Assembly (NCBI GenBank): GCA_030608565.1
Contig: JAUWDY010000016.1
Location: 1-40,036 of the forward strand
Source: Candidatus Bathyarchaeota archaeon
GTDB lineage: Archaea > Thermoproteota > Bathyarchaeia > Bathyarchaeales > Bathyarchaeaceae
Direction: 5' to 3'
DNA: 40,036 nucleotides
Program-made: the position numbers and the translations under genes
Notes under the pieces: model-generated
Seen by the model: the letters and a program-made list of their open reading frames with translations, nothing else
Told to the model about the DNA's origin: nothing
Database searches by the model: none
Part shown: positions 1 to 40,036 of the stretch, piece by piece
How the letters are laid out: every line of letters begins with the position of its first letter
How positions within the stretch are numbered: the stretch's first letter is position 1

Positions 1-331
1 TTCCTTGTAAGTCTTGAAAAAAGCTAAAATCATTAAACTCAAATAAGTTTTCAAAGAATCCATTAAATCCCTTAAGATATCGATGCATACCCCATTCCAT
101 TTTAGAGATCACTCTGAATCCAAATTCTTCAAAACGAGGGACTTTTACGCGTGGAAACCGGTATAAGTACTTGTCTTTTAATTGAGGCTCCCAGTGTATG
201 AAATCTTGAATCCTTTTCTGGGATTTGGGCATGGAGTTTGTAGTTGGTGGTGCCCGTTTCCCCCATGTGGGATGTATGGGAATCCATCGAAATTTTTTTC
301 GGGCGTTTCTGTAATCTTTTGGAACGCTCAT
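1..331 (-). CDS. Uncharacterised ORF, C-terminus cut by window edge
   Basis: An open frame of 110 codons runs from an ATG (complement of 329-331) off the left edge with no stop. The product is rich in aromatic and basic residues, with a Phe-rich stretch near residues 89-106, and I do not recognise it. The composition ([21 protein letters not shown] and following) looks like real protein rather than a shadow frame. No clear Shine-Dalgarno precedes the ATG, and it practically abuts the divergent L40e gene, so the true start may be an internal Met such as codon 34 (position 232). The missing 3' part is needed for identification. Confidence 0.4.
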
Positions 332-356
332 GTCGTATTTTTCGATGGAGCTTTAC

Positions 357-464
357 ATGAAGATCTGTCGGCATTGTGGAGTACGTAATGCACCTACTGC
401 AGTTAAGTGCAGGAAGTGTCACAGCAAGAATTTAAGGTGGAAGAAGCGGGAGCTTGTCAAATAG
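357..464 (+). CDS. rpl40e: Ribosomal protein L40e (short form)
   Basis: This 35-residue protein starts [18 protein letters not shown] and continues to a second CxxC and a Lys/Arg-rich tail ending KKRELVK. That is the CxxC-(14)-CxxC zinc-ribbon core of archaeal/eukaryotic L40e, a 60S-type large-subunit protein. A GGAG sits 6 nt before this ATG, which decides the start. The frame stays open to an ATG at 330, which would give 44 residues (adding MSYFSMELY). From memory archaeal L40e proteins are about 50 residues, with a variable N-terminus, so this copy is short. It overlaps or abuts the divergent ORF at 1-331. It lies two genes upstream of fen1, on the same strand. Confidence 0.75.
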
Positions 465-598
465 TTTTGTGTGTTGACACTCCAGGCAGAGAAATTGTCC
501 ATAGCAAAGATCGCGCAGCGTTTGAAATGACATAAACGAAAGAGTATTTATTCTCGTACTTTCTTGAATGGCAACAGATTACACAGGGAGAGATGAGT

Positions 599-730
599 GT
601 GGTAAGTGCGAAAACTGTGATCGGGTATGTTATATCTGCTGTTCTTTTGTTTTTTGCCGTTATTTTCGCTCTAGCTTCAGCATATGCGCCGAAACTCAAT
701 AAGTTTATTATCAATCTTAATGTCGGTTAA
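599..730 (+). CDS. Small single-TM protein upstream of fen1
   Basis: A 43-codon ORF starts at GTG 599, 8 nt after a GGGAG sequence (586-590). An in-frame ATG at 593 is only 2 nt from that site and so is less likely. The protein has a short N-terminus, one hydrophobic segment of about 20 residues (VIGYVISAVLLFFAVIFALA) and a short polar tail ending NLNVG. It ends 18 nt before fen1 and could be co-transcribed with it. I do not recognise the family. It does not show the conserved features I would expect of Sec61-beta. Confidence 0.5.
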   Translation: MVSAKTVIGYVISAVLLFFAVIFALASAYAPKLNKFIINLNVG

Positions 731-748
731 TATAATTGGTGTAAAACC

Positions 749-1783
749 TTGGGCGTGAATCTACGAGACTTGGTGCCCAAAACAACGATTGACCTCAAAA
801 ATTTGAGTGGAAAGTCCATCGCCATAGACGCTTACAACGCTCTTTACCAGTTTCTCGCCATCATCCGCCAACCAGACGGAACCCCCCTCAAAGACTCTAC
901 TGGCAAAGTCACCAGCCACCTAAGCGGCTTATTTTACCGAACCGCCAACCTCGTTCAAATGGGCATCAAACCCGTCTACGTATTCGACGGAACACCACCA
1001 GCGCTAAAAGAAGTTGAAATCAAACGGCGAGCTAGAATAAAGGAAGAAGCACTTGTCCACTATGAACGAGCCTTAAAAGAAGGAAAAATCGAAGAAGCAC
1101 GCACATACGCCCAAGCTACAAGCCGTCTCAAAGACTACATGACCGCCGACTCGAAACGACTCCTCACCCAAATGGGCGTACCATGGATACAGGCACCCAG
1201 CGAAGGCGAAGCACAAGCAGCCTACCTCGCCAAAAAAGGCGACACCGACTACTGCGCCAGCCAAGACTACGACAGCCTCTTATTCGGCGCACCTAGACTG
1301 ATAAGAAACGTCACCATCAGTGGAAGAAGAAAACTCCCACGAAAAAACGTCTACATTGAAGTCACACCCCAAATAGTAGAACTAGACCAAGTTCTCAAAC
1401 AGCTAAACATCACACACAAGCAACTCATAGACATCAGCATACTGATGGGCACAGACTTCAACCCAGACGGGATAAAAGGCGTAGGCCCGAAAACCGCGGC
1501 TAAACTCATCCAACAACACGGAACCCTTGAAAAGGCAGCATCCACACTAAAACACGCCGAGTTTCCAGTAGAGCCAAACCGCATACGAGAAATCTTCCAA
1601 CATCCAAAAGTCACAGACAACTATCACTTAACATGGAAAGAACCAAATGTAGAAGGCGTTGTAAACTTTCTGTGCCGCGAACGCGACTTCTCAGAAGACC
1701 GCGTAAGAAAAGCCCTCAAAAAAATGATAGAAGGTTCGAAAAAAGCAAAGGGAAAAGTAACCCTAGAAAAATTCTTCGGCTAG
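749..1783 (+). CDS. fen: Flap endonuclease FEN1
   Basis: This is a structure-specific 5' flap endonuclease and 5' exonuclease for Okazaki-fragment maturation and repair. The 344 residues match the family length. The N-terminal block has metal ligands at Asp27 (AIDAYN) and Asp80 (YVFDG). The internal block has Glu152/Glu154 (SEGEA) and Asp173/Asp175 (SQDYDSLLFG). The helix-3-turn-helix region follows, with Asp236 in MGTDFNPDGIKGVGPKTA. The C-terminus TLEKFFG resembles a PCNA-binding PIP box. The start is TTG; the encoded MGVNLRDLVP is the canonical FEN1 start. It is convergent with pcm, with 3 nt between the stops. Confidence 0.97.
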   Translation: MGVNLRDLVPKTTIDLKNLSGKSIAIDAYNALYQFLAIIRQPDGTPLKDSTGKVTSHLSGLFYRTANLVQMGIKPVYVFDGTPPALKEVEIKRRARIKEEALVHYERALKEGKIEEARTYAQATSRLKDYMTADSKRLLTQMGVPWIQAPSEGEAQAAYLAKKGDTDYCASQDYDSLLFGAPRLIRNVTISGRRKLPRKNVYIEVTPQIVELDQVLKQLNITHKQLIDISILMGTDFNPDGIKGVGPKTAAKLIQQHGTLEKAASTLKHAEFPVEPNRIREIFQHPKVTDNYHLTWKEPNVEGVVNFLCRERDFSEDRVRKALKKMIEGSKKAKGKVTLEKFFG

Positions 1784-1786
1784 ATT

Positions 1787-2491
1787 CTAAAATCGATGCC
1801 CATACTTTCCAGTCAAAGGCACAAACGCAACCCCACCCAAATTCTCCCGAACGATCTCCCCATCCCTCTTCCTAATACGCAAAAGTGTCTGATAGAGATA
1901 AACACCCCCAACCGGAATAACTAAGACTCCACTAGGTTTCAACTGCTCTATCAACGGTTGAGGAACATCTGGAGCCGCAGCCGTCACCAAAACACGATCA
2001 TACGGAGCTTCTTTCGGATAACCCTTTGATCCATCTCCACAAATGACGGTGATGCGGTCTCCATATCCAGCCTTTTCAACATTTTTTCTCGCAAATTCAG
2101 CCAGTCCAGCAACTATTTCTACAGTGTAAATGTGCCCCCACTCTTTTCTAGGCGTATCCGTCGGAGCTATAACCTCAGCTATCGTGGAGGCATGCCAACC
2201 CGAACCAGCACCTATCTCCAGCACCCGGTGCCCCACTTCCAACTCAAGGGCTTCATCCATAATTGAAACCATGTTTCGCCCGGCTGACCGCGTGGATCAG
2301 CTGAGAGGCGCCGAAATGGTTTGTCCAGATCCTATTGGAAGCGGGGAATCTATAGTTCCGTATGACTTCACATTCTCTGGGAGAAAAGGCTCCCGAGAGA
2401 CTCGATGCAACGCTTGAATAACCTGTGGCGACCGAAGTATTCCTTGCCTAACTAACCTTTGGACTAATTCCTCCCAAGCCTGTCTTTTCAT
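1787..2491 (-). CDS. pcm: Protein-L-isoaspartate O-methyltransferase, interrupted by probable 30-nt mRNA intron
   Basis: This SAM-dependent enzyme methylates L-isoaspartyl residues in damaged proteins so that they can be repaired. Exon 1 (2305-2491) encodes the N-terminal helices and PLPIGSGQTISAP. Exon 2 (1787-2274) encodes MVSIMDEALEL, SAM motif I (VLEIGAGSGWHA) and the rest to the C-terminus. Between them an in-frame 30-nt insert contains a TGA stop. Removing 2275-2304 joins C to AC and gives the family-typical SAPHMVSIM (His63) in a 224-aa protein of normal length. The insert sits in a bulge-helix-bulge fold (see the intron entry). If it is not spliced, the gene is broken into a 64-aa and a 161-aa ORF, the second starting at ATG 2272. 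It is convergent with fen1. Confidence 0.88.
2275..2304 (-). other. Putative BHB (archaeal splicing-endonuclease type) intron in pcm mRNA
   Basis: In transcript sense, exon 1 ends in the 4-nt helix strand CGCC followed by the bulge UC^U. The intron hairpin is CAGCUGAUC, loop CACGC, GGUCAGCCG (8 pairs with one A.C mismatch, including one G.U). It is followed by the helix strand GGCG and the bulge AA^A. CGCC/GGCG is exactly 4 bp between two 3-nt bulges, and cutting each bulge after its second base releases 30 nt. Outside, AAACCAU (2316-2322) pairs with AUGGUUU (2266-2272), with one G-C pair next to the bulge and a 4-nt asymmetry. The geometry predicts the same junction that protein conservation requires. 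Confidence 0.75.
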
Positions 2492-2574
2492 GCTTTGTCC
2501 TCACAACAATACTGAAAACCATACCTTAAGAGTTTATGATTGGAAGCGTCTAGAAGGTAGAAAAAATGGGCCAA

Positions 2575-4398
2575 CTATTTGACTGTGACTGACTTGGCTA
2601 GATTCCTAGGCTGATCGGGGTCACAGTTTCTTTCAACCGCCATGTAATACGCGAAGAGTTGTTGTGGAATAACATAGGGAATCGGCGAAAGAACCTCAGG
2701 CATACCCCGCGGTATTTCAATATAATCATCAGCGAGACCTTTGACCTCCTCGTCCCCCTCCTCAACCACAGCGATAATGGAAGCCCCACGAGCCTTCATC
2801 TCCATAATGTTACCCACAATCGTTTTACGCGTATCATCTTTAGGACAGACGAAAATCACAGGGAAACCAGGCTCAATCAAACTGATCGGCCCATGCTTAC
2901 TCTCCCCAGCGGGAAACGCTAGGGCAGGAGCATAAGCTATCTCCAAAAGCTTCAACCTGCCCTCGAGAGCAGAGGCAGAGCTTACCCCGCGTCCCAAGAA
3001 AAAGAAGCACTGCTTATCTCGATATTTCTTAGCTAGCTGCTTGATTTTCTCCTCCTGAGTTTCAATAACCTTCTCAACGATGTCAGGAATCTGCTCCAGT
3101 TTTTCTTCAAGTTGCTCGATCTCCACATGCGAAACCTTCCCCCTCTTCTTGGCCAGCCTCAACGCAAGCTGAGAGAGCACAGAAAGTTGAGATGTAAAGG
3201 TTTTAGTGGCGGCAACCCCTATCTCTGGACCCGACTGTTGACACACATAGGCGCGAGCAACACGGGTCAAGGTGGATCCGATAATATTGGTTAATCCTAG
3301 AACGGTCGCGGCACGCTGCCTCGCGCATTCCACAGCCTCCAAAGTATCAGCGGTTTCCCCAGATTGGCTGACAGCGAGAAGGACGCTGTCGATGTTAATG
3401 GCTCTTCCATGCTGCTCAACGAACTCCGACGCAATAATCGGATGAGTTGCTAACATTGAAAGCTTGGAAAACATGTAGGAGGCTGCAAGACAGGCGTGAT
3501 AGGATGTGCCACACGCCACTAAGAAAACCTCTCCAGCGCGGTCGAGGAAAGTGGTCATTAGGTCCAAATACTGTTCCTGCAACCTAAGCGTGTTTCTGAG
3601 ACAAAGCGGCTGCTCATGAATCTCCTTTAACATGAAATGAGGATACCCCTTTTTCTCAGCCATCTCGGGACTCCAATCAATGACCTCAGGCTTTCTTGAA
3701 ACTAGACTCCCATCAGCAAGTTTTCTTATCTCATATCCTTTATCATCCAAAACAACTAATTCCCCGTCCTCAACAATGACAGCAGTATTCGTTAACGGGA
3801 GAAAAGCGGGAATGTCGGATGCGAAGTAAACCGCGTTTTCGGCAACTCCAACGACGAGAGGACTTTCTTTCCGTGCACAAACGATTTTGTTAGGCTCTTT
3901 AGCTGAGACAACCGCAATGGCGTACGACCCCTCTAACTGCTCTACAGCACTGTATACGGCTTCAGCCAAGGCGCGGCCTTCCTTCAACTCTTCTTCGATA
4001 ATGTGGGAAATAACCTCAGTGTCAGTTTTGGACCGAAAAACATGTCCACGTTCTTCCAGTTCCTTCTTTAATTCTGAGAAGTTTTCGATGATTCCGTTGT
4101 GAACAACCGCTATTTGCCCATTGCAGTCGGTGTGGGGGTGCGCGTTTACTTCGTATGGTGCTCCGTGAGTTGCCCATCTTGTGTGGCCTATTCCAATTCG
4201 TCCGGGAAGATCATCTAGGTTGTGTATGGCATGAACTTCATCGATTTTTCCTTGATCCTTCTTTATGAACAGTTTGCCTTCATGGATTGTTACCTCACCC
4301 ACAGAGTCGTATCCTCGATACTCAAGCCGTTTTAAAGCAGCATGAATTATGGGTGCCGCATCGCCGTTTTTAAGGATGCATCCGAATATTCCACACAT
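2575..4398 (-). CDS. glmS: Glutamine-fructose-6-phosphate aminotransferase (isomerizing)
   Basis: This enzyme makes glucosamine-6-phosphate from fructose-6-phosphate and glutamine, the entry to amino-sugar and UDP-GlcNAc synthesis. The N-terminal Ntn-type glutaminase domain starts MCGIFGCILKNG, so the catalytic Cys follows the initiator Met, and continues with HTRWATHG and HNGIIENF. Two SIS isomerase domains follow (VACGTSYHA, VSQSGETADTLEA, then FFLGRGVSSASALEGRLKLLEIAY), and it ends NLAKSVTVK. I chose the ATG at 4398 because it puts Cys at position 2. An adjacent ATG at 4401 and an upstream one at 4437 are in frame but would block the N-terminal nucleophile. A GAGG lies upstream. The protein is about 607 aa, a normal length. 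Confidence 0.97.
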   Translation of the reverse strand: MCGIFGCILKNGDAAPIIHAALKRLEYRGYDSVGEVTIHEGKLFIKKDQGKIDEVHAIHNLDDLPGRIGIGHTRWATHGAPYEVNAHPHTDCNGQIAVVHNGIIENFSELKKELEERGHVFRSKTDTEVISHIIEEELKEGRALAEAVYSAVEQLEGSYAIAVVSAKEPNKIVCARKESPLVVGVAENAVYFASDIPAFLPLTNTAVIVEDGELVVLDDKGYEIRKLADGSLVSRKPEVIDWSPEMAEKKGYPHFMLKEIHEQPLCLRNTLRLQEQYLDLMTTFLDRAGEVFLVACGTSYHACLAASYMFSKLSMLATHPIIASEFVEQHGRAINIDSVLLAVSQSGETADTLEAVECARQRAATVLGLTNIIGSTLTRVARAYVCQQSGPEIGVAATKTFTSQLSVLSQLALRLAKKRGKVSHVEIEQLEEKLEQIPDIVEKVIETQEEKIKQLAKKYRDKQCFFFLGRGVSSASALEGRLKLLEIAYAPALAFPAGESKHGPISLIEPGFPVIFVCPKDDTRKTIVGNIMEMKARGASIIAVVEEGDEEVKGLADDYIEIPRGMPEVLSPIPYVIPQQLFAYYMAVERNCDPDQPRNLAKSVTVK

Positions 4399-4666
4399 CA
4401 TCGGTTCCTCAGATTTTCTTGCTTGAATAATGACCAAGTTGAATCTCTTACAGGCAAGCTCTATTTAGATTAAAGAGGCGTCTATAAGCTTTTTTAGGAA
4501 AAAGGTTTTAATTTTAAAACTGAAATCTTAGGGGTTGCCAAAAGTTTTTGATTGTTTACGTCTAACCCATTAAAAAGATTTTAATATGGGTTATGTAGGC
4601 ACATTCAAAATCTCCGCTGAGTGCAATAAGACTAAAGATTATTAATCCATCACAACTCTCACAGTT

Positions 4667-5329
4667 GTGGAGATTTTTGTGCCTGTGAAGTTTTTCGCAA
4701 AAGCAAAAGAAACGTTCGAACACTGCATCCGACGAAATGGTACGATAATTAAAGTGACTGCACTGTCATTCTTTATCATTCTTTTTCTCACGATACTTTT
4801 GACGATTGTTGTTTTCTCCATGGATCCGTGGCTATCAGACTGGTTCTGGTCGATGGCGCAGTCGGAGAGAGGGTACATTGCCATCCCGCCTCCATTTACA
4901 GAGGGCCTTTATTTTTTCATTTTTTTGAACAATATAGGCCATTTCTGGAACCCGCTTAAAATGTTGGTATGGATACCCCTATTAGGCACGTTTATTCTAG
5001 GCTTTGAGCTTTTGCTTAACGGAGGCATAATAGGTATTGTAGCTGTTACATCGGGAACCGTTCATGGTGTCTTATATCCGATTGTAGGACTGACCCCACA
5101 CGGCATAGTGGAGATACCCGCATTCATCCTCCAATTTGCTTCGCTCATACGATGGCATATAACAACGATTGAAGCACTTATGGGGAAAATAACTGGCGAA
5201 AAAGTGGACGGTATGAAGTTTAAACAGGGTATAAAAGACACCATAATTCTGGCGATAGCATCAGTGATACTCTTTATGATAGCAGCCTACATAGAAACGT
5301 ACATTACTCCATCTCTGCTGGGAATGTAG
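4667..5329 (+). CDS. SpoIIM/DUF95-family membrane protein
   Basis: This 220-aa protein has about five hydrophobic segments (roughly residues 30-52, 78-95, 100-125, 125-145 and 192-215). The family-typical elements are FFIFLNNIGH near the middle and LTPHGIVEIPAFILQ, the conserved PHG-x-EIPA signature of the SpoIIM/DUF95 family. Archaeal members are of unknown function; in Bacillus SpoIIM acts in the peptidoglycan-remodelling complex for engulfment, a role that does not carry over directly. The GTG at 4667 is the longest option; another GTG at 4679 is also possible. It is convergent with the DUF4234-like gene. Confidence 0.8.
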   Translation: MEIFVPVKFFAKAKETFEHCIRRNGTIIKVTALSFFIILFLTILLTIVVFSMDPWLSDWFWSMAQSERGYIAIPPPFTEGLYFFIFLNNIGHFWNPLKMLVWIPLLGTFILGFELLLNGGIIGIVAVTSGTVHGVLYPIVGLTPHGIVEIPAFILQFASLIRWHITTIEALMGKITGEKVDGMKFKQGIKDTIILAIASVILFMIAAYIETYITPSLLGM

Positions 5330-5345
5330 CTACTGCAAGTGACTT

Positions 5346-5353
5346 AAAAAAAA
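5346..5353 (-). terminator. Oligo-T terminator of the DUF4234-like gene
   Basis: A run of eight A on the + strand (T8 in the minus-strand transcript) lies about 30 nt past the stop of the gene ending at 5384. Archaeal polymerases terminate at such T-runs without a hairpin. Confidence 0.4.
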
Positions 5354-5383
5354 GAGATGTTGAGGGGATACTTTAGGAATTTT

Positions 5384-6115
5384 CTATGTCGCCAGTGATT
5401 CTAGTGTGCTGAGCAGTTCATCTTCTATTTGTACGTGGTATTTGAAGTGTTCATTGGGGTCTTTCAACAAAACGTAGAGCCAATAGATTCCGAATAAGCC
5501 CGCGGTTATTATGTTTAGAATCAGATAGAGAACGAAGCTTCTGTTAGGTAGGATTTCGGTTCTTCGAGGAGCAGAAAACTTGATGTCGCATTTGTCTAGT
5601 ACTTTGCTTATATCCTCCCAAAAGCCGTCTTCCCTTCTCTCATGTTTGTAAAAGTCTTTCATCAGGAAGTAGTAGACATACCAAGTTGCCAGAAAAACAA
5701 CCGCAGACAAAATAGCCCAAAGTGCTGCGCTTTTTTCAGTTTCCTCAGCTTTGGTTTCTCTCACGGTTCTCTCACAGGATGATAACCCGACTTCTACATC
5801 AACCTTCTTCTTCGTCGCTAGGCTTTTCACTGCACTTATAAGGTCTTCAAAAAGGAAACCCTGCCTTTTGAAGTGTGTGTTGCGCCTCTTGACGAGTTTG
5901 TATGTGAGTATTATAGACACTACGAAGCTGATCAGAGCTAGCAATGGCACCAAGAATATTCCAACAAGGGCGGGGAGAGCAGCCTCGGGGCCTAACGTTG
6001 GAAGTAACATTACGGAGAACAAGAGGGATACCAATCCTATGATTATAGCAAAGATGGGTATTAGGTAAATGATGAGCCACGCATTGGACATTTTTGGATC
6101 CGCCTCATCACGCAT
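5384..6115 (-). CDS. DUF4234-like multi-pass membrane protein
   Basis: This 243-aa protein has two N-terminal membrane segments (about residues 12-38 and 45-70), a soluble stretch with KKRRN-type charges, a third segment (about 130-152) and a fourth near 195-217. The fourth segment reads YLILNIITAGLFGIYWLYVLLKD, typical of DUF4234 proteins. Function is unknown. Starts at 6115 (ATG) and nine codons later are both possible. The frame also stays open and protein-like upstream (KKERKKLSAPIEDLRKDIR before the Met), with a GGAGAGG sequence 6 nt before an in-frame CTG at 6154. A non-AUG start or an altered start is therefore possible. Confidence 0.6.
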   Translation of the reverse strand: MRDEADPKMSNAWLIIYLIPIFAIIIGLVSLLFSVMLLPTLGPEAALPALVGIFLVPLLALISFVVSIILTYKLVKRRNTHFKRQGFLFEDLISAVKSLATKKKVDVEVGLSSCERTVRETKAEETEKSAALWAILSAVVFLATWYVYYFLMKDFYKHERREDGFWEDISKVLDKCDIKFSAPRRTEILPNRSFVLYLILNIITAGLFGIYWLYVLLKDPNEHFKYHVQIEDELLSTLESLAT

Positions 6116-6410
6116 TCGAATGTCTTTCCTTAAATCCTCAATTGGAGCACTCAGCTTTTTCCTCTCCTTCTTTATACCATTTTTTAGCGTATTGAAAGAC
6201 GATGAATATATGACTTGTGCCTAAAAGTGTCTTGGCACCAACGAATATTTCCGCTTTTCCACTCATTCAGGCTGGGATTAGAGGCATCTAGAGGTTTCTG
6301 GCAAGCATCACCAGATAGAAGAGTGCCCAATGTACGGGCTTAAACAAACCTCAGCACCAGCACTACCCCTAAAAAAATGTTTATAAGGGATTTCTTTTAA
6401 CTAAGCAAAC
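6116..6410. other. Intergenic region between divergent membrane-protein and wHTH genes
   Basis: The proximal part (6116-6190) reads as an in-frame extension of the DUF4234-like gene without an ATG. TATATA near 6206 (minus strand) could be its promoter. The distal end carries the TATA box of the 6411 gene. I see no RNA gene or repeat in the middle. Confidence 0.4.
6378..6385 (+). promoter_or_regulatory. TATA box for a leaderless transcript of the wHTH/S-layer-like gene
   Basis: TTTATAAG lies about 29 nt before the ATG at 6411, the archaeal TATA-to-start-site distance, and no Shine-Dalgarno precedes that ATG. The mRNA probably begins at or next to its start codon. Confidence 0.55.
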
Positions 6411-7376
6411 ATGAAGAAAAAGCTGCTACTCACTGGCGAAAAAAGAGAATACAAGGTGAAGGACATCGCTGTTTTCGAGGATCGCGAGAGGCTTAAGGCT
6501 GTTTTGAATGAACTCGGTTGGAAAATTCTTGAGAGTCTCGCCGAGAAAGAAATGTATCCAATGGAAATCGCGAAGAAACTGAAGGTGCATGAACAGAAAG
6601 TCTATTATCACATCAGAAAGCTCGCAAGAGCCGGCATAATCAAGGTTGTCAGAGAAGAAAAGAAGAAGGGAGCCATCGCAAAATATTATAAAGCTTCTTT
6701 TCCCGCCTTCGGAGTTGAGCTTCCCTTTGGCAACAGAACAATCAACACGGTTTCAATTCCCAGCATGAACGAAAAGATGAAACAGTTCTTTAGTCCGTTC
6801 TTACGAGATGATGGAAGCTTTAACGGAAAGGTTGTGGTTGGAAGCCCAGATCCGCATGGTCCTTTTAAAGCTAGAGCTAGGGATGGTCACTACGCGTCTT
6901 ATTTGACGCTTTTCCTCGGTCAATTCGTTAAGTTGCCAGAGGATTTTGCGGTAAAACTAGATGTAGATGTAAAGGCTGAGAAAGAAGAGAACAACAACTT
7001 AATCTTAGTGGGCGGTCCTGGAACAAACTTGATCACCAAAGAGGTTAACGAGTTTTTGCCCATACGATTCGATATGATGCCTTCTGAGCACGGATTCCTT
7101 CTAGGCGGACTAGTCTCCGAAAAAACTGGAAACGTTTACACTGGCGACACTGTAGGAGTTATCTCAAGAATAGTTAACCCGTGGGACAAGGAAAAACGAA
7201 TAATTGTTCTTGCAGGCAACAAGACTGTTGGAACAAAAGCCTGCGTTATAGCACTCGCCAAATTCTGGAAAGAAACCTTAAAGAATTTCAGTGGCCAAGA
7301 CAAGTTCGCAACTTTAATTCAGGGATTTGACCTAGACGGAGACGGAAAAGTAGACTCCATAGAAGCCCTCGAATAA
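6411..7376 (+). CDS. wHTH (ArsR-like) protein fused to an S-layer-like C-terminal domain
   Basis: This 321-aa protein has no signal peptide. Residues about 25-105 form an ArsR-type winged helix (LNELGWKILESLAEKEMYPMEIAKKL, then EQKVYYHIRKLARAGIIKVVREE). Residues about 125-320 resemble the C-terminal domain of archaeal S-layer proteins: SPDPHGPFKARARDGHYASYLTLFLG, LILVGGPGTNLITKEVNEFLPIRF, IVLAGNKTVGTKACVIALAKFW. It ends FDLDGDGKVDSIEALE, a DxDxDGxxDxxE calcium-loop-like motif as in dockerins. An S-layer-like fold on a cytosolic DNA-binding protein suggests sensing rather than wall building; this is inference. It has a leaderless promoter, and DUF371 follows 34 nt later. Confidence 0.65.
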   Translation: MKKKLLLTGEKREYKVKDIAVFEDRERLKAVLNELGWKILESLAEKEMYPMEIAKKLKVHEQKVYYHIRKLARAGIIKVVREEKKKGAIAKYYKASFPAFGVELPFGNRTINTVSIPSMNEKMKQFFSPFLRDDGSFNGKVVVGSPDPHGPFKARARDGHYASYLTLFLGQFVKLPEDFAVKLDVDVKAEKEENNNLILVGGPGTNLITKEVNEFLPIRFDMMPSEHGFLLGGLVSEKTGNVYTGDTVGVISRIVNPWDKEKRIIVLAGNKTVGTKACVIALAKFWKETLKNFSGQDKFATLIQGFDLDGDGKVDSIEALE

Positions 7377-7410
7377 CTCTCGTCAAATCAGTTATGGAAA
7401 CTGCGTTTCA

Positions 7411-7839
7411 ATGAAAATAACTGAAACTGTTTATGCGTATGGACATGAGAACATTCGGTCAACGCATAGGACAACATTTGAGATCACGAAGGAATCGCCT
7501 CTTACGAAGCGTGGAGACTGTGTAATTGCTGTTGGTGCAACGAAGGGAGCGAAGGACTTGAGTTCAGAGTTTAAGGAAGCCATGAAAATAGAAGATGTGC
7601 ACATAACTGTAACGATTGAGACTGGCGAAATACGGGAAGTGGTTAAGGCAAGAGGAAGCCCTCAGCTGTTGTTCACCCACCCAACCGACATGGTAGTGAG
7701 AAAAAGCAACTATATTTGCGGTCGAACAATAGCCATAAAAGCGAACAAGGTTGCCAGAGACATTTCTAGGAAGCTTATTGAAAAAATACAGAACCCATGT
7801 CAAAAAATCAAAATAACGTTGACCGTAGAGAGCTATTGA
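7411..7839 (+). CDS. DUF371 family protein
   Basis: This 142-aa archaeal protein begins MKITETVYAYGHENIRSTHRTTFEITKE and contains GDCVIAVGATKGAKDL and the closing RGSPQLLFTHPTDMVVRKSNYICGRTIAIKANKVARDI, the pattern of DUF371. The family is small and conserved in archaea, with no established function that I know of. It is mixed alpha/beta with no signal peptide or membrane segment. It follows the wHTH/S-layer-like gene on the same strand, and its last 7 nt overlap the convergent trm5 gene. Confidence 0.8.
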   Translation: MKITETVYAYGHENIRSTHRTTFEITKESPLTKRGDCVIAVGATKGAKDLSSEFKEAMKIEDVHITVTIETGEIREVVKARGSPQLLFTHPTDMVVRKSNYICGRTIAIKANKVARDISRKLIEKIQNPCQKIKITLTVESY

Positions 7840-8900
7840 ATTTCGGCGTCCACAACCACTTGAAAAGTGTAAGGCGCGGTTGCTCGAACAAGTCGTGCAT
7901 ACAAGATTTTCTTAACGTTGCGACTGGTCTGCTTCATAGCTTCGATCAATCGAACCTTCGCGGTTTCCAAGGGTTCGGGCATGCTCGAAAATTCGTAATA
8001 ATGCACAATACCGCCTCTAGGCTTGAGGGTTTCGCAAGCCACATCTACGTATTCCATCGCCTTTTCAGGTAAGTTCATAATAACCCTATCTGCAACTCCG
8101 ATCAGTTTTTTCTTCACGATCTGCCTAATGTTGCCGAGAATTGGTGTAACGCTTTTTCCAACGTGGTTCGCCTCGATGTTTCTCTTCAAATAGTTCACGG
8201 CGTCAGGGTTCACGTCGACAGCGTATACTCGAACGTTCTTATGCCTCTTAGCGATTAGAATGGAGAATGGCCCAACTCCAGCGAACATGTCGATCACTGT
8301 TTCACCATCCTTGACCTGTGATGCAATTCGGTCGTGCTCATGAGAGAGCCTAGGTGAAAAATAGGCTTTTGCAAGGTCCACGTGATATACACATCCATAC
8401 TCCCTATGAACAGTTTCTGTTTTCCCTATACCCGCTATTGCATCAAATTCTCTCACACGATATACGCCCTCAACAGCACCAGATTTCGCTAAGACCGTAC
8501 GCACCTGTTTATGTGCCTTCAATATGGCTTCTCCAACAGTCGTTTTACGAGACTCGAGCTCTGGAGGAACCTCGATAACGGCTACGTCACCTACAAAGTC
8601 TATTGCATGCGGAAGACTCACCAGAAGATGGGGAGGCAACTTGTCTTCCAGCAAGTCAACAAGTTTGAGTGGACGTTTGGTGTGCTTAGGAAATTCATGT
8701 GTAGAAATTTTGAAGTTTGGAAGGCTCTTCTCAAACCTTTTGATATCAGCTGGAAGAGGTTTCCTAACTAACGGTATGAATAGGCGATCCTTTACTTGCT
8801 GAATCTTCAACTCCCGGTTTAGAAGGCCCAGTTTGCTGAGTAGGACTATTGCTTTTTCACCGAGAATCTTTGGAACTCTTAAGCAAGGTATTGCGGACAC
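7833..8900 (-). CDS. trm5: tRNA (guanine-N1)-methyltransferase, Trm5 family
   Basis: This SAM-dependent class I methyltransferase makes m1G37 next to the anticodon, which prevents frameshifting and is the first step to wyosine in archaea. The 355 aa show an N-terminal D1-like part (PCLRVPKILGEKAIVLLSKLGLL, contacting the tRNA elbow in known structures), the central REFDAIAGIGKTETVHREYGCVYHVDLAKAYFSPRLSHEHDRIA, SAM motif I VIDMFAGVGPFSILIAKR, and NLPEKAMEYVD, the NLPxx signature. The related aminocarboxypropyl-transferase Taw2/TYW2 shares the fold. The full D1 part and NLPE favour Trm5, but a Taw22-type dual enzyme cannot be excluded by eye. It is convergent with DUF371 (7-nt overlap) and has an AT-rich promoter near 8930. 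Confidence 0.88.
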   Translation of the reverse strand: MSAIPCLRVPKILGEKAIVLLSKLGLLNRELKIQQVKDRLFIPLVRKPLPADIKRFEKSLPNFKISTHEFPKHTKRPLKLVDLLEDKLPPHLLVSLPHAIDFVGDVAVIEVPPELESRKTTVGEAILKAHKQVRTVLAKSGAVEGVYRVREFDAIAGIGKTETVHREYGCVYHVDLAKAYFSPRLSHEHDRIASQVKDGETVIDMFAGVGPFSILIAKRHKNVRVYAVDVNPDAVNYLKRNIEANHVGKSVTPILGNIRQIVKKKLIGVADRVIMNLPEKAMEYVDVACETLKPRGGIVHYYEFSSMPEPLETAKVRLIEAMKQTSRNVKKILYARLVRATAPYTFQVVVDAEIQ

Positions 8901-8963
8901 GTTTAACCCTAAAAATATTCGGTGAAATCACATTTAAATTCATAAGCTGGTTAAATTAAGAAT

Positions 8964-9701
8964 TCAAGAGCGGATGCAAGTGGGTTCACTTAACATAATC
9001 TTCGCCAACAACACATTGAATAAACGCTTAGGCTTTCTTTTGCGACGTTTTTTAGCAGGCTTCGACCACTGAAACGTCCGCCCTGCCACAACTATACCGA
9101 TAATCAGGATGGATACCGCAGCCGCTCCTATGATTCCTATAAGTTCCAAAGGTAGTCCTGGTTGTGTTGTATCAGAGTCACCGTTCGGTTCACCGTTTTG
9201 CGGTTCTGAAAGCAAATAGTCTATCTCCGAAGTCAGTATTGATTCCTCTGTTACTCCTTCATGCCTATATCTCACATAACCTTCAGCATCAACGATGACT
9301 AGAGTCGGTACGCCTGACACGCTATATTTGGAAGCTATTTGAGTCCCGCCACAAGCCACAATCCAAGGAATATTGTATTTTTCGACAAAGTCGCTCCGAA
9401 GAGTCTCGGCGGTGTCTAAAGAACTGATACTTATGGACATTATGATGGCTTCGCTTGGCGCATATTTGTTATACACGCCTTTGAGATGCGGGATCGCATA
9501 AATGCAAGGGGGACAAGAAGGCTGTATCCTAAAGAGATCTATCAGAACCACTCTTCCTCGGTAGTCTAATAGAGAAAACTCTGTTCCATAGATGTCGGTT
9601 AATGTGAAATCGGGGGCTTCTGTTTTCCCAACCACTGGACCGACGCCTACTAACAATGCACTTGTTAACAACAGTAAAAGAACATTTACTTTAACCCGCA
9701 T
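8964..9701 (-). CDS. Membrane-anchored TlpA/ResA-like thioredoxin
   Basis: This 245-aa protein has an N-terminal signal or anchor (residues 5-24). A thioredoxin-like domain follows (about 28-165: APDFTLTDIYGTEFSLLDYRGRVVLIDLF) with redox Cys63 and Cys66 in the CPPC motif of PSCPPCIYAIP, then VSGVPTLVIVDAEGYV with the cis-Pro. A Pro/Gly/Asp-rich linker leads to a C-terminal TM (about 188-210) and a very basic cytoplasmic tail. The catalytic domain should face outside. It is co-oriented with the polyferredoxin upstream (46-nt gap), suggesting that electrons pass from the Fe-S membrane protein to extracytoplasmic disulfide chemistry. Confidence 0.82.
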   Translation of the reverse strand: MRVKVNVLLLLLTSALLVGVGPVVGKTEAPDFTLTDIYGTEFSLLDYRGRVVLIDLFRIQPSCPPCIYAIPHLKGVYNKYAPSEAIIMSISISSLDTAETLRSDFVEKYNIPWIVACGGTQIASKYSVSGVPTLVIVDAEGYVRYRHEGVTEESILTSEIDYLLSEPQNGEPNGDSDTTQPGLPLELIGIIGAAAVSILIIGIVVAGRTFQWSKPAKKRRKRKPKRLFNVLLAKIMLSEPTCIRS

Positions 9702-9747
9702 ATCACATCAACTAAAGTCTCTTGAAATACGTCTAATAAGGCTTATT

Positions 9748-10512
9748 TCATCTCCTGACATGCATTTTCAAAGCATCGGTTGAGCAAACCTCAACGCATC
9801 TACCACACATAATGCAATCGCTTGATACCCCGATGTCCTCTACTTTCTCTAGCCCCATAGGACATACATCTAAGCATTTTAGGCAGTTAGTGCATTTTTC
9901 GGAATCAAGAGATATAGTCATAATGGATATTCTGTTGAAGATACCCACTGTACCTAATGGACATAAGTAGCGACACCAAAATCTTGAAAAAAGCAAAACT
10001 GAAAGAATTGTTAGAATCAGAGTTATGATATGAACGTTAAAATAAAAGGTCCATTTCCACCCTGAGTAGTAGAAGGGCGCTGGTAAGGCAGCGAAGAGGC
10101 TTCCAGCGGGACAAAACTTGCAAAAGACTGTGTCAAAAGTAAACCAAGCTAAACCCACCACAAGTGCCAACATGATGAATTTAGAATATGTGAAAGACCG
10201 TAGCTTCCTTTTCTTTTTGCTTAAAACAGCTAGCAGGTCTTGGAAGGCTCCGAAGGGGCAAGCCCAACCACAGAAGGCTCTGCCAAAAATGGCACCGTAG
10301 ACGCCTAAGATGCCTAGAAGGTAGAGGGGACAGATTCGAAGAATTGTAAAGTTTTGTAGTGCTCCTATCGGGCATGCGCCCCACGCCAATGGGCAGCCAT
10401 AACAGTAGAGAAAAGGGTAAACGCTTCCTGTTTTAAGCGCATAATTGACACCTAGGTTCGATATGAAGAAAGAGATAGCCTGTGTTGTACGGCGTAGGCG
10501 CTCTAGATTCAT
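9748..10512 (-). CDS. NapH/CcoG-type membrane polyferredoxin
   Basis: This 254-aa protein has about four to five membrane helices and Cys-rich loops of the NapH/RdxA type: CYGCPLAWGACPIG near residues 37-50, then GRAFCGWACPFGAFQD near 78-92, and CRYLCPLGTVG later. The C-terminus carries two [4Fe-4S] ferredoxin motifs, CTNCLKCLDVCPMGL and CIMCGRCVEVCSTDAL. Such proteins move electrons across or along the membrane. It is followed by the TlpA-like thioredoxin on the same strand, a likely two-gene operon for maintaining extracytoplasmic thiol redox state (inference). Confidence 0.82.
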   Translation of the reverse strand: MNLERLRRTTQAISFFISNLGVNYALKTGSVYPFLYCYGCPLAWGACPIGALQNFTILRICPLYLLGILGVYGAIFGRAFCGWACPFGAFQDLLAVLSKKKRKLRSFTYSKFIMLALVVGLAWFTFDTVFCKFCPAGSLFAALPAPFYYSGWKWTFYFNVHIITLILTILSVLLFSRFWCRYLCPLGTVGIFNRISIMTISLDSEKCTNCLKCLDVCPMGLEKVEDIGVSSDCIMCGRCVEVCSTDALKMHVRR

Positions 10513-10790
10513 GATAACTCTTCACTATCCTAGGCCAATACAGGAGCGACAGACAACGCGAACAAACTCCCACATCACCAATTCATATTGACCTTCTAAA
10601 ACTCCGAAGATAAGCGAGAGAAAGGAAAAAATCAGAAGAAAGGCTTGTTTGTGCACTAATTTCAACTGGCGCATACACCCCTTCGCTCAGTAGAATAGTA
10701 ATTATCTTGCGTTGATTTATGCTTTAAACTTTCTTTCAATATTTGCCACTGTTCTCGACTATTTCAAAAAATTCCTAGAATACGATTTGG

Positions 10791-10864
10791 CGGGCCCGGC
10801 GGGAATTGAACCCACGACCTACGGATTAAGAGTCCGCCGCTCTGCCTTGCTGAGCTACGGGCCC
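10791..10864 (-). tRNA. tRNA-Lys (CTT)
   Basis: Minus-strand acceptor GGGCCCG pairs with CGGGCCC and the discriminator is G. The D-arm is GCTC/GAGC. The anticodon loop CTCTTAA is closed by GCGGA/TCCGT, giving anticodon CTT. The T-arm is GTGGG TTCAATT CCCGC. There is no intron and no encoded CCA. Confidence 0.95.
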
Positions 10865-10929
10865 GCACCTACGTCTTTTTGATTTGTGTATGGTTACCCT
10901 AATATCTTTCGTTGTCACAGTAACGTAAA

Positions 10930-11754
10930 TTGGCTAGAGAGTTGAACAAATTGGGCGAGCTTATCTTCGTTGGCTTAGGTCTGTGTGATGAGAAGGACAT
11001 TTCGCTTCGTGGAGTTGAAGAGATAAAAGAGGCAGACGCTGTTTTTGCAGAACTCTACACCAGTCTAATGCCTAGATTGTCTGTTCAAAGGCTTGAAAAG
11101 CTCGTTGGAAAAAAGGTTTCAATTGTTTCGAGGCGAGTTTTGGAGGAAGAAGAGGGAGGAGTGATTTTGCAGCAGGCAAAGAAGGGAAAAACGGTTTTGC
11201 TGGTTCCGGGGGACCCTCTAATCGCAACGACCCATGTAGACTTGCGAATTCGCGCGGAAGAGCAGGGAATAAAGACCCGCATCATACATGGAGCATCTAT
11301 CATTTCAGCGGTCATCGGCTTGTCAGGCTTACAAAACTACAAGTATGGAAGAAGCGTGACCATACCGTTTCCTGAAAATGGGTTCATTTCTGAAACTCCT
11401 TACAGAGTAATCGGTGAAAACAGAAAGATGGGACTTCACACACTATGTTTCCTTGACATCAGAGCGGATGAGAAGAGGTACATGACCGTGAAGGATGGGT
11501 TAGAGACACTTTTGGCTATGGAAAAGCGAAAACGAATTCAAGTGATCGCACAAGAAACGTTGGTCGTAGGTATCGCAAGAGCAGGTTCAAAGACACCCAT
11601 AGTCAAAGCAGACTATGTAGAAAACATGACAAACTACGACTTTGGCGCTCCTCCTCACATCCTCGTTTTTCCAGACAAGCTTCACTTTATGGAGGCCGAA
11701 GCACTCATTACACTCGCAGGGGCGCCTGAAAAGATAAGGGAGAGAGTTCAATGA
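10930..11754 (+). CDS. dphB: Diphthine synthase
   Basis: This enzyme uses SAM to methylate the modified His of elongation factor 2, an intermediate of diphthamide biosynthesis. The 274 aa have the tetrapyrrole-methylase-type fold seen in the family: GELIFVGLGLCDEKDISLRGVEEIKEADAVFAELYTS at the N-terminus, LLVPGDPLIATTHVDL, and GASIISAVIGLSGLQNYKYGRSVTIPF. The TTG at 10930 gives the longest form. TTG 10951, just before GELIFVGLGL and 9 nt after GAGAG, fits the family start better. It is first in an operon with DUF357 and ribL and shares ATGA with DUF357. Confidence 0.95.
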   Translation: MARELNKLGELIFVGLGLCDEKDISLRGVEEIKEADAVFAELYTSLMPRLSVQRLEKLVGKKVSIVSRRVLEEEEGGVILQQAKKGKTVLLVPGDPLIATTHVDLRIRAEEQGIKTRIIHGASIISAVIGLSGLQNYKYGRSVTIPFPENGFISETPYRVIGENRKMGLHTLCFLDIRADEKRYMTVKDGLETLLAMEKRKRIQVIAQETLVVGIARAGSKTPIVKADYVENMTNYDFGAPPHILVFPDKLHFMEAEALITLAGAPEKIRERVQ

Positions 11755-12020
11755 CGTTAGAGAAACTGGTGTCAAAATATATTCAAAACAGTGAGCGAGT
11801 GTTCACTGAAATAAAAATTACACAAGACTCAACGCAAGTTGATGGAGAAAAAGCTAAAAGTGTCGTTGAAACTGCTAAGCATTATTTAGAAGACGCTAAA
11901 TATTATCAGAAGAGGAACAGGCTGGAAACCAGCTTGGCGTCAGTTGCCTATTGCGAAGGACTACTAGACGCTTTAAGACTCCTAGGAATCGCAGAATTTT
12001 CATGGAGAGGAAAGAAATGA
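11751..12020 (+). CDS. DUF357 family protein
   Basis: This is an 89-aa all-helical protein. The signature is the second half: AKSVVETAKHYLEDAKYYQKRNRLETSLASVAYCEGLLDALRLLG, typical of archaeal DUF357. Function is unknown. Its ATG overlaps the dphB stop (ATGA), and its own stop overlaps the ribL start in the same way, so the three genes are probably translationally coupled. Confidence 0.85.
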   Translation: MTLEKLVSKYIQNSERVFTEIKITQDSTQVDGEKAKSVVETAKHYLEDAKYYQKRNRLETSLASVAYCEGLLDALRLLGIAEFSWRGKK

Positions 12021-12469
12021 AAAAGCAAAAGGTTGTCCTAGCCTCAGGCACCTTTGATCTACTACATTATGGACATGTGAAATATCTTGAAGAAGCAAAG
12101 AAAATAGGCGGAAAAAACGCGGAGCTAATCGTCATCGTGGCTCGAGATAGCACAGTCAAAAAAAGAAGGGGAAGAAAAACAGTGATGCCAGAAGACCAGC
12201 GAAGATCACTTGTTGAAGCATTGAAAGTCGTAGATGAGGCAATTCTGGGCTGTGAAGATTTTGACATGATCAAGGTGGTGAAAAAAACGAAACCTGACAT
12301 AATCGCTGTAGGACATGATCAAAGCGACATAGAAAAGGAAGTACGAAAAGCATTATTAAAAAAGGGAATCCCTATTCAAGTTGTGAGAGTTGGAAGGTTT
12401 GGAAAGGATGAACTGAATAGTTCTTCAAAAATTAAAAGGAAAATTATCGAGTCCTCTGAAAAGAAATAG
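12017..12469 (+). CDS. ribL: Archaeal FAD synthase (FMN adenylyltransferase)
   Basis: This 150-aa nucleotidyltransferase makes FAD from FMN. It has the HxGH-type motif LHYGH (His17, His20) in VVLASGTFDLLHYGHVKYLEEAKK, then VARDSTVKKRRGRKTVMPEDQR and a C-terminal KIKRKI region in place of the ISSTR-type motif. It is distinct from bacterial RibF and typical of the archaeal RibL family; related cytidylyltransferases are the main alternative. The start is the ATG at 12017, which shares ATGA with the DUF357 stop and follows GGAGAGGAAAGAA. Upstream in-frame ATGs at 11951 and 12002 lie inside DUF357. It faces rbkR, so both steps from riboflavin to FAD sit side by side. Confidence 0.87.
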   Translation: MKKQKVVLASGTFDLLHYGHVKYLEEAKKIGGKNAELIVIVARDSTVKKRRGRKTVMPEDQRRSLVEALKVVDEAILGCEDFDMIKVVKKTKPDIIAVGHDQSDIEKEVRKALLKKGIPIQVVRVGRFGKDELNSSSKIKRKIIESSEKK

Positions 12470-12470
12470 T

Positions 12471-12478
12471 AAAAAAAA
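12471..12478 (-). terminator. Oligo-T terminator of rbkR
   Basis: A run of eight A on the + strand (T8 in the rbkR transcript) lies about 20 nt past its stop codon, in the convergent gap with ribL. Confidence 0.45.
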
Positions 12479-12498
12479 GAAAGTTATCTCTAATCTGG

Positions 12499-13200
12499 TT
12501 ACGGTAGGATGAGAACTTCTACTTTCACTTTGTGCCCGTCTTTCAGTTTCAGTTGGCTACGTAGGTATGTAGGAGCAATGATTTCTAGCACAGAAGAGTT
12601 GTAGTGGCTTCGTAATGCGAATATGACTGCACCTTTCATCTTGTTGTTGATCACGACAGGGTAACATTTTACATTACCAAAGGTTCTAGACTCGTCTTTG
12701 AACCCTTCAATTTCTATTCCTGGATACGTTTCAAGCTCCGACCGTGCTTTTTTATCGTATTCGCTGGTAAGTTTGAGGTTGAGGGTTCCAGGGTACGGGT
12801 CAAACCCGAGTTTTTCCATGAACTGCTTACGGTATTCGTCACGTGTCACGTAGTACGCACCTTCGCCCAATCCTGTGAACAGCACTCCTTCCAAGGTGAC
12901 TGATGGAGGGTACGCCGCTTCCATTATTAAACGCAAGTTAGAGTACAGTTTCTTCAGTTCAGCCACACCAGTTTCTGTTATTTTGATAAGACAACCTTCT
13001 GGAGTAATAGTTCTCTTAATCCACGCTTTCTTGTCCAATTCAATGAGGTTACGGGAGGCGGTTTGTTGAGAAACCCCCATTTTTTCCGATAGATACTCTG
13101 TGGAGACCTTTATGGTTCGGCTACGTGCGCCCATCTCTGCCAGCTTGTATAGTGTAAAAAAATGTTTCCACTCCCGCGCATCAACGTTAAAGGAGCTCAT
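12499..13200 (-). CDS. rbkR: CTP-dependent riboflavin kinase / transcriptional regulator
   Basis: This 233-aa protein has two parts. Residues about 10-90 are a MarR-like winged helix (LYKLAEMGARSRTIKVSTEYLSEKMGVSQQTASRNLIELDKKAWIKRTITPEGCLIKITETG). Residues about 97-232 are the archaeal riboflavin kinase barrel (DUF120): LEGVLFTGLGEGAYYVTRDEYRKQF, LGFDPYPGTLNLKL, CYPVVINNKMKGAVIFALRSHY and IIAPTYLRSQLKLKDGHKVKVEV. The kinase makes FMN with CTP. Characterised HTH-fused RbkR proteins bind riboflavin-gene promoters and respond to FMN. No other riboflavin synthesis gene is in the window, so its regulon lies elsewhere. It is convergent with ribL. Confidence 0.92.
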   Translation of the reverse strand: MSSFNVDAREWKHFFTLYKLAEMGARSRTIKVSTEYLSEKMGVSQQTASRNLIELDKKAWIKRTITPEGCLIKITETGVAELKKLYSNLRLIMEAAYPPSVTLEGVLFTGLGEGAYYVTRDEYRKQFMEKLGFDPYPGTLNLKLTSEYDKKARSELETYPGIEIEGFKDESRTFGNVKCYPVVINNKMKGAVIFALRSHYNSSVLEIIAPTYLRSQLKLKDGHKVKVEVLILP

Positions 13201-13235
13201 TTGAACCGCCTTATTTGAGAAAAGGACAAACTATC

Positions 13236-13243
13236 TATTTAAA
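13236..13243 (-). promoter_or_regulatory. TATA box of rbkR
   Basis: TTTAAATA on the minus strand lies about 36-43 nt before the rbkR ATG, with an A/T-rich spacer. This implies a 5' leader of roughly 10 nt. I could not point to a clear operator palindrome beside it. Confidence 0.45.
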
Positions 13244-13272
13244 GAACTCGAAGTTGGTGGAAACTCAATACC

Positions 13273-13896
13273 TCAAAGAGCTGAAACAAGGAAGGCAATT
13301 CCGAAATAGATCAGAACAACTCCGAAAAACGCCATAATAGCCCTATACCATCTGGCACCTATCATATTTACGCCCACACGCGCAAAATGAGCAACAGCAG
13401 TAAGCCAAGCATAATCCATCCACACATGACAAACATACATGAATAAAACGCCGAGCAACCCCAAAAATGTCAAAGAAACATCAATCAGCTTCAAACCCAC
13501 GGTGAACCACCAAACGATGAAGAAGGGATTCAAACCCGTGAACCCCAGCCCTATAAGTATAGGATTCTGAAACATTATTCCACGAGACTTGGGCGCACCA
13601 AATCTTGAAGTGAGGTAGCCATGAATCTGCATGACGCCGAAAACTATCAGAGCTAGTCCTCCTATAACTCCTGTTAGAAGCTTGACAGCTGGCTCACTTA
13701 CTATGGTGCTGAGTCCGAGGGCTAATAGAATCACTAGAGGAAACTCAAACAAGGTGTGCCCGACAGCAAATGCCAGACCGCCCTTAGCTCCCGACTTGGT
13801 ACCGTGAGAGATGACAGTGAAAAACAGTGGACCTAGAGCTAAGGCTCCGGAAGCAGTAACTAAGACAATAGTGACAACGAAGCTCAGTACATCCAT
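13273..13896 (-). CDS. LysE-family transporter
   Basis: This 207-aa integral membrane protein has about six hydrophobic segments. LysE-type features are the N-terminal VVTIVLVTASGALALGPLFFTVISHGTKSGAKGGLAFAVGHTLFEFPLVILLALGL (the G-P and G-GHT-E pattern) and the central MFQNPILIGLGFTGLNPFFIVWWFTVGLKL (the LNPFFIVWW block). LysE/RhtB proteins export amino acids or related solutes, but the substrate here cannot be read from sequence. It lies between rbkR and adk on the same strand, with gaps of about 55-70 nt. Confidence 0.85.
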   Translation of the reverse strand: MDVLSFVVTIVLVTASGALALGPLFFTVISHGTKSGAKGGLAFAVGHTLFEFPLVILLALGLSTIVSEPAVKLLTGVIGGLALIVFGVMQIHGYLTSRFGAPKSRGIMFQNPILIGLGFTGLNPFFIVWWFTVGLKLIDVSLTFLGLLGVLFMYVCHVWMDYAWLTAVAHFARVGVNMIGARWYRAIMAFFGVVLIYFGIAFLVSAL

Positions 13897-13950
13897 AAGG
13901 CTATAGGGCTCCGTCTAGGTAAAAACTAAATGCTTTGTGGATTGGAGTTG

Positions 13951-14619
13951 TTAATCGCTACGGGATGTTCTTGTCAGATTTAGTTTTTTCAGTTCTTTCA
14001 TAATCTGTTCTATTGCCTCTTCGGGGGGCATATCTATGTCGTTGCATGTTACGTTTATGAAAGGTACTTTACTTTCGTAATATTCCATCAGAGGTCGGGT
14101 TTGTTTTTCGAAAACTTGGAATCTTTCTTTTATGACTGGTATGGTGTCGTCTTTGCGTTGGATTAATGGCCCACCGCATTTGTCGCAGATTCCTTCTTTT
14201 TCAGGCTTCAAAGCCCTAAGATTGTATATTGCTCCGCAGCTTTTGCAGGTTCTTCTGTTCGAAAGCCTTTCGATGATAATTTGTTTAGGAACTAACAGCT
14301 TGATGATCACATCAATTTTGACGGCTTTTTCCAGGGTTTTTGCCTGTTCGACCGTTCGTGGGAAACCGTCTAGAATAAAGCCTTTTTCGCAATCTGGCTT
14401 GGCGATTCTGTTTCTCACTGCTTTTATGACCGTTTCATCTGGCACGAGTTGACCGGTGTCCAAGTATTTTTTGATCCTTTTGCCTAGTTCGGTTCCTTGT
14501 TTAACGGCTTCGCGGAAAATGTCTCCGGTAGAGATTGTGGCTATGTTAAGTTCCGACTTTAGTCTGGAAGCGTATGTACCTTTACCTGAGCCTGGCGGTC
14601 CAAATATCACAAGCTTCAT
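13951..14619 (-). CDS. adk: Adenylate kinase with zinc lid
   Basis: It interconverts ATP+AMP and 2 ADP. The 222 aa are a bacterial-type long adenylate kinase: P-loop GPPGSGKGTYASRL (residues 7-20), ATISTGDIFREAV, LDGFPRTVEQA, and a LID with four Cys (CKSCGAIYNLRA... CDKCGGPLIQRKDD), as in zinc-containing enzymes. IKERFQVFEKQTRPLMEYYES follows. Many archaea instead use the short AdkA type, so this long Zn-lid form is worth noting; both types occur in archaea. A TGCATGCA-type palindrome lies about 75 nt upstream. Confidence 0.96.
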   Translation of the reverse strand: MKLVIFGPPGSGKGTYASRLKSELNIATISTGDIFREAVKQGTELGKRIKKYLDTGQLVPDETVIKAVRNRIAKPDCEKGFILDGFPRTVEQAKTLEKAVKIDVIIKLLVPKQIIIERLSNRRTCKSCGAIYNLRALKPEKEGICDKCGGPLIQRKDDTIPVIKERFQVFEKQTRPLMEYYESKVPFINVTCNDIDMPPEEAIEQIMKELKKLNLTRTSRSD

Positions 14620-14691
14620 TTTGTCATGTCCCGCTGTTTAGGAGACAGTTTACTTGTGAATATCAACTATTTAATATTAAGCAAACGCTTT

Positions 14692-14705
14692 TGCATGCAT
14701 GCATG
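14692..14705. repeat. TGCATGCA-type intergenic palindrome, copy 1
   Basis: TGCATGCATGCATG lies in the gap between the end of the pmbA-like gene and the start of adk. It is the only copy outside the 21-28 kb island. Confidence 0.5.
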
Positions 14706-14836
14706 TGCGCGTAAACAGAAAAAGAGGGAAGTTAGGTGTTTTGTGTTTTTGTCTTTTTCAGCAAAAGCTATGTTATCAAAAATTGAAGTCACTCTCGTTC
14801 ATCAGTGTCTTTTCTAATAACAATCTTAGAAGAGTA

Positions 14837-16234
14837 TCAAGTACCGATCACTTTTACTTCTTCAACACGAAGTGATGGCACTACTGCATTTGTGAACTGT
14901 TTGGAATCTTTGCCTATCCCTGAGATTTGTTTAAACCAGTCGAAAGCAACGCCGGAAACCATTGCGTTCTTTATCGGGTATTGTACCTCTCCGTTTTGGA
15001 TAAAGAATGCGCGGGAAAGTTGCGCACTTATCATTCCAGAGCCTGCTTGTGGGAAGCCAGCCATAGATTCAATTAAGAGGCCTTTCTGTACTTCGGATAT
15101 AAGCTCTTCTTTCGTCTTATTTCCCGGCTGGATTACTAAATTTGATGGATAAATTTCCGGTTTTGCTCTGTAACCATTGCCTATTATCATTCGAATCATG
15201 TCGAATCCACCAGGAAAACGTGACGCGTTGCCTGTGTTATTTGTTTTTAGGGCATTTGAAGAAGTAGCATTATGGAGAAAACTCTCAAGTTTTCCTTTTT
15301 CTATGAGAACGGTGTTTTGGGAAGAACAGCCTTCATCGTCGAAACTTCGGGAAGAAAATCCTTTTTCGAGAACAGCGTTGTCGGTTATTGTCATGTTCTC
15401 AGACGCCACCTTTTGCCCGAGTTTTCGGGTCCAAGCAGACCGTCCAGCAACTACGGTTTCGCCTTTCAAAGCGTCAACCAGCACATGAACCGGTTGATAT
15501 GAAACTGCCTCTGGCCCGAAAATCACGGTACCCTGAAAACTTTTTAGAGGTCGCGGTTTGAATAATTCGATGACTAGTTTTCCAACATTTTCTCCAACTT
15601 TTTCTGGTTCTAGATCCGCTGTGCGGTTAAACATGGAGTCATAGCAACTACCTGTTACCTCACCATTTTGTTTACCGCTTCCTACAAGGTAAATTACGGC
15701 TTTGGTTTCTCGTTCTTCAAAGTCTACGCCCAATGTGTTTATAATTCCTCTCCATCCAGATCCGAAAAGTATACGCCCGCCCTTTGCTATAACCCGCTTA
15801 TCAAAGCCTTCAGCAACAGTTATCGCTCTTTTCGCAACATCGACTGCTTCTTCCACAGTTATTTCAACAACCTGAGAATCAAACAATCCCTTCACTTTCG
15901 GCGGTTGCCTCACCTCTGGAAGAGTAAAGTCTGGCACTTCAGAGCTCACTTTAGCAATAGCAAACGCTTTTTCCCCAGCCTCTAAAACGGCTTTTTCACT
16001 TAGAGTGTTGGTGCAGGCAAACCCTACCTTATTCCCTGCAAAAACAACTCGAAAACCGACGCCAGAATCATCTACCCTGTTTTGGGTTAGAATTTCAGAA
16101 TTTCTAACCGTGACCTCGGTTGTCTGGGTGCTTGTGAAAAATGCTTCTGCATGTATTATGTCCTTCTTTTCAAGTAACCTAATGGTTTTATGAACCAGAC
16201 TGCTCAAAGAATGCCAGTTTGCATCCAAACTCAT
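14837..16234 (-). CDS. pmbA: PmbA/TldE-family metalloprotease subunit
   Basis: This is the non-catalytic partner of the TldD/TldE heterodimer that degrades unfolded peptides and, in bacteria, matures microcin B17 and the CcdA antitoxin. The protein of about 465 aa starts MSLDANWHSLSSLVHKTIRLLEKKD and shows VTVRNSEILTQNRVDDSGVGFRVVFAGNKVGFACTN, PEAVSYQPVHVLVDALKGETVVAGRSAW and SRSFDDEGCSSQNTVLIEKG, all typical of PmbA, and lacks the HExxxH of TldD. The start at 16234 is chosen because GGGAGG precedes it and it follows the tldD stop by 4 nt; the frame is open further upstream inside tldD. Confidence 0.9.
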   Translation of the reverse strand: MSLDANWHSLSSLVHKTIRLLEKKDIIHAEAFFTSTQTTEVTVRNSEILTQNRVDDSGVGFRVVFAGNKVGFACTNTLSEKAVLEAGEKAFAIAKVSSEVPDFTLPEVRQPPKVKGLFDSQVVEITVEEAVDVAKRAITVAEGFDKRVIAKGGRILFGSGWRGIINTLGVDFEERETKAVIYLVGSGKQNGEVTGSCYDSMFNRTADLEPEKVGENVGKLVIELFKPRPLKSFQGTVIFGPEAVSYQPVHVLVDALKGETVVAGRSAWTRKLGQKVASENMTITDNAVLEKGFSSRSFDDEGCSSQNTVLIEKGKLESFLHNATSSNALKTNNTGNASRFPGGFDMIRMIIGNGYRAKPEIYPSNLVIQPGNKTKEELISEVQKGLLIESMAGFPQAGSGMISAQLSRAFFIQNGEVQYPIKNAMVSGVAFDWFKQISGIGKDSKQFTNAVVPSLRVEEVKVIGT

Positions 16235-16238
16235 TTTA

Positions 16239-17633
16239 TTAGCCTCCCATTCCTCCAACCATAATTTCACAACGAATCGCAGGAACCACCCGCCCCTGAA
16301 CAGCAAATTGATATTTTCCACAGGCACCTGGACGAAGAACAGCCTCTCTACCCATAGCATCTATGGTTTTAAAAACTTCAATAGCGTTGCCAGCGACATT
16401 TGCGCCACGTAGCTCTTCGGCTAATCTTCCATGTCGTATCCACTTGGCACTTTGAAAACCGAAGGTGAAGTCAGCGTTGACGTTTGCTTGGCCGCCAAAG
16501 GTTCCTTCAAGAAACAAGCCTTCCTTAACATCTTCAATCATTTCCTCCAACGAACAGTTGCCAGCTTCAATGCCAATGTTGGTTTGCCTGATTAACGGTT
16601 CAACGCTGTAGTCCCAAGCGTGAGCATTACCAGTTGGAGATACACCAGCAAGTGCGGCGCTTGTTCTGTCATGCATGAAAGACCTTAACACCCCATTCTC
16701 AATCAGAACCGTATGCTTGCATTCAACTCCCTCATCATCATATACGAAATAGCCCAAACCCCCGCGCACATGACCATCATCGTAAATTGTAACAAGTTTA
16801 GAGGAGACGGGTTCGCCAACATGGTCGCCGAAACCACCGCCAGCCATAGCCAAATCTGCTTCCAAGGGATGCCCAATGGCTTCATGAAGCAAAGTCGCAC
16901 ATAAAGTTGGATGTATAACTACACGAAACTTTCCAGAAGGTGGTGCCTTTGAACTTAGAAGCCTGACTGCCTTATCTGCGACTGTTTTTCCTAAGGTATA
17001 TGGTGTCGTCTCATCAAAGATTTCTAGTCCGCCAGTGTGACCGAGGCTTTCAGATGCGGGGCAGAGTAAACCGTTGCTTTTTGCGATGACATTAACAAAC
17101 AGTTGCACTCTTGTGGTGTTTTGATGGATGCGAGCTCCTTCCGAGCTTAGGAAATATTTGTTGTCTTCTATGCTGATGTACGTCGCCTTGACATCTACAA
17201 CTTGTGGTCCAGCCTCCTTCGTACCCTTATAAGCCTCTAAAGGAATCTTTACGATGTCTTCAGCGGAAAAATTTCGAAGCGGCTTCTTAACAGGTATTGA
17301 GACCGACACGCTGACTGCTTTAACAGGCTCAAGCATTATTTTCCGCTGTTTCAACTTTGAAGAAGCCTTAGCCAATTTCAAGGCGTTCTCTAATGTTTGC
17401 TCTTCACTTTCAGAGTCAAGCATGTTAGTTGAACTAAAACCCCAAGATCTGCCGTCAACAAAAACTCTAACACCAAGGCCATTCAAGAAAATGTTGGAAA
17501 AATCTTCGACAACCCCGTTCTTGACCGTGCAAGTTGTCATTATTCTTTTTTGACCACGTAGCTGCACCAAATCGGCTTGGCCCGCAATTTTTGTTTGTAA
17601 ACGTTTTTCTAAGCTTTCAAATATCGCCATCAA
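16239..17633 (-). CDS. tldD: TldD-family metalloprotease
   Basis: This 464-aa protein has the family's metal motif HExxxH in LLHEAIGHPLEADLAMAGGGFGDHVGEPVSS. It also has GLGVRVFVDGRSWGFSSTN near residue 50, VYDDEGVECKHTVLIENGVLRSFMHDRTSA, and the closing GACGKYQFAVQGRVVPAIRCEIMVGGMGG. It forms a two-gene unit with the pmbA-like gene 4 nt downstream. In bacteria TldD/E is a peptidase with a catalytic zinc; the archaeal substrate is unknown. No RiPP-like precursor is visible next to it. Confidence 0.95.
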   Translation of the reverse strand: MMAIFESLEKRLQTKIAGQADLVQLRGQKRIMTTCTVKNGVVEDFSNIFLNGLGVRVFVDGRSWGFSSTNMLDSESEEQTLENALKLAKASSKLKQRKIMLEPVKAVSVSVSIPVKKPLRNFSAEDIVKIPLEAYKGTKEAGPQVVDVKATYISIEDNKYFLSSEGARIHQNTTRVQLFVNVIAKSNGLLCPASESLGHTGGLEIFDETTPYTLGKTVADKAVRLLSSKAPPSGKFRVVIHPTLCATLLHEAIGHPLEADLAMAGGGFGDHVGEPVSSKLVTIYDDGHVRGGLGYFVYDDEGVECKHTVLIENGVLRSFMHDRTSAALAGVSPTGNAHAWDYSVEPLIRQTNIGIEAGNCSLEEMIEDVKEGLFLEGTFGGQANVNADFTFGFQSAKWIRHGRLAEELRGANVAGNAIEVFKTIDAMGREAVLRPGACGKYQFAVQGRVVPAIRCEIMVGGMGG

Positions 17634-17842
17634 CCCCGTGTTACATATCGGGATCAGAGTAAATACGTTGAGATAGGTAAGCTTTATCCCTCTATTTTAG
17701 CAAGCAAAGAATTGCTGAAAACGAATGTTTTAGTAAACCAGATATTCTGGACCTGGCTCTTGCTAACCGGCATTAAAATCTTTAGGAAAAAGAGCAAATA
17801 ACCTTACAAAAACTTTGTAGTGTGAGGGGGCTTAGCGAATGG

Positions 17843-17927
17843 TGCGGGGGGTGGGATTCGAACCCACGAACGCCTACGCGACAGGGACCTGAACCCTGCG
17901 CCTTTAACCTGGCTTGGCAACCCCCGC
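17843..17927 (-). tRNA. tRNA-Leu (CAG)
   Basis: Acceptor GCGGGGG pairs with CCCCCGC and the discriminator is A. The anticodon stem is CAGGG/CCCTG with loop TTCAGGT, so the anticodon is CAG. A long variable arm typical of class II tRNAs follows, then T-arm GTGGG TTCGAAT CCCAC. There is no CCA and no intron. Confidence 0.93.
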
Positions 17928-17981
17928 CCAACCAGAACTTTCTCAATACGACGAATTAACTGTTACTAGACTATTTTTGGC

Positions 17982-18091
17982 TTATTTTTGCGGTTTCTCC
18001 ATCCAGTCTTCCAGCGCTTCTTGGATTGCTTCACTCGGGTTAAACCCTCCTCCCCCCAGCCATAATACTTACCCTTAAAAGCAAACAACAC
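17982..18091 (-). pseudogene. Possible small protein gene with a frameshift in a G-run
   Basis: From GTG 18091 the minus strand reads MLFAFKGKYYGWG. One frame over, after a run of six G (18052-18057), it reads GGFNPSEAIQEALEDWMEKPQK and stops. One extra G would join them into a coherent 37-aa protein (KYYGWGGGGFNPSEAIQE). Either the run lost a base or the assembly did, or frameshifting occurs. I do not recognise the family. The coherent sense on both sides is the only evidence. Confidence 0.3.
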
Positions 18092-18129
18092 CTATAACCC
18101 GTCATTTACCACTCAAGGAAGCCACCAAA

Positions 18130-18945
18130 TTGACCGACTGGTTAAACACACTCAAAGCATGCTCCAAAAAAATCAGAAAGGAAGTTCTTCCTCTTTTCGG
18201 ATCAGCCGACGCCGCCATCGGATTCGGCAGGGGCGCAGGCGGCGACATCATGAAGAAGATTGACTTGGCTGCCGACAAAGCTCTTATCACTACCCTGCAA
18301 GATCTTGACGCATCATGCACCCTCATTAGCGAAGAATCGGGAGTCAAAAAAATTGGTTCTCAACCCGCTGACTTTTATGTGACAACCGATCCAGTCGACG
18401 GCACAACTAATGCAGTTCGAGGAATACCCTTCATAGCCACCTCCATTGCTGTGTCCAAGGCCCCATACCTCAAGGACGTAGAAGCAGCACTCGTATCAGA
18501 CCTAATCCATGATATCACCTATACAGCTAAGCGAGGCTACGGCGCCTTCAAAAACGAAAAGAGAGTTCAAGCCTCCTCAACACCCACGCTAGAAAAAGCA
18601 GTCATAGGCATCGACCTCACCACCGTCGAAAAAAAAGAGTATATCACTCCTTTAACAATGGTACTCGAAAAAACGAAACATCTCCGCCATCTCGGAGCCA
18701 ACGCCCTTGAACTGTGCTATGTTGCAGACGGCACTACCGACGCCTTCATAGACCTACGCGGTAAGTTGCGAGTTACAGACATCGCCGCCGCCTATCTCAT
18801 CCTCCGCGAAGCAGGAGGTATAATGGTTACGTTAGAAGGAAAAGAATTGAATGCCCCATTGGCTCCAACCCAACGGGTGTCGTTTATTGCAGCCGCGAAT
18901 ACGTTGCTGTATGAAACCATTAAGAAACTCTTACGCCCTCATTGA
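18130..18945 (+). CDS. Inositol monophosphatase / archaeal fructose-1,6-bisphosphatase family enzyme
   Basis: This 271-aa Mg-dependent sugar phosphatase of the IMPase superfamily has motif 1 ISEESG (Glu68/69), motif 2 TTDPVDGTTNAVRGIPF (Asp87, Asp90) and the C-terminal Asp motif KLRVTDIAAAYLILREAGG. Archaeal homologues often hydrolyse both inositol-1-phosphate and fructose-1,6-bisphosphate; which applies here cannot be decided by eye. The start is TTG 18130 (encoding MTDWLNTLKACSKKIRKE). The phosphoesterase gene follows on the same strand 66 nt later. Confidence 0.9.
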   Translation: MTDWLNTLKACSKKIRKEVLPLFGSADAAIGFGRGAGGDIMKKIDLAADKALITTLQDLDASCTLISEESGVKKIGSQPADFYVTTDPVDGTTNAVRGIPFIATSIAVSKAPYLKDVEAALVSDLIHDITYTAKRGYGAFKNEKRVQASSTPTLEKAVIGIDLTTVEKKEYITPLTMVLEKTKHLRHLGANALELCYVADGTTDAFIDLRGKLRVTDIAAAYLILREAGGIMVTLEGKELNAPLAPTQRVSFIAAANTLLYETIKKLLRPH

Positions 18946-19011
18946 ACGTCACCTGCACATATCGGTTTTAACTCAGAGCTACGATATTCATGACGAGGAG
19001 CGTCCTACGGT

Positions 19012-19860
19012 TTGATAACGCCTGCAAGCCCGTTTCCAGCCCTGCTATTACGAAGAGGCTCTGAACGAGTTTTGGTGGTTGCAGATCTCCACATCGGTTG
19101 GGAAGTTTCTCTAGCAGAGAGAGGAGTCCACGTTCCATCTCAAACACCAAAGATGTTAGACAAAATGCTTCAGCTGATCAAATTGTGCAGGCCGACGAGT
19201 TTAATCTTTCTCGGCGACGTGAAACACGCGATTGCAAAGGTTGTAATGGGAGAGTGGCGAGATATCCCAGACTTCTTTGAAACCATCGGCAAAAAAGTGC
19301 CGAACATTCAAGTTATCCCGGGAAACCATGATGGAAACCTTGAACCTCTTCTGCCCAAAACTGTAGAAATCTTGCCCTCTAAGGGTGCTGTCCTCGGGGA
19401 TGTCGGGTTTTTTCATGGACACGCTTGGCCAGCCCCAGAGCTTTTAGGATGCCGCAACCTCGTTACTGCTCATGTTCATCCAATGGTTGCTTTTAGAGAC
19501 CCCATGGGCTTCCGAATAACAAGACAAGTATGGGTTAAAGCCACATGCAACTGCGCGAAGCTAGCTGGACCTCTCCTTAAGCATATGCGCATCAAGGTTG
19601 ACAACGACCCTGTTACTTTGCTCAAGAAACGCTTTGGTGTAAAGGTGAAGCCTTCATCAGAGTTACTTATAATGCCCTCATTCAATGATTTTCTTGGGGG
19701 TCAGACCATTAACAAAAGGGCTTTGAGGAAAAATGTGAGGTCGAGGGCGTTCATCGGCCCAGTCTTACGTTGCGGAAGCATTGATGTTGACAACGCTGAG
19801 ACCTACCTTCTGGACGGAACTTTTGTAGGAACGATTGAACAGTTGAGAAAACTAAGTTAA
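19012..19860 (+). CDS. Archaeal metallophosphoesterase (SbcD-related)
   Basis: This 282-aa calcineurin-fold phosphoesterase has the ordered metal motifs DLHIGW (Asp25, His27), FLGDVKH, VIPGNHDGNL, FFHGHAWP and TAHVHP. This set matches a conserved archaeal family related to SbcD/Mre11, whose substrate is not established. The start is TTG 19012 (MITPASPFPALLLRRGSERVLVVADLHIG), with GAGGAG about 10 nt upstream. It is co-oriented with the IMPase-family gene. The C-terminal third (after about residue 200) is basic and could contact nucleic acid. Confidence 0.85.
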   Translation: MITPASPFPALLLRRGSERVLVVADLHIGWEVSLAERGVHVPSQTPKMLDKMLQLIKLCRPTSLIFLGDVKHAIAKVVMGEWRDIPDFFETIGKKVPNIQVIPGNHDGNLEPLLPKTVEILPSKGAVLGDVGFFHGHAWPAPELLGCRNLVTAHVHPMVAFRDPMGFRITRQVWVKATCNCAKLAGPLLKHMRIKVDNDPVTLLKKRFGVKVKPSSELLIMPSFNDFLGGQTINKRALRKNVRSRAFIGPVLRCGSIDVDNAETYLLDGTFVGTIEQLRKLS

Positions 19861-19972
19861 GTTGGAGACAAACAAACAGGTTTGGGCTCGTCTAAAGGGG
19901 AGTCAAGCGTGAAAATAGGTATATCTACGTGGAGGGATGTTTCTTCTTGACAGATTTTGAAAGGAGTTTTGG

Positions 19973-20185
19973 CTACATTCTTTTGTATAGTTTGTATTCC
20001 AATGGTTCTGGTTCGAAATAGTGGCAGTGTGTTGCGTTTTTTACGTGTTGTTTGAGTTTGACGCAGTAGAAGCTTTTGCACGAAACAATGGCGTGCCTAC
20101 AGTGGGTACAATTGGCCAAGTCCCTTTCGGTTAGTTCGAGTTTAACTTCTCGGCATATCGAGGCCATACTGATATGCACCATCAT
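19973..20185 (-). CDS. Small Cys/His-rich protein
   Basis: This 70-aa ORF has a metal-binding-like pattern: CTHCRHAIVSCKSFYCVKLK, then a closing THCHYFEP. The first half (REVKLELTERDLANC) is charged. AT-rich sequence upstream (near 20190-20220, minus strand) could hold a TATA box. The start may be the ATG at 20185 or the internal Met at 20170. The Cys spacing and sensible composition argue for a real zinc or Fe-S protein. I do not recognise the family. Confidence 0.5.
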   Translation of the reverse strand: MMVHISMASICREVKLELTERDLANCTHCRHAIVSCKSFYCVKLKQHVKNATHCHYFEPEPLEYKLYKRM

Positions 20186-20382
20186 ATATTATGTCTTAAT
20201 ATGTAATAAAAGTTTCTTCTATATTACATCTATGAAGCTAAAATTCATATTCAGACTTGGACATGAGCCAAGGGAAGTTTTAACAAGGTTAGATAGGCAG
20301 GGCGGAGAGGGTTTTTGGTCGGTTTTGGGAGAGTTAGACAGAAAATGCTTAAATCGGAATGAAGCATGGAATAAATGTTGGA

Positions 20383-20474
20383 GGGCCCGTAGCTCAGCTA
20401 GGTTAGAGCGACAGAAATTTTCCTCGTCGAAGCTCATAACCTGTTGGTCGGGAGTTCAAGTCTCCCCGGGCCCA
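20383..20474 (+). tRNA. Elongator tRNA-Met (CAT) with a non-canonical intron
   Basis: Acceptor GGGCCCG pairs with CGGGCCC, discriminator A. The D-arm is GCTC/GAGC. Removing 20415-20431 (17 nt) joins ACAG to G and gives the anticodon stem ACAGG/CCTGT with loop CTCATAA, anticodon CAT. The T-arm is GGGAG TTCAAGT CTCCC. The intron lies inside the 5' anticodon stem (between positions 30 and 31 by canonical stem numbering), not at 37/38. The BHB elements are CGAC (20407-20410 plus flanking bases) pairing with GTCG, bulges AG^A and AA^G, and outer GAG/CTC. Confidence 0.9.
20415..20431 (+). other. 17-nt BHB intron of tRNA-Met
   Basis: It starts AAATTTTCC and ends GTCGAA. A 4-bp CGAC/GTCG helix lies between two 3-nt bulges, each cut after its second base. 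This is the same geometry as in the pcm element, though the intron-side loop is too short for an inner helix. Confidence 0.8.
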
Positions 20475-20515
20475 CTAGGACGATTTTCGTAGCGCAAAAA
20501 CTTCGTGACATTCTT

Positions 20516-20653
20516 TTACCGAAGCATTCTCTTCTCTAATCTGGCGAGTTTTTTCTTCTTTTTCTTCTCTTTTCTTTCTTTCTTCTTAAGCGGCTTAGGT
20601 TTCCCTGCTCCTCTTTCCCTTCCTTTTTTTCCACCTCTCGTTCCTCCACTCAC
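20516..20653 (-). CDS. Small Lys-rich basic protein
   Basis: A 45-codon ORF starts at GTG 20653, 7 nt after a strong GGAGG. The product begins MSGGTRGGKKGRERGAGKP and continues as a run of Lys/Glu/Arg ending LARLEKRMLR. This explains the long pyrimidine tract on the + strand. A CATAAAAGA TATA-like element lies about 70 nt upstream. It resembles the basic N-terminal tails of small archaeal ribosomal proteins such as S25e but lacks their folded domain, so I do not assign it. It is likely a nucleic-acid binder if expressed. Confidence 0.45.
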   Translation of the reverse strand: MSGGTRGGKKGRERGAGKPKPLKKKERKEKKKKKKLARLEKRMLR

Positions 20654-20760
20654 AGGGTTCCCTCCTTCTTTTCAACATGAAACAGATAGTTACGTTTCCT
20701 AAAAAATCTTTGTTCTTTTATGCTCAGTCTAAGGTCTGTAAACCATGTAAAGAGTTATGG

Positions 20761-20835
20761 TGGACCGGGCGGGATTTGAACCCGCGTCCTCCTGGATGCA
20801 AGCCAGGCATTCATACCAAGCTGAACTACCGGCCC
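20761..20835 (-). tRNA. tRNA-Ala (TGC)
   Basis: Acceptor GGGCCGG pairs with CCGGTCC and includes the G3:U70 wobble that is the Ala identity element; discriminator A. The anticodon stem is CCTGG/CCAGG with loop CTTGCAT, anticodon TGC. The T-arm is GCGGG TTCAAAT CCCGC. There is no intron and no CCA. Confidence 0.95.
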
Positions 20836-20896
20836 GCCTAGATGTCATGAGCAACAACGTTGAACTAAACTTTTTCGCTAAGAAAAGGATGATGAG

Positions 20897-20970
20897 GGCC
20901 GGGGCCGGGATTTGAACCCGGGCGCCAGGCTCCACAGGCCTGTAGGCTACCAGGCTACCTCACCCCGGCC
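20897..20970 (-). tRNA. tRNA-His (GTG)
   Basis: Acceptor GCCGGGG pairs with CCCCGGC. A G at -1 (complement of 20970) faces discriminator C (20897), the His identity pair. The anticodon stem is CAGGC/GCCTG with loop CTGTGGA, anticodon GTG. The T-arm is CCGGG TTCAAAT CCCGG. There is no intron. Confidence 0.94.
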
Positions 20971-21113
20971 ACAATTCTCGTTCGCAGCCTGCTTTTTCTG
21001 TTTGATTCAAGAGTTTCTAGACCTTGTTAAGCCTTTTGACCGTCTTTTCTGTAGCATTTCTTTTCTGTCAGGCTTTAATATTCGTATCGATAATCTATTC
21101 TCTGGCGAGATTC

Positions 21114-21389
21114 ATGTCCAATCCTTCTTCATCTGATTTAGCAGTGATTGAGTCTAAGTTGAAAGGAAAAACCTTGCTTGTATACTGGCACCTGCTGAGG
21201 TCTCCAACGTCTAAGGTGGGCGTTCGTGGAATTCAGCGGTCTCTACGCTTTTCTAGTCCCAGCGTGGCTGCTCATCACCTAGACAAACTCCTTTCGCTGA
21301 AAGGTGCCAGATTTAACGTTTTTGATCGGGAGTGTTATTCTTATGCATGCGTATTATGTAGCTACATAAGTGACTCTTTTTCGCCTTAG
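21114..21389 (+). pseudogene. Truncated winged-helix regulator fragment
   Basis: The ORF starts MSNPSSSDLAVIESKLKGKTLLVYWHLLRSP and continues VGVRGIQRSLRFSSPSVAAHHLDKLLSLKG. This is the N-terminal winged helix of an archaeal family in which the domain is normally followed by a wing and membrane helices. After about residue 62 the sequence becomes unrelated and Cys/Tyr-rich and stops at 91 residues, overlapping the end of the convergent C39-like gene by 36 nt. No other frame restores the expected continuation. Most likely it is a gene cut off when the neighbouring DNA arrived. Confidence 0.45.
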
Positions 21390-22427
21390 CACTCCTTCTC
21401 TACATTTTACGAGAATAATTATGCTATGGGGATTTCCTTCAGGCTTAAATGAATGTGAACTCGAGAGGTGTTTCGATACCTTTGTGCCTACCATCAAGTA
21501 CGGCGACACAGTCTGACCGTGTACTCCGCCCCATTGTTCATGGTTTTTATCCATCATGAACCATTCAGCCTTAACATGTGTGGCATCAGCAGTTCTTCTC
21601 CACCATTTTTGTTCATTTCCAACTTCCAGATCGATTTCAATTCTACTTTCATCCGACTTTTCGACTCTTAATTTGGTAATTCTTAGGCAAGGCTTGGGTT
21701 TTGTCCATCGTATTATCTCGGGTATTCCACCAACCGCACCTAACAAAAGCGCAATAGCAGATATGATTATGTACATGTCTTCAGGCTTCATGGTTTGTTC
21801 ATCAGTTGATAATGTGCGTTGATTGATTAGAAGTTGGTAATCCTCCATTAGTCTAGTCAAAAAACTGTCCTTTGGGAAAATCATAAGGGTCCAGTTAAGA
21901 GTCGAGAATGTTGATCCTGGCTCCCACAAATCTACAAACTCACCGTAGAGTATTTCATAGTCGCTTCCAACAATTGGATCGTATGTTACAAACAGCTTTT
22001 TTTCATCATCATAACCTACCACAACCCTATAATGACCATAGGGGTTCTGGAGCGAGAACTTCTGAAGAACTATCGGTGGACGACCTCGGTTAATCCACTC
22101 CTTAAGATGATTGATAGAACCTATTAGTTCCTCGGTTTCAAATCCAAGTTCTTGGGAATATGCCTTCATTTCTGAAATCTTGGTTATGTTGGTTGCAGGG
22201 TCGTAGATTTCGCCTGCAACTTCCTCCTGAGTCACATTTGCTCCCCAATAGCTCAGAACCATAGTAAGAGATGCGGGTCCGCACCAGTAAGTATCAGTCT
22301 GTTGGACGTAAGGTACGTCATAAACATAGAAAGTAGAAAAATCAACTGGCCGCACTACTGTAACAAAAGATACGAAAGATAGAGCCAGGAGAACAGCAAT
22401 TAAGATAAGAACGATACCTTTTCGCAT
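21354..22427 (-). CDS. Membrane-anchored C39-like cysteine peptidase
   Basis: This 357-aa protein has an N-terminal signal or anchor (residues 4-26). The papain-like C39 domain (about 34-175) has catalytic Cys49 (VQQTDTYWCGPASLTMVLSYWG), His132 (NPYGHYRVVVGYD) and Asp150 (VTYDPIVGSDYEI). A second TM lies near 222-242 (YIIISAIALLLGAVGGIPEII), followed by an intracellular domain of about 110 aa (LRVEKSDESRIEIDLEVGNEQKWW) that I do not recognise. The peptidase should face outside. It lacks the ABC transporter of bacteriocin-processing C39 proteins. TGCATGC-type words lie beyond each end (21341 and 22524). Confidence 0.78.
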   Translation of the reverse strand: MRKGIVLILIAVLLALSFVSFVTVVRPVDFSTFYVYDVPYVQQTDTYWCGPASLTMVLSYWGANVTQEEVAGEIYDPATNITKISEMKAYSQELGFETEELIGSINHLKEWINRGRPPIVLQKFSLQNPYGHYRVVVGYDDEKKLFVTYDPIVGSDYEILYGEFVDLWEPGSTFSTLNWTLMIFPKDSFLTRLMEDYQLLINQRTLSTDEQTMKPEDMYIIISAIALLLGAVGGIPEIIRWTKPKPCLRITKLRVEKSDESRIEIDLEVGNEQKWWRRTADATHVKAEWFMMDKNHEQWGGVHGQTVSPYLMVGTKVSKHLSSSHSFKPEGNPHSIIILVKCREGVLRRKRVTYVAT

Positions 22428-22523
22428 TTTAATTCAATATTAACTATTTATTCCGAATATAAAGAGTGGCATCATAAAGCCTTGTCGAGTAGCATATACA
22501 CACACCTTCAACTCAGCAGTAAA

Positions 22524-22534
22524 GCATGCATGCA
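22524..22534. repeat. TGCATGCA-type palindrome, copy 2
   Basis: GCATGCATGCA lies about 100 nt upstream of the C39-like gene's start codon, in a 228-nt gap that otherwise shows nothing I can identify. Confidence 0.5.
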
Positions 22535-22613
22535 CTGGGGATAACAAACACAAGATTATGAAGGGAGTCAAAACAGTTTTATTCATTCTATATCACCATT
22601 CCGCAAACCTTGT

Positions 22614-22623
22614 TGCATGCATG
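22614..22623. repeat. TGCATGCA-type palindrome, copy 3
   Basis: TGCATGCATG lies 33 nt beyond the stop of the UDG-like gene. It pairs with copy 4 just upstream of the same gene. Confidence 0.5.
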
Positions 22624-22655
22624 TGTTCCTCACTAGGCATTATTTCACAACCGTT

Positions 22656-23456
22656 TTACAGATTGCAGTACTTCCTACATATTCTTTGAAACTTCTTGTA
22701 GTATTCATTTCGTCTTCCTCTGGGTTGAGGTAGTATCTCAAAGGGAATCTTCAACTTCTGCAATTCTGAATGGAGGACATTTCCCACTCCCTTGCCAATG
22801 ACAATAATATGCTTTGGTCTAGATTTACTAATCACACTTGACACATGGTTCCTCCAACAGATTCTGAATATCTCATTCTTTGTCTTTTTTCTGTCCAACT
22901 TGTTCACACCTACTATGCTAGCATCCACTAACCATATGCCTCGCTTTTGCATTTTTCGTGCAATGTTGACTTTATTTGCGAGTCTCTGTTCAAGATTTGG
23001 GGTCCCTTTTTTCTTTGATTTGAGAATTTTGTGGAAGCCTAAATTGCGCTCATTCTCTGCAACACAAGAACTGAATATCTTCCAAAATTGCCATTTTTTG
23101 TTTTTATCAACCTTTCTAGTCAGCAAATCATTTTCTCCAGAGCCTAGACAATAAACAAACCTAACGAAATTGACGGGATAGTCCGGATTCTCCGGTAGCA
23201 TGATTTTATCCAAAACCGACCTTCTGCATTTCAGTTCGTAGTCTTGTTTTTTGGTGTAAACGTGGGACTCACCCAACAACATGACACATATTCCATTCCT
23301 AGGTTTCCAGAACTGACGATATTCTTCGACCTTCCTAACAACTCCTAGTGAGTCTATCGGCGCGTGAGGTGGGACATTTTCCTTGATTAGTCTGTATGTT
23401 CTGTCTATGCTCTCTTCGGCTACATACATTTCCCTAATTCCTGTATCTAAAGGCAT
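22656..23456 (-). CDS. Uncharacterised protein with uracil-DNA-glycosylase-like fold signature
   Basis: This 266-aa soluble basic protein has the layout of UDG-superfamily relatives. An N-terminal FWKPRNGICVMLLGESHVYT (beta strand then an ES motif) comes first, then a variable Lys-rich middle, RGIWLVDASIVGVNK, a late strand RPKHIIVIGKGVGNVLHSEL, and a closing LPQPRGRRNEYYKKF. The usual active-site motifs (GQDPYH, GEAPG) are not exact, so glycosylase activity is not shown. It could be a nucleotide-binding relative. It is flanked on both sides by TGCATGCATG words (22614, 23478), the second 22 nt before its start codon. The neighbours are accessory genes. Confidence 0.45.
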   Translation of the reverse strand: MPLDTGIREMYVAEESIDRTYRLIKENVPPHAPIDSLGVVRKVEEYRQFWKPRNGICVMLLGESHVYTKKQDYELKCRRSVLDKIMLPENPDYPVNFVRFVYCLGSGENDLLTRKVDKNKKWQFWKIFSSCVAENERNLGFHKILKSKKKGTPNLEQRLANKVNIARKMQKRGIWLVDASIVGVNKLDRKKTKNEIFRICWRNHVSSVISKSRPKHIIVIGKGVGNVLHSELQKLKIPFEILPQPRGRRNEYYKKFQRICRKYCNL

Positions 23457-23477
23457 TCAGTTGAATAGTCTTTCTAC

Positions 23478-23489
23478 TGCATGCATGCA
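23478..23489. repeat. TGCATGCA-type palindrome, copy 4
   Basis: TGCATGCATGCA lies 22 nt upstream of the UDG-like start codon, in the promoter or leader region, where it could be an operator or a boundary. Confidence 0.5.
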
Positions 23490-23658
23490 ATGTTCCGGAG
23501 TCAGAGTCATTAAGAATGTCACCACATATCGCATCAACAACGTTCGATTCCTGATGAATCTCTTAAGAGTACTTCAATCAGACTAACAAGGAAACAGTCT
23601 CGTGCACACAGAATCGCATGTTTAGACAAATCTATCAAATTATGTATGAAGGCAAGTT

Positions 23659-25179
23659 CTAGTGAGAAACTAAATACTTCCAGAGGGTGTTGAAGAAGTC
23701 ATCCTCATCTTCGCGCTTTCGCTCGCGCGCGCGCAGAAAGTCCTTGTAAGACTTTCCTTCTCCAATAGTATTATTGAATATGTCCATTACTTTGAGCCAA
23801 GCAAGGTTTGTTAGATCAAAGGGACGTAGAATCATATCGTTAATTGGCTTTCCTTTGTTCAATTCATCGTAACAATCAATGACCGCATTCCATCGAGTTC
23901 TGTCAAATCGAGTGTTTTCTGCCAATAATAGGTCTACCAATTCTGATATCTCAGGAAGAAGGCTCTTAACCCCATCAAAATAGACCTTTATCAAGTATCG
24001 AGATAGATCTTCTTCATCAGCAGTCTTTCTTCCCAGGATATCGATTCCTACTAACCTGTGCAATTGGCGTTTAATGCCGTCTATTCTTTTCCCTTTTAGA
24101 TTTATGTCAGCACCTTCTAGTATTTCAGTTTCATACATAACTCTGACACTAGAGGGTGGATGAACCAAATCATGGAGGTGAGTGTAGATGTCTAATTCAG
24201 GATTTCTGCAGGAATCTGCAGTCGAGTGAGCAAGAAGAATTGTATCAGCTGGACCTGTAATCTTTGTACAAGCTACATCGGCTAAGACCTCTTCAAACTG
24301 GAACTCCAAAAAGTATTGTGGTAGATAAAAATCATCTCCAAATAGTAAGGAATATGACTCGCGATAGACTTCTCCCGCTCTTAATTTTATTACATTGGTG
24401 AAAAGATCACCAACTTCGCTTATCTTATCACGTACTTTGGGGGGATCAGAAACTAATCTGTTGAGTACTTTTGAATGTTTCTCCATCAGCGCTTTGTTAT
24501 CTTCCTTTTCCGCATTGTCGTATCGTCGAAATACTCTTATGATATCATCATATTTTGAGTGCACGCTCTCATGAGCTATTGTTGACCAACGACAGAGATT
24601 TACTGCTTCAGTTCGAGGTATACAAATTGCCTTAGATGCACCAAGATATCTAAAAGTAGGGTGGTAGTAAGCGATTATAACAGGTTCCGGAATGCCAAAA
24701 TCCCACGAGATTCGACTTCCATATATAACCTGTAAACACTCTTCTTTGAATTTTTCAAATGCTTTAATCACTTCAATATGTATGTCCAACAGGCTGTCTA
24801 TAGTGCGAAGCTTCTTCTTTAGGCTACTAGTCGGAGAGCTCGATAGTCTAAATGTAGATATCTCTCTTGACAGCATTACCATGATGTCAGAGTAGCCATT
24901 CGAAATCCTTCTCATCAGTTCTCCAAAGTACCAATGAAGATGACGATCTAAACTTTCACCCACATAGTTTTCGCGTTTTATCGTAGCCAACAGTTGCCTA
25001 GCTCTTGCTATTCTTTGGAGAGAAACATCTATTCTCGCGATTAGGTGAAACAATCCAGGCAAGTCTTTGATAGTTGTGTTAAACTTACGTAGTCGCCTCT
25101 CAATAAAATCCAATTGTTTGTCATGTGAATAGATGAATTCTGTCCAGAAAGGGTTGCATAATTCTTTTCGCTGCGACAA
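23659..25179 (-). CDS. Putative zinc metallopeptidase (M48-like motif order)
   Basis: This 506-aa soluble protein is not a family I recognise as a whole. Residues 1-150 are mostly helical. Then comes a zincin-like core: STIAHESVHSKYD with HExxH at 203-207; FEEVLADVACTKITGPAD at 295-312, giving a Glu plus AD as third-ligand region; and DLVHPPSSVRVMYE at 338-350, a HPP-xxx-R element. HExxH, then E-xxx-D, then HP-R is the motif order of M48 gluzincins such as HtpX, but no membrane helices are present. The C-terminal 150 residues are helical and charged. It is divergent from the wHTH gene at 25392, with an inverted repeat between them. Confidence 0.5.
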   Translation of the reverse strand: MSQRKELCNPFWTEFIYSHDKQLDFIERRLRKFNTTIKDLPGLFHLIARIDVSLQRIARARQLLATIKRENYVGESLDRHLHWYFGELMRRISNGYSDIMVMLSREISTFRLSSSPTSSLKKKLRTIDSLLDIHIEVIKAFEKFKEECLQVIYGSRISWDFGIPEPVIIAYYHPTFRYLGASKAICIPRTEAVNLCRWSTIAHESVHSKYDDIIRVFRRYDNAEKEDNKALMEKHSKVLNRLVSDPPKVRDKISEVGDLFTNVIKLRAGEVYRESYSLLFGDDFYLPQYFLEFQFEEVLADVACTKITGPADTILLAHSTADSCRNPELDIYTHLHDLVHPPSSVRVMYETEILEGADINLKGKRIDGIKRQLHRLVGIDILGRKTADEEDLSRYLIKVYFDGVKSLLPEISELVDLLLAENTRFDRTRWNAVIDCYDELNKGKPINDMILRPFDLTNLAWLKVMDIFNNTIGEGKSYKDFLRARERKREDEDDFFNTLWKYLVSH

Positions 25180-25279
25180 TCCTTTTCAAAGTCTCCTTCA
25201 GGTTCACCAAAATGTTGCTTTGGATTCTAAGCTGGAATAATAATCCATAAAGTATAAATATAAGATTTATTCAATAGAC

Positions 25280-25295
25280 ATCTAAATCTTTAGAT
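25280..25295. promoter_or_regulatory. Inverted repeat in the divergent metallopeptidase/wHTH promoter
   Basis: ATCTAAA-TC-TTTAGAT is a perfect 7-bp inverted repeat with a 2-nt spacer. It lies 100 nt upstream of the metallopeptidase start and about 97 nt upstream of the wHTH start, among TATA-like tracts. It is a candidate operator for the adjacent winged-helix protein. Confidence 0.45.
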
Positions 25296-25391
25296 ATCTG
25301 ATTATATATAGAAAGATTTAAATAAAGGGTGCTTGCATAGACTAAAGGTTTAAATAACTAAACAAATAGGGGTATACAGGGGGAATGAGCT

Positions 25392-25658
25392 ATGATGCGT
25401 GAAGAGAACACCAAAAGGGATGAAAAACGAATTGTAGGGTTTATTCTGAGCTCTGACTCTGAGACAGATATTGTGAAAAGTCTCGTAAACAAAGATAAAC
25501 GATTCTCTGACTTACAAAAGGAATTGAAAATGACAAGTGGGCGCCTAAACTATCATCTGCTCCGAATGAGATCTTTCGGTATTCTATCGCGAAAGAGATC
25601 TAGAAGGGGTTATACCTTATCCAAAAGAGGTAGGAGAATCGCAGAAAAATATCTATAA
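25392..25658 (+). CDS. Small winged-helix transcriptional regulator
   Basis: This 88-aa protein is one winged helix: KRIVGFILSSDSETDIVKSLVNKDKRFSDLQKELKMTSGRLNYHLLRMRSFGILSRKRSRRGYTLSKRGRRIAEKYL. The recognition helix is near residues 45-60 (TSGRLNYHLLRMR), followed by a basic wing. A GGGGGA lies 8 nt before the ATG pair at 25392/25395, and TTTAAATA sits further upstream. It is divergent from the putative metallopeptidase and probably controls it and itself (inference from position). A T-run follows the stop. Confidence 0.75.
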   Translation: MMREENTKRDEKRIVGFILSSDSETDIVKSLVNKDKRFSDLQKELKMTSGRLNYHLLRMRSFGILSRKRSRRGYTLSKRGRRIAEKYL

Positions 25659-25663
25659 TCCCC

Positions 25664-25674
25664 TTTTTTGTTTC
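25664..25674 (+). terminator. T-run terminator of the wHTH gene
   Basis: TTTTTTGTTT begins 6 nt after the stop codon of the wHTH gene on the transcribed strand. Confidence 0.45.
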
Positions 25675-26202
25675 CTTACCTAAGCGTGCAAACACTTTCA
25701 GAGTTTCTATCACTAGACGGCTCCCAAGTCTTGTTCAAAGTTCTCTTCTGTTGGCACGAAATTCTTGAGAGTATATGCTCTGCGCCCCGCTTATCAAAAC
25801 GTTTAAATATCTAAACGTTTATACTGTTTTCTGTGCCTAGGAAGGATGAAAGACGAAGAGGAAAAGATGCACAAACAACGTCTATCATTTGGGCCGTTCA
25901 TTTACAGTCAGACCTACCAATGTTAAACTGCAGAAACTACTGGAGAAATCACTTCCAGATTGCCTTCAACGCTACAAGTACTCATTGGGTTCTGGGATTT
26001 GCACTTGCGATCATGGTTCATCTAGACGCTCACAAAACAATAAGTAAGGCAAAAGCAGACATCTAATCACTGATCATCTCTTCTGTGAGGCGCGTGGAAA
26101 GGGGACTTAACTGTGCACTGCGTACGCCTCTCCTAGGCACAAATGTTTCAATCAAAGACACAGATACGTGTGGGAGTTTCCATATAGAAAAAAACTTGAA
26201 AC
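25675..26202. other. Gene-poor stretch with a strong palindrome and possible decayed ORFs
   Basis: Apart from the 25797-25820 inverted repeat I see no convincing gene. A 77-codon frame from GTG 25833 and two shorter overlapping frames (one from ATG 25847, one without a start) each look partly protein-like, and none is clearly real. It may be the remains of an inactivated gene. Confidence 0.35.
25797..25820. promoter_or_regulatory. 9-bp inverted repeat overlapping a TATA element
   Basis: AAACGTTTA, spacer AATATC, TAAACGTTT is a perfect 9-bp inverted repeat. Each arm is itself nearly palindromic, so AAACGTTT also recurs directly. The centre TTTAAATAT is a good TATA box about 27 nt before a GTG at 25833, where a leaderless transcript would start. 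It is a candidate repressor site. Confidence 0.45.
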
Positions 26203-26472
26203 TTATCCCTTGGCGATTTGTGTCGCAGTTATTCCGAATATCGCGCCAATCACTATTTCCAGCAAACTCATGAAACGTGAGGAAAGATCCTGAGACGTTG
26301 TAATCGCCGCATAGGTTAAGATCGAAATAATAATCAAATTCAGTATTAGGGAACTTAACATCTTGATTAGTTCCATATTCCATTCTGGTGCTTCCTCTTC
26401 TTCCAATTGCTTCTCCATTTCTCTTTCTCGGGTATAGAGTTCTTTCTCGGCTGATGTTATCTCAACAGGCAC
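26203..26472 (-). CDS. Small coiled-coil/two-TM membrane protein
   Basis: This 89-aa protein has a Glu-rich coiled coil (residues 7-30, SAEKELYTREREMEKQLEEEE), then hydrophobic segments at about 36-60 (IKMLSSLILNLIIISILTYAA) and 68-86 (SLLEIVIGAIFGITATQIA). The GTG at 26472 overlaps the stop of the upstream 45-aa gene as TAGTG, so the two are translationally coupled. I recognise no family. It could form a membrane oligomer, a layout seen in many small effector or anchor proteins (speculative). Confidence 0.65.
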   Translation of the reverse strand: MPVEITSAEKELYTREREMEKQLEEEEAPEWNMELIKMLSSLILNLIIISILTYAAITTSQDLSSRFMSLLEIVIGAIFGITATQIAKG

Positions 26473-26609
26473 TAGATATACCCCCTTCCTTCACATCTGG
26501 GACAGTCAACCTCTCTTTGACCATTCTCTCTTAGCGTGACTACTTTTTCTCCTTTGCATACAGGGCAACGTCTTCGACGTGATCTTCTCAATCGCTTGGG
26601 CAGATACAT
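26472..26609 (-). CDS. 45-aa double-CxxC zinc-finger-like protein
   Basis: A short ORF, MYLPKRLRRSRRRRCPVCKG followed by EKVV and, after a charged stretch, DCPRCEGRGYI. It has two CxxC-xGxG-type knuckles (CPVCKGE, CPRCEGRG) as in DnaJ-type zinc fingers, and a strongly basic N-terminus. A GGAGGT lies 10 nt before the ATG, a strong ribosome site. Its stop overlaps the GTG of the coiled-coil/TM gene. It may bind nucleic acid or act as a zinc chaperone; no partner DnaJ is present. Confidence 0.7.
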   Translation of the reverse strand: MYLPKRLRRSRRRRCPVCKGEKVVTLRENGQREVDCPRCEGRGYI

Positions 26610-26751
26610 TTTGACTAAGACCTCCACTTCTAACGTTAAGTCACGCATTTTTAATACTTTCTTTTGAAGAGTGGAAAATTATATCACAGTAAAACGGTTT
26701 TATGATGTATAGCGAAGTCATTGCAGGTGAAAGCGAATCTGTCTATGGGAT

Positions 26752-26760
26752 TGCATGCAT
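26752..26760. repeat. TGCATGCA-type palindrome, copy 5
   Basis: TGCATGCAT lies about 40 nt beyond the stop of the PD-(D/E)XK gene. It pairs with copy 6 upstream of the same gene. Confidence 0.5.
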
Positions 26761-26798
26761 TTTAAAATGGAATGTAGAAATTGTAAGAAGCGCACGAA

Positions 26799-27383
26799 CT
26801 ACTCACGGACTACACATGTTTTGAAGGGGTCGAGAACATTTGGGAATTTTGGATGAATCTGAAATACTCCAGCAAGAGCGTAGGCGAATTGAACGAACTT
26901 AGCAATGATGACCTTTCCTCTTATGGCATCTTTATCCAACACAAGTCTTAATTTCTCTTCGGGGATTCCTCTAGGTGAAACGACTAGACTGAAAGTTGCG
27001 TTAAAAATGTCTTGATAGAGTTTTGCTTTTGAAACATCTACGATTTTAATAGGCGAAGCTTTCACTTCAACAATTATGAGTTCTTTTGGACTCGATGATT
27101 TCTTCTGTACAAATCCCATTACATCTGGACGAAGTTTCTCGGTGCTCAATATGTTAAGTGTTTTATCATCAAATTCTCGTTTTAGTGTTTCAGAGAATTT
27201 ACCGTTTGCAGTTATTTCCAAATGGGGGTTTCTCTTGCAGATAGGTTCACGCATGGGTTTTTTTCTTTTCTCAATATAGTGAAATGCAAATACCGTCGCC
27301 AACGCTTTCTTGATTGGTTCATAGAGTTTTTCTTCGTCCCGTTTTCTCAAACTCTTTGGCTTTTCAGAAGGCATAACTATCAA
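26799..27383 (-). CDS. PD-(D/E)XK nuclease-like protein
   Basis: This 194-aa soluble protein has a restriction-endonuclease-like core: LRPDVMGFV (Pro86-Asp87), then ELIIVEVKASP (Glu106-x-Lys108), then a helix DVSKAKLYQDIFNATFSLVVSP with Lys/Gln as often seen in the family. The N-terminus is charged. I do not recognise the specific family. Such single-domain proteins occur in repair, restriction and mobile-element contexts. TGCATGCA-type palindromes stand on both sides (26752, 27561). Confidence 0.6.
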   Translation of the reverse strand: MIVMPSEKPKSLRKRDEEKLYEPIKKALATVFAFHYIEKRKKPMREPICKRNPHLEITANGKFSETLKREFDDKTLNILSTEKLRPDVMGFVQKKSSSPKELIIVEVKASPIKIVDVSKAKLYQDIFNATFSLVVSPRGIPEEKLRLVLDKDAIRGKVIIAKFVQFAYALAGVFQIHPKFPNVLDPFKTCVVRE

Positions 27384-27756
27384 ATACAGATTTTTCAGAG
27401 GTTCATATAAGGACTCCCTTACCCTTGAAACAATTCTTGATGTTTTCGGATTTTTAGTCTTTTATACATGCAAACTTTACGGCAACCCCGAAACCTAGAG
27501 TCAACAAGCACGTCCCCGACTTAAATTAAGAAACGATGAGTATTATTTTGGGGTTTGCGTTTTGCATGCATGCAAATGGAAAAAATAGTTGCCCGTTCAT
27601 GCTGTTCTAAAACGTGGTATTATATATAGCATTGACGTATTGAATAATTTGATGGTGTTGCGGTGAAATGTTGTTTTAAAATGAACGAATTTCATATCGT
27701 AAACGTGGATTTAAAAGCACGTTTCTAGCCTCTCATAATATGGAGAAAATAGAATA
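27384..27756. other. Gene-free region between divergent genes, with a 16-bp palindrome
   Basis: It holds the palindrome at 27561-27576, several TATA-like stretches (for example TATATATAG near 27622 and TTTAAAA tracts), and a loosely repeated AAACGTGG (near 27610 and 27700). I see no gene, RNA gene or clear C/D-box element in it. Confidence 0.4.
27561..27576. repeat. TGCATGCA-type palindrome, copy 6 (perfect 16-bp)
   Basis: TTTGCATGCATGCAAA is fully self-complementary over 16 bp, the longest of the six copies. It lies midway between the divergent starts at 27383 and 27757. Confidence 0.55.
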
Positions 27757-28083
27757 ATGAAAAAAACGGTGCTCTACGTGTCTACTGCAGTTTTACTAGG
27801 CGTAGCCATGATGATTACACCATTATGGTTTTCTTGGGCCTCGCAAGCAACCATCGCTTTCGAAGAAAAACCTGAGGATTTTGTAGGACTTCTCTCCGAA
27901 TCCGCTCAAACTTTCGGAAAATGGGAGGACATACAAGGAGACTTTTACCAAGTCAGTCATGAGCCAACGGCGTCATACGAAAGTGTTGGGATTTTTGCAG
28001 TCGGTTTCATTTTGGCATTGGCTGCCCACTTCATTGTAAAAAGACGAGCATCCTACCCGCGATTTCCAATTCGTCCAATCTAA
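27757..28083 (+). CDS. Small secreted or two-TM hypothetical protein
   Basis: This 108-aa protein has a signal-like N-terminal helix (residues 4-28, VLYVSTAVLLGVAMMITPLWF) and an external loop of about 50 aa (ATIAFEEKPEDFVGLLSESAQTFGKWEDIQGDFYQVSHEP). A C-terminal TM (about 77-95, SVGIFAVGFILALAAHFIV) and a basic tail KRRASYPRFPIRPI follow. I do not recognise the family. It is convergent with trmI (5 nt between stops). Confidence 0.55.
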   Translation: MKKTVLYVSTAVLLGVAMMITPLWFSWASQATIAFEEKPEDFVGLLSESAQTFGKWEDIQGDFYQVSHEPTASYESVGIFAVGFILALAAHFIVKRRASYPRFPIRPI

Positions 28084-28088
28084 CTGTT

Positions 28089-28865
28089 CTACTGCCTAAG
28101 GGTTTTACGTGCAAAAGTGATGTAGCCAGTATGCCCTGTCATCAAAGTTTCAGGTCGCGTTTTTCCTTTCATGACTTGCATTCGTCGCATAAGACACTCA
28201 ACGGTTTCAACGGCCACGAATGCGTTTTCTTTCAAAGCTTCAACGGTTTTCACGACTTGGTCGATCGTGGGACTGAAAGAGACAACGGTGCCGCTTCCCT
28301 TCAAAGCTGAGTAAGCGTGGGGGATAACCAGCCATGGAGTTGCTAAGTCGAGAATGACAGCGTCTACGTCCTGCTCATCTATACCCTCTGTAACATCTTT
28401 GTTCTTAAGCTCCACATATTCTGATACGCCAACTCTCTCCAAGTTTTTGGACGCCGTCTCCATGAACTCTTGTCGAACTTCGTAACTGTAGATGCATCCT
28501 TCTGGTTTGACGTAAAATGCGAGAGCAGTGGTAAGCGCTCCGGTTCCAGTGCCCGCTTCCACAATACGGCTGCCTGGTCCGGCTCCGCTGAACATGACAA
28601 TGAGCGCGATGTCTTTTGGATACGTTATCTGCGTCTTTCTCAGCATCTTGAAAACGTAGTCTCGTAAGATGGGTTTTAGGGCCACAAATTCGACGTCCAT
28701 GCTACTTGTTACACAGGTTCCATATTCCTTTCCAATCAACTCGTCCAGTTGAATGAAGCCTTTATGAGTGTGAAAACTTTTCTCCTTCTCCACCATGACT
28801 AGATACGTTCTTTTTCGATCTAGATAGAGCAGAACGCGGTCTCCCTCGCTAATAGTTTGCGACAA
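28089..28865 (-). CDS. trmI: tRNA (adenine-N1)-methyltransferase TrmI
   Basis: This enzyme methylates A58 (and A57 in some archaea) in the T-loop of tRNA using SAM. The 258 aa have the small N-terminal beta domain (GDRVLLYLDRKRTYLVMVEKEKSFHTHKGFIQLDELIGKEYGT) and a Rossmann methyltransferase with motif I RIVEAGTGTGALTTALAFYV. DLATPWLVIPHAYSALKGSGTVVSFSPTIDQV and the closing RPETLMTGHTGYITFARK are typical of TrmI. The start is TTG 28865. It lies 59 nt downstream of the aldolase-Fae gene on the same strand. Confidence 0.94.
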   Translation of the reverse strand: MSQTISEGDRVLLYLDRKRTYLVMVEKEKSFHTHKGFIQLDELIGKEYGTCVTSSMDVEFVALKPILRDYVFKMLRKTQITYPKDIALIVMFSGAGPGSRIVEAGTGTGALTTALAFYVKPEGCIYSYEVRQEFMETASKNLERVGVSEYVELKNKDVTEGIDEQDVDAVILDLATPWLVIPHAYSALKGSGTVVSFSPTIDQVVKTVEALKENAFVAVETVECLMRRMQVMKGKTRPETLMTGHTGYITFARKTLRQ

Positions 28866-28924
28866 TAGGGTTTACCGTGCCCATCTAAACTGACCTACAA
28901 GATAATAACATTGCGGAGTTTTGT

Positions 28925-30403
28925 CTATGGTGTATACTTAAAGGGGTGTTTAGCCCTCTCCTTGTTCTCTATAATTTCTCCAACCGTAGGTCTACCCTCC
29001 ATCGCCCTCCGTATAGCATGCCTCATAGCCTTGTAATTATTAATATAAATTCGTTGACGATCCACAGCAGTCGGATGAACAAAAACGTTGGCAATGATAA
29101 TCAAATTCTCAACCGCCCCTTTAGGTATAATTCCATCCGCCAAGCTGTCTGCCACCGCCTTTGCCACAGCAGCTTGCGCTGGGCCGTAAACCATGCTAGC
29201 CTGTCTCATACTCTTAATTGTAACAGTTGGGACAATGAGCGTTACTGGCTTAACAGTAAGGTTAGGCTCCAGAATAGCGATTAGTGGCTCATGTCCAGGC
29301 GTTGGGGTAGCTTTGGCCTTTGCGTAAGCCTCACCTAGTGGGCCAGTCTTTTTGCCAATCATCAAGTCTATATGTGCAACTTCAGAGTCTTTTCCAGCTA
29401 AGGCCTCACCCACGCGTAGATGAAAGTCTCGGATGATTTTGGGTGTGACCTCGATGGCGGTGAAGCGTTCTTCCAAGATTTTCTCCTCGATTTCAAATTT
29501 GATGGGTTTCGGAGTGATCTTTCCAATCTTTTCTAAGTCGAGACGAAGCTCTTCCCGTGCCTCGTACGTCAACTCTCCTCCGACACTCAACGGCATTCTC
29601 ACTGGACCAACTTTCATTCCCATCATATTTAGCGCCTCTTTTGTTCCCACAGCTCCGCTTCTAGCGATTATTCTTGCGATTTTCTGCACTTTATATTGTA
29701 GTTCGCGAGCCTTCTCCAAGTCGCCTTTCTGAACCGAGTGGTAGACGTCAACCCATACTTCTGGGATAACATTGGCACTTGCCAGTATGGCACCTGAAGC
29801 ACCAGCGGCAAGGGCGGGTAGAACCACTTCATCGTAGCCGCATAAGACGTTGATCTTGTCTCTGACTTTCTCCAAGACCGCGAGAATGAATTTCAACTCT
29901 CCGCTGCTATCTTTTAAGCCAACTATGTTAGGAACTTGCGCAAGATCTTCAACCATCTGCCAACTCAACCAAACTCCAGTGCATTGAGGAATATTGTAGA
30001 GAATAACGGGAAAATCAACCTTGGTTGCAATGGTGTAGAAGTGCTCGTAGATGCCCCGGTCAGTGGGTTTCAGGTAATACGGCGTCACAATCAGCGCTGC
30101 ATCCGCACCAGCGTCCTTAGCGTACCTTGTCATTTTAAGGGCTTGATCGGTTCCACTTGCGCCAGTTCCCGCAACCACAGACACTCTACCGTTAACTTCA
30201 TCCACAACGATGTCAATCAACTTCTTCTTTTCATCTTCTATAAGATTTACGAACTCGCCCGTTGTGCCGCATGGAACAACCCCGCTCACTCCTCTTTCGA
30301 TACAATGGTTGACGAGGTTACGCATTCTTTCCTCATCCAATTTTTTTCCATCTTTAGTGAACGGAGTTACCAAGGCGGGTAAGATTCCTTCTGGCTTGAA
30401 CAT
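28925..30403 (-). CDS. Fusion of a DapA-superfamily aldolase with formaldehyde-activating enzyme (Fae)
   Basis: This 492-aa protein has two domains. Residues 1-295 are a class I pyruvate-type aldolase of the DapA/NAL superfamily: LVTPFTKDGKKLD, CGTTGEF (46-51), TPYYLKP (108-113), YNIP (Tyr136) and Schiff-base Lys164 in GLKDSSG. In true dihydrodipicolinate synthase YNxPxRTG carries an Arg that binds the aspartate-semialdehyde carboxylate; here it is YNIPQCTG, with Cys141, so that substrate is unlikely. Residues about 325-492 are Fae: VGEALAGKDSEVAHIDLMIG with catalytic-type His344, GHEPLIAILEPNL, and MVYGPAQAAVAKAVADSLADG. Fae condenses formaldehyde with tetrahydromethanopterin. The start is ATG 30403 after GGAGAG; the frame is open to 30451. 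The known Fae fusion partner is Hps. Confidence 0.9.
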   Translation of the reverse strand: MFKPEGILPALVTPFTKDGKKLDEERMRNLVNHCIERGVSGVVPCGTTGEFVNLIEDEKKKLIDIVVDEVNGRVSVVAGTGASGTDQALKMTRYAKDAGADAALIVTPYYLKPTDRGIYEHFYTIATKVDFPVILYNIPQCTGVWLSWQMVEDLAQVPNIVGLKDSSGELKFILAVLEKVRDKINVLCGYDEVVLPALAAGASGAILASANVIPEVWVDVYHSVQKGDLEKARELQYKVQKIARIIARSGAVGTKEALNMMGMKVGPVRMPLSVGGELTYEAREELRLDLEKIGKITPKPIKFEIEEKILEERFTAIEVTPKIIRDFHLRVGEALAGKDSEVAHIDLMIGKKTGPLGEAYAKAKATPTPGHEPLIAILEPNLTVKPVTLIVPTVTIKSMRQASMVYGPAQAAVAKAVADSLADGIIPKGAVENLIIIANVFVHPTAVDRQRIYINNYKAMRHAIRRAMEGRPTVGEIIENKERAKHPFKYTP

Positions 30404-30555
30404 ATAAACTCTCCAAACTGTCTTTTCAGACCTTACGTATTGTAACAACACTATATTTCTATATTTCTAGAGTAACATTAAACACCAGTAGGATAAATAA
30501 TATGTAATTACCATAAACTGATGTTCCAGCATATTTTGACGGAGGACTAGTAGCA

Positions 30556-31292
30556 ATGATTGGAGGTTATACTGGAAAAATTCTCAAAGTAAACCTGACG
30601 AAAGGAATAACACAGAGGGAAAAACTGGACGAAAAGATGGCTAGAAAATTTATCGGCGGAAAGGATTAGGAAACACACTTGCCGAAGGCGTAAAGAGAGT
30701 AGCCAAAAAGGCCGGAAGAAGTTCAGAAAGTTTTGCGATGCATGTGAAAGGCTTAGAGTTTCCTGGTTATGATCCTAGAGGCGCCTTCGGGATGGCACTG
30801 GCCTACGCAACATCTGATCGTGGTGCCTGTCACCAGAGAGCATGGACCGTTAGTGCAGAGATTCGAGGGCGTTTGACGCCCAGATACTCAATTAAAGGCA
30901 GAGCCAAGTTCGTGAAGAACGCTCAAGATGAAAGAGCGATGTGTTTCTCTCTCGTTCTCTGTGACTTCATGCCACTGAAAATCAAAGATTTCACAGAGCT
31001 TCTGAACAGTGCAACAGGCTTCAACCTCGCAGAAGACGAATATCTGAGAGCAGGAGAAAGAATCTGGAACTTAACCAGATTGTTCAATGTCCGTGAGGGC
31101 ATAACGAGGAACGATGATACTTTACCACCACGCATTATGGAAGAACCGTTGCCAGACGGTGTGGCAAAGGGACAGATGATAACCAAAGGGATGCTCAACG
31201 ATATGCTTGACGAGTATTACGCTTTAAGAGGATGGAACGAAAACGGTGTTCCAACTCAGGAGAAGTTGAGGGAATTGGACTTAGCATCCTAA
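30556..31292 (+). pseudogene. Aldehyde:ferredoxin oxidoreductase remnant, internally deleted
   Basis: From ATG 30556 the sequence reads MIGGYTGKILKVNLTKG and on to MARKFIGGK, the start of tungsten AOR-family enzymes, then stops (TAG at 30667). One frame over it continues GLGNTLAEGVKRVAKKAG, AMHVKGLEFPGYDPRGAFGMALAYATSDRGACHQRAW and on to a normal-looking C-terminus (GVPTQEKLRELDLAS at 31290). Roughly 350 residues between these parts are missing, including the N-terminal pterin-binding and [4Fe-4S] regions, and one base is lost at the junction. An ORF of 184 codons remains from 30738. It is divergent from the aldolase-Fae gene. Confidence 0.85.
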
Positions 31293-31313
31293 GTGCCGAT
31301 TGATTGGCCTCTT

Positions 31314-32612
31314 CTAGTATTTATGTAGGTTCCGAGCGGCGATAAACGTTAAGCCCCGCTCAGTGAGGGCTTTGGCAGTTCTGTTCACCGAGTCATGTTT
31401 GTCGAGATGATTGATTGTGAGCTTTGGCATCAGACCTTGTGCAAGTATATCTTTTTTGGGGATGAAGTATTCCAAGATATCTGACGGATGCTCTCGGGTT
31501 GCCTCAATCTCAGGGGATCCCCCCTCATGCTTAGCGCTAATGTTCTTCACATGGTCCGCGATTTCCAGGAGTTCGTTCAATCGATCATATGGCTGTCTAA
31601 CAATGCTTTTGCAGGTTTCCACAATATGGTGTTCGATGCGAACAATGTCCTCAAAGTCAAAGGCTTTTCGTATATAGGCTGATAGTTCAATCGTCTCATT
31701 ATTGACAGAATTCGAAAGGTTAAAACCAATGAGAGGACTCGTGCCATCATCCCGACTGAAGAGCTTTGCAGTCATTAGTGTCCAGAAGCAGGCGTAGGGA
31801 TTATCATTGCCCAGATATACTGAAATTTTAAATTCGATGTCAATTCCGAGTTTGTAGAGCCAGTAGCCCAGCATTACGCTCCCTAGGTTTACATTCAATA
31901 CTTGCCGAATGCCGTATTCAGTGTAATAATGAAGGAGTTCATCGACCCATTCCAAGGCATATTCATTTGGCACCCCCACACCCCCGAAATAACCCGTGAT
32001 AGTTCCAGGGCCTCCTAAATGAACGTTAATAGGCAACCCATCGGGCCCGGGCATAGTTCCTTTTGTATCTAATGTTTCCACGTAGGAAGCGCCTATAATT
32101 TGCATCGCTGCTGCGAACGCGAGGATTTCATTGTCCTCAACTTGTTCTTTCATGAAGCGGACGCGTATGAAGCGGCTAGGCATGAGGTCTTGCTGTGCAA
32201 TGGCTTTCTTCGCTTCCTCTATGAGCCACGGGAAAAAGTTGCAAGCACTGATTTCTAGGGTGACAGCAAACGACTCGTCGAACGTCATGGAATCGGCTTT
32301 GTCTCCTAGAATTTTTCTGCGATAGTCTGGGATACTGATGAAAGCGTCCTTATCTCGTTGTTCAATCAGCCACTCAAGATCTTTCACAAAAGGCGAATTT
32401 TTCGCCCTAAGTCGGGCCATGAGATTTTTGAGCTTGCGGGCTTCCCGAGCCTTGCGGTTAATCTCAGCAACACCACCATACTTCTCAATGATTTTTAGCA
32501 AACCACTTACAAGAGGGTTGTCTTCTTTCAGCAGAAAATCGTTGATTTCCCTTAGAGTTTCCTCTTTAATCGTCAATTTTTGCCTGAGATCACTCAAAGA
32601 ATAATCCTCCAA
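31314..32612 (-). CDS. Uncharacterised 432-aa protein
   Basis: A soluble protein I do not recognise. Residues 1-110 are helical and charged. The central part looks like an alpha/beta barrel: GPDGLPINVHLGGPGTITGYFGGVGVPNEYALEWVDELLHYYTEYGIRQVLNVNLGSVMLGYWLYKLGIDIEFKISVYLGNDN. Well-ordered motifs follow: GFNLSNSVNNETI, RIEHHIVETCKSIVRQPYDRL, ISAKHEGGSPE and LTINHLDKHDSVN. The His/Glu/Asn-rich motifs suggest a metal or substrate site. Its 203-nt divergent gap with the HdrD-like/Etf/ACAD cluster suggests a link with that oxidation pathway (inference). Confidence 0.75.
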   Translation of the reverse strand: MEDYSLSDLRQKLTIKEETLREINDFLLKEDNPLVSGLLKIIEKYGGVAEINRKAREARKLKNLMARLRAKNSPFVKDLEWLIEQRDKDAFISIPDYRRKILGDKADSMTFDESFAVTLEISACNFFPWLIEEAKKAIAQQDLMPSRFIRVRFMKEQVEDNEILAFAAAMQIIGASYVETLDTKGTMPGPDGLPINVHLGGPGTITGYFGGVGVPNEYALEWVDELLHYYTEYGIRQVLNVNLGSVMLGYWLYKLGIDIEFKISVYLGNDNPYACFWTLMTAKLFSRDDGTSPLIGFNLSNSVNNETIELSAYIRKAFDFEDIVRIEHHIVETCKSIVRQPYDRLNELLEIADHVKNISAKHEGGSPEIEATREHPSDILEYFIPKKDILAQGLMPKLTINHLDKHDSVNRTAKALTERGLTFIAARNLHKY

Positions 32613-32815
32613 ATTTGTATTGAAGTCTGAATTGATTTAGCGCCTAATATACAGATTCCCAGATTTAAGCATTTTTCAGAGCTTCATTTTTCATTAATAA
32701 AATCGGTTTATGCGACAACTCATTTTTTTTAAACTTGTTTACCTATCATTTTAAATATCGACCACTAATTTAATCAGCTTGCACTTAGAGCAAAAGCTGA
32801 GCTGAGGAATCGTGC

Positions 32816-33979
32816 ATGGAAGAGTTGGGCGCCATCAAGAAATTGAATTTCAATGTTTGTATGCAGTGCGGTAAATGCACCGGCTCATGCCCCGTTTTCC
32901 CAAAATCCAAACTCAATCCTAGGAGACTAATGCTCGAGACCGCCTACCTGATCTCCCCATTAACCATGCACCCCCCCTTAAACATCTACGAAAAAAGTGA
33001 AATTTGGGACTGCACAACCTGCTCCACCTGTTCGTACCGCTGCCCCAGAGAAGTAGAGCCCATGGACGTAATTATAGGTCTGCGCGGCCTTCTCCTTGAA
33101 CAGGGGCGTGTTCCATCCACGTTAGGGGACGCGTTGGAAGGAGTTTACAAGTATGGAAATCCATGGGGAATAAGCCGAAGCAAGAGGTCTGATTGGGCAC
33201 AGGATTTGAAAGTAAAATACGTTTCAGAAGGCGAGAAGGCGGAACTACTCTATTTTGTTGGGTGCGCCGCGGCCTATGATTCTCGTGCACAAGAAGTAGC
33301 TAGAGCGTTGGTGAAGAATTTAAACACTTTAGGTATCGACTTTTCGATACTGGGAAATAAGGAGACCTGCTGTGGAAATGAGGTGTACTCACTCGGAGAA
33401 AAAGGACTCTTCGAGATTTTAGTTGAGAAAAATTTAAGCCTTTTAGACCAATACGGCATAAATAGAATACTCACCACCTCCCCACACTGCTTTAATGCAT
33501 TCAAGAATAAATATGGAAAAGACCTTGCAGTCCAACATTACACGCAGTATTTTGCAGATTTGATTGACAAAGGAAAGCTCAAATTCCCACAAAGAGTCGA
33601 AAAAGTGGTAACCTACCAAGACCCTTGTTTCTTAGGCAAACATAATGACATCTATGATGAACCTAGAAAGATAATTGAGAGTATCCCAGGCATAAAATTG
33701 GTGGAACTGAACCTGTCAAGAGGACGGAGCGTCTGTTGCGAGGGCGGGGGAGGAAGGATGTGGTATGACATTCCAGGGGAAAGAGGACGCCTCGCTGAAA
33801 CTCGCGTTAAGGAAGCCATCGACGTTGGAGCGGATATATTGGCTGTGGCGTGTCCCTTCTGTCTTTTAACATTCGATGATGCGGTTAAGACAACAGGTAA
33901 CGAGGACAAAATTCAAGTCATGGACATTATGGAGCTAGTTGCCGAGGCGCTTCTATCCTCTAATGAACAAGTGATTTAA
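32816..33979 (+). CDS. HdrD-like Fe-S oxidoreductase (HdrC plus HdrB-type fusion)
   Basis: This 387-aa protein has two [4Fe-4S] motifs at the N-terminus (Cys15/18/21/25 in CMQCGKCTGSCPVF; Cys66/69/72/76 in CTTCSTCSYRCP). Two CCG domains follow: YFVGCAAAYDSR...NKETCCGNEVYSLGE (about 140-192) and TYQDPCFLGKHNDIYDEPR...SVCCEGGGGRMWYD, with ACPFCLLTFDDA. This is the HdrD/GlpC-like layout; CCG domains of HdrB bind noncubane [4Fe-4S] clusters. Here no methanogen genes are present, and EtfB, EtfA and an acyl-CoA dehydrogenase follow, so it probably passes ETF electrons on to a membrane carrier or another acceptor. The start is ATG 32816. Confidence 0.88.
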   Translation: MEELGAIKKLNFNVCMQCGKCTGSCPVFPKSKLNPRRLMLETAYLISPLTMHPPLNIYEKSEIWDCTTCSTCSYRCPREVEPMDVIIGLRGLLLEQGRVPSTLGDALEGVYKYGNPWGISRSKRSDWAQDLKVKYVSEGEKAELLYFVGCAAAYDSRAQEVARALVKNLNTLGIDFSILGNKETCCGNEVYSLGEKGLFEILVEKNLSLLDQYGINRILTTSPHCFNAFKNKYGKDLAVQHYTQYFADLIDKGKLKFPQRVEKVVTYQDPCFLGKHNDIYDEPRKIIESIPGIKLVELNLSRGRSVCCEGGGGRMWYDIPGERGRLAETRVKEAIDVGADILAVACPFCLLTFDDAVKTTGNEDKIQVMDIMELVAEALLSSNEQVI

Positions 33980-34053
33980 AGAGTTAAATATTGAAAACAC
34001 TATTTTTCTCAAATCTACGGTTCAAATGACAGGTAGATGGGGAAGTGAATGGA

Positions 34054-34842
34054 ATGAACGTAATTGTCTGTGTGAAGCATGTCCCGGAAACAGCCGAGGC
34101 AGAAATCGCTATTCATGAAAGCAGAAAAAGAATAAAAACAGAAGACCTCGTTTTCGACATCAACGAATGGGATGACTACGCCGTTGAAGAAGCAGTCTTA
34201 TTGAAGGAAAAACTCGGAGGCTCGGTTACCGCTATAACAGTGGGATCAGAAGACGCTGATAGCACATTGAGAAAGTGTCTAGCTAGGGGTGCAGACAAAG
34301 CAGTGAGGTTAACGGACAAGGCATTCGAGGGGTCAGATAGCTACGCCATCGCCAAGATTTTGTACAAAATAATCAAAGATTTGCCCTTCGATCTCATCTT
34401 GACTGGAGCTCAAGCTGGCGACGACGGCTGTGCCCAAGTTGGCGTTGTGCTGGCGGAGTTGCTTGGAATCCCTCACGTAACCATGGTGAAGAAAGTTGAA
34501 TCCGTGGAAGGGCACGTAAAGGTTAATCGCGAGTTAGAAGGCGGTTTAGAGGAGATCGTGGAAGCGAAGTTACCAGTGTTGCTCGCCGTCCAAACAGGAA
34601 TCAATGAACCAAGATACATATCGATAATGGGCATCAGGAAGGCTATGAAGAAGGAGATGAAGGTCCTCGGCTTGAAGGATGTTGGCCTGACAGAAGAAGA
34701 AGTTGGAGAATCGGGATCATGGATCACTGTGGAAAAGATGTTTATACCTCCAGTAGAGAAAGAAGCTGAAATTCTAACTGGAGGAGTTGACGAAATCGCA
34801 ACGAAGATTGTTGAAACTCTGAGGGCGAAGGGGCTGATCTAG
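34054..34842 (+). CDS. etfB: Electron transfer flavoprotein beta subunit
   Basis: It forms, with EtfA, the FAD-containing heterodimer that takes electrons from acyl-CoA dehydrogenase. About 262 aa: MNVIVCVKHVPETAEAEI, DLVFDINEWDDYAVEEAVLLKEKLGGSVTAITVGSEDADSTLRKCLARGADKAVRL, DLILTGAQAGDDGCAQVGVVLAELLGIPHVTMVKKVE, and a C-terminal arm LKDVGLTEEEVG...SWITVEKMFIPP. The start is ATG 34054, with GGGG 11 nt upstream; GTG 34045 (MNGMN) is the alternative. Whether it holds a second, bifurcating FAD cannot be judged reliably by eye. EtfA starts directly after its stop. Confidence 0.95.
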   Translation: MNVIVCVKHVPETAEAEIAIHESRKRIKTEDLVFDINEWDDYAVEEAVLLKEKLGGSVTAITVGSEDADSTLRKCLARGADKAVRLTDKAFEGSDSYAIAKILYKIIKDLPFDLILTGAQAGDDGCAQVGVVLAELLGIPHVTMVKKVESVEGHVKVNRELEGGLEEIVEAKLPVLLAVQTGINEPRYISIMGIRKAMKKEMKVLGLKDVGLTEEEVGESGSWITVEKMFIPPVEKEAEILTGGVDEIATKIVETLRAKGLI

Positions 34843-35820
34843 ATGAAGGAACTTTTTGTCTTAGCCGAGCATAGGCAAGGTGAACTCCGAGATGTAACGT
34901 TTGAAATGTTAACCAAGGGCATGGAGCTAAGTCAAAAAACAAATGCGGATTTAACAGCAGTTCTCTTAGGTCACAACGTCCAAGAATTTGCGAAAAAACT
35001 TGCAAACCACGCGAAAAAAGTTTTGATCATCGATGACGCAAGGTTGGAGAATTTCAACGCAGAAGCATATCAGAGGGTTTTATTCCATCTGATTTCCGAA
35101 CGCAAACCTTCGCTGACTCTAGTCGGGCACACCGCCTTTGGCGTCGACCTAGCCCCAAGCCTTGCAACCGAACTAAATTTACCGCTAGCTACAGACTGCA
35201 TAGACCTAAAATTTGAAGGAGAAAAGTTGGTTGTGATTCGTCAAGTGTACGGTGGCAAGGTAAACGTTAAGGCATCACTTCGCAAGTCTGATAGCTACAT
35301 TTTGACGCTCCGTCCGGCAACCTTTGAAGCCCAAGAAACCAAGCCTCAAGGTGGGAAGATAGTCAAAATAGCATCCCCACTTTCGGAAGACATAACCTAT
35401 AAACGGTTCATTGAATACTTTCAACCACCTGCAGGAGAAGTAGATATAGCTACAGCAGACATCATAGTTGCCATAGGCCGCGGAATCAAGGACACCGAGA
35501 ATATGCTAGTAGTTGAAAAGCTGGCAGAGGCACTTGGAGGAGTCCTAGCTTGTTCACGTCCCATCGTGGATAAGGGCTGGCTTCCAAACGATCGGCAGGT
35601 TGGGACTTCTGGAAAAATTGTGAAGCCAAAGCTGTACATCGCCATTGGCATCAGCGGCCAGTTCCAGCACATATCTGGGATGAAAAACTCTGACCTAATC
35701 ATTGCGATAAACAAAGATTCCAAAGCACCAATCTTCCGTACGGCTGATTACGGCGTCGTGGAAGACCTATTCAAAGTCGTGCCCTCATTGACAGATAAAA
35801 TCTTGGAGGAAAAACATTAA
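34843..35820 (+). CDS. etfA: Electron transfer flavoprotein alpha subunit
   Basis: This 325-aa protein has domain I (MKELFVLAEHRQGELRDVTFEMLTKG..., LTLVGHTAFGVDLAPSLATELNLPLATDCIDL). The FAD-binding domain II reads VAIGRGIKDTENMLVVEKLAEALGGVLACSRPIVDKGWLPNDRQVGTSGKIVKPKLYIAIGISGQFQHISGMKNSDLIIAINKDSKAPIF, the Etf-alpha signature that holds the electron-carrying FAD. Its ATG immediately follows the etfB stop, and the acyl-CoA dehydrogenase begins 46 nt later. No extra ferredoxin domain is present. Confidence 0.96.
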   Translation: MKELFVLAEHRQGELRDVTFEMLTKGMELSQKTNADLTAVLLGHNVQEFAKKLANHAKKVLIIDDARLENFNAEAYQRVLFHLISERKPSLTLVGHTAFGVDLAPSLATELNLPLATDCIDLKFEGEKLVVIRQVYGGKVNVKASLRKSDSYILTLRPATFEAQETKPQGGKIVKIASPLSEDITYKRFIEYFQPPAGEVDIATADIIVAIGRGIKDTENMLVVEKLAEALGGVLACSRPIVDKGWLPNDRQVGTSGKIVKPKLYIAIGISGQFQHISGMKNSDLIIAINKDSKAPIFRTADYGVVEDLFKVVPSLTDKILEEKH

Positions 35821-35866
35821 GTAGCTAAAAGGTTAGGATAAGACGTCCAAAAAATGAGGTGAAAAA

Positions 35867-37021
35867 ATGGATTTTGAATTAACTGAGGAACAGATGGCTA
35901 TCAAGAAAGCTGTTAAAGAATTTTGTGAAAAGGAGTTCACGCCCGAATTAGCGTTGGAACTCGACGAGAAAGAGGAATACCCTATGGCGCTTTACAAGAA
36001 AGCCGCTAAGCTAGGGTTCACCAGCATGAGATTTCCAGAAAAGTACGGCGGTCAAGGATATGGTGTGCTTGAGGATTGTTTGGTGATTGAGGAGATGTGC
36101 CGATCCGACCCTGGACTGGGTGTCGCAGTAACACTTGGAACGCTTATGCTCCCGGACCTGCTACTGAAACATGGAACTGAGGAACAGAGACAAAAGTATA
36201 TTCCGCCCCTATGTACGGGTGAAAAGATATCAGCCGCAGCGTTCAGTGAGCCAGAGCATGGAAGCGACATCACGCGCATGGACACAACCGCTGTAAAAAG
36301 TGGAAACGAATGGGTGATCAATGGCAGCAAAGAGTTCATCACAAATGCTACTGTTGCGGACTTCTTCTGTGTACTTTGCCAAACAGACCCGAAAGTTACT
36401 CCTTCACATAGAGGTGAAAGCATGTTTGCCGTGGATAGAGGCACGCCAGGACTAGATGCTACTAAACTGAAAGGTAAGATGGGAATCAAACCGTGTGTAA
36501 CAGGTTCTCTTTCATTGAGCGACGTTAAAGTACCTGAAACAAACCTTATCGGCGAGTTAAACAAGGGTTTCTACTATGCACTTGAGCTCTTCGATGAGAC
36601 TAGGATCGCTATCGCCGCTGAAGCCGTCGGCATGGCCCAAGGAGCATTTGAACGCGCCTTTAGCTACGCCAAGGAGAGGAAGCAGTTCGGATCACCAATC
36701 ATACAGTTTCAGGGCATATCATTCAAGTTAGCTGACATGGCAACGAAAATCGAGACCGCCAGGCTGATCACTTACAAGGCTGCATGGCTGTTCGATCAAG
36801 GAAAAATGGATCCAATGATTACCGCTATGGCAAAGGCGTACGCAAGTAGAGTTGCAATGGATGTCACAGACGAAGCCATTCAAATATATGGAGGATATGG
36901 CTATCTGGCGGATTATCATGTTGAGCGATTTCATCGTTGTGCAAAGATAACTGAAATCTATGAGGGAACAACTGAAATTCAGAAGCTGACAATCGTGAGG
37001 TACCTCCTGAAAAGAATGTAA
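35867..37021 (+). CDS. Acyl-CoA dehydrogenase
   Basis: This FAD-dependent enzyme (384 aa) makes trans-2-enoyl-CoA. It starts MDFELTEEQMAIKKAVKEFCEKEF and includes the flavin/substrate blocks AAFSEPEHGSDITRMDTTAVKSGNEWVINGSKEFITNA and RIAIAAEAVGMAQGAFERAFSYAKERKQFGSPIIQFQGI. IQIYGGYGYLADYHVERFHRCAKITEIYEGTTEIQ supplies the likely catalytic base Glu366 in the YEGT motif. A GAGGTGAAAAA ribosome site precedes ATG 35867. Chain length or branching of the substrate is not readable. The Etf genes upstream are its electron acceptor. Confidence 0.95.
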   Translation: MDFELTEEQMAIKKAVKEFCEKEFTPELALELDEKEEYPMALYKKAAKLGFTSMRFPEKYGGQGYGVLEDCLVIEEMCRSDPGLGVAVTLGTLMLPDLLLKHGTEEQRQKYIPPLCTGEKISAAAFSEPEHGSDITRMDTTAVKSGNEWVINGSKEFITNATVADFFCVLCQTDPKVTPSHRGESMFAVDRGTPGLDATKLKGKMGIKPCVTGSLSLSDVKVPETNLIGELNKGFYYALELFDETRIAIAAEAVGMAQGAFERAFSYAKERKQFGSPIIQFQGISFKLADMATKIETARLITYKAAWLFDQGKMDPMITAMAKAYASRVAMDVTDEAIQIYGGYGYLADYHVERFHRCAKITEIYEGTTEIQKLTIVRYLLKRM

Positions 37022-37067
37022 GCACAAAGCTCACCAGTATTATCGAAAACACCCAGAAGAAGAAATG

Positions 37068-37469
37068 TTATGATGTCTCGAACCTGTATACTACTCTGCT
37101 TTCCGGCGTTCGATGACTTGTCACACGAACTGACATCCCTATCTTAAGGTTCTTTACAGCAACCCCCGTCAGTTGTGCCAGCAGTCTCAACCCATCTTCA
37201 AGCTCCGCCACCGCCATAATGTAAGGAGAATTTTTAGACATGCTTTCCGGCGGGAATGTTACCAACGTGTAGGCTAAGATTTTTCCTTTGCGCGATGCTT
37301 CAAACCATTCCATTTCCACAGACCCGCATCTGCAATGTGCTCTCGGAGGTAAATATCTGGCTCCGCACCCTTTGCATCTCGTTCCCATCAGCTTGTTTTT
37401 CTCAAGTTCCTCAACAAATCTTGCCATAAAGTCTGTTTCAGGCAGCCAAGAGACGTAGCCAAACTTCAT
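37068..37469 (-). CDS. DUF35 OB-fold protein with zinc ribbon (thiolase partner)
   Basis: This 133-aa protein has an N-terminal helix (ETDFMARFVEELEKNKL), a rubredoxin-like zinc ribbon MGTRCKGCGARYLPPRAHCRCGSVEMEWFEAS, and an OB fold (GKILAYTLVTFPPESMSKNSPYIMAVAELEDGLRLLAQLTG). In archaea DUF35 proteins pair with thiolases and in the characterised case form a complex with thiolase and HMG-CoA synthase. Here it starts 6 nt after the thiolase stop; no HMG-CoA synthase is in the window. It likely supplies the CoA-binding surface for the thiolase. Confidence 0.88.
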   Translation of the reverse strand: MKFGYVSWLPETDFMARFVEELEKNKLMGTRCKGCGARYLPPRAHCRCGSVEMEWFEASRKGKILAYTLVTFPPESMSKNSPYIMAVAELEDGLRLLAQLTGVAVKNLKIGMSVRVTSHRTPESRVVYRFETS

Positions 37470-37475
37470 TTTTTC

Positions 37476-38636
37476 TCACCGCGAATACACATGAACAAAA
37501 CAGTATTGACCAGTCTCTCCAATGTTGTGACTTAGCCCTATTTCGGCTCCGTTGAGTTGTCTTTTACCCGCTTCGCCTCTCAGTTGTTTCGTGATTTCAA
37601 TGGTCATGGAAACCCCAGTGGCTCCTAGCGGGTGTCCTTTTGATTTCAATCCGCCGTCGGTGTTAATGGGCACCTTTCCTCCGATGTAACTCTGCTTTTC
37701 CTCAATGAATTTCCCGCCTTCACCTTTCTGGCAGAATCCAAGGTCTTCGTATGCCACGATTTCGGCTATGGTGAAGCAGTCGTGAACTGTAGCGACATCC
37801 ACATCATCAGGGGTTATTCTGGCCATTTTGTAGGCTTTTTCTGCGGCCACCCTGGTTGCCTTCAGTTCGGTTAGGCTTTCCCGTTCGCTGATCATCATAG
37901 TGTCAGATGCTGCTCCTAAACCTATTAACCAGATCGGCGTATCACTGATTTTTCTTGCCTTCTCTTCGGTGGCCAAGATTATGGCGGCTGCGCCGTCTGA
38001 TATCAAGCAGCAATCGTAGAGATTCAACGGATAACATATCATGATCGATTTCATCGCCTCTTCCAGCGTGATTGACTTTTGTAGGTGTGCGTATGGGTTC
38101 ATGGCTCCGTACGTGTGGTTCTTAACTGAAACCAGGGAGAGCTGTTCTCTAGTCGTGCCGAATTTATGCATATGAGCTGTAGCCATAAGAGCGTAAGAGC
38201 TAGGGAAAGTTAAGCCAAATGGGTATTCCCATCGGGTGTCTTGGGCGCGTGCCATAAGCTCAGTTGCCCTCAGTGTACCCACATGAGTCATAGTTTCAGC
38301 TCCGACAACGAGAACAACTTCTGCTAGACCAGACTTTATGAGTGCCCATCCTGCTCTGACCGCCGCACTGCCAGTGGCGCAAGCAGCCTCAACTCTGAAC
38401 GTAGGTTTATCTTTCATTCCGACGTAGTCGTGTATTAAAACCCCTGACGAAAGCTGTGCCGCAAACTCATCGGCGGCCACTCCTATGACAGAGGTGTCTA
38501 TGTCACCAATGTTTATTCCAGCGTCTTCTAATGCTGGTTTCACGGCTTCGTGTGCCAGTTCCCGTATGGTTGCATCTGCCCTTTTGCCAAATTTTGTGTG
38601 CCCTACACCAACAATTCCTACTTTCTCAGTTCTCAA
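37476..38636 (-). CDS. Thiolase (acetyl-CoA C-acyltransferase, SCP-x type)
   Basis: This 386-aa protein has the N-terminal nucleophile Cys86 in FRVEAACATGSAAVRAGW, then INTDGGLKSKGHPLGATGVSM with the conserved His, and the closing His of LSHNIGETGQYCFVHVY. It belongs to the archaeal SCP2/SCP-x-like thiolases that need a DUF35 partner; the partner follows immediately. It could act as the last step of beta-oxidation, given the acyl-CoA dehydrogenase convergent with this pair, or in acetoacetyl-CoA synthesis. The start is TTG 38636 (MRTEKVGIVGVGHTKFGKR). Confidence 0.92.
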   Translation of the reverse strand: MRTEKVGIVGVGHTKFGKRADATIRELAHEAVKPALEDAGINIGDIDTSVIGVAADEFAAQLSSGVLIHDYVGMKDKPTFRVEAACATGSAAVRAGWALIKSGLAEVVLVVGAETMTHVGTLRATELMARAQDTRWEYPFGLTFPSSYALMATAHMHKFGTTREQLSLVSVKNHTYGAMNPYAHLQKSITLEEAMKSIMICYPLNLYDCCLISDGAAAIILATEEKARKISDTPIWLIGLGAASDTMMISERESLTELKATRVAAEKAYKMARITPDDVDVATVHDCFTIAEIVAYEDLGFCQKGEGGKFIEEKQSYIGGKVPINTDGGLKSKGHPLGATGVSMTIEITKQLRGEAGKRQLNGAEIGLSHNIGETGQYCFVHVYSR

Positions 38637-38827
38637 ATTGACTTTGCACGCTCCGTCTTCTATTAATCGTCATTGAACAACGCAATCTTATAGAGCTTTT
38701 ACTACATTTACATTAAGCTTTACCAGTTAAGGTTGCCAAAACGATTTCGCTGTAGCGTCTCAGTACGTGATCAAAGAAGCGATTAAGGATGTATTTTTCA
38801 TTAAAGCCTAAAACAGAAAAAAGAGAA

Positions 38828-39763
38828 TTAAAGAGTCATGACAAACATAAGGCGTTCAACTAATTCCTTATAGCGGTTTCGAATAGTGACTTCAGTTACC
38901 TGAGCAATTTCAGCTATTTCCCGTTGAGTCTTCCTTTCTCCGGTCAGTACAGATGCAATATAGCTGGCAGCTGCGGCTATGCCGGTGGGGCCTCTGCCCG
39001 AGGTAAGTTTGAGTTGTTGTGCAGTATTAAGGATTTTGTGAGCAATTTCTTCGACTTTTCCTTGCATAATGAGTTGGTTGGAGAATTTGGTGACGTATTG
39101 GCTGGGTTTTACGGGCGGAATAAAATAATCAAGTTCCTTAACTAAGAACCTGTAGCTGCGGCCCACTTCTTTTTTGGCGATGTTAGACGCCTGGGCGATT
39201 TCCTCAAGTGTTCGTGCGAGTTTGCATTGTCTACAAGCCACGTAGATAGCGGCAGCAGTTACACCTTGGATGGACCGTCCGCGGATGAGATGTTCTTTAA
39301 CGGCTTTTCGATAGATGACTGAGGCGGTTTCCAAGATATTTTTTGGCAGATTAAGATTGTTGGCTATTTTTGAAATCTCAGACAAAGCGAAGGCAAGGTT
39401 CCTCTCAGTAGCGTCAGAAACCCGGATGCGACGTTGCCACTTTCGAAGCCGATAAATCTGAGCCTTTTGCCCAGGAGAAAGCCTCTTTCCATAAATGTCG
39501 CGGTCGTGCCAATCAATCATAGTGGAGAGCCCTTTATCATGAATAGTATACGTAAGAGGCGCACCGACGCGAGTTCGCTTAGCACGTTGTTCGTGGTCAA
39601 ACGCGCGCCATTCTGGCCCTCGATCTGCGATTTTAGAGTCAACAACAAACCCACAGTCCATGCATACAATTTCGGCGCATTCATAGTCTCGCATCAGTCG
39701 GGCGCTCCCGCATTCAGGGCACTGCCGAACCCTTACGGGTTGCGTGGGAATTTCTCTACTCAC
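38828..39763 (-). CDS. tfb: Transcription initiation factor B (TFB)
   Basis: It bridges TBP-bound promoters and RNA polymerase. The 311 aa have an N-terminal zinc ribbon ([28 protein letters not shown]; Cys15, 18, 34, 37) and the B-reader/linker region [39 protein letters not shown]. Two cyclin repeats follow (about 110-200 and 205-300), with the second repeat's helix-turn-helix [27 protein letters not shown] that reads the BRE. Its start overlaps the end of gar1 by 4 nt, a pairing also seen in other archaea. Confidence 0.97.
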
Positions 39764-40023
39764 TTTCTTCTCCTTCTCTTCACCTTTTTGGATTTGGGGG
39801 ATGGGATGGAGTAAAGAACATGATTAACGAGACGATGTAGGTCACCCATCTCGGTCTTCACCGAAACGTATGGAGAGGAGACAGGTCCGAAAATATCAAA
39901 AACTGTTCCTACGGGCTTAAGTTTTTCATCGACAACTCTGTCTCTGATTCGTGGGAGACTTTCCGCCTTAAGAATCATGTTCCGATTGGAGCTTATGTGA
40001 AGGACTCGACCAATTCTCTGCAA
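39760..40023 (-). CDS. gar1: H/ACA RNP protein Gar1
   Basis: A component of H/ACA guide RNPs for rRNA pseudouridylation, bound to Cbf5. The 87 aa comprise [43 protein letters not shown] (the conserved GTVxDIFGPV core beta barrel) and a Lys/Arg-rich tail [11 protein letters not shown]. The start is TTG 40023, very near the right edge; an upstream start beyond the window cannot be excluded. It overlaps tfb by ATGA. Confidence 0.9.
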
Positions 40024-40036
40024 ACTTGTGTATTCC

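Follow-up and report, generated by a model that had tools for sequence, protein, structure and literature searches.

A predicted relaxed bulge-helix-bulge intron in the pcm pre-mRNA of Bathyarchaeia

The window analysed here is a 40,036-nucleotide stretch of DNA from the draft assembly (G000; 1.76 Mb in 45 contigs) of an uncultured bathyarchaeal archaeon. The gene pcm, encoding protein-L-isoaspartate O-methyltransferase, is placed on its minus strand (2491-1787), and the read-through product is a full PCMT protein (PF01135, E 1.9e-54). The frame of 235 codons reads ...GQTISAP-LS*STRSAGRN-MVSIM... and is open except for a single TGA (2297-2299, minus strand), which lies, as a first-pass annotation of the window had claimed and the frame reading confirms, in an in-frame insert of 30 nt within the conserved SAP-H-M motif. 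The insert, UCAGCUGAUCCACGCGGUCAGCCGGGCGAA (2304-2275, minus strand), interrupts the His codon. It separates exon 1 (2491-2305, minus strand), made up of 62 codons and the first base, C, of the split one, from exon 2 (2274-1787, minus strand), which opens with the remaining AC, continues from MVSIM to the stop codon and aligns to solved PIMT structures. Excision leaves CCT CAC ATG, that is Pro-His-Met, and the alignment of P. furiosus PCM (1JG1) crosses the spliced junction gap-free, as 'saphmv'. The earlier proposal that cuts after base 2 of two flanking bulges would remove 2275-2304 and rebuild SAPHMVSIM thus stands, with CAC regained. Over the source genome, a covariance model of the intron (R1, see below) matches this site once with 61 bits; no further copies of the element were found by the same search, which returned otherwise only chance-level scores of 17.6 bits or less.

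The predicted RNA motif, on the minus strand, is built around a core helix of 4 bp. Its 5' strand, CGCC (2310-2307), occupies the Ala-Pro codons of exon 1 and its 3' strand, GGCG (2280-2277), lies inside the intron. The borders are marked by 3-nt bulges, UCU (2306-2304) and AAA (2276-2274), with predicted cuts after base 2 of each, between 2305 and 2304 and between 2275 and 2274. The middle C of the 5' bulge and the third base, A, of the 3' bulge are found in 108/108 intron-bearing loci. The core positions pair in 100, 100, 99 and 100% of 76 aligned rows; among the 108 loci the core is CGCC/GGCG in 99 and CACC/GGUG in seven, with one G.U pair and one mismatch in the others. Core and bulges are as the earlier annotation had described them. 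The intron helix (5' strand 2303-2295, 3' strand 2289-2281) had been described as a hairpin of nine positions and is present; in this species it contains a single A.C mismatch (2302/2282). The annotated exon helix of 7 bp fared less well. The pairing exists (AAACCAU, 2322-2316, with AUGGUUU, 2272-2266) but is detached from the core: UUCGG intervenes on one side, just the bulge of 3 nt and a C on the opposite side. It is complete in only 25 of the 108 intron-bearing loci and in 2 of 27 intronless ones. Lacking core contact and conserved in a minority only, it was rejected as the exon helix of a strict BHB.

An exon helix abutting the core, as in the strict hBHBh' motif, was looked for in the 108 loci and was not found. 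A single G-C pair next to the core, on its exon side, is the same throughout, in intronless genes too, and the positions that follow are paired in 41% and 14%; because of this, the predicted pcm motif is classed as a relaxed BHB and not a strict one. With one or two pairs at the core in place of a strict exon helix, cleavage would rely on relaxed specificity. Relaxed motifs are cut efficiently only by (alpha-beta)2 and epsilon2 endonucleases, aided by a loop lysine (reviews; PMC6379350). A group I or group II intron is ruled out, since the window gives no such match in Rfam, where it yields tRNAs only, and 20-48 nt, the range of the pcm inserts, is far too short.

A search of 101 relative genomes with the read-through protein recovered the same interruption across the genus, the family and the order. 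Seventy-eight usable pcm loci were extracted, 57 with the insert and 21 without, and the position of the insert is always identical. Named GTDB loci were then added to the set. The model R1, built from 76 introns (alignment A3), matches 111 of the 257 genomes of the class and, outside it, six genomes of three families. The class families with the weakest matches and the six outside genomes were extracted and, L170 left aside, all proved to be pcm with the insert. The final set holds 108 distinct intron-bearing loci, mostly from Bathyarchaeia and otherwise from three families belonging to further classes of the phylum, and 27 intronless loci; 20 intact pcm genes in more distant genomes are additional to it. 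In insert-free relatives pcm reads straight through. The comparison with related pcm DNA suggested by the first-pass annotation shows the insert at the identical site in 108 loci. Decayed pcm genes devoid of the pairing, which that annotation named as evidence against an intron, were also looked for in relatives, and the opposite was found: cutting after base 2 of both bulges restores CCN-CAC-ATG, hence Pro-His(CAC)-Met, in 108/108. Intron lengths range from 20 to 48 nt and are multiples of three in 27 of 108. The remaining 81 (75%) shift the frame, so that the in-frame length is a trait of this species; the annotated combination of an in-frame length with a TGA ending translation of unspliced mRNA holds here.

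In one family (f10; L166-L177, L179, L182) the pcm introns measure just 20-26 nt and have tiny hairpins, and UUA and UCA are among the 3' bulges. The loci outside the window's class (L198-L203, of families f33, f34 and f43) carry the pcm intron as well, and the core in f34 is uniformly CACC/GGUG.

Folding of the single sequence was rejected as proof of the motif, the z scores being weak (-2.29 on 68 nt, -0.50 on 108 nt); it is the comparative evidence, rather than a lone fold, that lifts the predicted motif far above chance. In A3, against shuffles that treat the sequences as unrelated, covariation is 0.494 versus 0.205 +- 0.012, paired cells amount to 95.4% versus 81.5% (20-41% in slid registers), and double-change cells number 165 versus 56. 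Within the intron helix, double changes occur in this alignment at each of the seven bulge-proximal pairs tested, and RNAalifold recovers the same helices without guidance. The exon-side G-C and most core pairs rarely vary and are therefore little informative by themselves. The core does contain a compensatory change from G-C to A-U (CACC/GGUG) that is seen in whole lineages. Base 2 of the core falls at the wobble position of an Ala codon, which is GCG in 84 of 86 genes with the intron (GCA in the other two) versus 14 of 26 without it (p = 1.5e-7); elsewhere in the same exons GCG makes up about one fifth of the Ala codons.

Both pcm exons are under purifying selection. In 15 pairs of related intron-bearing genes, pN is 0.009-0.22 versus a pS of 0.05-0.62 in exon 1 (50 codons), and in exon 2 pN is well under pS, with dN/dS of 0.06-0.22 where computable. 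A stop in the frame of exon 1 lies inside 80 of the 108 introns, including all 27 in-frame ones. Shuffles give 39 +- 5, and the two remaining frames meet stops in 40 and 56 introns; the related sequences are not independent, so this excess is only suggestive. Mapped onto a tree of 143 PCM proteins, the intron requires 15 changes versus 39 when shuffled, and at least seven are forced by well supported branches, in a count that is unrooted and does not tell gain from loss. The simple reading would be one ancient gain followed by repeated exact losses, and gene transfer may form part of this history. Intronless loci such as L010, L019, L022 and L157 have the look of base-exact loss leaving CAC or CAT. 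Such exact losses appear as if the gene had been replaced by a copy of the spliced mRNA; selection for function would equally yield exactness.

The source genome encodes two EndA paralogs, whose residues were read from sequence alignments. One (L160) is alpha-like, nearest to A. pernix 3P1Z/3AJV and S. tokodaii 2CV8, with the Tyr, His and Lys present and a loop Lys aligned to A. pernix position 44; the other (L161) is beta-like and lacks the catalytic His. The host splicing endonuclease is accordingly predicted to be of the hetero-oligomeric (alpha-beta) type. The RtcB RNA ligase is encoded by one gene. The window itself holds a tRNA gene (20383-20475, plus strand) that is called tRNA-Lys(TTT) by default and becomes tRNA-Met(CAT) once a non-canonical BHB intron of 17 nt (20415-20431) is removed by the same cut rule as in pcm.

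A pre-mRNA intron in cbf5 of Crenarchaeota was reportedly described by Watanabe in 2002 and Yoshinari in 2006. In a paper of 2020, cbf5 is the sole coding BHB intron reported in Archaea (PMC7714728), and the published crenarchaeal introns measure 16-44 nt and are cut between bulge bases 2 and 3 (Yokobori 2009, PMC2738675). A TruB_N search in the relatives gave 40 bathyarchaeal cbf5 loci (L236-L275). In 32 of them the catalytic Asp codon (GGTLDP) is split behind its first base by an insert of 18-40 nt, at the published crenarchaeal site (PMC2738675). The core pairing is complete in 28 of these 32, the bulges are mostly AGA and AAA, and the cut rule is that of pcm. Being a known intron in the same clade with the same geometry, it serves as a positive control. 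All four genomes from the genus of the window contain the pcm intron, and their cbf5 is intronless.

Features of a cbf5-type intron are found for pcm: removal of the insert restores coding, a 4-bp core is flanked by 3-nt bulges at the borders, the borders fall between bulge bases 2 and 3, and RtcB is encoded. Like the cbf5 intron, the pcm intron is short, sits behind the first base of the codon for a conserved residue, has a relaxed BHB with that same cut position, shows lineage-specific losses and co-occurs with EndA of the hetero-oligomeric type, as judged here by sequence. It differs in residing in a methyltransferase and not a pseudouridine synthase, in its sequence, site and main clade, and in being predicted from DNA. 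Core helix, 3-nt bulges and cut rule are shared with archaeal relaxed-BHB tRNA introns (HBh' type); unlike these, the pcm intron is in a protein-coding gene, and its exons therefore need not form a stem. EndA-dependent UTR processing likewise has an mRNA as the substrate of EndA, but joins no coding exons. The first-pass annotation held archaeal mRNA introns to be rare, with cbf5 established and none known in pcm. A literature search for an intron in archaeal pcm or isoaspartate methyltransferase genes, whose coverage leaves aside subscription journals and preprints, found none and agrees with this; in the literature searched, pcm would be the second gene after cbf5 with an archaeal pre-mRNA BHB intron.

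With high confidence, the pcm insert can be read as a relaxed bulge-helix-bulge intron of the pre-mRNA, and the annotated protein-coding BHB intron is supported by more than 100 loci with the same site, cut rule, CAC codon and covarying helices. Site, conservation, covariation, restored codon, purifying selection and enzyme genes are read directly from the genomes; from them we infer the cutting and joining of the pcm RNA and any regulatory role. In the transcript CGCC would pair with GGCG, leaving 3 nt bulged out on either strand. The two-subunit endonuclease would cleave both bulges behind their second base, and ligation of the exons by RtcB would restore the His codon of SAPHM from C and AC. 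Translation of the unspliced mRNA would stop at the TGA after 64 codons.

That pcm is split into two polypeptides, the latter starting at the ATG of MVSIM, is very unlikely: the exon 2 ATG does follow GGCGA or GGUGA, with a faint likeness to a ribosome-binding site, but the gap from GGCG to ATG is just 4 nt, the Met is just as conserved in intronless relatives, and neither the invariance of the split C and AC nor the covariation between exon 1 and intron is explained. The same invariance in 108 loci, needless for a hop, speaks against programmed ribosome hopping over the 20-48 nt insert in place of RNA splicing. A hairpin and an early stop just past the take-off region would suit such a hop; the junction nevertheless splits a codon, and the core helix pairs exon 1 with the end of the intron and places the bulges of 3 nt exactly at the borders, like the tRNA and cbf5 introns of the clade, which makes hopping extremely improbable. 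The in-frame stop and the draft state of the assemblies could also suggest that pcm is decayed and the insertion inert, or that the assembly is in error. The insert recurs at the same site in more than 100 independent genomes, both exons are under purifying selection and the genome has no second copy of the element; same-site inserts, covariation and exon selection taken together refute this reading, whose probability is next to nil.

If pcm is spliced as a relaxed BHB intron, there would be a second gene whose intron is ancient, conserved and has been lost repeatedly, and the splicing of mRNAs by the tRNA machinery would count as a recurrent form of gene organisation in Archaea and not a one-gene curiosity. 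More than 100 natural variants become available for studying how EndA recognises relaxed motifs, how introns are gained and lost, and how they are removed precisely, free of the spliceosome. Gene callers take such intron-bearing genes as broken. Quite tentatively, Bathyarchaeia and some sister lineages might maintain a small permanent repertoire of spliced mRNAs (pcm, cbf5, probably more), with key codons split after the first letter, the tRNA-splicing machinery as a switch on the functional protein and the intron stops as part of the control.

In one genome (G049) R1 gave another match (L178), which falls in an unbroken P-type ATPase gene and was discarded as a chance match. Two contigs with Asgard names in their titles, Candidatus Wukongarchaeum (L084) and Njordarchaeum (L110), contain pcm with an intron of bathyarchaeal type and are possibly misbinned.

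Follow-up and report, generated by a model that had tools for sequence, protein, structure and literature searches.

What reaction does an archaeon carry out with a DapA-superfamily aldolase fused to a Fae domain? We examined such a gene in the window, as we call the whole 40,036-nucleotide stretch analyzed here, which is contig 23 of a Bathyarchaeota assembly (G000; 1.76 Mb, 98.5% complete, 45 contigs). Residues 4-291 of the predicted protein match Pfam DHDPS (E 1.6e-82) and residues 331-488 match Pfam Fae (E 8.6e-62). Because the latter match spans positions 1-158 of the 159 in the profile, the Fae domain is complete, as the earlier note had read from the sequence. Both halves also exceed the NCBIfam cut-offs (dapA TIGR00674, 254 bits for a cut-off of 206; one_C_fae TIGR03126, 215 bits for a cut-off of 118), and the residues that the note had singled out (Lys164, Tyr136, the motif YNIPQCTG and His344) all occur in the frame under those numbers. 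The host carries a single copy of the gene, together with a Fae-Hps fusion (L002, 488 aa) and one distant DapA relative. The latter adjoins a gene for a sugar kinase resembling KDG kinase, a name given by reading the sequence rather than by a family search. The features discussed below are collected in the table.

Table. Features of the aldolase-Fae locus and of related loci. Positions are those of the window unless a locus handle is given.
Feature	Position	Strand	Basis or remark
DapA-superfamily aldolase / Fae fusion protein	28925..30403	-	492 aa, ATG at 30403, stop ends at 28925, alternative GTG start possible 16 codons upstream; Pfam, NCBIfam and full-length homologues
Class I aldolase domain, residues 1-296	29516..30403	-	Pfam DHDPS, structure match, residue table
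Linker, residues 297-328, mostly low confidence	29420..29515	-	pLDDT <50 at 305-314 and 316-328
Fae domain, residues 329-492	28928..29419	-	Pfam Fae, TIGR03126, alignment with 1y5y
TrmI-type tRNA methyltransferase, frequent downstream neighbor	28089..28865	-	
Aldehyde ferredoxin oxidoreductase gene remnant, divergent from the fusion	30532..31292	+	
Conserved neighbor family, 432 aa	31314..32612	-	near the fusion in 16 contexts
Tandem aldolase-Fae genes, Fae domains differently degenerated	L034 967-3848, L036 4583-7464, L032 4525-7455, L138		

The N-terminal half has the features of a class I pyruvate aldolase of the DapA superfamily: a (beta/alpha)8 barrel, a Schiff-base lysine (Lys164, 29912-29914), the tyrosine of the YNxP motif (Tyr136) and a Thr-Thr pyruvate site. 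Thr47, Thr48, Tyr136, Lys164, Asp191 and Glu192 are kept in all 34 aligned fusions. What is absent is the arginine with which dihydrodipicolinate synthase (DHDPS) binds the carboxylate of aspartate semialdehyde. The position of E. coli Arg138 is occupied by Cys141 (29981-29983), and the replacement pointed out in the earlier note extends to the family, with arginine found there in 0/34 fusions versus 65/80 shorter homologous ORFs; most stand-alone homologs carry YNxPxRT there. Family searches moreover found no Asd in 22 of 24 fusion-bearing genomes (a set that includes G012, whose fusion is fragmented), the nearly complete host among them, whereas each of the 27 tested relatives that lack the fusion has Asd (partial in one). 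No source of aspartate semialdehyde for the aldolase is therefore apparent in the host. An ordinary DHDPS working in lysine biosynthesis, with a Fae domain appended, would account for the TIGR00674 score above the curated cut-off and for the closest solved structures by sequence being annotated as DHDPS, but the loss of the arginine in every fusion and the lack of a detectable Asd in the host make it very improbable and strengthen the doubt first voiced about a lysine role. The fusion shares with DHDPS its fold and its Thr-Thr, Tyr and Lys catalytic residues; it differs in the lost arginine, the appended Fae domain and the missing substrate supply.

The C-terminal half is identified by its sequence as Fae, and His344 (29372-29374) aligns with the catalytic His22 of Methylobacterium extorquens Fae (1y5y). 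The two proteins have the full-length domain and most invariant residues in common; they differ in one loop (GHEP..ILEPN in the fusion, GFTS..IAPN in M. extorquens) and in the attachment to an aldolase. The Fae motifs EVAHID, ILEPN, GPAQ and HPF are preserved in single-copy fusions apart from a few substitutions. MCH, a marker enzyme of tetrahydromethanopterin (H4MPT)-dependent C1 metabolism, is encoded in the host (G000:C24:6168-7103) and in 23/24 fusion-bearing genomes of the class. The parallel that had been drawn with Fae-Hps, in which an archaeal formaldehyde aldolase is attached to Fae (PMC5244752), is borne out in that both proteins join a formaldehyde-linked aldolase to Fae and both occur in the host genome. 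The domain order is reversed, however, with Fae N-terminal in Fae-Hps and C-terminal here, and the aldolase of Fae-Hps is Hps, which acts on a sugar phosphate, whereas that of the fusion belongs to the DHDPS family. A PRK13307 match covers the Fae part of the fusion only, and the Fae halves of the two proteins are about 52% identical.

An AlphaFold2 monomer model of the fusion has a mean pLDDT of 84.8, with most of the aldolase half above 90, the Fae half at about 80, and residues ~305-328 and 484-492 below 50. When the aldolase half is compared by fold, DHDPS (Z 41) and human 4-hydroxy-2-oxoglutarate aldolase (HOGA1, 3s5o; Z 40.6) are tied. DHDPS is expected to assemble into tetramers and Fae into pentamers, so that the two halves would differ in symmetry. 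The interdomain channel for which the earlier note had proposed a structure prediction did not emerge: since this is a monomer model of two confident domains on a loose, low-confidence linker, no fixed tunnel can be claimed.

The architecture is far from unique to this host. A search for DHDPS-plus-Fae proteins, also proposed in the note, recovered the full-length fusion in some 28 further genomes from the phylum at 54-98% identity (73-98% between families of the order and 54-64% in the more divergent copies), and related fusions in more distant lineages. Full-length fusions occur in 20 of the 61 genomes formed by the host and its relatives, one of which (G010) has two tandem copies, while three others (G005, G012 and G020) have fragments only; in an even sample of the phylum, 20/398 genomes gave a strong match, nine of them outside the 61-genome set. 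A named genome collection, searched apart from the near relatives of the window, added Thorarchaeota (three records), a Thermoplasmatota MAG and an Anaerolineae MAG. The viral contigs searched contained no relatives. Strong purifying selection acts on both domains, with dN/dS of ~0.03-0.08 (about 0.05) in aldolase and Fae alike, and chance and misassembly are excluded because many independent assemblies carry the same open two-domain frame at such ratios. In quick trees with SH-aLRT support, all fusions form one clade in the Fae half (98) and in the aldolase half (99), separate from Fae-Hps and from stand-alone DapA. The single clade for each half fits a single fusion event, which would have been followed by one duplication into copies A and B. 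Its wide distribution suggests that the fusion was spread by transfer. Between the same pairs of genomes from different families, the fusion is 76-82% identical versus 68-74% for Fae-Hps. The family is real and conserved, and seems not to have been described in the open-access literature that our search covered, where no paper was found to contain Fae and DHDPS terms together. The main text of an archaeal fusion survey contains Fae/Hps and neither dihydrodipicolinate nor formaldehyde (PMC11237513).

Tandem copies A and B occur in G010, Thermoplasmatota and Thorarchaeota. The Fae domain of copy A is degraded around the catalytic histidine (kept only in G010) and lacks the C-terminal HPF; that of copy B has lost ILEPN and the GP of GPAQ. 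This seemingly complementary decay could be explained by an active site to which two subunits contribute. We rejected it as demonstrating a heteromeric Fae site, which stays a suggestion because avoidance of double losses between the copies was not significant when 36 invariant Fae residues were compared position by position (P 0.25-0.41), and because the copies trace to one duplication. Elsewhere, a second aldolase copy begins at the end of a contig binned as an Anaerolineae MAG (L033 9037-9528).

Across 20 related contexts, the fusion lies in no evident metabolic operon. Its frequent neighbors are the TrmI-type methyltransferase, which probably has no functional link to it, and the 432-aa family. 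Members of the latter from different families of the order are 427-449 aa long and share 75-86% identity with the window copy; the window copy has no match in Pfam or NCBIfam, and its predicted structure (pLDDT 41) is too poor for use. The aldehyde ferredoxin oxidoreductase remnant has an internal deletion of ~350 residues in the window, and within the genus the gene is intact in G001 (L124) and open to the end of the locus in G003 (L004). Genes resembling 2-oxoacid:ferredoxin oxidoreductase subunits, named by reading, lie near the fusion in G050, G053 and G375.

We propose that the fusion is a putative bifunctional formaldehyde-handling aldolase. Lys164 would form a Schiff base with pyruvate, and the N-terminal domain would reversibly make or cleave 4-hydroxy-2-oxobutyrate (HOB), the product of pyruvate and formaldehyde. 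The C-terminal Fae would condense formaldehyde with H4MPT, or release it in the reverse direction, and formaldehyde would be held as methylene-H4MPT with local transfer between the domains. A missing arginine is expected if the acceptor is formaldehyde, which has no carboxylate, and a Schiff-base pyruvate aldolase that lacks the arginine for an acceptor carboxylate and is fused to Fae points to HOB <=> pyruvate + formaldehyde. The intact catalytic residues of both domains, kept under purifying selection, and the single origin of the fusion in both trees favor this assignment, as do MCH in 23/24 fusion-bearing genomes of the class and the precedents of Fae-Hps and of the E. coli pyruvate aldolases described below. 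Against it count the NCBIfam scoring of the aldolase half as DapA and the searches for MCH in G375 and in the fusion-carrying Thermoplasmatota and Anaerolineae genomes, which found none; nor is there an obvious HOB-making or HOB-using operon partner near the fusion in the 20 related contexts. On balance, we consider the HOB assignment about equally likely to be right or wrong.

Within that assignment, the analysis shows the domain architecture, its conservation, the catalytic residues, the lost arginine, the lack of an Asd match and the presence of MCH; HOB as the substrate, the direction of the reaction and the local transfer are plausible but inferred. The strongly downhill condensation of formaldehyde with H4MPT would draw HOB cleavage forward. 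Release and trapping in the host (HOB -> pyruvate + methylene-H4MPT) would be somewhat more likely than synthesis because the hosts are auxotrophic and look heterotrophic, G000 lacking markers for several pathways of amino-acid synthesis. This correlation with lifestyle points weakly to cleavage and has exceptions, since HisD is kept in G196 and G430. Dehydration of four-carbon sugar acids or transamination of homoserine might supply the HOB to be cleaved. Like the fusion, human HOGA1 and E. coli YagE and YjhH are class I pyruvate aldolases in the DapA superfamily, but they have no Fae domain; HOB cleavage is reported for the E. coli set and putative here. A set of E. coli pyruvate aldolases including YagE and YjhH was deleted together so that HOB would no longer be converted into pyruvate and formaldehyde (PMC13279387).

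The same enzyme could instead work in the biosynthetic direction, making HOB from methylene-H4MPT and pyruvate for transamination to homoserine, a natural aspartate-independent route. By family search, homoserine dehydrogenase (HSD) is absent from 24/24 fusion-bearing genomes and present in 24/27 fusion-less ones (24/24 versus 3/27 absent; Fisher p 1.6e-11, phylogeny not corrected for), G237 retains adjoining ThrB and ThrC without Asd or HSD, and Asd is retained where HSD is lacking in G196, G379, G428 and G430. That the fusion replaces HSD was an idea set before the test, and we rejected the split as evidence for it: the control HisD, which is unrelated to C1 chemistry, is absent from 23/24 fusion-bearing and present in 27/27 fusion-less genomes, so the pattern is one of general amino-acid auxotrophy and the homoserine route loses support. 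Both kinds of homoserine kinase also fall below cut-off in 23/24 fusion-bearing genomes, and two further genomes with the fusion, G431 and G432, do have HSD. There remain as exceptions G237, with its ThrB and ThrC, and G196 and G430, which retain HisD and Asd with HSD missing. We regard the route as quite unlikely. More generally, presence of the fusion divides genomes without HisD, Asd and HSD from relatives with them, and both states occur within families f1 and f7. The host also encodes a protein in which a PadR winged-helix domain is joined to a threonine-synthase-like PLP enzyme (L145 7468-8871, G000:C42), and similar long ThrC-like proteins are found in many relatives.

The aldolase might also pair pyruvate with another small aldehyde (e.g., glycolaldehyde, in a KDX-type reaction), leaving Fae to scavenge formaldehyde that arises as a side-product or elsewhere. 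DapA-superfamily aldolases are promiscuous and the model does not favor DHDPS over 4-hydroxy-2-oxoglutarate aldolase as a match; we nevertheless find this unlikely, since a stable fusion with both active sites kept over deep divergence is most simply explained by a shared formaldehyde intermediate. A hydroxymethyl transfer that forms ketopantoate and replaces PanB is formally similar chemistry. It was rejected as hardly credible, PanB being found only on the fusion-bearing side (9/24 versus 0/27), the opposite of what replacement would give.

The HOB-forming or HOB-cleaving reaction would, if true, correct an annotation, in that a protein passing the DapA cut-off belongs to a host without a detectable source of aspartate semialdehyde. 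We put forward more tentatively, at less than even confidence, a natural aldolase dedicated to HOB and coupled to H4MPT, combined in tandem-copy lineages with a Fae site built from two differently decayed subunits. Work on synthetic methylotrophy, in which such a step is sought, describes HOB as a non-native metabolite produced by a promiscuous aldolase (PMC8879981). The step between pyruvate and formaldehyde, of which mostly promiscuous or engineered examples are known, would then have a native version, and these archaea would possess a natural enzyme that joins or splits pyruvate and a C1 unit while a single protein holds the formaldehyde.
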